A stretch of 39,854 bases of DNA. It comes from a virus. The position numbers were made by a program, and so were the translations under genes. Below the pieces are notes generated by a model. That model searched no databases, had not been told where the DNA came from, and saw only the letters and a program-made list of their open reading frames with translations. Positions 1 through 39,854 of the stretch are shown here, piece by piece. The stretch covers positions 1 to 39,854 of IMG/VR virus record IMGVR_UViG_3300037520_002447; one strand, given 5' to 3'. Position 1 is the first letter of the stretch, and every line of letters starts with the position of its first letter.

Positions 1-232
1 GCCTCACTGCGAAACAGGCGACGTCATCCCAGTTCATGTTGCCCGTTGCCCAGTCTTCAATCGCGCCAGGGTCGGCCTCAAATAGCGGCAGCGTGTCTTC
101 GTTCAGACTCCGCTCGATGTCACCGCCGAACTCGTGCGCATAGTAACCGGCTCGGTCTTTGGCAATAAACAACACGGGAACGCCCCATATAGAGCCATCA
201 GATACAGTGAATGTTAGGTATTTTCGATTCAT
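1..232 (-). CDS. Partial hypothetical phage protein (C-terminus off the window)
   Basis: An open frame begins at ATG (CAT at 230-232), preceded on the minus strand by GGAG six bases upstream, and runs off the left edge after 77 codons. The product starts MNRKYLTFTVSDGSIWGVPV and is rich in acidic and aromatic residues, with no motif, signal peptide or membrane segment that I recognise. It lies downstream of uvsX in the same direction, separated by a 9-bp hairpin at 251-272, so it may be transcribed from the recombination operon or separately. Function unknown. Confidence 0.7.
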   Translation of the reverse strand, partial: MNRKYLTFTVSDGSIWGVPVLFIAKDRAGYYAHEFGGDIERSLNEDTLPLFEADPGAIEDWATGNMNWDDVACFAVR

Positions 233-250
233 GGTTTCTCCAAAGCCAAC

Positions 251-272
251 GGCCACGCCGTGGGGCGTGGCC
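251..272 (-). terminator. GC-rich hairpin after uvsX (terminator-like)
   Basis: A perfect 9-bp stem (GGCCACGCC at 251-259 with GGCGTGGCC at 264-272) closes a 4-nt loop between the uvsX stop and the next start codon. On the minus strand it is followed only by GTTGGCTTTGG, so there is no strong U-tract. It could be a weak terminator or an mRNA-stabilising 3' hairpin. Confidence 0.4.
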
Positions 273-300
273 GCGGGTCGAATGTAATGATAGTCGAGAA

Positions 301-1371
301 TCAGCCGCTGGTCAACGACAGATCGCGCTCGCGCAGCTTCTTGAGGATGGCGTTGGCGAAGTCGGGATCCGTCTGCAGCGCCTCAAGGAAGGCGGCCTTC
401 TGCAGCTTGCGATCGCCGAAGCTGTACCACGTCCCGCTGCTCTCGATGACGTTGTGACCGGTGCCGAGGATGAAGATTTCGTCCTGACGGTTCACCAGAC
501 CCTGATTGTAGTTGAAGGTCATCTCGCCGGCGCGACCCGCCGGGCCGAGGCTGCTGTCCTTCATAACCACCCGGATCTTGTGGCCGGTGCGCTCGCCGTT
601 ATCCATGAAGTCGGTGACCGACTCATCGATGAACTCACGCCCCAGCAAATCCTTCTGCGCCGCCTTCGACTTCATGCGCTCGACGAAGGTGAAATACTCG
701 GCGTAATGCTGCACGCCGAAGGCGGCGGCCATCTTCACCTTGTTGCCGCGCTGCTGCTCGGCCATGTCCATCTCCGCACGCACCTGCGCAGTCAGCAGGA
801 CGCCAAAGCGGTACTTGCGCTGGACACGGAGGATGCGCTTGAAGCCATCCTGCAGGGTCTGAGCGACGTCGCCAATCAGCTGCTGACCAACGCTCTCGGC
901 GTTCGACATGCGTCGACCCATGATGCCGTTGATGGAGTCGATGATGACCAGCTTCAGCGGGAAGCCATCATCGCACATCGCCGCGATCTTGGTCTCGATC
1001 TGGTCGAAGACGCCCTCGGCCGTGTTCGTCTGAATGGCCGTGTAGCGATCCCAGTCGATGCCGTAGGCCGCCGCCTGCTTCTGCGTCAGCTGGCCTTCAT
1101 CGCGATACTCGGTATCAAACTTGATGGCCTCCGCGTCCTCGTAGTCGCGGTGCATCTGCGAGATCATGGCGTAGGAGTACAGCGACTTGCCGCCCTTGGG
1201 CGGCCCGAAGATGCACTGGGTGTAGCCGAGGGGCAGGCCCCAGCCGTTGCCAAAGGTGAAGTCGACGCCCGGCGAGCCGGTGCGCAACACCTGCCGATGA
1301 ATCGACTCGCGGTCTTCGTTGGGGATGTAGCCGGACAACTTCGACAACTCTTTCTTCCACTTGCTGGCCAT
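301..1371 (-). CDS. uvsX: UvsX/RecA-like strand-exchange recombinase
   Basis: This is a 356-residue RecA-fold recombinase of the phage UvsX type. It should form filaments on single-stranded DNA and catalyse ATP-dependent strand exchange in recombination-dependent replication and repair. Walker A is GPPKGGKS (residues 56-63), the DTEY motif with the presumed catalytic Glu is at 86-89, and Walker B LVIID is at 141-145. The length is close to T4 UvsX (about 390). It begins at ATG 1371 and is the third gene of a trio with a UvsY-like mediator candidate (1396-1980) and a gp32-like SSB (2094-3269), the same functional set as the T4 recombination machinery. Assignment to RecA/UvsX is firm; the choice of the UvsX label over RecA rests on context and divergence. 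Confidence 0.93.
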   Translation of the reverse strand: MASKWKKELSKLSGYIPNEDRESIHRQVLRTGSPGVDFTFGNGWGLPLGYTQCIFGPPKGGKSLYSYAMISQMHRDYEDAEAIKFDTEYRDEGQLTQKQAAAYGIDWDRYTAIQTNTAEGVFDQIETKIAAMCDDGFPLKLVIIDSINGIMGRRMSNAESVGQQLIGDVAQTLQDGFKRILRVQRKYRFGVLLTAQVRAEMDMAEQQRGNKVKMAAAFGVQHYAEYFTFVERMKSKAAQKDLLGREFIDESVTDFMDNGERTGHKIRVVMKDSSLGPAGRAGEMTFNYNQGLVNRQDEIFILGTGHNVIESSGTWYSFGDRKLQKAAFLEALQTDPDFANAILKKLRERDLSLTSG

Positions 1372-1395
1372 GTTCGTCTCCTTGTTGGTTGCAGT

Positions 1396-1980
1396 TCAGC
1401 GGGCGTATGCAGCGGGCGCGAAGCCTCGACGGTTTGAAGTCTGAGCCGAAGGCGCTTGTTGCTGCCGTGGACTGATAGCAGTCTGTTCGTCGTCGTCAAC
1501 AGGCGTCATGCGGTGGCTGACACCGGGGTTCGGCAGTTCCTTGTCCAGGAACACGGCCTTGACGGCAGAGAAGGCCTTCTCCATGGCCCGTGCACGGACG
1601 CTGAAGGTCTCGACGCCAGACTTGAGGTCAATCAGCTGGTCCCGCATCTCCCGGTACTCGGGATCGGCCTGAACAACGGATTGACGCAGATCCTCGCTGC
1701 CGCCGGGGCTGCGAGGCGACACCAGCCCCTTCTCCTTGAGGATTGCGGGGGCGCGGTTGAGGGCGATGTCAGCCGCCAAGGCCTCCAACGCCGATTCAGC
1801 CCGCTGGCTGGCGCGAAGGAAGACTGCGCGGGCGCGCGAGGCAGCAAGGTGGGCGTGATTGAAGAGATCGAGCAGTTCCTGCGCCTTGAACTTGGTGACC
1901 GAGGCCACCTCGTGCATGCGCCGCTCGCCCTCTTCCAAGACCGAAAGGTCAATGCCTTCCAGCAAATCGACTTCAGACAT
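1396..1980 (-). CDS. Helical protein, candidate UvsY-like recombination mediator
   Basis: A 194-residue, mostly helical, charged protein lies between the SSB and uvsX. ATG 1980 (MSEVDLLEGIDL) is preferred: it has GGAG in AAGGAGTTGCAACATC before it, whereas the frame further upstream runs through a transcription terminator at 2040-2072. The central part (about residues 85-140) has the pattern of T4 UvsY: a stretch resembling SEDLRQSVVQADPEYREM, then a long amphipathic helix ending in A-x-E-K-A-F-S-A-V-K. UvsY loads UvsX onto gp32-coated DNA. Here the assignment rests on gene order and weak resemblance, so the function is an inference. The C-terminus is Gln/Ser/Ala-rich and probably disordered. 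Confidence 0.6.
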   Translation of the reverse strand: MSEVDLLEGIDLSVLEEGERRMHEVASVTKFKAQELLDLFNHAHLAASRARAVFLRASQRAESALEALAADIALNRAPAILKEKGLVSPRSPGGSEDLRQSVVQADPEYREMRDQLIDLKSGVETFSVRARAMEKAFSAVKAVFLDKELPNPGVSHRMTPVDDDEQTAISPRQQQAPSAQTSNRRGFAPAAYAR

Positions 1981-2039
1981 GATGTTGCAACTCCTTGTCT
2001 CGGTGGGGACGTACCCCGCCGGCAGCCTATCACGGCCAC

Positions 2040-2072
2040 AAAAAGAACGCAACCCGGCTTTCACCGGGTTGC
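2040..2072 (-). terminator. Rho-independent terminator after the SSB gene
   Basis: A perfect 9-bp stem (GCAACCCGG at 2049-2057 with CCGGGTTGC at 2064-2072) with a 6-nt loop is followed on the minus strand by TTCTTTTT. It lies just past the SSB stop codon and upstream of the UvsY-like gene, so SSB mRNA would end here or be attenuated before the recombinase genes. It also supports the downstream start chosen for the 1396-1980 gene. Confidence 0.85.
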
Positions 2073-2093
2073 ATTCAGAGCCTCTGGGCGACT

Positions 2094-3269
2094 TCAGCCC
2101 ATCGACGGGTCAGGGAACTGGCGCAGGAAGTCCTCGTTGCTCATCGCATCAAGGTCGGCGTCCTCGGGCACCGCCACCGGCGCCGGCTTGGGAGCCGGAG
2201 CGGGCTTGGGGGCAGCCGAGATGGCTACCGGCTGCTTGGCGGCGGCCGCCTTCGCTGCCTTCTTGGCCGCCAACGCCGACTCCATGCGCGCGATCTCGTC
2301 GTCGTCATCTTCTGCGGCGGCCGGGGTCTCTTCCTCGACCGGCGCCGGCGGCGGTGCCGCCTGCTGCGTGGGCTTCGGAGCCGGAGCCGGGGCGGGCTTC
2401 GGCGGAGGCGGCGTACGGGACTCGTAGGAGTCGGGACGGCCACTGTTGAAGATGGCGTCGACCTCTTCCGGGTCACCGCTGCAGTTGACCAGCTGCTGGA
2501 TCTGTTCGCGGCTGATGACCGTCACCACCGTGTCGAGGCTCGGCAAGATGCGCAGGGCCTCGTTGGCCTGATCTTCCGACAGCGGAGCTGGCTTCGGAGC
2601 CATGTAGCTACGGCCGTTGACGACCGTCTTCTCCATGACCACGTCCACCTCGTCGACGAGCGACGAGACGACCTTGGGGTTGCCGCTGCGGCGGAACTCA
2701 AACCAGACGCCGCTGTCGAGATCGAGCGGGTCGATGTCCTGCTCCAGCATCTTGGAGATGACGCCCTCAAGGCGCTTCTTCGTCTCGTGGCTGAGCATGA
2801 AGACGTGGAAGCGGCCCGACTCGTCCATCGCCGCCATGTAGTGCTTGCGGTCGACGTTGTACTTGCGCAGCCAGTCGCTGGCGTCCTTAGTCAGCGCCTT
2901 GGCCTCATCGTCGGTATTGCCGTCGGCCTTCAGCTTCGCCAGCTTGGCTTCCAGCGACTTCTTGCGCGACTGCATGAGGTTGCACATCGGGCAGTCGCTG
3001 ACGACCATGCCGCGGCGCTTCTCTTCGACGCAGGCGAAGGGCTTGTGGCGGGTCTTGGTGGGATCGCGGCCGTCGCGGCCCTCAAAGCCGTAGTGGACGC
3101 TGTGGTAGATGCTCCACTTGCGCTGCGACGCGAGGTTGCCGAACGGCGGCAGCAGGCGCACGACGAGGCGAGCGACGTCGTCGGGCCCCTTGGGCATCGG
3201 GATCTTGAGGCGGCCCCACGAGGCTTCGGCGTTACCGTACTTGGGTTTGTTGAATCCGGCGGTAGTCAT
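2094..3269 (-). CDS. gp32-like single-stranded DNA-binding protein
   Basis: This 391-residue protein has the layout of T4 gene 32 protein. A basic N-terminus is followed by a core with a zinc-knuckle-like set of His and Cys: H56, H59 and H75, C80, and CPMC with C93 and C96. Then come a Pro/Ala-rich linker (about 285-340, repeated PKPAPAP) and an acidic tail ending DADLDAMSNEDFLRQFPDPS. In gp32 the zinc stabilises the DNA-binding core, and the acidic tail recruits UvsX, UvsY and replisome proteins. The ATG at 3269 has GGAGAG in AGGAGAGAACAAAC. A strong terminator follows at 2040-2072, so this abundant protein probably has its own mRNA end. SSB function is likely; the linker is unusually long and Pro-rich. 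Confidence 0.85.
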   Translation of the reverse strand: MTTAGFNKPKYGNAEASWGRLKIPMPKGPDDVARLVVRLLPPFGNLASQRKWSIYHSVHYGFEGRDGRDPTKTRHKPFACVEEKRRGMVVSDCPMCNLMQSRKKSLEAKLAKLKADGNTDDEAKALTKDASDWLRKYNVDRKHYMAAMDESGRFHVFMLSHETKKRLEGVISKMLEQDIDPLDLDSGVWFEFRRSGNPKVVSSLVDEVDVVMEKTVVNGRSYMAPKPAPLSEDQANEALRILPSLDTVVTVISREQIQQLVNCSGDPEEVDAIFNSGRPDSYESRTPPPPKPAPAPAPKPTQQAAPPPAPVEEETPAAAEDDDDEIARMESALAAKKAAKAAAAKQPVAISAAPKPAPAPKPAPVAVPEDADLDAMSNEDFLRQFPDPSMG

Positions 3270-3310
3270 GTTTGTTCTCTCCTGTTACAGTCGTTGTTTC
3301 AGTCGCTTGT

Positions 3311-4192
3311 TTAGATACCGGAGGCAAGAGCGGCGAGTTCGCCGAGAGCAGCCATAACAGTTTGCTCGCTAACGTCTTCGTCGCTCGTGATGTTTTTGAC
3401 CATCACACGCCGTCGGTCTCTAACAAGATTCTGCGCCAAGGCCTCCTCTTCATGGCCCGCATTGAAAACAACACAGGGAACACTAGTGTGGAAGCCAACT
3501 TCCAATGCTTGTACCAGAATCTCGTGGCGCGTCAAGAGATTTGTGAAATCAGCGCCCATGGCCTCATTGACAAAACCGCGCACGAAGTCAACGACCTGCA
3601 CGTCGCCACTAAAAGACATGGGACGAAAGGAGGGCCTAGAAATATCACTGGCGCCGTATTCTTTGGCCAATCCCACGACCCCCTCGACCAGAGTTACATA
3701 TTCGGGTGTATCAAAGTTCATTGTCGCGTTGCGTCCACGCATCTTCGGCAAGATGAGGCTTGCTAACTGACGATAGACACTCTCGACATCAACCACAGCT
3801 ACAGGCCCCAGCTCCCTGGCCATCTCAGCAAAGGCGTTGCAGTGACGACGCGGACCGCGTAGGAACATGGCGACGGCGTTGTCGTCAATAAACTTGGCGT
3901 ATTCGCGCTTCAGTACCTCCAGCTTCTCGCGTGCCTCAGATCGTGATACACCAAAAGCGGCACGGACATTGGCTGGCACTTCATCGAGATTGATATTGGC
4001 GCGTTCTCGCAGCAAGCGCATCTGCTCCAACAACAACACCTCCATACTCTTCTGGTTCGTCTCGCGAGGTGTTCGGTGTTCGGCATCGACAGCCTTCGCG
4101 CCGAAACCGGGCTCGCGCGTTTCGCGAGAGCGCGAATATTGGTCGAGATCATCGGTCGTTGTTTGTGACTTTGAGGTCTGCTTCTTGCTCAT
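3311..4192 (-). CDS. Hypothetical protein next to the DNA polymerase
   Basis: This 293-residue protein has no motif that I recognise. The first 40 residues are Lys/Ser/Thr/Gln-rich and probably disordered; the rest looks globular and mixed alpha/beta (for example GPVAVVDVESVYRQLASLIL and TSVPCVVFNAGHEEEAL). I start it at ATG 4192 (MSKKQTSK); an in-frame TTG at 4228 would add 12 residues. Either start overlaps the 3' end of the polymerase gene (stop at 4149), so translation is probably coupled to it. A replication accessory role is suggested only by position. Confidence 0.7.
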   Translation of the reverse strand: MSKKQTSKSQTTTDDLDQYSRSRETREPGFGAKAVDAEHRTPRETNQKSMEVLLLEQMRLLRERANINLDEVPANVRAAFGVSRSEAREKLEVLKREYAKFIDDNAVAMFLRGPRRHCNAFAEMARELGPVAVVDVESVYRQLASLILPKMRGRNATMNFDTPEYVTLVEGVVGLAKEYGASDISRPSFRPMSFSGDVQVVDFVRGFVNEAMGADFTNLLTRHEILVQALEVGFHTSVPCVVFNAGHEEEALAQNLVRDRRRVMVKNITSDEDVSEQTVMAALGELAALASGI

Positions 4193-7100
4193 TTTCGGTT
4201 TCCGTTGTTGCTGGTTGGTGGAAGACAATCAGGTCGACGAGACCAAAGGGTCGTCGCTCGGTGTATTTTTCAAAGACAGCAAGGCCAATAGCACCGGCGA
4301 TGTCGCTCCTGTACCACGCCGGAATCTTGCCTGTCTTCCGGTCGGGCCACTTCACGACGTTTACCGTACCGCCGCCCTCGCAGTCAAGGTCTAACTCGCA
4401 GGCCTCCTTCTCGCCCTTGGCGTAGGCGAAGACGCGGCGACCCTTCACGACGCAGGGGATGGCCACCTTGATCTTCATGTCCGCGGGCCAAGGCGTAATG
4501 GTCTCCAGTGCCTGCAGGCGCCGATGGCTGACAACGGGAATGTCTTCGGCCATGTGACGGAAGATCGGCTGCCGGGCGTGCATCAGCGCCTTCCGCGGCC
4601 ACTGGTCTTCGTCGGCCTCCAGCAGCAGCGGATACAGGGCCTCGCTGTAGATCGGCAGCACCTTCTTGCGCATCTGGAAGTTGAGGACGCGGCTGCTGAC
4701 GAGATACTTGGCGGGGACGGGCTGGATCTTCTTTTCGCCCTTGGCCTCGGCCGACGCCTGCTCATAGGCCGCGATCTTGTCGGGTAGCGTGGAGTCGGCG
4801 GGGAAGAGGCTGTCCATAACGCCGGCGGCAATCAGGAGATGTACGACGCCGCGAGTCAGGGCGCTGCGGCCCTTCGTCCAGCGCAACTGCCCGTCCTTTG
4901 TCGTCTTTTGCTTGCCCGTTGCCTTGTCGATGAGTGGCGTCTTGCGGGCCACGCAATCGACCTCGATCTTCTGACAGAAGTCGCGGATGTCGCTGAAGGG
5001 CGCCAGTGCCAGAAGCTGCTGCTGGGCCGTCTCGCCAACGCCCACAATCAGACCCACGGGCGCGCGGATGTGGTCGCCCTCGATACGGAACTTCTTCGAC
5101 GACAGGTTGATGTCGGGCAGCTTCACGAGGTGGCCGCAGTGGCGCCAGAAGTCGTCGACGACCTCGTTCTTGGAGGCGTTCCCGAGAACCGCACACCACC
5201 ACTCCAGAGGAAAGTGATGTTTGAGGTAGGCGCAGGCGTAGGCGATGTGGCTGTAGCAGACGGAATGACTGTTGCTGGTTACGATGCCGTTGGGCAGAAG
5301 GAAGTTGTGCTTGGGATGGGAGACCTCAAGATCACACATTTCGACGAGGCCCACGGCACGGATTCGTACAATCCTCCGCAACACCAGACTCCCGGTTGAG
5401 GCGAGCGGAGCATCGCTGTAAGCCAATCCAGCCAATCTTCTACCATCTTTCCATCGGAAGAACGGAAGCATTGCCCGGAAAGCCGGATCAACATCACATT
5501 CCCGCGGCGGAGTGCTTCTTCGTTCAACATCGCATCCCGAGACTGTCTTTTCTGCAGAGCACAGACGTGAAGGTGGTTCTCCGGGTTTCCTGGGAAGAAG
5601 TGCCAAAAGCCGTCCACTTCCACCCAGATCTTGCGATCCGGAGACACGAAGTCCACTTGCTTCTGTTTGTTCGTTGCTGCACAGAAGATACGGGCCTCCT
5701 CCCATATCAGAACACCCGACGATCGAATCCACGCCTCGGCCTTCGACCCTTTCGTGGCCTTCTGCATCTTCTGGACGATCTCCGCCATCTTCTCGGGATT
5801 CGCCCTCTGCCAAGCATGGATCCTCGCAACTCGCTGAAGTTGAATGTCTCTCCGCGCCGAGGTCTTGGTGGCAGCCTTGGAGGCAGCCAGTTGTTGTGTC
5901 GCGCTTTGATTGAGCCTTGTGTTCTTGGCGCAGATGTTGCGCGCCTTCGCCTCTGAGCAAATCTGGCACACTTTCTTGTGGGCCACCAGTTGTCGCTTGG
6001 GGACCAGTTGCTTGCAAGGAACAGCCACTCCATGTCTCCCATTCAGGGCCAACATCCGCGCTTTCTGGCGGGTCGCCTTGATCTGGAGACAGGCGGCGCA
6101 GGTCGACTTGTGCTCCTTCAGCTGAAGGACTGGCGTAGGCACGCCGCACGGCGCCTTGGATACCGCCTTGGCCTCCAGGCAGAGTGCGCACGCTGTCTGG
6201 TGACTCCACAGCTCTCTCTTGGTTGAGAGATCCAATCCGCACCTTGCTTTCCACAACTTCACACAAAACTCCATGTCCCTTGTCGATTATCTCGTACAAA
6301 GGCTTTTGGCCCTCAGAGGTGAGGAACTTGTGGTGCGACGACACCACGGCCTTGTAGCCATCGTCGAACTCGACCTCCCATCCCATGAGGGTGCCGTGGT
6401 CGTGTACCGCTACGACTTTGGTAGCGATCTTCTGACCACCTTCTTCTATACAGAAAATGTCATCTCCAGGCTTGAAATCGATTGCCTTTTGGGGTGTTCC
6501 ATCGGCGGTCTCCAAGATTGTACTTGACAGCACCGATCGGTTGAACCCGTATTGCCCCCATGTAACGAAGGTATCCCATATAGTTTTTGCCACCTGTTCG
6601 CCGCCGACCTTGGGCGCCGCGCGTTCGATGAACGCCGGATAGGCCTTGAGCACCTTGTCCATCTTCTTCTTGGCGACGTTGGTGCGGAACTCCTCGGCCT
6701 CTGAACCGCTGCAGCCCGTCAACTCACGGTAGGCACGCTGCAGCTGCTCCTGATACGTCAGGACGCCGTAGGTCTCCGGGAACAGTTCGGCCAGAGCATC
6801 GATGCTGCCACAGGCCTCTTCGCCGCGGGCGCGACGGGCGTATTCCACGAGCATGTTGTGCTGACGGCCATCAGGCCCCTCGACATAGGCGTCAAGGGGG
6901 CCGGGGCGGTCAAGGGCCGCGAAGGCCGACATGGCTTCGATGGAGTCGATGGCCTTGCGACCAGCAACCTCATCCTTCCAGTGGTTGAAATGGCGCAGCC
7001 ACTGGACGGCGCCGGGGGTGTTGAACTGGAAGACGGTCTCGGTCTTGCCCTCGCTGATTTCACGGAAGACGGCCTGATCCTCGGGCAGGTCCCAAATGTC

Positions 7101-7775
7101 ATGGAAGCCGCCGCAGCCATCAGGCAGCAGGCGATGGCGGGGCACGAGGCGGCCGTTGATGACAACTGAGGCCGGGTAGATGATGCCGTCGCCGCCGCTG
7201 GCGCGACCACCCGGCAGAACACCTTCCTGAATCAGATTGAGGGCATCCTTGATGTCGCCGAGGCTGTTGACGACGAGGAAGTCCATCTTCAGGCCACCGG
7301 CAGCCTCGACGGCCGACGACGTGTACTGGGTGGCCGTGATGCCGCCGATGTCCATCAGCGGGATGAACTCGTGGACCGGGCGATTGGCGATGATGAAGCC
7401 GCAGGCGTGACGAGTTTTCGATCGACAAATCCCAAGCAGTCTCTGCACGATCTCCCATTCGTTGGGGTATCGGGCGATGTAGGCCTTCAGGGAGGCGTCC
7501 GTCTCAATGCTTCCCGGAACGTGCTCATCATTCGCCGTGTAGCCAAAGACGAAGTCGCTGTCGGTGATGCCCTGAGGCGGGTTCTGGAACTGCTTTGCCA
7601 TCTCCTCGACGTCAGGCATCACGGAGCCGTGGATGGCCCGCGAAACGTCCTTGACCGACGATCGCAGCTTCAGGGTCGTGTCGGCGCTGATCTGCGCGTA
7701 GTGGTCAGCACCGAAGCGCTGTTTCAGCCAAGGTTCCGCTCTCACTGTGATGGCGTTGATTGAAGTGATTTTCAT
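4149..7775 (-). CDS. dnaE: DNA polymerase III alpha (DnaE) C-terminal piece, containing an intein
   Basis: A 1208-residue product carries the second half of a bacterial-type replicative polymerase. It begins at ATG 7775 with GAGGAAG upstream. After a 13-residue leader with no counterpart in ordinary DnaE, the sequence rejoins the family at PWLKQRFGADHYAQI, equivalent to the helix after the PDxDxDF active-site motif. KMDFL (D165) matches the third catalytic Asp of the family (KFDFLGL). RPGPL, YQEQ and KKKMDK follow, then GQYGFNR-SHS, the fingers motif of DnaE, which is interrupted by an intein (residues 414-835). The first two catalytic Asp residues are in the separate N-terminal gene (8014-9684), so activity needs both chains. 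Start and stop overlap the neighbouring genes, which implies coupled translation. Confidence 0.9.
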   Translation of the reverse strand: MKITSINAITVRAEPWLKQRFGADHYAQISADTTLKLRSSVKDVSRAIHGSVMPDVEEMAKQFQNPPQGITDSDFVFGYTANDEHVPGSIETDASLKAYIARYPNEWEIVQRLLGICRSKTRHACGFIIANRPVHEFIPLMDIGGITATQYTSSAVEAAGGLKMDFLVVNSLGDIKDALNLIQEGVLPGGRASGGDGIIYPASVVINGRLVPRHRLLPDGCGGFHDIWDLPEDQAVFREISEGKTETVFQFNTPGAVQWLRHFNHWKDEVAGRKAIDSIEAMSAFAALDRPGPLDAYVEGPDGRQHNMLVEYARRARGEEACGSIDALAELFPETYGVLTYQEQLQRAYRELTGCSGSEAEEFRTNVAKKKMDKVLKAYPAFIERAAPKVGGEQVAKTIWDTFVTWGQYGFNRSVLSSTILETADGTPQKAIDFKPGDDIFCIEEGGQKIATKVVAVHDHGTLMGWEVEFDDGYKAVVSSHHKFLTSEGQKPLYEIIDKGHGVLCEVVESKVRIGSLNQERAVESPDSVRTLPGGQGGIQGAVRRAYASPSAEGAQVDLRRLSPDQGDPPESADVGPEWETWSGCSLQATGPQATTGGPQESVPDLLRGEGAQHLRQEHKAQSKRDTTTGCLQGCHQDLGAERHSTSASCEDPCLAEGESREDGGDRPEDAEGHERVEGRGVDSIVGCSDMGGGPYLLCSNEQTEASGLRVSGSQDLGGSGRLLALLPRKPGEPPSRLCSAEKTVSGCDVERRSTPPRECDVDPAFRAMLPFFRWKDGRRLAGLAYSDAPLASTGSLVLRRIVRIRAVGLVEMCDLEVSHPKHNFLLPNGIVTSNSHSVCYSHIAYACAYLKHHFPLEWWCAVLGNASKNEVVDDFWRHCGHLVKLPDINLSSKKFRIEGDHIRAPVGLIVGVGETAQQQLLALAPFSDIRDFCQKIEVDCVARKTPLIDKATGKQKTTKDGQLRWTKGRSALTRGVVHLLIAAGVMDSLFPADSTLPDKIAAYEQASAEAKGEKKIQPVPAKYLVSSRVLNFQMRKKVLPIYSEALYPLLLEADEDQWPRKALMHARQPIFRHMAEDIPVVSHRRLQALETITPWPADMKIKVAIPCVVKGRRVFAYAKGEKEACELDLDCEGGGTVNVVKWPDRKTGKIPAWYRSDIAGAIGLAVFEKYTERRPFGLVDLIVFHQPATTETENEQEADLKVTNNDR
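5271..6536 (-). mobile_element. Ser1 intein in DnaE-C with an endonuclease gene in the +1 frame
   Basis: A 422-residue in-frame insertion splits the DnaE motif GFNR|SHS. Block A starts SVLSSTILETADG, block B is VVSSHHKFLTSEG, and the C-terminal blocks are CDLEVSHPKHNFLLPNG followed by IVTSN, then Ser+1. So residue 1 is Ser rather than Cys, and the usual penultimate His is Ser. Between blocks B and F the intein frame is open but looks non-protein-like (Gly/Ser/Glu/Arg-rich). The real coding content there is an endonuclease in the +1 frame (5279-6274). The insertion point is three residues from that of the cyanobacterial DnaE split intein. A paralogous intein lies at 36653-37864. Confidence 0.88.
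5279..6274 (-). CDS. Vsr/EDxHD-like homing endonuclease nested in the +1 frame of the DnaE intein
   Basis: An ORF of about 330 codons lies wholly inside the intein, shifted +1 relative to it. Two starts are possible: ATG 6274, or GTG 6262 with TGGAG six bases before it; I think GTG 6262 is likelier. The N-terminal half has three Cys/His modules of the form C-x(11-12)-H-x3-C-x2-C (for example PCGVPTPVLQLKEHKSTCAA), presumably zinc-binding. A segment with WQRANPEK follows, then a nuclease core: KQVDFVSPDRKIWVEVDGFW, then HFF, a Q-S-R-D-A-M-L-N-E-E-A-L-R-R-G stretch and LIRLS. The E-x-D-G-x2-H and R-D pattern is that of the Vsr/EDxHD nucleases, which serve as homing enzymes in some phages. The stop TAA lies 8 nt before the intein end. 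It probably mobilises the intein. Confidence 0.75.
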   Translation of the reverse strand: MEFCVKLWKARCGLDLSTKRELWSHQTACALCLEAKAVSKAPCGVPTPVLQLKEHKSTCAACLQIKATRQKARMLALNGRHGVAVPCKQLVPKRQLVAHKKVCQICSEAKARNICAKNTRLNQSATQQLAASKAATKTSARRDIQLQRVARIHAWQRANPEKMAEIVQKMQKATKGSKAEAWIRSSGVLIWEEARIFCAATNKQKQVDFVSPDRKIWVEVDGFWHFFPGNPENHLHVCALQKRQSRDAMLNEEALRRGNVMLIRLSGQCFRSSDGKMVEDWLDWLTAMLRSPQPGVWCCGGLYESVPWASSKCVILRSPIPSTTSFCPTAS

Positions 7776-8017
7776 CGTTTCTTCCTCGCAAGGTAGTACC
7801 AGACCTGCTGCCCGCGGTCTAGGCCAAACCTCTCTACATGAGAGATGGCGATGTTGCATGGATGGCAGACGATGCCACGAAAAAGCCCGGTGGCGTGATC
7901 GTGGTCGGCGTTCCATCCACGTTTATGACGAGGGTCGACGCTATTACAGACCTCGCACCGGTTTGCCGCCTTTAGGGCGGCTATCGCTCGCCCCTGTTGC
8001 ATCTTTGACAAAGTCAT
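7772..8017 (-). CDS. Endonuclease VII-like HNH nuclease between the two dnaE pieces
   Basis: This 81-residue protein has the recombination endonuclease VII / HNH signature: CEVC (C21, C24), NADHDHATG (residues 37-44) and CHPCN (C51, C54, N55). The two CxxC pairs bind a structural zinc and the D-H-D-H segment gives the metal-dependent active site. It starts at ATG 8017 in an ATGA overlap with the stop of dnaE-N, and ends in an ATGA overlap with the start of dnaE-C. Its position suggests a free-standing homing endonuclease whose insertion fractured dnaE, as MobE did to nrdA in phage Aeh1. It is short compared with T4 gp49 (157 residues), so a Holliday-junction resolvase role is less likely. Confidence 0.85.
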   Translation of the reverse strand: MTLSKMQQGRAIAALKAANRCEVCNSVDPRHKRGWNADHDHATGLFRGIVCHPCNIAISHVERFGLDRGQQVWYYLARKKR

Positions 8018-9684
8018 TCGATTACCTCAGCCTGTCGATCGAAGGCTTCCTGCGCTGTCATCATTCCTTGACTGGTTTTGATCTTCTGGGAGGGCGAGAT
8101 GACCTTCTTGGATCCGTCTTCCATGACGATTTCTATCATATCCACATCGTGCTCTTCTACGAGAAGATCCCGAGACGGGAAATCAAAGTCAATGTCAGGC
8201 AGCTTTCCTGACTTGATGCGGTCGACGGTCAAAAAGCGATCCATCGACAGATCGTACTTCAAGGGGTCGACGTGGGTGATGCCCAGAAGGTACGTCAGTA
8301 GGAGGCCGGCGGCCGATCCGCGACCCGGCCCAGTCAGAAATCCCTGTTGCGAGTAGGCGTCGCAAACGTCGGCCCCCACAAAGAAGTAGGGCAACAGATC
8401 AATCGTCTTGTTGTAGTGCAGGAGGTTGATCTCAGCCCTCAGCCTCTCCGTGTACTTCGCGTCCTTCCACTGCATTCGCCCCTGCTGGCGGATGAGGTCG
8501 ATGGTGTGGTTCAGGGTGTTGGAGGGGTAGAACTTAGTGGGCAGCGACGGCGGCTCCACCAGCTTGAAGTCCTTGAACCGCTGTCCCCAAGCGATGTTGT
8601 TCTCCACCCAGCCGCCGAACTGAGCCTCCGAGGTGCCGTTGGCCTTGAAGTAGGTCCATGAGTCGTCCGCCGACTGCCGCGCATAGGTGCCGTAGAAGCG
8701 CCAGTTGCCCTGCTGCTGCAGCCGGATGTCTTGAACGATTTTGTCCTGAGGCGTTGCGTAGTGGCTGTCGTCGCTGATGACCACCGGGTCGCCGTACTTG
8801 TCGGCGAAGCCGAGGATGACTTCATTGCAGGCCTGCTGCACGTTGGGGTTGTTGGTCCACGGCAAGCATTCGTTCTCGATGAAGGCCTCGACGCGCTTCA
8901 CCTTGACGATGGCCTTGGGCTCAAGGTCGCGCCACACACGGCGATCCATGACCGCCACCAGCGTATCGCCCTGCCACCCCTTGTGGTTGAAGGCCTTGGC
9001 GAGTTCGGCCGCCTTCAGCTGCAGGCCACTGCCAAGGCGCAGGTTCTTTTCGTCGTAGTAACGGACCTCTGTGCCATCGGCAAAAGTCACAAAGACCCCC
9101 TGCACCCAGTTGTGAGTACAGGAGTGCGGAAAGACCTCGGCGTAGAAGTTGCCGGGGCGCACGATCGATCGCAAGCGGCTGTAATACGCCTCGGCAGTCG
9201 CCAAGTCGCCGTGGGCCAGCAGGTGACGCTGGACCATTCCCACGAGACAGCCGCTGCCGACGGTGACGTTGCAGGCGCCGATCTCCTCCAGATCCGCCCA
9301 AGTGAACAGCGGCTTGACCTCACTGCCGTGGCGTTCGGTGCGCGCTAACGAGGTCTTGGAGACGATTTTGTGGTAGGCCTCTTGGTCGAGGGCGTGAATC
9401 GTGATGTGGTAGTATTTCAGATGCTTCGCCGGATCGACGCCCTTGGCGCGGAGGATCGGGCAGTTGTCGTCGCGGAAGTAGCCTTCAATGCCAAGGATCG
9501 GCGTCAGTCCCTTGCCGCGGGCGAGGTCGTAAACCTTGCGGCAGCAGGACAGGCTGCCGTGGTCCGTGACCGTGATGGTCCCCGTTCCCAACTCCATCTC
9601 CCGCTTGATGATGGCCTCGGGCGTCGATCCGCTGTCGAGACTCTGGGGATGGCAATGAAAAGAGGGAGGGTTGCGTGTAAGCAT
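8014..9684 (-). CDS. dnaE: DNA polymerase III alpha (DnaE) N-terminal piece: PHP and palm
   Basis: A 556-residue product holds the first half of a DnaE polymerase. The PHP domain begins at once (SFHCHPQSLDSGS with H10 and H12, TDHGS at 40-44, ILGIEGYF). The palm motif GPGRGSAAG is at 452-460 and PDIDFDF at 496-502, whose D499 and D501 match E. coli D401 and D403. The family sequence stops six residues later at PSRDLL (503-508). It is replaced by a 48-residue tail (509-556) that resembles the block B region of Hint/intein domains (IEIVMEDGSKKVISPSQ, then KIKTSQGMMTAQE), but without block A, Cys1 or the block B His. Translation appears coupled to the HNH gene. The start codon lies in the loop of a strong hairpin (9660-9695). 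Confidence 0.9.
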   Translation of the reverse strand: MLTRNPPSFHCHPQSLDSGSTPEAIIKREMELGTGTITVTDHGSLSCCRKVYDLARGKGLTPILGIEGYFRDDNCPILRAKGVDPAKHLKYYHITIHALDQEAYHKIVSKTSLARTERHGSEVKPLFTWADLEEIGACNVTVGSGCLVGMVQRHLLAHGDLATAEAYYSRLRSIVRPGNFYAEVFPHSCTHNWVQGVFVTFADGTEVRYYDEKNLRLGSGLQLKAAELAKAFNHKGWQGDTLVAVMDRRVWRDLEPKAIVKVKRVEAFIENECLPWTNNPNVQQACNEVILGFADKYGDPVVISDDSHYATPQDKIVQDIRLQQQGNWRFYGTYARQSADDSWTYFKANGTSEAQFGGWVENNIAWGQRFKDFKLVEPPSLPTKFYPSNTLNHTIDLIRQQGRMQWKDAKYTERLRAEINLLHYNKTIDLLPYFFVGADVCDAYSQQGFLTGPGRGSAAGLLLTYLLGITHVDPLKYDLSMDRFLTVDRIKSGKLPDIDFDFPSRDLLVEEHDVDMIEIVMEDGSKKVISPSQKIKTSQGMMTAQEAFDRQAEVIE

Positions 9685-9695
9685 CCCTCCCTCTT
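9660..9695 (-). promoter_or_regulatory. Hairpin enclosing the dnaE-N ribosome binding site and start
   Basis: A perfect 11-bp inverted repeat (AAGAGGGAGGG at 9660-9670, CCCTCCCTCTT at 9685-9695) has a 14-nt loop. In the minus-strand mRNA the purine-rich SD (AGGGAGGG) is entirely in the stem, and the ATG (9682-9684) is the first loop codon. CUUUU follows the stem, so it could also act as an attenuator. I infer control of polymerase synthesis by structure or by a protein bound to this hairpin. Confidence 0.65.
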
Positions 9696-9715
9696 AGCCC
9701 CTGATGAACTTGAAG

Positions 9716-9967
9716 TCAACCGGCTTCGGCCAGATGGCGACACAGCGCCGCGAAGTCCTCTGGCGGGAGGCTGCCGACGGGAGTCAGGAACCACGTCACG
9801 CCGTCTCCAAGGCCCTCGGGCGGCTCCAGCCACGCCGCCCGGCGGGCAACGAAGACCCTGCCTCCGCGCCGGACCACATCGTTCTCGCTGTAGGGCCAGT
9901 TGGTCTTGGTATCCCACTCAAGGGTCTGAGGGTTGAAGAAATCCTCGGTAACGTTCTCAAAACTCAC
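9716..9967 (-). CDS. Small hypothetical protein
   Basis: An 83-residue protein starts at GTG 9967, overlapping the stop of the sigma-region-4-like gene in GTGA, so it is probably translationally coupled. It is Trp-rich (LEWDTKTNWPYSENDVV and GVTWFLTPVGSLPPEDF), with no Cys pairs, signal peptide or membrane segment. The N-terminal half resembles short beta-rich carbohydrate-binding or tail-fibre-type modules with an F-N-P-x-T-x-x-W pattern, but this is only an impression. Function unknown. Confidence 0.65.
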   Translation of the reverse strand: MSFENVTEDFFNPQTLEWDTKTNWPYSENDVVRRGGRVFVARRAAWLEPPEGLGDGVTWFLTPVGSLPPEDFAALCRHLAEAG

Positions 9968-10269
9968 GTCATCACCTCACGCATCTTCTTCATGGCTCGT
10001 TGAAATACCGCCTGGGCTTCCTCTTCCGTCAGCGCCAAGACTCGGGCGATTGCCGCCATCTGCATGCCATCAGGATAACGCCTAATGAGGTTTGCGATAT
10101 TGTTTCCGCAGTGTCGGGACAAAACAAAATCCGGATCACTTAGTAGGCGTAGTCGGTCGGTTTCGGAAATGACCGACCACGAGCGGCGAGGCTCGACTGT
10201 AGGCGTCGTTGCCGTTGTTGATGGCGACGGAGACTGCGGCGATTCGGGCGGCGATTTGCGTTTTTTCAT
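9964..10269 (-). CDS. Sigma-70 region 4-like small DNA-binding protein
   Basis: This 101-residue product starts at ATG 10269 with GGAG eight bases upstream. The first 35 residues are a Lys/Pro/Ser/Thr-rich tail. The C-terminal part has the spacing of a sigma region 4.2 helix-turn-helix: MQMAAIARVLALTEEEAQAV followed by FQRAMKKMR, matching the family pattern T-L-E-E-I-G-x-x-L-G-x-T-R-E-R-V-R-Q-I-E-x-x-A-L-x-K-L-R. In sigma factors this domain contacts the -35 element and the RNA polymerase beta flap. The phage sigma region 2/3 protein (25060-26151) lacks exactly this part, so the two may work together. Its 5' 134 nt overlap the coiled-coil gene upstream in another frame. Confidence 0.6.
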   Translation of the reverse strand: MKKRKSPPESPQSPSPSTTATTPTVEPRRSWSVISETDRLRLLSDPDFVLSRHCGNNIANLIRRYPDGMQMAAIARVLALTEEEAQAVFQRAMKKMREVMT

Positions 10270-10597
10270 GATCGAGTCTCCGTTCGCTGATCTCAAGATC
10301 ACTGACTTTTTTGTTGGCATCCGACAAGCGCTTGATCAAGTGTCGGTATTCTTCTAGTATAACGATCAAAGCTTCTTTGATGGCTATTGCGTTTTCTTTG
10401 TTGCGTTGTATATATTGACGAACTGTTCGGAGTTGCGACTCGATATCCGCCAGCATGACTCTATTGACAGTCTCGGCGCTGGCTAAATCTCGGGATTCCT
10501 CAGAAAGGAGCTTCATTATCGCTTCTATTTCCGCCGCCGTGAGACCCCGGAACATATCCTTGTGTATTTTGATTCTCGCCGGATGCGCCATCTCCAT
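10136..10597 (-). CDS. Coiled-coil hypothetical protein
   Basis: A 153-residue protein if started at ATG 10597, where GGTGGGG precedes the ATG; a second in-frame ATG at 10591 is equally plausible. Residues about 20-130 are almost all helical and charged, with heptad-like spacing (for example AIAIKEALIVILEEYRHLIK), so it probably forms a coiled coil. No enzymatic motif is visible. It follows the metallophosphoesterase stop by 40 nt. Its last 45 codons overlap the start of the next gene in a different frame, an unusually long overlap; the final 20 residues (Pro/Thr/Arg-rich) may be poorly constrained. Function unknown. Confidence 0.6.
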   Translation of the reverse strand: MEMAHPARIKIHKDMFRGLTAAEIEAIMKLLSEESRDLASAETVNRVMLADIESQLRTVRQYIQRNKENAIAIKEALIVILEEYRHLIKRLSDANKKVSDLEISERRLDHEKTQIAARIAAVSVAINNGNDAYSRASPLVVGHFRNRPTTPTK

Positions 10598-10637
10598 CCC
10601 CACCCATTCATTTGCTGGCAGTCTCCTCGGATCTTCG

Positions 10638-11831
10638 TCAAAAACCAGGAAAGGGCTTGATGATTTTTTCGAGATCAACATCCTTATCGGTGTATTCATC
10701 GACAACAAGAAATCGATGATCACCTACAATATGATTTGGTACGCTCTCCCACAGCATTTGACCACACGCAGCGTCAAAAGAGTTCAGCGACAAGGCATGA
10801 GGTCCTGGTGGCACCAGAGCGCCGTTGCTGATGAAGACGGCGCGGTTAGGGAGGCGGACACAGGATCCAATATGGACATGACCGATGGCCAGCAGCCCAA
10901 TCCGCTCGTGTTCACTGACGGGACCGTTATGTGCATTGACGACCTTCGTTACGGTATCGATTGAAATCGTTTTGCCGGGGTATCCGACGTTGGCCACTGT
11001 ATCGCCGTGCGTAACCATCCCCTTGCGGCCAAACGAGTCGAATAGATAGTAGGGGGCGTGTTGGATTTGAAAAGAGACGTTGGGAACAGAAGACAATGCC
11101 GTCTTGACAGCAAAATAAATGATATTGCCGATAGAATCCCATTTCTGATGGATTGCTCGTTCCCTGTGACGTGCAGTGTTACGATCGTGATTCCCTGGCG
11201 TAGAATAGACACGAACTGCCTTGAAATACATGGCGAGGTAGGCGATTGACTGCGTCAGATAGTGAATGGCGGCTGCGCACTGCTCGGCTAGCGGCTTGAC
11301 ATTTCGGGGATCGTGGAGTTCACCCTCAATGATGTCGCCCGCAAGATGCACGTTGAGTATCGTCTCGTCGCGGTACTGCATCTTGTATTCTGCTGTCTGT
11401 GCCACAACGGCCGCCATGCGTCGCGCCTCTTCATGAGGACCAAAACGCAGAGGCACTTCGCGGGGGTCCAGATTAGCACCAAAATGAAGATCCGACAGCA
11501 GCAGATTCAGCGCGCGTTCGGTTACTCTTTTCTTCTTGGCTACATAGGGCTTAGTAATGATCTTGTTGCGAAAAATCGCCGAAAGCGATGCCTCAAGGTC
11601 TTCTCGGAATAGACTGTCTCGGGCGGCAACAGTAGTGATGGTGCGGTTGCGTGATAACTTTTGACGATCATAGAGTTCGCCGACTTCTTCCAGCAGGGCG
11701 TCGGCCACCAGTTCTTCACGCATTCGCCGCCGCTGCATCTTGCTTTTTGGCACCTCCACTTGCTGAATGGAATCGACCATCGACTTGAGATTCTGAAGAA
11801 CCTGGGCCTTGGACGGCGTCTTGGAAGCCAT
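10638..11831 (-). CDS. Calcineurin-like metallophosphoesterase
   Basis: A 397-residue protein starts at ATG 11831 with AGGAG six bases upstream. It has the full metallophosphoesterase motif set: SDLHFG (D114, H116), AGDIIEG (D166), PGNHDRN (N214, H215, D216), THGDT and GHVH. The N-terminal 100 residues are a charged helical extension. These motifs bind two metal ions and cleave phosphomono- or diesters; in phages such proteins are often DNA exonucleases of the SbcD/Mre11 kind, but substrate cannot be read from the sequence. A second, smaller metallophosphoesterase at 26529-27515 fits the SbcD/gp47 role better, so this one may be a distinct phosphatase or nuclease. Confidence 0.85.
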   Translation of the reverse strand: MASKTPSKAQVLQNLKSMVDSIQQVEVPKSKMQRRRMREELVADALLEEVGELYDRQKLSRNRTITTVAARDSLFREDLEASLSAIFRNKIITKPYVAKKKRVTERALNLLLSDLHFGANLDPREVPLRFGPHEEARRMAAVVAQTAEYKMQYRDETILNVHLAGDIIEGELHDPRNVKPLAEQCAAAIHYLTQSIAYLAMYFKAVRVYSTPGNHDRNTARHRERAIHQKWDSIGNIIYFAVKTALSSVPNVSFQIQHAPYYLFDSFGRKGMVTHGDTVANVGYPGKTISIDTVTKVVNAHNGPVSEHERIGLLAIGHVHIGSCVRLPNRAVFISNGALVPPGPHALSLNSFDAACGQMLWESVPNHIVGDHRFLVVDEYTDKDVDLEKIIKPFPGF

Positions 11832-11887
11832 GTAAACTCCTGGGCATAAGTGTGCCGCCAGTATGATGGCAGATAGCATACAATCAA

Positions 11888-11921
11888 CAAAAAAGCAACG
11901 CCCAGTATCACCAGGCGTTGC
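11888..11921 (-). terminator. Rho-independent terminator
   Basis: An 8-bp stem (GCAACGCC at 11895-11902, GGCGTTGC at 11914-11921) is followed on the minus strand by six T residues (11889-11894). It lies downstream of the 11946-12587 gene and upstream of the metallophosphoesterase, so it ends the preceding transcript. It resembles the 2040-2072 terminator in sharing a GCAAC-type stem. Confidence 0.88.
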
Positions 11922-11945
11922 CTTTCTAAGAAAGCAATGGGTTTA

Positions 11946-12587
11946 TCAGACCGCCGCGGCTGCTTCTGCAGCAGGCTCTAAGACTTCCGGAGGGGGCTCG
12001 GACATTGCCTTCAATGTCTGCTCTCTCTCTGCCGCTGCCGCCGCTTCAATCTTCTCGCGCTGGATCTTGTAGATATCATCGATAGTGAACGTTCCGCCAT
12101 CAGGCAAGCCGACCACGTCACCAGCCTTGGTATTCAAAAATGAGGCCTTGAGATGCGGCTGAAGCTGCGCGAAGGGCAGAGACGAGAAAGCGGGCGATGC
12201 CTGCGTTCCATCGGCGTTGGTTTCAAATCCCACGATCAATGAATCTTCTGCAACCTGAAAAGCCACTTCCAGCAACCCCTTCTGCAGGCCCTCGGCAATC
12301 GCCTGTTTGCTGCGCTCAGCTTCTTCCATTTGTGCCTTGAGGCGGCGGGCCTCGATTCGAGCATTGACTTCTTCGACGCCGATCTCCTCGACCAATACCG
12401 TCAATACCTCATCGATCCGAGACAGGCGCTGTGCGATGCCGTGAGAAAGATTTTTGTATTCATTATTGACGGTCTGCAGGATTGCAGGACCGACCTTACG
12501 AACTTCAGCGAGTTGCTTTTCGAGCAGCTTGACGCGCTGTGCGGTATTTGGGGTAGCGGATTCACGAAAACCAGAAGCGGCGGTCAT
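11946..12587 (-). CDS. Coiled-coil hypothetical protein
   Basis: A 213-residue protein starts at ATG 12587 with AAAGGAA upstream. Residues about 15-105 are predicted helical and heptad-like (KLLEKQLAEVRKVGPAILQT). A small globular part containing DVVGLPDGGTFTIDDIYKIQ follows, then an Ala/Glu/Pro-rich tail ending AAEAAAAV. No enzymatic motif is visible. It starts 14 nt after the stop of the acidic protein at 12602-13537, so the two are probably co-transcribed and end together at the 11888-11921 terminator. Function unknown. Confidence 0.75.
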   Translation of the reverse strand: MTAASGFRESATPNTAQRVKLLEKQLAEVRKVGPAILQTVNNEYKNLSHGIAQRLSRIDEVLTVLVEEIGVEEVNARIEARRLKAQMEEAERSKQAIAEGLQKGLLEVAFQVAEDSLIVGFETNADGTQASPAFSSLPFAQLQPHLKASFLNTKAGDVVGLPDGGTFTIDDIYKIQREKIEAAAAAEREQTLKAMSEPPPEVLEPAAEAAAAV

Positions 12588-12601
12588 GTTTGATTCCTTT
12601 C

Positions 12602-13537
12602 TTAGGACTGGAGAGCCACGGCGGCGATTTGAGAAGCCTTACCGCCCTGAGCCGCGACGGTCTCTGCGGCCTGCATTTGCGTAATAGCAGTGAACTGTGC
12701 CCCCTGAGGCATCGGTACGCGGTTGGGGTTGATTACCTGCGGCGTCAGGTCATTGGTGATTTTTTGGTCGCCGACCATCATTGTGCGCTTGACTCGACCA
12801 TTCTTGGTTCGACGAACATCACCCTTCATTTGAACATGCATGCCAGAAACGGGATCTGCCGTCGGCGCTTCGCCCTCGGTCGATGGTCGAGGCTTAGCTT
12901 CTTGGGGTTTAGTGGATTTTGCGGATTTTTGAGGTGATGCCTTGGCTGGTGGCTTTTCTTTAGTGACTGGCCTGGAGGTCTTTTCTGAAGCAGCGGTTGC
13001 GTTTTTAGTCAAAACGTTCGTCGCCGTTACCTGCGGTTTATTGATAGGGGAAACGGTCGGCACGGTAGCGGGGGTGGGTACCGTTACCGGCTGAACGGCA
13101 GCGACTTGCGCTCTTGGCTCGCGAGCACGAGCAGCCAAAAGCTTCAGGACCTTGATCTCTTCGGATGAGAATGGAGATTCGGCGATCACGGGCACGGGCG
13201 CTTCGCGTTGCTTGATTCCCAAAAGGACTTCCAGTTCCTTGCGCAAAATACCACGGACCATGCGCTGAACGCGACGGGCGGTCGCGGAAAGATCTTCGCC
13301 AAAAAGTTCTGCCGTCAAAAGCGCCCGCAGATAGTTAGCGGCTTCGATTCGTTCCTCTACGGCCAACATGGCGATGTCTTCTTCTTCATCCTCTTCAGTC
13401 AAAGGAGCAGAAGCGACATCATAAGCATCTGACTCGTCTTCGTCTCCCCATTCTTCTTCCTCGTAGTCTTCCTCATCATAGATGGGGGCAATAGAAGGAC
13501 GGCCGCGCGAGGGGTTGGTAGACGGAAAGATGGGCAT
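12602..13537 (-). CDS. Acidic, low-complexity hypothetical protein
   Basis: A 311-residue protein. ATG 13537 (MPIFPSTNPSRGR) is chosen because an upstream in-frame ATG lies beyond a strong terminator (13552-13582). The N-terminus is extremely acidic (YDEEDYEEEEWGDEDESD). A helical part (residues about 55-115) follows, then a long Pro/Thr/Lys/Ala-rich disordered stretch, then a short basic C-terminal segment (HVQMKGDVRRTKNGRVKRTM) that may bind nucleic acid. No family recognised. It forms a two-gene unit with 11946-12587. Confidence 0.72.
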   Translation of the reverse strand: MPIFPSTNPSRGRPSIAPIYDEEDYEEEEWGDEDESDAYDVASAPLTEEDEEEDIAMLAVEERIEAANYLRALLTAELFGEDLSATARRVQRMVRGILRKELEVLLGIKQREAPVPVIAESPFSSEEIKVLKLLAARAREPRAQVAAVQPVTVPTPATVPTVSPINKPQVTATNVLTKNATAASEKTSRPVTKEKPPAKASPQKSAKSTKPQEAKPRPSTEGEAPTADPVSGMHVQMKGDVRRTKNGRVKRTMMVGDQKITNDLTPQVINPNRVPMPQGAQFTAITQMQAAETVAAQGGKASQIAAVALQS

Positions 13538-13551
13538 GCTCTTCGTATAGC

Positions 13552-13582
13552 AAAACCAAACGGCTCCGCAAGGAGCCGTTTG
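13552..13582 (-). terminator. Rho-independent terminator after the RNR gene
   Basis: A perfect 11-bp stem (CAAACGGCTCC at 13557-13567, GGAGCCGTTTG at 13572-13582) with a GCAA tetraloop is followed on the minus strand by GTTTTG. It ends transcription of the ribonucleotide reductase gene, whose stop is 29 nt upstream. Confidence 0.85.
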
Positions 13583-13610
13583 AACGATCATCAATCACGA
13601 CAAAGTCTTA

Positions 13611-16600
13611 TCACATGGGGCAGGCGCCAGAAGCACACAAAAGAGTGTTGATGTCGATTTCCTGCTTCAGATCGTCGTCCTTGATCTTGGCCATGATCTT
13701 TGCCAACTCGTCAAGGGTCACCGCCTGCTCGGGCAGATACTCGTAGCCCATCTGAGAGTCTGGCTTGGTGGGCATAACACTACAGCAGCGGATGGTCGGC
13801 TGATTTCGCAATACGATGTCGCGGTATTCTTCAAGCGACACCTTGTCGGTGAAGATTTTCAGGGTGTAGGACACCTGATTACCGCGGTGCTTGCCAATCC
13901 AGTTCTCTTCCATCAGGCGCAGGTACTGGTACTGCTGATCAGGAGTGGCCTCTGGGGCCGTCACGACCTTGGGCATGCCCAGACGGCTGATCAGAGGGAT
14001 CGTCGGGAAGCCGACGATCGTCGTCCCGGCGTACTCCTTCAACTGCCGCATGGGATAGCCCTTGGCCTCAAAGACCGGCAGCTGAGGATCGCTGGCCTTT
14101 GCCCACTCCCCGGTCTCCGTCTTGCGGCCTTGGAACTGGACCCAACGCAGGTAGCTGGCCATCGACGGCAGGTGGGCGCCCTCGGTGAGACCAAAAAGTT
14201 TCGAGGTCGTTCCCGAAGGCTTCATTGTCGTCACCGTATGCGGCGGGTCGACGCCAAGTTCCTTGGCGTAAACGATCGACTCAGCCTTGATTGCCTCCGA
14301 GACATGATTGAGCATCGCCCAGAACTGGGCGGCCTCTGGCTTGTCTGATAGCATGTCATCGAAAGTCAATCCAAAACGCAACCATGCATACTCATGGACT
14401 CCCGTCAGTCCAACGCCGATGCGTTGCGTTCGCTCGACCTCCTTTTGGTAGAGAGCAGGCATCTTGTTGACACGCATCAGGGCTCGCGTCGCGATCTTGG
14501 CCGCCTTGTGGAAGTTGTCGTCCCACTCACGGATCTTGGCGTGGGTTTGCTCGTCGTCCGATCCCAGGTTCATGGCCTGACGCACGGCGATGGCTTCTTC
14601 GAGGCTGCCTGGGAAAGCAAATACCGGTGCGACATCAGCAATAACGCAGTAGGCGCCCAATACATGCAGGACGATCTCACCACAGTTGTGGGCCATCAGT
14701 CCGTTTGCACTAAACGCATGGATGCCTTCAATCGTGCAATCATAGACATCCTCGATGCCGTCTTTTTCGATAGAGACGATCGTTGAAGTCAAAGAATCAC
14801 GATACGGCTTGCGGATGGCATCGGCGGTAAGTTCCGCCCACGCCTGAACCTTTTTGGGCTCGCGCAGACCAATGACCTCCATAAAGCGATAGGCGGAAGT
14901 ACGGGAGATCACCAACTCATGAAAGCTCTCATGGGGGTATTCTTTCATCCCACCTTTGCCGTCCGGCATCAGCTTGATACCGGCTGTCTTGCGATCACGG
15001 TAGATCGAAGAGACAATGCCAAATGACATCAGCATGCGTTGAACAGCTTCAAGCCGAGAAAGATCGCTCTGCGACAAGCGGATGGAAATCCCTTTCCATC
15101 TGTTGCCCTGAATCGATCCATCGGCATCAAAAAAGCCTCGCAGGAATCCGGCAACAAAAGATCGACTCTCGCTTTCCAAAGCCGTGGAAATGGACTTTCT
15201 TTCCCCGAGATAACGACTCGCGAGGTCAGAGATCTTTCGAGAACCGACCGTGAAGATTCCTGAAGATGATTCACGGTTTTCTTCGCAGAGTGCGTGTTGA
15301 GCACGATCGGAGACCAATCGATTCACGACTCCTGCCGCGTATTCCGCCATTTCCTTTGCGGTCTCTCCCCAAAAACGAACGTATGCCGGATGCCCAGACG
15401 GCGTTGAAACGCCTCCGTCTCCCACCACTTCGCCCATCAACCACCCAGCTTCGAATGCCGGATCGTTCTCCAAAACTTTTTCGGACGATCCCAAACAAAG
15501 CCTAAGAGAGTCGCCGCACTCCAAATCGATCACTTCGACCCACGCATCATCTCCCGTCAGGAACTTGTGGTTGTCGGTGGCACGAACAGTATAGCCGCGG
15601 TCTGTTTTGATCTTGTAGACTTGACGGGTGCCGGTCTTCCAAAAGCCTTTGTCGGAAGCGTAGACCTCGCCGTTTACAATGGCTGAAAACGGCTTTCCGA
15701 TAAGATCTTTGACCTGCCGTTGCCCTTCGGCCGTTGTTACCCAGGTGTCGCCCGTTACACATGGATTTGTAATATACTGAAAGCGACAGGTTCGAGCCCT
15801 TTCTCCCAATGCCTTCAACAGTGATTGTCCGAACTTAGCTTGGAATCGATCGCTGCGGAAATCGCTCCCGTCGTCATACACTTGTCGTTCACCATGAGCC
15901 TCCAGCAGGTCGCCATTGATGAAGCCGGGCTCTCCGTTGATGAAAGAGCAGGCGGTGGCTGCGTCGAAGATCTCCTTTGCTCGCGCGTCGCCTTCGGCAA
16001 CCAGCTTCCAGAACTCAGCATCTACGGTGATCGAGTTGTTGCTCGTCCACAAGCCGCCTTTCGACTTGATCTCAATGAAATCAATGATATCAGAATCATG
16101 CCAGTCCTTGGTTGACATTCGCGCAGCACGGCGAGCACCGCCGACCTGCACCTCTTCGCTCATGAAGTGATCGACGACCATCGCCTGGCGCCACAGAGCC
16201 ATCGGAGGCGCCAGCACAACCTGGTTGAACACTCGCCAGAAGGCCCGCATTGGCGACAGAGGACCAGACGCAGGTCGGTCTTGCATGCCGCCGATTGGGG
16301 CGCCCTTGTGACGCACCGGAGTCCAATCAATGATCAGCGTGCGGCGATCTTTGAGGAACGCCATGGTCTCCCAGCGCTCAAGGGCATGTGCCCATCCCTC
16401 TCGGCTGTCTGCGACTTGCAGATAGACAAAGTCGTCGTCTTCTTCGATGCCGCGTGAGATCGCATCCAATACTGTCAGGTGATTGACATTCAACGACACA
16501 GCGAATGAATCGACGTTCGATTGATCCATTCCCCAGCTCATGGCCAGGTCCTGGAGGGCCTGCGGAGTCTTTGGGAAGTCAACGTGTTCGATGGAGAGAC

Positions 16601-16988
16601 CAAGGCGGATGTTCGGCCCCTTCTGCCAATCGACCACCATCATGTGGTCGTCGTAGCTACGACCCACGCCGCTGCCATTGAGCAGCAGGTAGAACTTGGC
16701 GAACGACGCCGCCGCCGATGAGCAGTTGGTGAAGACCTCAATGGCACGACGCGGCTGTTGATCGTCACCATGCTGCAGGTGACGGCCGGACATGAGCAGA
16801 GAGCCCGAGGCAATGGCCTCAGTCATTGCCTCAGCCTCTACTTGCATTGTCTGTGGATGACCCAGCAGCGTATTCCCCAGTGCCACGCGCTTCGCCACGT
16901 TGGCCCACGATCCCTCATCCGAGGGTCGGTAAACGGTACGTCGCGCCACAGCCTCGCCCATGCCCTTGTCGAGTGGTCTCACCAGCAT
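13611..16988 (-). CDS. nrdJ: Class II (B12-dependent) ribonucleotide reductase with intein
   Basis: An 1125-residue precursor; removing the 359-residue intein leaves 766, close to the monomeric class II reductase of Lactobacillus (739). It would reduce ribonucleotides to deoxyribonucleotides using adenosylcobalamin, supplying phage DNA synthesis. Visible motifs are FTNCSS with the redox Cys C89, GSGVGRSYDD (105-114), the interrupted active-site motif TNP|CGEI with the presumed thiyl-radical Cys (C769), and a C-terminal redox pair CASGACPM (C1118, C1123). ATG 16988 follows GAGGAGG. Class II assignment rests on the overall layout and the absence of a small-subunit or activase gene nearby. Confidence 0.9.
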   Translation of the reverse strand: MLVRPLDKGMGEAVARRTVYRPSDEGSWANVAKRVALGNTLLGHPQTMQVEAEAMTEAIASGSLLMSGRHLQHGDDQQPRRAIEVFTNCSSAAASFAKFYLLLNGSGVGRSYDDHMMVVDWQKGPNIRLGLSIEHVDFPKTPQALQDLAMSWGMDQSNVDSFAVSLNVNHLTVLDAISRGIEEDDDFVYLQVADSREGWAHALERWETMAFLKDRRTLIIDWTPVRHKGAPIGGMQDRPASGPLSPMRAFWRVFNQVVLAPPMALWRQAMVVDHFMSEEVQVGGARRAARMSTKDWHDSDIIDFIEIKSKGGLWTSNNSITVDAEFWKLVAEGDARAKEIFDAATACSFINGEPGFINGDLLEAHGERQVYDDGSDFRSDRFQAKFGQSLLKALGERARTCRFQYITNPCVTGDTWVTTAEGQRQVKDLIGKPFSAIVNGEVYASDKGFWKTGTRQVYKIKTDRGYTVRATDNHKFLTGDDAWVEVIDLECGDSLRLCLGSSEKVLENDPAFEAGWLMGEVVGDGGVSTPSGHPAYVRFWGETAKEMAEYAAGVVNRLVSDRAQHALCEENRESSSGIFTVGSRKISDLASRYLGERKSISTALESESRSFVAGFLRGFFDADGSIQGNRWKGISIRLSQSDLSRLEAVQRMLMSFGIVSSIYRDRKTAGIKLMPDGKGGMKEYPHESFHELVISRTSAYRFMEVIGLREPKKVQAWAELTADAIRKPYRDSLTSTIVSIEKDGIEDVYDCTIEGIHAFSANGLMAHNCGEIVLHVLGAYCVIADVAPVFAFPGSLEEAIAVRQAMNLGSDDEQTHAKIREWDDNFHKAAKIATRALMRVNKMPALYQKEVERTQRIGVGLTGVHEYAWLRFGLTFDDMLSDKPEAAQFWAMLNHVSEAIKAESIVYAKELGVDPPHTVTTMKPSGTTSKLFGLTEGAHLPSMASYLRWVQFQGRKTETGEWAKASDPQLPVFEAKGYPMRQLKEYAGTTIVGFPTIPLISRLGMPKVVTAPEATPDQQYQYLRLMEENWIGKHRGNQVSYTLKIFTDKVSLEEYRDIVLRNQPTIRCCSVMPTKPDSQMGYEYLPEQAVTLDELAKIMAKIKDDDLKQEIDINTLLCASGACPM
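14685..15761 (-). mobile_element. LAGLIDADG intein in the RNR active-site loop
   Basis: Residues 410-768 form a conventional intein. C1 begins CVTGDTWVTT, block B is RATDNHKFLTG, and the two LAGLIDADG motifs are AGWLMGEVVGDGG (about 514-526) and VAGFLRGFFDADG (612-624). Block F is VYDCTIEGIHAF, and the end is NGLMAHN followed by Cys+1. All splicing residues are present. The insertion lies inside NP|CGE, so splicing must succeed before the enzyme can work. The LAGLIDADG pair suggests an active homing endonuclease fused in frame, unlike the other two inteins in this window. Confidence 0.95.
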
Positions 16989-17076
16989 TCTGTCCTCCTC
17001 ATGTTATCGCCAAAGAATATGCCGACAACGAAAGCGGGACTCTAGCATCCCACGTCGTCGTTAGCCAGAGATTTCC

Positions 17077-17673
17077 TCAGGTTCCGTCGCAGAATCGAAT
17101 GCCGGGCTGCAGCGCCGCGGCACAGAGACACACGGCGTCAGCGACGTCGTTGTCCTTCAACTTCAGCTGAAGCTGGAAGTTGGCATTCACCCAAGCCACA
17201 GATAGATGCTTGTGTGTGATCTTGCCCGATACCCCGAGAGCCTTTTTGGCCGCCAAGGGGTCAGCAGTCTTCTTCGCCTTCGCCACCTTCGCATTGTTCT
17301 TCCGATCCTCTTTCGACAGGCGCTGCTGCAGCGCTCGTCGCCACTCAGAGGAATCAAGGTAGACAAAAGCGGTCTTGCGTGATCGCAGTTCACTGATCAC
17401 GGCGAAGTGAATGAACTCAAGCTGCTTCTGAGAATACCGCGCCTTGCCCAGATTCGTCTGCTCAATGACGATTTGATCTGGCGCATGGGCGTCGACCCAA
17501 TCCGCCACGATTTTGGTTACGGATTCAGCAACTTCAACATGAGCAAACGGAAACGGCAACTCGGACTCAACATGATAGCTTTTGTAGGCAATCAGCTTCA
17601 GCTGCCCTTCGGGCTCAGTCTCGACAACCGCGAAACCGGGATTGCTGGACAAGTCAAGACCAAGGACGCGCAT
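17077..17673 (-). CDS. RuvC-like Holliday junction resolvase
   Basis: A 198-residue RNase H-fold nuclease. Acidic residues occur where RuvC needs them: GLDLSSNPG with D7, VIEQTN with E71, and DNDVADAV with D176 and D179. A Lys-rich stretch at 121-145 (KNNAKVAKAKK) is compatible with DNA binding. It probably resolves four-way junctions produced by the UvsX pathway before packaging. It begins at ATG 17673 and follows two hairpins (17740-17765 and 17775-17813). It ends 88 nt before the RNR start. Family membership is well supported; exact substrate is inferred. Confidence 0.85.
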   Translation of the reverse strand: MRVLGLDLSSNPGFAVVETEPEGQLKLIAYKSYHVESELPFPFAHVEVAESVTKIVADWVDAHAPDQIVIEQTNLGKARYSQKQLEFIHFAVISELRSRKTAFVYLDSSEWRRALQQRLSKEDRKNNAKVAKAKKTADPLAAKKALGVSGKITHKHLSVAWVNANFQLQLKLKDNDVADAVCLCAAALQPGIRFCDGT

Positions 17674-17739
17674 ACTCGCTCCGCCACCCCGCTATGCGTC
17701 AACGGAAGTGGAAAACCAAGATTCACGTCGCATAAAGCA

Positions 17740-17765
17740 CAATCCCGGCCTTTCGACCGGGATTG
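17740..17765 (-). terminator. Hairpin upstream of ruvC
   Basis: A perfect 9-bp stem (CAATCCCGG at 17740-17748, CCGGGATTG at 17757-17765) with an 8-nt loop is followed on the minus strand by TGCTTTATG. It lies between the small gene at 17816 and the resolvase. The U-tract is weak, so termination would be partial. Confidence 0.55.
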
Positions 17766-17774
17766 AATCAGTGA

Positions 17775-17813
17775 GCAAAATCTATGCCATGTATGTAATG
17801 GCATAGATTTTGC
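17775..17813. repeat. Perfect 16-bp inverted repeat (operator or terminator)
   Basis: GCAAAATCTATGCCAT (17775-17790) and its exact complement (17798-17813) flank a 7-nt spacer. The repeat starts 2 nt past the stop codon of the 17816-18097 gene and is symmetric on both strands. As RNA it forms a long stem with A4/U4 near its base, which could terminate transcription; as DNA it looks like a repressor operator. It differs in composition from the GC-rich terminators elsewhere in the window. Confidence 0.8.
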
Positions 17814-17815
17814 AT

Positions 17816-18097
17816 TCACTCCAAGCCGCGGCTTTTCAGAACGCTGCGGATGAACTTGATGCGCAGCTTGTTCATCTTCGTGCCCTCGCGGTAGACGGCG
17901 CTAGCGACCGATGCCGCAGCCATCGCCTGCTTCAGGTCCTCGTCAGCCTCCTTGGCCGACATCAGCTCTTCCTGATCGAGAGCGACTTTGGAGGCGGCAG
18001 CGCGCACCGCCGCCTCCTCCCCCTGCAGGATTGCGTCCTTGAAGTCACTGTCCAGGTTCGCAAACGGGTCTTTCTCGGCCTTCATTTTCTTCGGCAT
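17816..18097 (-). CDS. Small helical hypothetical protein
   Basis: A 93-residue protein starts at ATG 18097, with AGGAG eight bases upstream, 10 nt after the SbcC-like gene. It is Lys/Ala/Glu-rich and helical: an N-terminal MPKKMKAEKDPFANL segment, then helices such as EAAVRAAASKVALDQEELMS, and a basic C-terminus. No motif recognised. Tight coupling to the SbcC-like gene suggests an accessory role in the same complex, but nothing in the sequence proves it. Confidence 0.72.
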   Translation of the reverse strand: MPKKMKAEKDPFANLDSDFKDAILQGEEAAVRAAASKVALDQEELMSAKEADEDLKQAMAAASVASAVYREGTKMNKLRIKFIRSVLKSRGLE

Positions 18098-18107
18098 TTG
18101 TCTGCTC

Positions 18108-20099
18108 CTATTGTATCCTGCTACGACCGTTTTCGTTGACGACCTCAATCGTCTGCGAAAACATCTGCTGCGCTTCAGTACCATGGTCAACGACAAGAAG
18201 CAAGCGCTTTTCTGCGAGCAGCCGCAGAACCTCCATGACCTGCTCCGTCTCCGCCGCCGGAAGACCCACGAAGGGCTCGTCGAGAATCAGCCATCCAGCC
18301 TCAAGACCCGTGCGGCGCCCCAGCACCTGAGCCACCGCCAGATCCAGCGCCAGCTGAATGGCCGTCACCTGACCGCCGCTGAAGACCCGCATCCAAGCGC
18401 CGGTGATCTCATGGCCATGGCTGCGGAAGACGGGGCTGATGACCTTCTGCTGCTTTTTGGAAGTCGCCGAGGGCTTGGTCGACGACAGCTGCAGGCTGAC
18501 ATGTGCAACATTTGGCATCAGTGCCAACAGACGATTGGTCTCGCCGCTGATTTCTTCCAGCACCTCGTCGAAGATGGCGCCAAGAAAGCCCTTGGGGCCG
18601 ATGAGGGCGCGGAAGTCGTCCTCAGCCTTCATGTCGCCGAGGGCTTGGTCGAGAGCGTTTTGTGCCTGAGCCAGATCCGACTGGTGACGAGCGATCAGGG
18701 CCACGAGGGACTTGCGGTGCTCGATGACTCCAGCATCGGCCCTTGCCTGAGTCAGCTTTTCCTGAGCCTCGGCGCGTTCAGCCTCCAAGGCGCTAAGCCG
18801 GCGGTCGACATCCACACGAGCAGTCGCAACCAGGGCATCGGCGGCGGCGCTGTTTTCCAGAGCCTTCTGACGTTGCGTCAGCTGCAGCTGTTCGTAGCGC
18901 TGCCTCAGGGCCGTGCGCATCTTCTGCAGCTGCGACAGATCGGGCTGCGGAGGCGGCTGCGGCTTTTCTTGCATCACAGACATCTCGGCGACAACCGCCT
19001 CCTGCGCCGCAATCCGCTTCCTCAAGGCATCGAGGCTGCTGGTGCGATCGGACTCTTCTTCGTGGTCATGCCACGCCTGATGACAGGTTGGGCAGACGCC
19101 AGACATCAGCGACTGCAGTTCTTCGACCTTGGTTGACTCCTGTCGCCGCAGAGCCGCAAGGTCAGCCTCCGCCTTGGCCAGCTTCGTAGAAGCCGACGAC
19201 CACGCCTGTGTGGCCTGCATGTAGGCGGCATTGGCAGTCGACCACTCCTTCTTCGTCGCCGCCTCCTGTTGATCCACCGCCTTCAGGCGCGACTCAAACT
19301 GGGCGACGAGGGGGTCGGCGGGCAAGGGGGCTCGCAGAGCCGCGACCTGCTCCTGCACCTCGGGCGTCAGCTGAAGTGGCTGCTTCTGCAGTGCCGAGAT
19401 TTCTGCGCTCTTGGCGGCAACGGCTGCGGCGGCATGTTCAACCGCCTGTCGTGCCGCCTCAGAAGCAATCCGGACGGCGTCCTGCGCCGCTTCCAGATCA
19501 TCGATCGATGCCGCGCCGTCGCCTATCTGCGTCTTCGCCTGCTGTAGGCTGCCGGTGATCGAGGCGACGCGCGTAGCCGCTGTCTCCTTGGCCGCCTGCA
19601 GCTTCGGCGTCTTCTCCTGACTCTCGTCGAAAGCCTTCTCCAAGGCATCGAGCCCAAGGACGCCAGACAAGAAACTCTTCTTCTCAGCGTCGCCAAGAGA
19701 CAGAAAGAAAGACCCGCCATTCTGTGGCCGATAAGTGAGCGGCAACAACCATTCAAGGTCTTTGACGCCAAGAATCGACGGCAGCATTTCCATGGCCTTT
19801 TCAGCGCCATCGATTGTCAGGGACTGGGTCTCGCCGCGGCGAATAACGATGTCCTTTTCATCCGCCGCAAGCCGCAGCGACACACGCCGGCAGCCATCTC
19901 CGTGCCACGACTTCAGCTGCGTTGCGGGGACGGGGCATATGCCGATGGCGTCGTAGATGGCCATGAAGAGACTGGATTTGCCGGCGCCGGAGCCATTACC
20001 GCGCACCAGAACAAGTCCCGCTTCTGGTAAAAGAACCCCAGCCGGCTCCACATAGCTACGGAATCGGCTGAGTTCAAGGCTTTTGATTTTGAGGTGCAT
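18108..20099 (-). CDS. sbcC: SbcC/Rad50-like ATPase (T4 gp46 type)
   Basis: A 663-residue SMC-like ATPase. Walker A GNGSGAGKS is at 34-42. Two long Ala/Glu/Gln-rich coiled-coil arms flank a zinc hook CPTC (C336, C339). The signature RVFSGGQ is at 571-577 and Walker B WLILDEP at 603-609, followed by a D-loop and VVDHG. With an SbcD-like nuclease it would process double-strand ends to feed UvsX. The likely partner (26529-27515) lies across the control region on the other strand rather than next door, as it does in T4. The arms are shorter than in bacterial SbcC (about 1050 residues), as in other phage versions. Confidence 0.92.
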   Translation of the reverse strand: MHLKIKSLELSRFRSYVEPAGVLLPEAGLVLVRGNGSGAGKSSLFMAIYDAIGICPVPATQLKSWHGDGCRRVSLRLAADEKDIVIRRGETQSLTIDGAEKAMEMLPSILGVKDLEWLLPLTYRPQNGGSFFLSLGDAEKKSFLSGVLGLDALEKAFDESQEKTPKLQAAKETAATRVASITGSLQQAKTQIGDGAASIDDLEAAQDAVRIASEAARQAVEHAAAAVAAKSAEISALQKQPLQLTPEVQEQVAALRAPLPADPLVAQFESRLKAVDQQEAATKKEWSTANAAYMQATQAWSSASTKLAKAEADLAALRRQESTKVEELQSLMSGVCPTCHQAWHDHEEESDRTSSLDALRKRIAAQEAVVAEMSVMQEKPQPPPQPDLSQLQKMRTALRQRYEQLQLTQRQKALENSAAADALVATARVDVDRRLSALEAERAEAQEKLTQARADAGVIEHRKSLVALIARHQSDLAQAQNALDQALGDMKAEDDFRALIGPKGFLGAIFDEVLEEISGETNRLLALMPNVAHVSLQLSSTKPSATSKKQQKVISPVFRSHGHEITGAWMRVFSGGQVTAIQLALDLAVAQVLGRRTGLEAGWLILDEPFVGLPAAETEQVMEVLRLLAEKRLLLVVDHGTEAQQMFSQTIEVVNENGRSRIQ

Positions 20100-20130
20100 C
20101 GTTGGCTACTAGCACTCTCGTTTGGGGGCG

Positions 20131-20412
20131 TCAACCTTCCCCGGCCCGTCGCCCCGACCACGTCTCAACGCTGGCATCGGTCTCAACATGACTGATTTTT
20201 TCTCGATGCAGTCGCGGCTGATCGACGACCCGTTCAACGGGTCGAGTCATGGCGCCGTTGTCTAGCGTCTCCATTACCGCTACTCCCGGCCCCTTAGGCG
20301 CTCGCACCATTTCGGATTTACACTTGGGGCAGAGCTGGGACTCTGGGGGCTTGGCGCGGATTCTTTCATGATCCGCGCCGCATTCCGGACAGCGATAACG
20401 ATAGACCGGCAT
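20131..20412 (-). CDS. FmdB-type zinc-ribbon protein
   Basis: A 93-residue protein opens MPVYRYRCPECG with CPEC (C8, C11), followed by CPKC (C28, C31), the FmdB/CxxC_CxxC_SSSS-type single zinc ribbon. The rest is polar and probably disordered. Its start follows the chaperonin stop with a single intervening base (TGATATG), so the two are co-translated. Zinc ribbons of this type are common in phages as small nucleic-acid or protein-binding factors; no specific role can be assigned. Confidence 0.82.
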   Translation of the reverse strand: MPVYRYRCPECGADHERIRAKPPESQLCPKCKSEMVRAPKGPGVAVMETLDNGAMTRPVERVVDQPRLHREKISHVETDASVETWSGRRAGEG

Positions 20413-20413
20413 A

Positions 20414-22273
20414 TCAGGCTCTTTCGTCCGCGGGGTTTACATTGGCGGTACGCTCAAAAGCGGCAGCGGCGCGAGCCTCAGTGCGCTCTAAATCGGAATC
20501 GCGGTGGAAAACCACCGTCCCCCCAAGAGTCCCCAACAGACTAGCGATCGACAGGCTATTACGCAGGGCCTCCAAGACCGCCGGCAGTGCATCCACGATG
20601 CCTTCTTGCAGGGCGGGCACGGTTTTGCCGCTCGCTACGTCCACGATCGTTGCCGACTCAAGGCTTTCTTCGGGATTCTCGCAAAGAGCTTTGGCGTTGG
20701 CACTCACTGCCTTCATCGCTTCTTCGCATTCAATGGCATTGTAGCCGGCGTTGGTCAGGAGTCGGCGCAGCGGCTCTTCCAGCGACGGAATCAGGATCTG
20801 CTCAAGGATGCCCATGGGGTCCTCAGCGGCTCGCAGCGCCGCGCAGAGGTAGAGGAAGGTCCAACCGCCGCCTGGCAGCGCGCCCGTCTTCAAGGCACCG
20901 CGGACGGCACAGACGGCGTCTTCGGCGCGATCGCGTTTCTCCTTGAGTTCACCATTGCTGGCGCCGAGGCAACGCAACCGCGCGATGCCGCCAGTCAGCC
21001 GCGCGATGCGTTCCTGAATCAGCATGCGGTCGAGTTCGCTGGCACCGCTCTGGGCCGCCTGCTGGCGCAAGGCATCCATGCGTTCGATCAGCCGCGCCTC
21101 AGTGCCCTCGTCTTCCGGAACGCCGATCAGCGTCGAGCGGAAGCGGTACATTTCAAGATGCCGGATGCCGCGACATCGAACGCGCGTGCCACGTTCGTCG
21201 CTTTCGTCGATCATCGGCGCACCGAAGTCCTCCAGCTGGCACTTGTCGACAGGGCTATTGAGAGGGTCAAAGATGCGAGCGCCTGTGACCGCCGCCATAT
21301 CCTCCAGAAAACCGCGTTGACCATTGAGCTGTGGCGACATGGGCACCATCAACGGAACGATCTTGATAGTGTTGGGCTCGTTGAAGTTGATGGCAAGGTG
21401 ACCTAGAACGCTTTCGCTGAATCCCGCCGCCACCACCACCACGTTGTGATTGTAGCCCAGCGAAACGTACTTTTCGCTGATCATCTGTAGGGCCGGGAAA
21501 AGGGTCTGAAACTCTGTGATGCGGCCATCGAAGAGCACGAAGACAGGCTCATCGAGCACGACTCGCTGGTTGGCGACGTCGTTGAGGAAGCGCGAGTAGA
21601 ACCGCGCCATCGAGTCTTCGTACCCCATCTGAATCGGGTAGCCGCTGATCTTCTCGACGTCGTAGCCGCTGGGTCCAGAGGATTCAACGATGGTTACGTT
21701 GCCGTCATCGCCCGTGATCTCAAATGCTCGCGATACTGCGTCTGCCAGATCTGCGTCGCCATTGGCCGATGTGGCAGCGATCTGCTTTAGCAAGCGCTGT
21801 CCGTCTTCAGACGCTGAATCGACGGGAATGGCCAGATCACGAATCATCGGCTCCAACGAGTCGTTGAAAACGCGCTGGAGGCTACGGACCACGCGCTGCG
21901 GCGAGACCTTGGGGTTGTTGCGCGTGAAGTTGAGGGTGTGCCGGACAATCGCCTCAGACAGCACCGTCGCCGTCGTTGTACCGTCACCGGCCTCGGAGGC
22001 CGTGCGAATGCTGGCGTCGCGCGCCGTCTCCATGATGGCATGAGCCACGGGATCGGCAAAGCCGAGGCTGCGGTAGACCGTGACGCCGTCCTTGGTGACG
22101 AACGGCGGCAGGTCTTCCTGTCGCTCGATGAGAACCTGTTGGCCGCCGGGGCCAAGTGTGGCGCCGACGATCTCGGAGACGCGAGACATCGTCTCAAGGA
22201 TCGTCGACTCCAGTCGCTTGCCCTTCGGCGTAACGTTTTTGGCAACAGACTTGACTTTCTGGTAGCTGGTCAT
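20414..22273 (-). CDS. groEL: GroEL-like group I chaperonin
   Basis: A 619-residue cpn60-family protein. It has ATLGPGGQQVL (38-48), TKDGVTV (60-66) and the ATP-binding EAGDGTTTATV (94-104), plus AEDAVCAVRGALKTGALPGG near 440 and a C-terminal equatorial domain ending in LGGTVVFHRD. It is about 70 residues longer than E. coli GroEL, with extra sequence in the apical/intermediate region. A phage-encoded chaperonin would fold capsid or replication proteins. The C-terminal Gly-Met repeat of GroEL is absent. ATG 22273 follows AGGAGAA. A GroES-like candidate is encoded at 26169-26525. Confidence 0.93.
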   Translation of the reverse strand: MTSYQKVKSVAKNVTPKGKRLESTILETMSRVSEIVGATLGPGGQQVLIERQEDLPPFVTKDGVTVYRSLGFADPVAHAIMETARDASIRTASEAGDGTTTATVLSEAIVRHTLNFTRNNPKVSPQRVVRSLQRVFNDSLEPMIRDLAIPVDSASEDGQRLLKQIAATSANGDADLADAVSRAFEITGDDGNVTIVESSGPSGYDVEKISGYPIQMGYEDSMARFYSRFLNDVANQRVVLDEPVFVLFDGRITEFQTLFPALQMISEKYVSLGYNHNVVVVAAGFSESVLGHLAINFNEPNTIKIVPLMVPMSPQLNGQRGFLEDMAAVTGARIFDPLNSPVDKCQLEDFGAPMIDESDERGTRVRCRGIRHLEMYRFRSTLIGVPEDEGTEARLIERMDALRQQAAQSGASELDRMLIQERIARLTGGIARLRCLGASNGELKEKRDRAEDAVCAVRGALKTGALPGGGWTFLYLCAALRAAEDPMGILEQILIPSLEEPLRRLLTNAGYNAIECEEAMKAVSANAKALCENPEESLESATIVDVASGKTVPALQEGIVDALPAVLEALRNSLSIASLLGTLGGTVVFHRDSDLERTEARAAAAFERTANVNPADERA

Positions 22274-22329
22274 GGGCTTAGTTCTCCTGCGACTTCTCGC
22301 GACTCATAGCATAGCCCATTCCCAACACC

Positions 22330-22626
22330 TCAGAACAACTTCATTTGCTTGCTCTCAAGATCCCTGATCTCTTTCTCCTTGGCGACGGCCTCGGCCAGCA
22401 TCGTGTCTCTGTCGGCGCCATAGACCAAACACTTGAGGGTGTAGCCACTGGGCAGGACGGGAGCGCCAGAGGGCGAGAAGGCGATCGGCTGCGCCTTGGC
22501 TTTGTCTGACAAAAACGACAAATCGTCGATTGCGTCGTCGATGTAAGACTCCGCGTCGTAAGCATCGACAGCCAAAACCGGATACTCGATTTCAAACTTC
22601 ACTACATACAGGCGCTTGTGAATCAT
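22330..22626 (-). CDS. Small hypothetical protein, first gene of the leftward unit
   Basis: A 98-residue protein starts at ATG 22626 with GGAGG six bases upstream. It begins MIHKRLYVVKFEIEYPVLAV and contains an acidic patch (DAYDAESYIDDAIDDLSF), then SPSGAPVLPSGYTLKC, with a helical C-terminus. No family recognised. It is promoter-proximal in the leftward transcript, a position where early phage genes often encode host-takeover or regulatory proteins; that role is only a guess. Confidence 0.75.
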   Translation of the reverse strand: MIHKRLYVVKFEIEYPVLAVDAYDAESYIDDAIDDLSFLSDKAKAQPIAFSPSGAPVLPSGYTLKCLVYGADRDTMLAEAVAKEKEIRDLESKQMKLF

Positions 22627-22708
22627 GTCTGCCTCCAGCCGCTGAGCCTGCAGGCGACGTGGCGTTCTGTCAAGGACTTTTTTTGAGAAGACAGCAGGCA
22701 AAGACAAA

Positions 22709-22920
22709 TGCTATCGCGCGCGCGTTACTGACGCCTTCAGCTGAAGGAATCAGTTGAAAGCCCAACTAAAATCCGCCGAGGCGCCAGCCGTCGGCGGCAC
22801 TATATTATAAATAATCAACCAATGCATCATCAATGATTTATCTAATGAAACTTTCCTATTTATTAGTAACTAAAGAAGGGTTCCGCGCATGGACTTATCG
22901 CGCGGCCGCGCGCGATAGCA
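22709..22920. repeat. Inverted TATCGCGCG boxes flanking the AT-rich core
   Basis: TGCTATCGCGCGCG at 22709-22722 is repeated as its exact reverse complement at 22907-22920, 184 nt apart. A third TATCGCGCG (22896-22904) makes an imperfect palindrome with the right-hand copy, centred on a GCGGCCGC sequence. Three copies of one motif in the only divergent intergenic region suggest binding sites for a phage regulator or initiator. Confidence 0.7.
22804..22833 (-). promoter_or_regulatory. Sigma-70-like leftward promoter
   Basis: On the minus strand a perfect -10 TATAAT (22804-22809) lies 18 bp from a -35-like TTGATG (22828-22833). Transcription would start near 22797, at the edge of the CCGCCGA/TCGGCGG hairpin, and read a 5' leader of about 170 nt before ATG 22626. 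The match implies use of the host housekeeping sigma factor for early leftward genes. Confidence 0.6.
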
Positions 22921-23001
22921 CAAGACTTCGCGGGGTAGGCCCAGGAGCCGGATCAGGTTATTTTGTGCTATGGATTGTTGACGTGATTGCAGGAGGCCGG
23001 C

Positions 23002-23577
23002 GTGTTGATTGGTTTTTTGGGAATCCCTTCATCTGGAAAAACGACATTGGCGGCTATGACGTTCGTAGAACTCAAGAAAATGGGAGTGTGTGCGGAGTTT
23101 GTTGTGGAGATCGCTCGCGGATACATTGCCTTGAAAAGAAGGCAATCCCCAAAAGATGTAGTTTTGACTGATGAAGATCAGGCACAAATCATGCTTCATC
23201 AAGCTGAAGCCGAAAACCTGATGAATGATCAGAGGGTTATTGTCGTTAGTGACTCATCTCCTCTCAACTCGCTGCTGTATTTGACAGATTCAACATTTGC
23301 TGAAGTCCTTGATACTCCAATGACAATGAAGTTGATTCAAGGCTACGACATGCTTGTAGTGTGTCACGAACCCGATGGTCCGATCGTCAAGGACCTCAAT
23401 CGTCTTCATGGAGAAGAAAGCCGCCGCGCCCTGACGGCGCGGCTAAAAGAGATGGTGGATTTTATCCAAAAGAAGACCCCTACTCTTCCTCTTGTTGAGC
23501 GCCAGTTTCACGAGGACCTCGCAACTCTGATTGCATTCAAAGCAGTTGATACTTTCTATGCAGCAAAAGACCAATGA
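23002..23577 (+). CDS. P-loop nucleotide kinase-like ATPase
   Basis: A 191-residue P-loop protein. I choose GTG 23002 because AGGAGG lies five bases upstream; a TTG at 22987 would add five residues. The product begins LIGFLGIPSSGKTTLAA with Walker A GIPSSGKTT at about 7-15, and contains a VIVVSDSSP segment that could be Walker B. It resembles small kinases of the NadR/AAA_28 or deoxynucleoside kinase type that phosphorylate nucleosides, nucleotides or nucleic-acid ends. It is the first rightward gene, and its stop overlaps the UvsW start in ATGA. Substrate unknown. Confidence 0.8.
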   Translation: MLIGFLGIPSSGKTTLAAMTFVELKKMGVCAEFVVEIARGYIALKRRQSPKDVVLTDEDQAQIMLHQAEAENLMNDQRVIVVSDSSPLNSLLYLTDSTFAEVLDTPMTMKLIQGYDMLVVCHEPDGPIVKDLNRLHGEESRRALTARLKEMVDFIQKKTPTLPLVERQFHEDLATLIAFKAVDTFYAAKDQ

Positions 23578-25073
23578 TTATCCTCAGAACCTACTCTCCT
23601 TGTCGTACTCGCATTGAAGGATTGCCGCCTGCCGGCTGCAGGGAGCGACTGCAAGTTGAATCCGCTTTGTCTTATAAAGACAAGAAAGCCGTCTTCGCGC
23701 TCAAGCGTTTCAAGAACAGTGCCTGGCTGCGACAAAACATCATTGAGTCCAGAGGCGAGGAAGCGTACCTGGAAGAGCTGCGGAAGCTGAAGGAGCAACA
23801 GAACGGCAGCTGTTTGCTTTCTGGAGATGAAACCTACAGCGGCCTCGGCCCTCGTCTGCAGTCTATCCTCGGCTGTCAGCTGATAAATGAAGTCGAATAC
23901 CCTGATCGCGAGTTGATTCCCTGGGATAATCAACCTAAAAACGCCCTTCGTGACTACCAACGAGAAGCCGTTGAGAAGCTACTGGCAGCCCGTCATGGCG
24001 CAGTCGAGTTGGCTACGGGTCTTGGCAAGTCGACCATCATCCTCTACCTTGTGAAGGCTCTGGGTCTGCCGACGGTCGTCATGGCGCCATCGCGATCCAT
24101 CGCCAACCAGCTGTATGCTGACTTCCGGTATGCTCTCGGCGGCAAGAGAGTTGGCTTCTTTGGTGATGGCAAGAAGGACTGCAGCAAGCTGGTGACCATC
24201 GCCATCGCCGCCAGTCTCGTCCGAGTCGATCCCGGCAGCCAGCACTGGGAAGCCTTCCAGAAGAAGCAGGTGTTCATTGCCGATGAAAGTCACCTGACGC
24301 CAGCAGCCACCCTGCAGCAGGTTTGCTTCGGCTTGCTGGCCAACGCCCCCTATCGCCTGTTCTTCTCAGCCACGCAGATGCGCAACGACGGCCTCGACGT
24401 GGTGCTGGAGGGCATCACGGGGCCCGTGACGATGCGCATGTCGACGAGGGAGGGCATTGACGGTGGTTTTCTGGCCAAGCCCCACTTCCGGGTCGTGCCG
24501 GTTGAAAGCGAAGATGACTATAGGTCTCAGGACATCATGCGCCTTCATCGCCATCACTTTGTGAACAATCGTCGGCTGGCGAAGGCGGCCGCGACTCTAG
24601 CCAATATGACCGTCGATCGCCTAAAGACGCCTTGCCTCATCCTCATCGACGAACTGCCTCAGTTCAGTCACATCCTGCCACATCTGCGCCACAAAGTGGC
24701 GCTGGCGCATGCCGCCGACGGCAAGAAGGCAAAAGAAGACATTCCCGCCGGCTACCAGTCTTCTGATGTCGATGCGCTTGTCAAAGATTTCAACGCCGGC
24801 AACCTGCCAATCCTCGTTGGTACTTCATGTGTATCTACTGGCACGGATTTTACTAAAGTCGGGCATGTTATTTATATGGTAGGCGGTGGATCGGAGATTG
24901 CCCTCAGACAAGCTATTGGTCGTGGTACACGCAAGCCGGAAGGCAAGTCGTCTTTCATCTTTACCGATTTTGATGTCGTAGATGTCCCGGAACTACACCG
25001 CCAGGCCGATGCTCGCAGGATGGTCTATGCCGATATCTGGGAACCAGCTGTCGAGGTTCATGTCAATGTCTAA
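23574..25073 (+). CDS. uvsW: UvsW-like SF2 DNA helicase
   Basis: A 499-residue superfamily 2 helicase. After an N-terminal domain of about 120 residues come a Q-like motif LRDYQREAVEKLL, motif I ATGLGKST (147-154), motif II DESH (237-240), motif III SAT (265-267) and a C-terminal RecA lobe with motif VI QAIGRGTRKPEG. DESH with this layout is typical of T4 UvsW and related branch-migrating helicases, which remodel R-loops, forks and recombination intermediates. It fits with the UvsX, SSB and RuvC-like proteins. ATG 23574 overlaps the previous stop (ATGA); its own stop overlaps the sigma gene. Confidence 0.88.
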   Translation: MIILRTYSPCRTRIEGLPPAGCRERLQVESALSYKDKKAVFALKRFKNSAWLRQNIIESRGEEAYLEELRKLKEQQNGSCLLSGDETYSGLGPRLQSILGCQLINEVEYPDRELIPWDNQPKNALRDYQREAVEKLLAARHGAVELATGLGKSTIILYLVKALGLPTVVMAPSRSIANQLYADFRYALGGKRVGFFGDGKKDCSKLVTIAIAASLVRVDPGSQHWEAFQKKQVFIADESHLTPAATLQQVCFGLLANAPYRLFFSATQMRNDGLDVVLEGITGPVTMRMSTREGIDGGFLAKPHFRVVPVESEDDYRSQDIMRLHRHHFVNNRRLAKAAATLANMTVDRLKTPCLILIDELPQFSHILPHLRHKVALAHAADGKKAKEDIPAGYQSSDVDALVKDFNAGNLPILVGTSCVSTGTDFTKVGHVIYMVGGGSEIALRQAIGRGTRKPEGKSSFIFTDFDVVDVPELHRQADARRMVYADIWEPAVEVHVNV

Positions 25074-26151
25074 AAAGAATCCCGCCAAGACTCGACCCGA
25101 AGAAGACGGCTTTGTGCAAGTATTTGCGGCGAATGTCGCCAATGCCTTGACGAAGTACGAAAAAATGCCGGTGCGCGATCCAGATGCTTTGCTGCAGCGT
25201 CAGACGCAACAAATGAATCTGTTGGTAGATTTAGAGGACCGCTGTCGAAAGGCTCTGATTCAGGATGCTCGTGGACTTGGGGTGTACGAACGCTTTGCTG
25301 CTTTCATTCGCGAAGAAAGGCGCAACGCTTTGGCCGCACAACCATACTTTCGTGAACCCGAAGGCATCTTCATAAAAGAAATCTCGCCGGCCATTCGAGA
25401 CAATGCCGTGCGATCATTATTGAGATATCACTTCAACTACGCTTTTGTTGCCTTTGCGCGTAGAATCATCGAAAGAGATTGGGTAGATGGCCTTTCGACG
25501 CCTTTTTGGAAACTCAGCGACGCCTTGATTGCTGCGCGTAGGGAGTTGGTCGAAACCAATCTGCCTTTGGCTATTAGCCGCGCCCGCATGTTCTATGGCA
25601 AGACGCCGAAGAGCCACATGGACTACCTCGACTTCGTGCAGTTGGCGGTGGAGGGGCTGTTGGCTGCCATCGACAAGTTCCGGCTCCCATTCCGCCCCGT
25701 CTTCCGAAGCGTAGCCATTGGCCGCATGACGGCTCTTTTTATTGAACGCTACAGCGAAACGACTCTTCGGTTTTACCCCCTAGATCGCCGACGCATTTAT
25801 CGTGCCAACAAGGCGCTTAGGCGCACGCCTCCGGATCAAGTTGATTATGGCGTTTTGGCAGAGTCCGTAAATCAAGGCCTTGAGGAACGCTACCGCACGT
25901 CGCCTGAGGATTTGGCGTGTCTGATGTCGGCGGTTTCCATGCTGTCTGTCGATTGGCAGGAACCGGGAGGTGGCGTCGGTGGATCCGAAGAGGGCCGCAC
26001 CTTTGGTGATGGCTTAGCGGCGCCTGAAGAAAACCGTCCCGATCGCAAGGCAGAAGAAAAAGAAAATGGCTTGAGACTGCAGGAGGCCTTGAAATCACTT
26101 GACGTTTTGGAGTCGAAAGTCGTAAAGATGGCAATGGGCCTAGATTTTTGA
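25060..26151 (+). CDS. Sigma-70-like factor ending within region 4
   Basis: A 363-residue protein starts at ATG 25060 (GAGG upstream; ATG 25066 also possible) and overlaps the helicase stop by 14 nt. Residues about 163-240 match sigma region 2: LVETNLPLAISRARMFYG, then MDYLDFVQLAVEGLLAAIDK. A region 3-like segment follows (RRIYRANKALRRTPPDQVDY). The C-terminus LQEALKSLDVLESKVVKMAM ends in GLDF and matches region 4.1. The protein then stops where the region 4.2 helix-turn-helix should begin, and no such sequence follows in any frame before the next gene. It probably directs RNA polymerase to phage promoters, perhaps with the region 4-like protein at 9964-10269. Confidence 0.75.
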   Translation: MSMSKKNPAKTRPEEDGFVQVFAANVANALTKYEKMPVRDPDALLQRQTQQMNLLVDLEDRCRKALIQDARGLGVYERFAAFIREERRNALAAQPYFREPEGIFIKEISPAIRDNAVRSLLRYHFNYAFVAFARRIIERDWVDGLSTPFWKLSDALIAARRELVETNLPLAISRARMFYGKTPKSHMDYLDFVQLAVEGLLAAIDKFRLPFRPVFRSVAIGRMTALFIERYSETTLRFYPLDRRRIYRANKALRRTPPDQVDYGVLAESVNQGLEERYRTSPEDLACLMSAVSMLSVDWQEPGGGVGGSEEGRTFGDGLAAPEENRPDRKAEEKENGLRLQEALKSLDVLESKVVKMAMGLDF

Positions 26152-26168
26152 TTTCTGGAGGAAGAGCC

Positions 26169-26525
26169 ATGGAAGCAGTAAACGGAAACATTGGTGTTTC
26201 GCCCTTTCCTGAGCAAAAGGCCATCAAGCGTATTGGTCCGGCCTTGGCGGTGGGCGGTCACATGACGCTGGTGCGCCTGCGCGTAATCCTTGGTAATGAA
26301 CGATTCCCGGTGGGGTCTACCGTTCTGGTTCGCGCCAACCACGCCTCTGCGCCCTGGAGCCGAGAGGTCTTTGAGTTTGAGGGGATTGTTGAGCCATTCG
26401 TTTTCATCCCCGAGTCCGTCGTATCGGTCGTGGAGAAGGCTACCGCGACTAGTGTGCTTATGGCGACGACCGGCGTGGATGTCTCCTCTAAGCCCGCCCC
26501 CAACGTCGTTTTTGTGGCGGGGTAA
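26169..26525 (+). CDS. Putative GroES-like co-chaperonin
   Basis: A 118-residue protein starts at ATG 26169 with GGAGGAAG upstream. The middle and end follow the co-chaperonin pattern: a basic segment and long flexible stretch (KRIGPALAVGGHMTLVRLRV), then FPVGSTVLVR as the GroES-like G-D-x-V strand, and EPFVFIPESVVSVVE, equivalent to E-E-V-L-I-M-S-E-S-D-I-L-A-I-V-E of GroES. Length is close to GroES (97) and T4 gp31 (111). The phage-encoded GroEL-like protein (20414-22273) makes a partner likely. Resemblance is weak and the assignment is an inference. Confidence 0.5.
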   Translation: MEAVNGNIGVSPFPEQKAIKRIGPALAVGGHMTLVRLRVILGNERFPVGSTVLVRANHASAPWSREVFEFEGIVEPFVFIPESVVSVVEKATATSVLMATTGVDVSSKPAPNVVFVAG

Positions 26526-26528
26526 AAG

Positions 26529-27515
26529 ATGCTCAAGGACTTCATTCTTGTTGGCGACCCACACGTCGTCGTGGAAGAGCTAGATGAGTGCCGCCGGCTG
26601 GCGGCTTTCATCTTAGAAAAACAGCGTCAGCGCCCGCAAGCGACTACGGTGCTGCTTGGCGATCTCTACAATAATCACTCCAACATCCGTGTTGAAGTCC
26701 TTGCTTTTTGGGAGAACTTCTTTGCACAGGCAAGGAATACGATTGCGATCGTCGGCAATCATGACCGCCCACACCGCGGAGGCGAGGGGGAGCATGCGTT
26801 GATGGCACATACGAATGCCACCGTCGTTGACTTGCCAACAATCATCGATGGCGTCGGCTTCATGCCCTATATGGATACCCCAGAAGCATTTCTTGAGGCC
26901 TTGAGTGACTTGGGGGCAAGATTTGATTTCAAGCATCTTTTCTGTCACCAGACATTTCAGGGCGCTCGATATGAGGCCGGATTCTATGCTCCCGACGGCG
27001 TCTCAACGGAAGCTTTGCCGATTGGCCTTCAGGTCATTTCAGGACACATCCACAGCCCTCAGCGAATCGGGCGAGTGTGGTATCCGGGGGCGCCGCGCTG
27101 GCGTTCGATCGCTGATGCCAACGTGGATCGGTTCATCTATTTGGTTCGGCTTGATGTAACATCAAGCGCCGAGGCAGAAGTAATGGAACGATGGCCGACC
27201 GAGACTGCTGGCTGCATACCCATCCGCATCCAGACGGTGACGAACGAGGAAGAGCTAGAGGCTATCGCCCCGGCTCCAGGGTTACGGATTCAGATCCAGG
27301 GCGCTGAAGCATTTGTCAAAGCCGCAGAAAAAAGGCTAAAGGATAGGGGAGTACGCTTCCGGTCTCAAATCGATGGCACCCAAATGTCTTCTCGCGTCAA
27401 AGAGTCTGAGGGCATCGGCACGGCCTTCGGCCACTATCTGGAGGCATTCGAGGCACCTCAGAAAACACCCAAGAACATATTGCGGCAGTTGGTCGCGCAG
27501 CGTATCAGCTGGTAG
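26529..27515 (+). CDS. SbcD/gp47-like nuclease (metallophosphoesterase)
   Basis: A 328-residue protein with the Mre11/SbcD motif order: VGDPHV (D10, H12), LLGDLYNN (D45), VGNHDRPH (N77, H78, D79), CHQTF and SGHIHS. The capping-like C-terminal 110 residues are less distinctive. T4 gp47 has similar size (339) and works with gp46, so this is the best partner for the SbcC-like ATPase at 18108-20099. The start is ATG 26529, 3 nt after the preceding stop, with only a weak Shine-Dalgarno, suggesting translational coupling. Confidence 0.87.
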   Translation: MLKDFILVGDPHVVVEELDECRRLAAFILEKQRQRPQATTVLLGDLYNNHSNIRVEVLAFWENFFAQARNTIAIVGNHDRPHRGGEGEHALMAHTNATVVDLPTIIDGVGFMPYMDTPEAFLEALSDLGARFDFKHLFCHQTFQGARYEAGFYAPDGVSTEALPIGLQVISGHIHSPQRIGRVWYPGAPRWRSIADANVDRFIYLVRLDVTSSAEAEVMERWPTETAGCIPIRIQTVTNEEELEAIAPAPGLRIQIQGAEAFVKAAEKRLKDRGVRFRSQIDGTQMSSRVKESEGIGTAFGHYLEAFEAPQKTPKNILRQLVAQRISW

Positions 27516-27526
27516 GAGTCATCACC

Positions 27527-27883
27527 ATGACCGAAATCAAGCCTACGGCAACCGAACAGCTTCAGGGATTGGCGGCGATCAGCAACATCACCGGCGGCCT
27601 CCATGAAGCACAAGTAACGCAACTGCGTTTGTATGGATTGGCTTGCTCTAGTGCAGTGCGGGTGTGTGAGATCAGCTGGGACCCCCAAAAACGTGAGATT
27701 TTATACTTTTTAGATGTAGATCAAGAGCTATTGGAAGAAGATTTAGACAAGAGAATCACTTTTCTAAAGCACGCCACTGCAGCTATTATGCGCGGTTGGA
27801 ATGCCAAAGTACGTTTGCGTCGTTACGGAACTATGACCCCTGATGTCGCGGAGGTGCTTTATGGCGAATCAACACACGATTGA
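27527..27883 (+). CDS. Small hypothetical protein
   Basis: A 118-residue protein starts at ATG 27527 after TAGGAGTCATCACC. It contains alternating beta-like and helical segments (EISWDPQKREILYFLDVDQE and RITFLKHATAAIMRGW) and no recognised motif. Its last 23 nt overlap the start of the small terminase candidate. Bases 27690-27800 are noticeably AT-richer than the neighbours. Function unknown. Confidence 0.72.
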   Translation: MTEIKPTATEQLQGLAAISNITGGLHEAQVTQLRLYGLACSSAVRVCEISWDPQKREILYFLDVDQELLEEDLDKRITFLKHATAAIMRGWNAKVRLRRYGTMTPDVAEVLYGESTHD

Positions 27884-28592
27884 TGATCAGGACGTAGTTC
27901 CTGAGGGCAAGCGCTTTAGTAAGCGCGAGTGGCGGGCCTACGAGACGCACAAGCACGGACTAGCCAATCCGCGGCCGGGACAAATCGAAAACCAGGTGTC
28001 GCCGGTAGACGCCGCACAGATGTTTGAGCTTTATTTGCATGGCGGATCCTGCACTCAAATCGAAAAACAATGGCGTAAATATAAGCTTGGAGCGATCGTA
28101 AAGGCAGCAATCGAATACCAATGGCACGAAAAACGCCAAGAATATCTTGAACATCTTCATAAAGACGCCGTAGAGCGTGGTCGACAAGCAGTAGCTGAGT
28201 CCGTGGGGTTTACGGCCGATCTTTTGGCAGTAGCGCACAAGCGCTGGGGACAAAAGCTGCGTCGATACTTGGCGACTGGGGATGAATCGGAGCTTGATGG
28301 TTTCGAGATTCGATCAATCGATCAATATCGTAAGGTCGTTCAAACTTTTTTGGAGTTGACGGGCCACAACCCCTCAGAAGTCTTTGCTCGAAAGGGCACG
28401 GAAGCTGGTGGCGAAATGATGACGGCGGGCACGGTGGGCGGATTAGATTGGGTCTCCGTCGCCTCTTCGGCTAAGTTGCGACCGGAACTGGCGGCGGCCT
28501 TATTGTCGTTGGCCGCCGCTCCTCCGACTCCCGAAGAGAAGCAGGTGTCGGATAAACGCGAGACCATTACGAGCGTTGTCGTTCGGAGGTAG
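27861..28592 (+). CDS. Putative terminase small subunit
   Basis: A 243-residue protein starts at ATG 27861 with GGAGG six bases upstream. After a basic N-terminal tail it has a helix-turn-helix-like part (VDAAQMFELYLHGGSCTQIE) and a long helical region (EYLEHLHKDAVERGRQAVAE), the general plan of phage small terminases, which bind DNA at pac/cos sites and recruit the large subunit. It sits immediately upstream of terL. The C-terminal third is Ala/Pro-rich. The assignment rests mainly on position and architecture. Confidence 0.6.
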   Translation: MANQHTIDDQDVVPEGKRFSKREWRAYETHKHGLANPRPGQIENQVSPVDAAQMFELYLHGGSCTQIEKQWRKYKLGAIVKAAIEYQWHEKRQEYLEHLHKDAVERGRQAVAESVGFTADLLAVAHKRWGQKLRRYLATGDESELDGFEIRSIDQYRKVVQTFLELTGHNPSEVFARKGTEAGGEMMTAGTVGGLDWVSVASSAKLRPELAAALLSLAAAPPTPEEKQVSDKRETITSVVVRR

Positions 28593-28594
28593 CT

Positions 28595-30511
28595 GTGCTG
28601 TCGCTAAGCCCCGAGGATCGTGAAATCATCAAGCATCGCACGGCGTTCATTCGACGAACGACCAAGGAAGACCTGGCTCTGTGGATCGCGGAGTATATTG
28701 GTTTAGAGTTTCCGGATGTGGTTATTGATCCTGAATCTAAAATCAGCCCCATGGGCTTTATTTGGGAAGTCTATAGCAAGGTCATGAATAATCATGACCC
28801 GGAAGTCAACCGCATTCTCGCCTATGCATCACGCGACAGCGGCAAGACTTTGGCGGCTGCCGTCCTTGAGTTCTTGATGATTGTTCATTTCGATCGCAAC
28901 GCTGGCCACATGGCGGCAACGCTTGATCAATCAGCCAAGGCCACGGCCTATGTAGGCAAGTTCTTTAGTCGCCCTTACTTCAGTCGCTTCGTCGTCGGCG
29001 ACAGCAAGAAAATCAAAGAGTTCGTACGTTACGAACATCGAGAAACGGCAGAGAACATCACCGAAAAACAATGGGCTGCTTTGCCTCCAATCCAACAGGT
29101 TCGTTATGAAGAGCATCGTAGTAAGCTGGAAATCGTAGTCTGCACCCCCAAGGGCGCCAACTCCCTGCACGTCCCCTACTTTACGACCGACGAGGTGGAT
29201 CTCGCCAACCCGCAGGCCTACGAAGAGGCCAAGATGATTCCCACCGCCGATGCACAGGGCCATGCGGCGTTGACGGTTCTCACGTCCACCCGCAAGTACG
29301 CCTTTGGTCTCGTGCAGAAAGAGATTGACGACAGCCAGAAGACGGGGCTGCGAATCCTGCATTGGAACATCCTTGACATCGCCCGGCGCTGCCCGCCGGA
29401 ACGGCATCTGCCGGAAGAAGCCAGGGAGCGTGTTTTGGTGGATCATGAGAACATTCGCGTGTATGCGGGATCAGAAATCGACCGCTTGACGGAAGAACAG
29501 AAAGCGGAATGCGTAGAGGAACAGGCCTTCGCTGGCTGCCTCAAGAACTGCTCCCTCTACGCCGTCTGCCGGGGGCGTCTGGCAACGGTTCAGCAGGACC
29601 CGAAGTACCCTCAGGCTTCGTCGATTCACAAGCCGATTGAGCACCTGATCTCGCAGTTCCGAAACGTCGACGCCGAGGTAGCCAAGGCTCAGCTGTTGTG
29701 TCGCAAGCCGTCCATGAGCGGCCTTATCTACCCCTTCTTGGACCGCGAAGTCCACATGAAGAGTCCCAAGCAGATTGCGGACATGGTCGTTGGCGAAGAT
29801 ATTCACCCCGAGACCTTCACCAAGGAAGACCTCGTGGCCTTCTTCAAGGGCCGCGAGACTCAGTTTGTCACGGGTATGGACTTTGGCTATACTCACAACT
29901 TCGTTGCCGTGACCGTTGCCGTTGACGGTCGAAGAGCATTTGTCCTTGATGCCGTAGCGCAATCGGAGATCTTGACGAATCAGCAGATCGCGTTATGCAA
30001 TGCCAAACTAGGACGCTACGCCTCTGAAGTCTATGCCGATCCCGAGAACCCACAGGGCGTGAAGGAGTTCAAGGACGCGGGCTGGAATATGCGGAAATGG
30101 AGCAAGGGGCCGGGTTCGGTTCTCATGGGTATTGAGATAGTGCGTTGGATGATTAGACCCCTGATCGGCGAACCCTTATTGTATTTTTTGGCCGACGATT
30201 CGATGATTGACTGGATCTTTGGCTGTCTTTCAAAGTATCACTGGACAGTTGATGCCGCCGGAAACCCCACAAATGTGCCGGATGAGGCAGACGACGACGC
30301 CTGCGACGCACTGCGCTATGGCCTGATGAATCGCTTTCGTAAGGGGAAAACGACCGTACTATCCTCTGAGCAGACTAAGGCGCCGGAAGCGCGTGGTGCG
30401 GGTGCGCGAGAGGTACATCGCCAACAGATTGCAGACCATGTTGGGGTCAATCTTGGTGTTGATCCGACTAAGCCCGTGAGAAAAGGGCGTTTTTTTATGT
30501 CGATAGGGTAA
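28595..30511 (+). CDS. terL: Terminase large subunit (packaging ATPase-nuclease)
   Basis: A 638-residue packaging motor subunit. The ATPase part has Walker A ASRDSGKT (78-85) and Walker B YFTTDE (D199, E200). The RNase H-like nuclease part has VTGMDFGYTHN (D429), a YADPEN segment and the final acidic motif ADDDACDALRYG. It pumps DNA into the prohead and cuts concatemers. Between the two domains is a Cys cluster (C306, C315, C319, C325 in AGCLKNCSLYAVCRG) that could bind a metal. The start is GTG 28595 after GGAGG. A terminator-like hairpin overlaps its last codons (30472-30496). Confidence 0.95.
   Translation: MLSLSPEDREIIKHRTAFIRRTTKEDLALWIAEYIGLEFPDVVIDPESKISPMGFIWEVYSKVMNNHDPEVNRILAYASRDSGKTLAAAVLEFLMIVHFDRNAGHMAATLDQSAKATAYVGKFFSRPYFSRFVVGDSKKIKEFVRYEHRETAENITEKQWAALPPIQQVRYEEHRSKLEIVVCTPKGANSLHVPYFTTDEVDLANPQAYEEAKMIPTADAQGHAALTVLTSTRKYAFGLVQKEIDDSQKTGLRILHWNILDIARRCPPERHLPEEARERVLVDHENIRVYAGSEIDRLTEEQKAECVEEQAFAGCLKNCSLYAVCRGRLATVQQDPKYPQASSIHKPIEHLISQFRNVDAEVAKAQLLCRKPSMSGLIYPFLDREVHMKSPKQIADMVVGEDIHPETFTKEDLVAFFKGRETQFVTGMDFGYTHNFVAVTVAVDGRRAFVLDAVAQSEILTNQQIALCNAKLGRYASEVYADPENPQGVKEFKDAGWNMRKWSKGPGSVLMGIEIVRWMIRPLIGEPLLYFLADDSMIDWIFGCLSKYHWTVDAAGNPTNVPDEADDDACDALRYGLMNRFRKGKTTVLSSEQTKAPEARGAGAREVHRQQIADHVGVNLGVDPTKPVRKGRFFMSIG
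30472..30496 (+). terminator. Terminator-like hairpin in the 3' end of terL
   Basis: A short stem (GCCC at 30472-30475, GGGC at 30485-30488) is followed within two bases by seven T residues (30490-30496). It lies before the terL stop codon at 30509-30511, so ribosomes would affect its folding. The stem is only 4 bp; partial termination between packaging and head genes is possible. Confidence 0.4.
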
Positions 30512-30557
30512 CGCTGTCGACTGAATCTTTCAAGCGCCTTCGTTTTAGGGGTGAGCC

Positions 30558-31529
30558 ATGCCGAATCTGAAAATGTTGACGTCTATCGTTGCCTTTCGTG
30601 ACGCCATTCCGGATATCGCCAACCCTCGCCTTCGATATGTCGACTGGATGCGCTCGCTGAGCATTCAGGATGCCGCCAACCCGCGGTCCGATGCCTACTC
30701 ACTGGCATCCGGCGAAACTCGCAACCTGTTCAACGGCCAACGATCTCTGACGGTGGCTGGTAATACAGTATTTTCGCTTTCTCTTGTTCCCAACGAAACC
30801 ATCAACTATCGCATCCGTCATACCTCAGGAACTGCCCCCGGTTTTCGCTCAATCCCGGCCTTTTCGGTTGTGGGCTTTAGTGTAAACTGGACTGTCAACG
30901 CCGATCAAACAGTGACGGCGGTGGCGTCTGGTGGATCCTTTGTCGGTATTTCCGCCGGCGACACCTTGTGGATTCCTGGAAGTGAAGAGGGTGTTACCTC
31001 CCCCTTCCTTCTCGCCAACCAGGGGTTCTGGTTGGTGATGTCTGTTTCGGCCCTGCAGCTGATCTTGCGTCGCACCGGCGATTTCAATGGCATCACACAG
31101 GCTGGTGTGTCCATCACCGCCAGCGACCAGATTAGGGCCTTTTCATCAACGGGCGTTCAGATCGGCGATAAGATTGAACTGCTTTCGGGCTGGGCGAGTG
31201 CCAACTTGGGTACTTATGTAATCGTGAACGTTACCAGTCATTACATTGACATTCAATCCACAGCTAAGCCATTAGCCGCCGAAGCCTCGGTTTCACCCAA
31301 TGGCGTTGGCCAGACCATCTATACGTCAGGCAAACGTGTCGTTTATTTGGAATCAGATCAAGAGATCGTGGTGCGCGCCAATGGCGATGCCGGGAGTCTT
31401 TATAAGGTCGCGCCATGGATTGCTGGCGAAGATCCTGGTCAGTTTCTGTTGACTGGCGCTATTTGGTCTCTGACGGTAGTCAATGCTGGCCAGCAATCCG
31501 CAAACATTGTTGTCATTTCCGTGGAGTGA
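30558..31529 (+). CDS. Putative beta-rich structural protein
   Basis: A 323-residue protein starts at ATG 30558 with AGGGGTGAG upstream, between terL and the portal gene. It is low in Cys and Lys and rich in Ser, Thr, Val, Gly and Asn, with many alternating beta-like segments (for example VVGFSVNWTVNADQTVTAVA and GDKIELLSGWASANLGTYVI). This suggests a virion component such as a head decoration, head-tail or fibre-type protein. No specific family recognised, and no signal peptide or membrane segment. It ends 3 nt before the portal start. Confidence 0.7.
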   Translation: MPNLKMLTSIVAFRDAIPDIANPRLRYVDWMRSLSIQDAANPRSDAYSLASGETRNLFNGQRSLTVAGNTVFSLSLVPNETINYRIRHTSGTAPGFRSIPAFSVVGFSVNWTVNADQTVTAVASGGSFVGISAGDTLWIPGSEEGVTSPFLLANQGFWLVMSVSALQLILRRTGDFNGITQAGVSITASDQIRAFSSTGVQIGDKIELLSGWASANLGTYVIVNVTSHYIDIQSTAKPLAAEASVSPNGVGQTIYTSGKRVVYLESDQEIVVRANGDAGSLYKVAPWIAGEDPGQFLLTGAIWSLTVVNAGQQSANIVVISVE

Positions 31530-31532
31530 TCG

Positions 31533-33692
31533 GTGACGACTTCCAATAATCCCACCTCCGCGTATTTTCAAGCGCTGATCAAGTCCGCGACTCCATCCAC
31601 CGTTGAGTCGAATCGACAACGGCGGCAGGTTCGTTTTACCGATCCGTCAATGCCACAGCCCGTATTGACGGTCGAAAAACTTGACGCCCTACCCGAGATT
31701 CCCGATGCCGGTCCCGTGATCGGCCATCAGCGCCTGGCTAAGAGTCTGCAGAATCTGCTCAATGGAGGCGAGACCTCTATTGAACGCCTGGCTTTTGAGG
31801 TTGATCCAGGTCAAGTCGGAAGCCATCAAGGGTTATGGCAACAGAAGCTGCGAGGTATTCCTGACAGCATTCTCAAGCGCATATCTATCCAGGACAGTCT
31901 TGTCGCGTCGATTGTCAATACCCGCGGCAACCACATCGGCTCTTTTGGTCGGCCGCGGCGCGACCGACACGGCATCGGCTTTGAAATCATACCGCTTCCC
32001 GGTATCGAACAGGAACTGAATCCTGAAGAGCAAAAGGCATTCGACGAACAGATCAAGCGTGCGTCAGAGCTTTTACGTTCTTGTGGACACAAAAAGGGCT
32101 GGTCCGATCAAGAACAGATGACGTTCAGCCAATATCTGACGGTATCTACCAAAAACGCCGTAGTCTTGGGCCGCGTCGCCACCGAAATCATTTGGGTCTA
32201 CAACGTCCATACCGGGCGACGAGAGTTTCATTCCTTTCGCCCCATCGATGCCGGTACTATCTATCGCGCCGTACCGATGAACCAGATGGCGGTGGAGCTT
32301 CGTGATACCGCGGCGAGATTACTAGAGCGCATCAAACGCAAGAAGTTGGAGCACGAACCCGATGGTGCCGTGTCAGCGGAAGACATCGCGTGGATTCAGG
32401 TATTAGAGGGACAGCCGCGCCAATCGTTTACCGCCGAAGAATGCGTTGTTTACAACTTTTATCCAGTAGCCGACGTCGAGTTTCGTGGCTACCCATTATC
32501 ACCTCTTGATACAGTTATTGCTGCTGTTACTACACACATCAATATTACGACACACAATAAGTTGTATTTTCAATCCGGTCGCGCTAGCCGCGGTATTTTG
32601 ATTATCAAATCCGATGACGTTGATGATGGAATGATCAACGACATCAGGCAACAGTTCAATGCCGCAATCAACAGCGTACAAAATAGCTGGCGCGTGCCGG
32701 TTCTTGGCGTTGGCGTTGAGGAAAACATTGAATGGGTGTCGACAGACGCTAGCCAGCGCGACATGGAGTTTCAGTATCTCAGCGACATGACGGCCCGCAT
32801 CATTTTGTCGGCCTTTCAGATGTCGCCCGAAGAACTTCCCGGTTACGCTCACCTTAGCCGCGGCACCAACAACCAGGCTCTGTCTGAAAGCAACCAAGAG
32901 TATCTGATGATTGCCCACCGCGACGTGGGCCTGCGCCCGCTTCTGTTGTCGTGGCAAGATTTCTTGAATGCTCAGATCATGCCATTACTGGCTCCCAATC
33001 TCGTTGGCAAATGCGAGATTCGCTTGCTGGGGTTGGATGCAGAAACAGCAGAAAAAGAGTCTATTCGTCTGCAACAAGATGCGCCACTTCATATGACCTA
33101 CAACCAGATCCTCAATAAGGTTGAGAAGGATGAGGTACCACAAGAACTAGGCGGCGACTTTCCTTTCAACGCCCAGTGGCAGGCAATCGTCGACAAGTAT
33201 CTCACGGTGGGACAGATCAAGGAGCATTTCTTTGGCCTCAAGGGGGCGGCTAAGGATCCCGCCCTCGCCTATGTCCGCGATCCTTTCTGGTTTCAGTGGC
33301 AGCAACTGCAGATGCAGGCGCAGCAGATGAAGGAACAGGAACAGATGCAGCAACAGGCACTGAAGCAGCAATCCGTGCCTGCTGGCGATGCCGCGCCGGG
33401 AAGAAACGAGACAAAACAAGCCGAAGCCAGTCAGCAGGCGGCAGTTGCGGAATCCTCACAGCAGCAATCACAGCAGGCCTCGGAACAGGCTAGCGGTGAC
33501 TTGACTCGTGGCATCGATCAGGCTTCAGAGATGCTCAAGTCGGAATCATCGCTGCCGCCATCTAAGCGCAAGCTTTTAGCCCGACACCGCGCTATCGTCG
33601 ATCGATTCCAAAAGACCTGGGAGGATGACTCGCGTATGGCATTGGCCGAGATACAGCGTGCGCTATTGGCAGATGAAGACATCGGAGATTAG
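31533..33692 (+). CDS. Portal protein
   Basis: A 719-residue protein in the portal position, between terL and the Mu F-like gene. The core (about 95-500) has portal-like features: an N-terminal SLVASIVNTRGNHIG helix region, a wing segment, the stretch DVEFRGYPLSPLDTVIAAVT leading to the stem helices, and LPGYAHLSRGTNNQALSESN near the crown. The C-terminal part has a long Gln-rich stretch (QQLQMQAQQMKEQEQMQQQA) and a charged helix. Twelve copies would form the DNA entry channel at one capsid vertex. The start is GTG 31533 with GGAG upstream. Confidence 0.85.
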   Translation: MTTSNNPTSAYFQALIKSATPSTVESNRQRRQVRFTDPSMPQPVLTVEKLDALPEIPDAGPVIGHQRLAKSLQNLLNGGETSIERLAFEVDPGQVGSHQGLWQQKLRGIPDSILKRISIQDSLVASIVNTRGNHIGSFGRPRRDRHGIGFEIIPLPGIEQELNPEEQKAFDEQIKRASELLRSCGHKKGWSDQEQMTFSQYLTVSTKNAVVLGRVATEIIWVYNVHTGRREFHSFRPIDAGTIYRAVPMNQMAVELRDTAARLLERIKRKKLEHEPDGAVSAEDIAWIQVLEGQPRQSFTAEECVVYNFYPVADVEFRGYPLSPLDTVIAAVTTHINITTHNKLYFQSGRASRGILIIKSDDVDDGMINDIRQQFNAAINSVQNSWRVPVLGVGVEENIEWVSTDASQRDMEFQYLSDMTARIILSAFQMSPEELPGYAHLSRGTNNQALSESNQEYLMIAHRDVGLRPLLLSWQDFLNAQIMPLLAPNLVGKCEIRLLGLDAETAEKESIRLQQDAPLHMTYNQILNKVEKDEVPQELGGDFPFNAQWQAIVDKYLTVGQIKEHFFGLKGAAKDPALAYVRDPFWFQWQQLQMQAQQMKEQEQMQQQALKQQSVPAGDAAPGRNETKQAEASQQAAVAESSQQQSQQASEQASGDLTRGIDQASEMLKSESSLPPSKRKLLARHRAIVDRFQKTWEDDSRMALAEIQRALLADEDIGD

Positions 33693-33694
33693 CC

Positions 33695-34432
33695 GTGAAG
33701 AACCAGACGATCGGTCGTATTCAAGACGCCATCGAAAATCTTTTTGAGCGCATGAAGTCTCGTTTTCTGGGCGTGCGACTGGTAGACAAGACGCTAACGA
33801 TTACCGCCGATCGACCAGACCTGACGTTGGCGGGCATCGCTACCGCCGCCGCAGCCGATGACGGCGCAAAAATGAGCCCCAAGACGCTATTGGGGATCGT
33901 CAATATCGCTGGATCGTATATGGATGCCGCCAAAGAACGCGCAAAGGCTGAGGTCATTCAGTATGTTTTGGCGGCAGAACAAGAGGGTCAGCCTACGGCC
34001 AGCGCCTTAGCGGGTAAGCTAACGGATGTCTGGAGTAAGGTGAGCCGAGACGTCATGCGGATTGCCGACACGGAGACCCAGCGTAGTCGCGCCACGGGGA
34101 CGCTGGAAGGCATCACGATGCTGAACCTGCAGGCGGGCATCGATGATCCGACGGTGTTTTTTGTCGTCGTCCGCGACGGCCGGCGCTGCAGTGAATGCAC
34201 GCGCCTGCATTTGATGCCCGATGGCATTACGCCGCGTGTCTGGAAGATGTCGGAGGTCGGAACTGGCTATCACACACGCGGCGAGAACAACCCGAAAGTC
34301 AATGGGCTTCATCCTCATTGCCGCTGTAGTCTCGCGACACTAATGCCCGGCTATGGTTTTGACGCCTCTGGCATGGTGCGCTTCGTTGGCCGGGACCACA
34401 ACGAATACGCCAATCAAAGAAGCAGGTCCTGA
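33695..34432 (+). CDS. Mu F / SPP1 gp7-like minor head protein
   Basis: A 245-residue protein starts at GTG 33695, 2 nt after the portal stop. The C-terminal half has the phage Mu gpF-like signature: a helix ending in IADTETQRSRATGTL, then DGRRCSECTRLHL and GLHPHCRCSLATLMPG, with Cys and His residues that probably bind zinc. Such proteins attach to the portal and assist head morphogenesis or are ejected with DNA. The next rightward gene is a large multidomain protein, a common arrangement for MuF-linked polyvalent proteins. Confidence 0.85.
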   Translation: MKNQTIGRIQDAIENLFERMKSRFLGVRLVDKTLTITADRPDLTLAGIATAAAADDGAKMSPKTLLGIVNIAGSYMDAAKERAKAEVIQYVLAAEQEGQPTASALAGKLTDVWSKVSRDVMRIADTETQRSRATGTLEGITMLNLQAGIDDPTVFFVVVRDGRRCSECTRLHLMPDGITPRVWKMSEVGTGYHTRGENNPKVNGLHPHCRCSLATLMPGYGFDASGMVRFVGRDHNEYANQRSRS

Positions 34433-34648
34433 TCAGGACGCCTTGGCGCGCTTAGTCGCCAAGACCTCCTGCTTGACGGCCATGTGGTAGCAGGCGGCTA
34501 ATGTCGTCGAGAACTCGGAGACCGGCCCACGGCTTCCCTTTTCTCTGAAGGAAATGGTACCGTTGGGGCTGATGGTGACCACCAGCGGTCGCCCATTGAT
34601 GATGACGTTGGTTTCACGGATAACGGGTTTTGTGAGTTGGGTTGCCAT
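34433..34648 (-). CDS. Small antisense-oriented hypothetical protein
   Basis: A 71-residue ORF on the minus strand inside the rightward head-gene cluster, starting at ATG 34648 with GAGG just upstream. It encodes MATQLTKPVIRETNVIINGR followed by a beta-hairpin-like VTISPNGTISFREKG and a helical tail. Its stop directly abuts that of the Mu F-like gene, the two sharing a CCTGATCAGG palindrome. The sequence looks protein-like, but there is no visible promoter. It is a small unknown gene or a chance ORF. Confidence 0.5.
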   Translation of the reverse strand: MATQLTKPVIRETNVIINGRPLVVTISPNGTISFREKGSRGPVSEFSTTLAACYHMAVKQEVLATKRAKAS

Positions 34649-34820
34649 GACCTCGCATGCTACAGCTACCCCGAGTGGCCGTCAAGAGGAATCTTTGCGG
34701 TATGCGATTTTTTTGGGAGTTGATCATAATCATACTACCGGGGAAATCCGCGATCTCCTCTGCCACCACTGCAACGCCGCCATCGGCCATCTGATGGAAT
34801 CGCCTGAGTTGATGCGTTAG
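34647..34820 (+). pseudogene. Truncated endonuclease VII-like HNH remnant
   Basis: The last 30 codons of this frame read VDHNHTTGEIRDLLCHHCNA followed by AIGHLMESPELMR, the catalytic DHxH-TG and second CxxC-N part of endonuclease VII. The upstream part (MTSHATATPSGRQEESLRYA) has no CxxC pair, so half of the zinc site is missing. A run of seven T residues just upstream is a possible frameshift site. It lies in the 201-nt gap before the giant gene. I read it as a decayed homing-type endonuclease related to the 7772-8017 gene. Confidence 0.6.
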
Positions 34821-34849
34821 GCAGCAGAATACATCGAAAGGCATCAAAA

Positions 34850-37800
34850 ATGACTGCGTTGTCTGAAAAAAGCAGCAGGTTGGTGGAAGGCTCTACGGGT
34901 CTGGTCATCGATGGTGTTTTCGCCAGCGAAGTCTGGGATTCCTCCGGTGAGGTGCTTGACATTGCGGGATGCGACATTTCCGAAATGGAAGAGGGGCGCG
35001 GTCTCGCCAACTACGAACATCGTAATGACGAGTCGACGGGCGCCACAAGTCAAGACATCGTAGGTCGCATCATTTATGCGCGCAAGATTTTCAATGAATC
35101 TGATTGTGAGGACGAGCGCCAGAAGATGTTCTGGAAGAAGGTCAAGGTCCCCTTCATCTACGGCATGGTTCGGCTTTATGACGGCGCTGGTCACCTGTCG
35201 GCTCAGGGCCTTGCGGCTCAGGTGCGGGACGCGGTGAAGAACAAGGAGCAGATCCTTGTTCGGTTCTCGATCGACGGCAGCACATTGGAGCGCGACGGTA
35301 ATCATCTCAAGCGCACGATCGCCCGCCGCGTTGCCCTGACCATCAAGCCCTGCAACAAGACCTGTGACAGCGACCTCGTCGTTGACCCCAACGCCCCCGA
35401 GGGCTACGAGAAGAAGCCGAAGAAGCCGCTGGTGGAGTTGGTGAAGAAGGAACACCCGCTCTACGGCCGCCTCGGCTCCTCAGGCGAGATTGAGCAGGAT
35501 GCGCCGGAGCAGCAGGCGCTCTGGAAGGCCCTGAAGGCCTCCAAGGAAGCAAAGCCGGCGGCCAAGAAGTCGGTGCTGCCCAAGGCCCCCAAGCCCCCGG
35601 CTCAGTGGGAATCGGAGGACGGCGTCGTCATCCCCCGCGCCGGCACTCCGGATCGCAGGCGCTGGGATACGGCCTATGAGAAGGCACTGAAGCAGCACTT
35701 TGGCGGCGGCAAGCCCATCCAGATCAATGTCGATGAGGCGCAGAGTCTGAATCCAGTCCGTAACTACGATCGTTACGCCATGTACGTTCAGATGGCGCAG
35801 CATGACAGGCTGCCGCCGGCCGTCGTCCGCCGCTCGGGCTCGGGCTGGGAGATCGTTGACGGCAATCACCGGCACTTTGCGGCCAAGAAGGCGGGCCTGA
35901 AGACCATGGACGCCATCGACATCACGGAATCGAAGGCGCGCAAGAGCGAACAGGAGACGGGCATGAAGAAGGCGATGGATGCGGGCATGGCCACTGGCTC
36001 GCCCTCTAGCCTTGTGGGCGGCGCGGCGCTGCAGCGCGAGGAGTTGGCGAAGAAGCTGGTGAAGCTGGCTCAGGACTACCATGAGTCCAAGGGCTCGATG
36101 CGCGACTTCCTCAAGTCTCAGCTGCCGGAAGTCAGCGACCACTACCTCGATCACTTCACTGACCTCGCCACCGACATCCGCGCCCGCCTGCGCAAGACTG
36201 AGCCGCTGGCGAAGGCGCGCAAGAAGGCGGAAGGTGCTGGCGCGGAGGCTGCGGCTCCGGTTTCGGAGCCCGCGCCGGCTCCCAAGGCAGCTGCCGCCAA
36301 GGCGCCGAGGGCGCCCAAGAAGCCGGCCTTCACCGTTCGCGGCGAAGGAGTCAAGGCTTCGGGGCTTTCGGGTCCACAGATGGTGTTCAACGAGCACACG
36401 GGTCAGCTGAAGACCAAGAATGGCCACTTCAGTCTCTATAACCCGGATGCGGATGGCGATTCTGGCGAGAAGTTCCGTCAGGTGTGGAACTCGCCTGAGG
36501 TTCGCCGCCAACACGACTACGCTGTCGGCAACTGGGTCAAGCTGAATCAGGCTCTCAAGCAGGGTCGTTTGCCTGAGGCAGTGCTGGCGACTTCGGTGGC
36601 CTTCTCGCAGCTGAGCCCCAACACGCCCGTTCCCGTTCACGAAATGATGTATTCGATTGACTCAAACACAATCTTGTACCCAGTGGGACAAGAACCCAAG
36701 AAGATCAAGGATTTCCGCAAAGGAGATTTGATCTTGGGCGTAGATTCTTTGGGAAATGTGATTGAAACTGAAGTTTTGGCCCTGCATGATCATGGTGATC
36801 TGATGGGCTATGAGATCACGTTTGAAAATGGTTACTCGATCACGACTTCCAAGGATCACAAGTTCTTGACTCCTGCTGGCATGATGTCCATTGTGGACGT
36901 TGTGCGTTTCGGTGTGGAGGTCGTTTGTGGCAAGGAAGCAGAAGATCGGTGGCTGGCCAGCGAGATGCGGTCAGGTGTTTCCGACGGAGGTTCAGTTCAA
37001 GGCCCATCGAGTCGGTTGTGCGCAGTGCAAGGCGATGCGCCAGCAAGCACGCGCCGTCTCTGCTCGCGATTGGCATCGAAAAAATCCGGAAGCCGCGGCC
37101 CTGCTGCGGGAGAAGGCGATGGCCGCGAGTGCGGAGTGGCGACGATTGAATCCGGATCAAGTGGCAGCGGGTCCCAGACGATGGCGCCAGGAGAATCCGG
37201 AGGCATGGGCGCAGCATCAAGCCTCGTGCTCTCTGGCGATGCAGGAGTGGCGACGGGATCATCCGGAGATGACTTCGAGGTTTCTTCGGCTGCTTGCTGC
37301 CGGTGCTGCTCGGTATCGGGCGGAGCACCCCGAACACTTCATGGAGACAGCGAGGGCGCTGGGGGCGTGGCCGGACAAGCGAGGGAACCGCTCTCTGATG
37401 GAGGAGTGGCTTCGGTCTTCTGGTACGCTGACATGGCCGGACGCTCAGATCCGTTGTCTTATGGACGAGCGCAAACAGGTGGACTTAGTGTCTCCAGATC
37501 ACAAGATCTGGGTGGAAGTGGACGGAGTGCACCACTTCTTCCCGATCACGGCGACACCGGAGTGGCAGGCTCGTTTGGCCAAGACGCAGCTGCGAGACGC
37601 GATGTTGAAGGACGAGGCTCTGCGACGCGGCAATGTGACGTTGATTCGACTTTCCATGGAGTGCTTCAAGACCTGCAAGAGCAAGGAGATGAAGGCCCAT
37701 TGGTTGGATCTGCTGAATCAGATACTCCAGTCGCCCTCTCCGGGGGTCTGGTGCTTCGGCGCGTTGTACGAGTCCGTACCGTGGGCATCAGCCGGATGTA

Positions 37801-39854
37801 TGATCTTGAAGTCGCCCACCCTAAGCATAACTTCCTGCTCCCCTGCGGGATCGTGACGTCAAACTCCTACCTCCTCGATACCTTCAAGGAAAAGGGGATG
37901 GACATCCGCGACGCTCGTTTTGGATCTCCTGAAGTGAAACAGGATTGGATGTCGCGCGACCAACCCCATGCTTGGCCGCAGTCTTCGCGCGACTACTTCA
38001 CCCAACAGATCGGCGATCTCGTCACCAATCAGCGTGACTCTACCAAAACGGGGCGTCTGGCGGGTGAGCGCACTTCATTCATGCTTGCACACAATAAGTT
38101 CGCCAACATGGCACGATACGCTGATGCTCACCAGCACATGAAGGATCTGGTCTCACGTCACGGCGTTGATGGTCGTTCGGCCGTCGCTGAGTTGATGGGC
38201 AACAAGGGCAAAGCGGAGTTGTGGGAAGCGACTCGCAAGCGGGCGCTCGACAAAGGCAAGCCAGATCCGGGTCCGTTTCAGGGCCTGCACATTCCCGGTC
38301 TGGCCCCGAAGACCGCTCGTTTTGCCTACGCCATGCTTGGTGCCGGCAACTCGTTCGTGCCCGACACTCACTTCAGCCGCCATCTTTTTGGTCTCGACAA
38401 GGACAAGGACAAGCAGTCCATTCACCACATCCGAGACGACATCTTGTGGAATCACAAGAACAGCGATCTGCTCTCGGCGATGGATCGCTGGTATTACCGC
38501 AATCATCCGGCCGTAAAGTTGATGCTTGAGCATCCTGAGTTTGGTTCTTACTTCAAGGACAATCCAGAGCAGGCAGTGTTCCCTGCCTTCTGGGGTCATT
38601 GGCTGTCGATCGCGCCCCATGAGCGGCTGATGGAACACAAGCGAGCGAACGTCGCTCATAATCAGGCGGCCAGCCATCGTCCGTTGTTCGATGAGGTCCA
38701 GCGCCTTTTGCAGGATCCGAAGGAGTCGCAGCAAACAGTTCCGGCCCGCGCAACGCCGCTGCCGGAATCGCCGGCGCCTCAGTCGAATCTGCGTTTTGGC
38801 TTCAAGAAGTCCGAGGAGTCGGGTCCGCTTATCGACCCGCGGCTGGCAGCGGCCCTTGTTCGTCACTGGATCAACCACCACGGCGAGGAAGAGGCTTCGT
38901 TCCGCTACTACTCGCAGTTGCTGCCGCTGCTGATGCACGGCTCGGAGAACGAGGACCCCATCCTCAAGGCCGAGAAGCTGTCAGTCGAAGTCCGCAACGC
39001 CGCGGCGCGTCTGAAGAAGGCCAACGGAAACCCTACTGAAGCCGCGCCGACGAGGGGCGAAGACCCCGCTGACTCGTCGCGGCATTCGCTGGGTTTGGCG
39101 CTGGAAAAGGATCTGGTTGAGCGCAACACCAAGCACATTGCTCCCGTCAAGGTCTCGGCCGCCGACGGCAGCGATCGCATCAACAATACGCCAGAGCAGA
39201 AGGCGTTGATCGACGGCGTGGACCTGAGCCGGAACCTGAAGGCCAAGCCTGTTCACGCCACTGAGTCGCTGACATCGCCAACACAGATGTGGATTCCGCA
39301 TCCCGATGACAAGCGGTTGGTGCTTGTGAAGCATGGCCACGAGTGGTCGTATCCGCACATGGGGGCTCGCGAGACGGCGTATCACAATCTGGCGCGCGAC
39401 GTCTTTGGTCTCGGCGAGTACGTCCCGCTGACGGCGATGGCCAACCATCCCGGTGGCTGGGAAATGAGCATGCAGGAGATGGTGAAGAACCCGGAGCATC
39501 ACAACTCCGGCAGCGGCGCCCACCTGAAGACGCTCATGCGACTTGGTGACGCCGGCGAACTGCACAAGCTGGCGGCGATGAACTACATTCTTGGCAACGA
39601 CGATCGCCACGGCAACAACTACCTGTTCTCTCGCGGCGATGACGGCAAACTGAGCCTGAAGCTTATTGACCACGGCCACACCTTCCGCAACACAGCGGAA
39701 GAAGGGAAGCAGTCACTGGAGGCGCAACTTGATCAGAAGCCGGGGCCGGGGCTGCGGTCGCGGGAACTGCGCAAGCCGCACTACCTGAAGGTCTATGAGT
39801 TTGAGAAGGCGCGGCCAGCTGCCGACTTCAAGGGTAAGGTTGGTGGTCGCGTGA
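34850..39854 (+). CDS. Giant multidomain head-associated (polyvalent) protein with intein, 3' end off window
   Basis: An open frame from ATG 34850 to the right edge (at least 1668 residues). In order: a prohead protease-like domain (about 1-185; NYEHRN with H57 and RFSIDGS with S140 as candidate catalytic pair); an Ala/Lys/Pro linker; a ParB-like domain with VDGNHRHFAAKKAG (336-349); a second Pro/Ala linker; an HhH-GPD DNA glycosylase-like domain split by an intein (602-1005), with IPGLAPKTA (K1154) and VPDTH (D1172) matching endonuclease III K120 and D138; and a PI3/4-kinase-like domain with LGNDDRHGNN (D1584) and LIDHGHTF (D1607). This resembles polyvalent proteins packaged and injected with phage DNA to counter host defences. 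The protease could mature the capsid and release the other domains. Functions are inferred from motifs. Confidence 0.82.
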   Translation, partial: MTALSEKSSRLVEGSTGLVIDGVFASEVWDSSGEVLDIAGCDISEMEEGRGLANYEHRNDESTGATSQDIVGRIIYARKIFNESDCEDERQKMFWKKVKVPFIYGMVRLYDGAGHLSAQGLAAQVRDAVKNKEQILVRFSIDGSTLERDGNHLKRTIARRVALTIKPCNKTCDSDLVVDPNAPEGYEKKPKKPLVELVKKEHPLYGRLGSSGEIEQDAPEQQALWKALKASKEAKPAAKKSVLPKAPKPPAQWESEDGVVIPRAGTPDRRRWDTAYEKALKQHFGGGKPIQINVDEAQSLNPVRNYDRYAMYVQMAQHDRLPPAVVRRSGSGWEIVDGNHRHFAAKKAGLKTMDAIDITESKARKSEQETGMKKAMDAGMATGSPSSLVGGAALQREELAKKLVKLAQDYHESKGSMRDFLKSQLPEVSDHYLDHFTDLATDIRARLRKTEPLAKARKKAEGAGAEAAAPVSEPAPAPKAAAAKAPRAPKKPAFTVRGEGVKASGLSGPQMVFNEHTGQLKTKNGHFSLYNPDADGDSGEKFRQVWNSPEVRRQHDYAVGNWVKLNQALKQGRLPEAVLATSVAFSQLSPNTPVPVHEMMYSIDSNTILYPVGQEPKKIKDFRKGDLILGVDSLGNVIETEVLALHDHGDLMGYEITFENGYSITTSKDHKFLTPAGMMSIVDVVRFGVEVVCGKEAEDRWLASEMRSGVSDGGSVQGPSSRLCAVQGDAPASTRRLCSRLASKKSGSRGPAAGEGDGRECGVATIESGSSGSGSQTMAPGESGGMGAASSLVLSGDAGVATGSSGDDFEVSSAACCRCCSVSGGAPRTLHGDSEGAGGVAGQAREPLSDGGVASVFWYADMAGRSDPLSYGRAQTGGLSVSRSQDLGGSGRSAPLLPDHGDTGVAGSFGQDAAARRDVEGRGSATRQCDVDSTFHGVLQDLQEQGDEGPLVGSAESDTPVALSGGLVLRRVVRVRTVGISRMYDLEVAHPKHNFLLPCGIVTSNSYLLDTFKEKGMDIRDARFGSPEVKQDWMSRDQPHAWPQSSRDYFTQQIGDLVTNQRDSTKTGRLAGERTSFMLAHNKFANMARYADAHQHMKDLVSRHGVDGRSAVAELMGNKGKAELWEATRKRALDKGKPDPGPFQGLHIPGLAPKTARFAYAMLGAGNSFVPDTHFSRHLFGLDKDKDKQSIHHIRDDILWNHKNSDLLSAMDRWYYRNHPAVKLMLEHPEFGSYFKDNPEQAVFPAFWGHWLSIAPHERLMEHKRANVAHNQAASHRPLFDEVQRLLQDPKESQQTVPARATPLPESPAPQSNLRFGFKKSEESGPLIDPRLAAALVRHWINHHGEEEASFRYYSQLLPLLMHGSENEDPILKAEKLSVEVRNAAARLKKANGNPTEAAPTRGEDPADSSRHSLGLALEKDLVERNTKHIAPVKVSAADGSDRINNTPEQKALIDGVDLSRNLKAKPVHATESLTSPTQMWIPHPDDKRLVLVKHGHEWSYPHMGARETAYHNLARDVFGLGEYVPLTAMANHPGGWEMSMQEMVKNPEHHNSGSGAHLKTLMRLGDAGELHKLAAMNYILGNDDRHGNNYLFSRGDDGKLSLKLIDHGHTFRNTAEEGKQSLEAQLDQKPGPGLRSRELRKPHYLKVYEFEKARPAADFKGKVGGRV
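36653..37864 (+). mobile_element. Ser1 intein in the giant protein with an endonuclease gene in the +1 frame
   Basis: A 404-residue insertion lies between VHEMMY and SYLLDTF. It begins SIDSNTILYPVGQEPKK, has GDLILGVDSLGN, block B TTSKDHKFLTPAG, and ends RMYDLEVAHPKHNFLLPCG followed by IVTSN, then Ser+1. It is clearly paralogous to the DnaE intein (5271-6536), though the extein sites share no sequence beyond Ser+1. The central 300 codons are open in this frame but look like a frame-shadow (GESGGMGAASSLVLSGDAGV and similar). The meaningful reading there is the +1 endonuclease. The insertion sits in the conserved N-terminal part of the HhH-GPD-like domain. Confidence 0.88.
36927..37856 (+). CDS. 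Vsr/EDxHD-like homing endonuclease nested in the +1 frame of the second intein
   Basis: A 309-residue product if started at GTG 36927, which has GGAGG six bases upstream; the frame is open further up to TTG 36891. It contains one Cys/His module (RCGQVFPTEVQFKAHRVGCA then QC, C-x12-H-x3-C-x2-C). Five tandem helical repeats with W/Y-x-x-x-N/H-P-E/D follow (WHRKNPE, WRRLNPD, WRQENPE, WRRDHPE, YRAEHPE). The nuclease core is KQVDLVSPDHKIWVEVDGVH, HFF, LRDAMLKDEALRRGN and LIRLS. The core is closely related to that nested in the DnaE intein. The stop TGA (37854-37856) is 8 nt before the intein end, in the same place as its paralogue. It probably drives intein homing; the repeats may read the target DNA. 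Confidence 0.75.
   Translation: MARKQKIGGWPARCGQVFPTEVQFKAHRVGCAQCKAMRQQARAVSARDWHRKNPEAAALLREKAMAASAEWRRLNPDQVAAGPRRWRQENPEAWAQHQASCSLAMQEWRRDHPEMTSRFLRLLAAGAARYRAEHPEHFMETARALGAWPDKRGNRSLMEEWLRSSGTLTWPDAQIRCLMDERKQVDLVSPDHKIWVEVDGVHHFFPITATPEWQARLAKTQLRDAMLKDEALRRGNVTLIRLSMECFKTCKSKEMKAHWLDLLNQILQSPSPGVWCFGALYESVPWASAGCMILKSPTLSITSCSPAGS

Follow-up and report, generated by a model that had tools for sequence, protein, structure and literature searches.

A phage dnaE gene is interrupted by a contiguous intein that very probably splices in cis and carries the gene of its homing endonuclease in its own +1 frame. The window, i.e., the whole stretch of DNA analysed, comprises positions 1–39,854 (39,854 bases) of the IMG/VR virus record IMGVR_UViG_3300037520_002447. 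The elements of the locus are as follows.

4149–7916 (–), DnaE-C ORF, the host gene (extein-intein-extein), with Pfam matches to DNA_pol3_alpha/finger and HHH_6
5271–6536 (–), intein of 422 aa, S1...N422 followed by S+1; clean insertion compared with Mx1 DnaE, Intein_splicing match, Hint fold
6249–6536 (–), N-terminal splicing domain, residues 1–96, blocks A and B; AlphaFold pLDDT >90 for residues 1–90; H69, S66
5508–6248 (–), predicted disordered "shadow" linker of the intein frame, residues 97–343
5271–5507 (–), C-terminal splicing domain (AlphaFold model), residues 344–422, blocks F and G
6269–6273 (–), Shine-Dalgarno-like TGGAG within the intein coding sequence; duplex energy –5.9, rank 0.16 (weak)
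5279–6262 (–), nuclease ORF in the +1 frame, 327 aa, putative start GTG 6262, stop at 5279–5281; alternative start ATG 6274
5945–6241 (–), zinc-finger-like C/H modules of the nuclease, residues about 8–106
5393–5755 (–), Vsr/EDxHD-like catalytic domain, residues about 170–290, KQVDFV...IWVEVDGFWHF; assigned by structure match and invariant residues
5318–5401 (–), nuclease C-tail PQPGVWCCGGLYESVPWASSKCVILRSP over intein block F, both frames constrained (simulation with the intein protein fixed)

The intein is bordered in DnaE-C by YGFNR upstream and SHSVCYS downstream, and the DnaE of Myxococcus phage Mx1, the best match to the record among isolated phages, shows the empty site YGFNR/SHSICYS; positions 5271–6536 are a clean intein insertion. 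A sequence-only reading of this DNA had placed an open intein frame here, with exact coordinates, and the frame indeed runs through 422 consecutive codons without a stop. In the AlphaFold model of the intein-frame protein, the Hint fold is confident at residues 1–96 and 344–422 (Z 18.3 to NpuDnaB, 135 residues at 2.1 Å), while residues 97–343 have pLDDT values <50 throughout. Among the splice residues, H69 of block B, D402, H410 and N422 are invariant in the family alignment (see below) and S66 is nearly so; residue 1 is S, T or C, residue +1 is Ser, and the penultimate residue is Ser rather than His. Threonine occupies position 1 in L003, L014 and several others, beside Ser or Cys elsewhere in the family. 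The Pfam model Intein_splicing matched all eleven members searched, the window copy by itself lying under the Pfam cut-off. Fold and splice residues together suggest that the intein splices itself out.

The +1 frame was claimed to encode a Vsr/EDxHD-like nuclease with zinc-binding modules, and modelling agrees on the nuclease fold. The nuclease model (pLDDT 85, C-tail folded) matches the repair enzyme Vsr with Z scores of 10.5 (1cw0) and 9.4 (1vsr), and the homing endonuclease I-Bth0305I with 8.2 (3r3p); E176, D204, E215, D217 and H221 are invariant across the nuclease alignment. By its predicted fold, the protein is a nuclease of the Vsr/I-Bth0305I (EDxHD) type. C8, H21, C25 and C28 of the zinc-finger-like modules are nearly invariant, their spacing having been read from the alignment, and zinc-related Pfam matches are weak. 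Neither Pfam and NCBIfam models nor PDB sequence searches returned a confident nuclease family, a Vsr-like match being absent from the PDB sequence search. An HNH label from PHROGs (7 of 11 members, best E value 1.6e-8) was set aside because the fold is Vsr-like. The third frame over the window nuclease contains 8 stops.

Searching the record with the nuclease revealed a second copy at 36960–37736 (+), 41% identical to the first and located in an intein of the same kind.

36653–37864 (+), second intein, 404 aa, in a prohead-protease-like gene; frame fully open, empty site in the Mx1 prohead gene
36927–37856 (+), nuclease of the second intein, 309 aa, +1 frame, putative start GTG 36927 behind GGAGG

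Its host ORF (34850–39853, +; PHROG head maturation protease) runs past the end of the record. The dnaE and prohead-gene inteins of the window are named A and B, and L numbers denote other loci. Relatives were collected from viral contigs of IMG/VR by alignment searches, near-identical records being counted once; single-sequence searches of viral contigs or phages did not find relatives of the nuclease, for which alignments were needed, and two genome-contig scans yielded none. Twenty-two distinct inteins, A, B and 20 further ones from IMG/VR, carry an intact out-of-frame nuclease; in seven more the nuclease is shortened or interrupted and the intein frame is open.

Intact out-of-frame nuclease: A, B, L003, L004, L006, L011–L016, L032, L033, L054, L056, L059, L061, L063, L072, L079, L082, L101
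Shortened or interrupted nuclease, intein frame open: L034, L035, L038, L048, L060, L062, L088

Three extein families are represented, namely DnaE, the prohead gene (B, L006, L015) and a sigma-factor-like gene (L004, L016; PHROG E value 2.4e-4 for L004). The intein frame is open in all 29 distinct contiguous inteins, and no relative turned out to have its nuclease in that frame; all members are from uncultured viral contigs, gathered by similarity to the first ones rather than as a census of layouts, and the phage collection searched contains no carrier of such an intein. Upstream of position 5274 in L006, a second intein appears, by eye, to end some ten residues ahead of the out-of-frame intein (VCVTGN/TPVPMQEIMF/CLDQ). 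The damaged intein of L038 is preceded, also by eye, by the C-half of another split intein (about 3603–4200) with a nuclease-like ORF before it.

Translation of the nuclease probably starts inside the intein. The proposed GTG 6262, six bases behind TGGAG, is present in the window, and an equivalent start, GTG in eight and ATG in three, occurs in the 11 core members 21–31 codons past the HKFL motif in block B. Nearly all of these starts follow a Shine-Dalgarno-like stretch, the strength of which varies: L004 has a weak one, and so, judged by duplex energy, has the window copy, most relatives having a stronger duplex. Four distant members (L032, L033, L056, L063) have a less obvious start codon. 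Programmed +1 frameshifting, by which the nuclease would be made as a fusion to DnaE-N and the N-terminal Hint domain with no internal initiation, would fit the frame relation, which is always +1, as well as the members that have no good Shine-Dalgarno match. We nevertheless regard it as improbable, given that the core members share a GTG or ATG at corresponding positions, together with a Shine-Dalgarno-like stretch, and that in L012 and L013 a +1-frame stop 3 codons ahead of the nuclease ATG leaves little room for a shift.

Where the nuclease tail runs over block F, both reading frames are under constraint. With the intein protein fixed, the +1-frame tail showed an identity of 0.635 as compared to 0.231 in simulations, and 0 stops as compared to 12.8; the simulation ignores relatedness of the sequences. 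In the same pairs, identity at fourfold sites of the N-intein is low (0.09–0.50; C-intein, 0.62–0.86), which argues against relatedness as the cause of the likeness of the tails. Dual constraint had been proposed for the frames as a whole; in a strong sense it holds only for this tail of roughly 25 codons, and elsewhere the intein frame over the nuclease is merely kept stop-free. The third codon position of the nuclease is the most diverged one in nine of nine homologue pairs, and the shadow linker, postulated as a long stretch of frame shadow, is stop-free and hardly conserved beyond the level imposed by the nuclease: the conservation expected of it was dropped, its identity of 0.231 being barely above the 0.202 simulated with the nuclease fixed and stops forbidden. 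The tail also bears on splicing at the RNA level, with the nested region as an intron within a mini-intein. Phage introns often carry homing endonucleases, but an intron would have no need of a stop-free host frame, no Rfam family matched in the window at gathering thresholds, and the nuclease tail enters block F, which must remain in the message; we consider an intron very improbable.

Selection against stops in the intein frame was assessed by a permutation test in which synonymous codons were shuffled within each nuclease, keeping nuclease protein and codon use. For the window copy, 0 stops were seen as compared to about 9 expected, none of 20,000 permutations being as low. The expectation was 8–18 stops in each of 11 loci, about 133 in sum, and about 93 in seven further loci, with 0 seen in either set; overall, the 18 loci have 0 stops vs. 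about 225 expected. The third frame is not depleted (144 stops seen, about 129 expected, 11 loci), and a natural control is provided by 12 relatives of the nuclease encoded as separate ORFs, which have 12–37 stops in the corresponding frame. The open intein frame thus reflects selection against stops, more than chance. An accidental, functionless open frame, DnaE being made otherwise, might be imagined from the GC content, which is 57% here, and from long off-frame ORFs, which are common, but it is hardly credible against this deficit and the zero stops in every locus, even at 35–38% GC where the third frame has 21–36. Two compensating sequencing or assembly errors hiding an in-frame domain, the usual intein layout, are refuted by the relatives: many assemblies contribute to the 22 distinct loci with this arrangement, which is present twice in one record. 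Moreover, the clearing of stops would be needless for an in-frame nuclease, and the nuclease start is closely preceded by stops in its own frame.

The separate-ORF relatives of the nuclease comprise 12 distinct members, 11 of which sit, at the dnaE site of the window intein, between an upstream N-half (a dnaE ORF ending in an N-intein) and a downstream C-half (an ORF starting with a C-intein).

Separate-ORF nuclease between both split-intein halves: L081, L083, L085, L090, L091, L093, L094, L096, L097, L098, L100

A description of all 12 as fractured split inteins fails for L089. Positions 2–3483 of this locus contain the N-half of dnaE, N-intein included, and the nuclease ORF; no C-half was found in the 2.9 kb downstream (6.4 kb of sequence); the rest of its dnaE would lie elsewhere or be lost. 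A guess that the ORFs of fractured loci are coupled by ATGA was not borne out, since none of the 12 loci has an ATGA overlap. In these loci (L081–L100) the upstream dnaE ORF has a frame offset of –1 to the nuclease ORF, as compared to +1 in the out-of-frame inteins. In the nuclease tree, a branch (72/98, not starred) divides the separate-ORF members from the out-of-frame ones, and the tree gives no order of the two layouts. A does not pair with B in this tree, where copies cluster by insertion site. Exteins of A and L003 are 92–95% identical, as compared to 62% for the N-intein and 57% for the nuclease, suggesting horizontal movement.

In L101 (3001–3744), a divergent relative of the nuclease is placed before block B, close to the N-terminus of a DnaE intein and out of frame with it; neither of these two frames has a stop, as compared to 15 in the third. 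This is possibly an independent nesting event. The branch of L101 in the nuclease tree is very long. Inteins in uvsX of cultured T4-like phages were considered as members and rejected, as they are fractured and have a different endonuclease (GIY-YIG-like by eye); a homing endonuclease ORF lies between the halves of these split inteins in PspYZU05, Lion_ER11, Pm5461 and EnC07 (L066–L069). In the window, dnaE is broken a second time (7772–9684, –): DnaE-N (8014–9684) ends in a short Hint-like tail and is followed by an Endonuclease VII/HNH gene (7772–8017, –), after which DnaE-C restarts with MKITSINAITVRAEP/WLKQRFG. This break is common to L003, and Mx1 is contiguous at that point; a fractured intein that has degenerated and shows no recognisable splice ends may account for it.

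Two frames in 22 inteins, the avoidance of stops, the empty sites, the predicted folds and the constraint on both frames where block F is overlapped are what the sequence shows; splicing, internal translation, cleavage and homing we infer in the following way. A ribosome reading dnaE would cross the whole element in the intein frame, producing the N-terminal Hint domain, a disordered linker of about 250 residues and the C-terminal Hint domain; the Hint halves would fold together and excise the element, leaving an intact DnaE. A second ribosome would start inside the intein at GTG 6262 behind TGGAG, and the free nuclease, consisting of zinc modules and the Vsr/EDxHD domain, would cleave dnaE alleles that lack the intein, driving homing. 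That the nested nuclease probably spreads the element in this manner is suggested by its family, by the empty sites and by a divergence that is faster in the intein than in the exteins. Selection would preserve the nuclease sequence, purge stops from the intein frame and constrain both products over block F. The inteins described here likely form a phage family whose splicing domain and homing endonuclease are separate proteins read from overlapping frames, block F and the last part of the nuclease fold being encoded out of phase; alongside the fractured split inteins located at this dnaE site, they would represent another way to uncouple splicing from homing.

To our knowledge, the endonuclease of an intein is generally regarded as fused in frame or, in fractured genes, as a separate ORF. 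The inteins described here are contiguous, and their endonuclease is encoded separately in a second frame; the host genes are of three kinds. Splicing and nuclease are uncoupled in that the nuclease may decay, as in seven relatives, while the intein frame must remain open. The family offers a long natural example of overlapping genes under asymmetric constraint that is amenable to testing, and annotation of a single frame would overlook the nested nuclease. The claim that no intein family of this kind has been described agrees with the open-access PMC literature, where we found no intein with an out-of-frame nuclease; subscription papers lie outside this scope, so absence is unproven.

Fractured genes, reportedly described by Dassa et al. 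in 2009 (cited in PMC3229294), are said to combine split inteins with a free-standing homing endonuclease, two polypeptides splicing in trans. They resemble 11 of the 12 separate-ORF relatives, in which the nuclease has its own ORF between the intein halves, whereas the window intein is one polypeptide with a continuous 422-codon frame in which the nuclease is hidden. As relatives of the nuclease also occupy split inteins at the dnaE site of the window intein, the relation between contiguous and split inteins is directly testable. Conventional large inteins have their HEN domains at one conserved insertion site (PMC6801210); the window intein shares with them the Hint fold, the splice-site residues and the position of the nuclease between blocks B and F, but its nuclease is outside the intein polypeptide and has a C-tail overlapping block F. 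I-Bth0305I is a phage-type EDxHD homing endonuclease of group I introns (PMC3943268); it and Vsr share the fold of the window nuclease, and neither is encoded inside an intein. The closest precedent is the ShiLan insertion (Arsenault, Gosselin, Gogarten 2025, PMC11855218), which is open in the host frame and contains an out-of-frame HNH endonuclease with an internal GTG start; its host-frame product has no recognisable fold, intein splicing domains and a detectable ribosome binding site are absent, and the authors predict that the insertion stays in the protein. The window element likewise is a host-frame-open insertion with a homing-type endonuclease in another frame, putatively started at an internal GTG. 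It is not of the ShiLan type, since Hint domains flank the nuclease, which is Vsr/EDxHD-like rather than HNH and has a Shine-Dalgarno-like stretch before its start; unlike in the ShiLan report, stop avoidance was tested here across a family.
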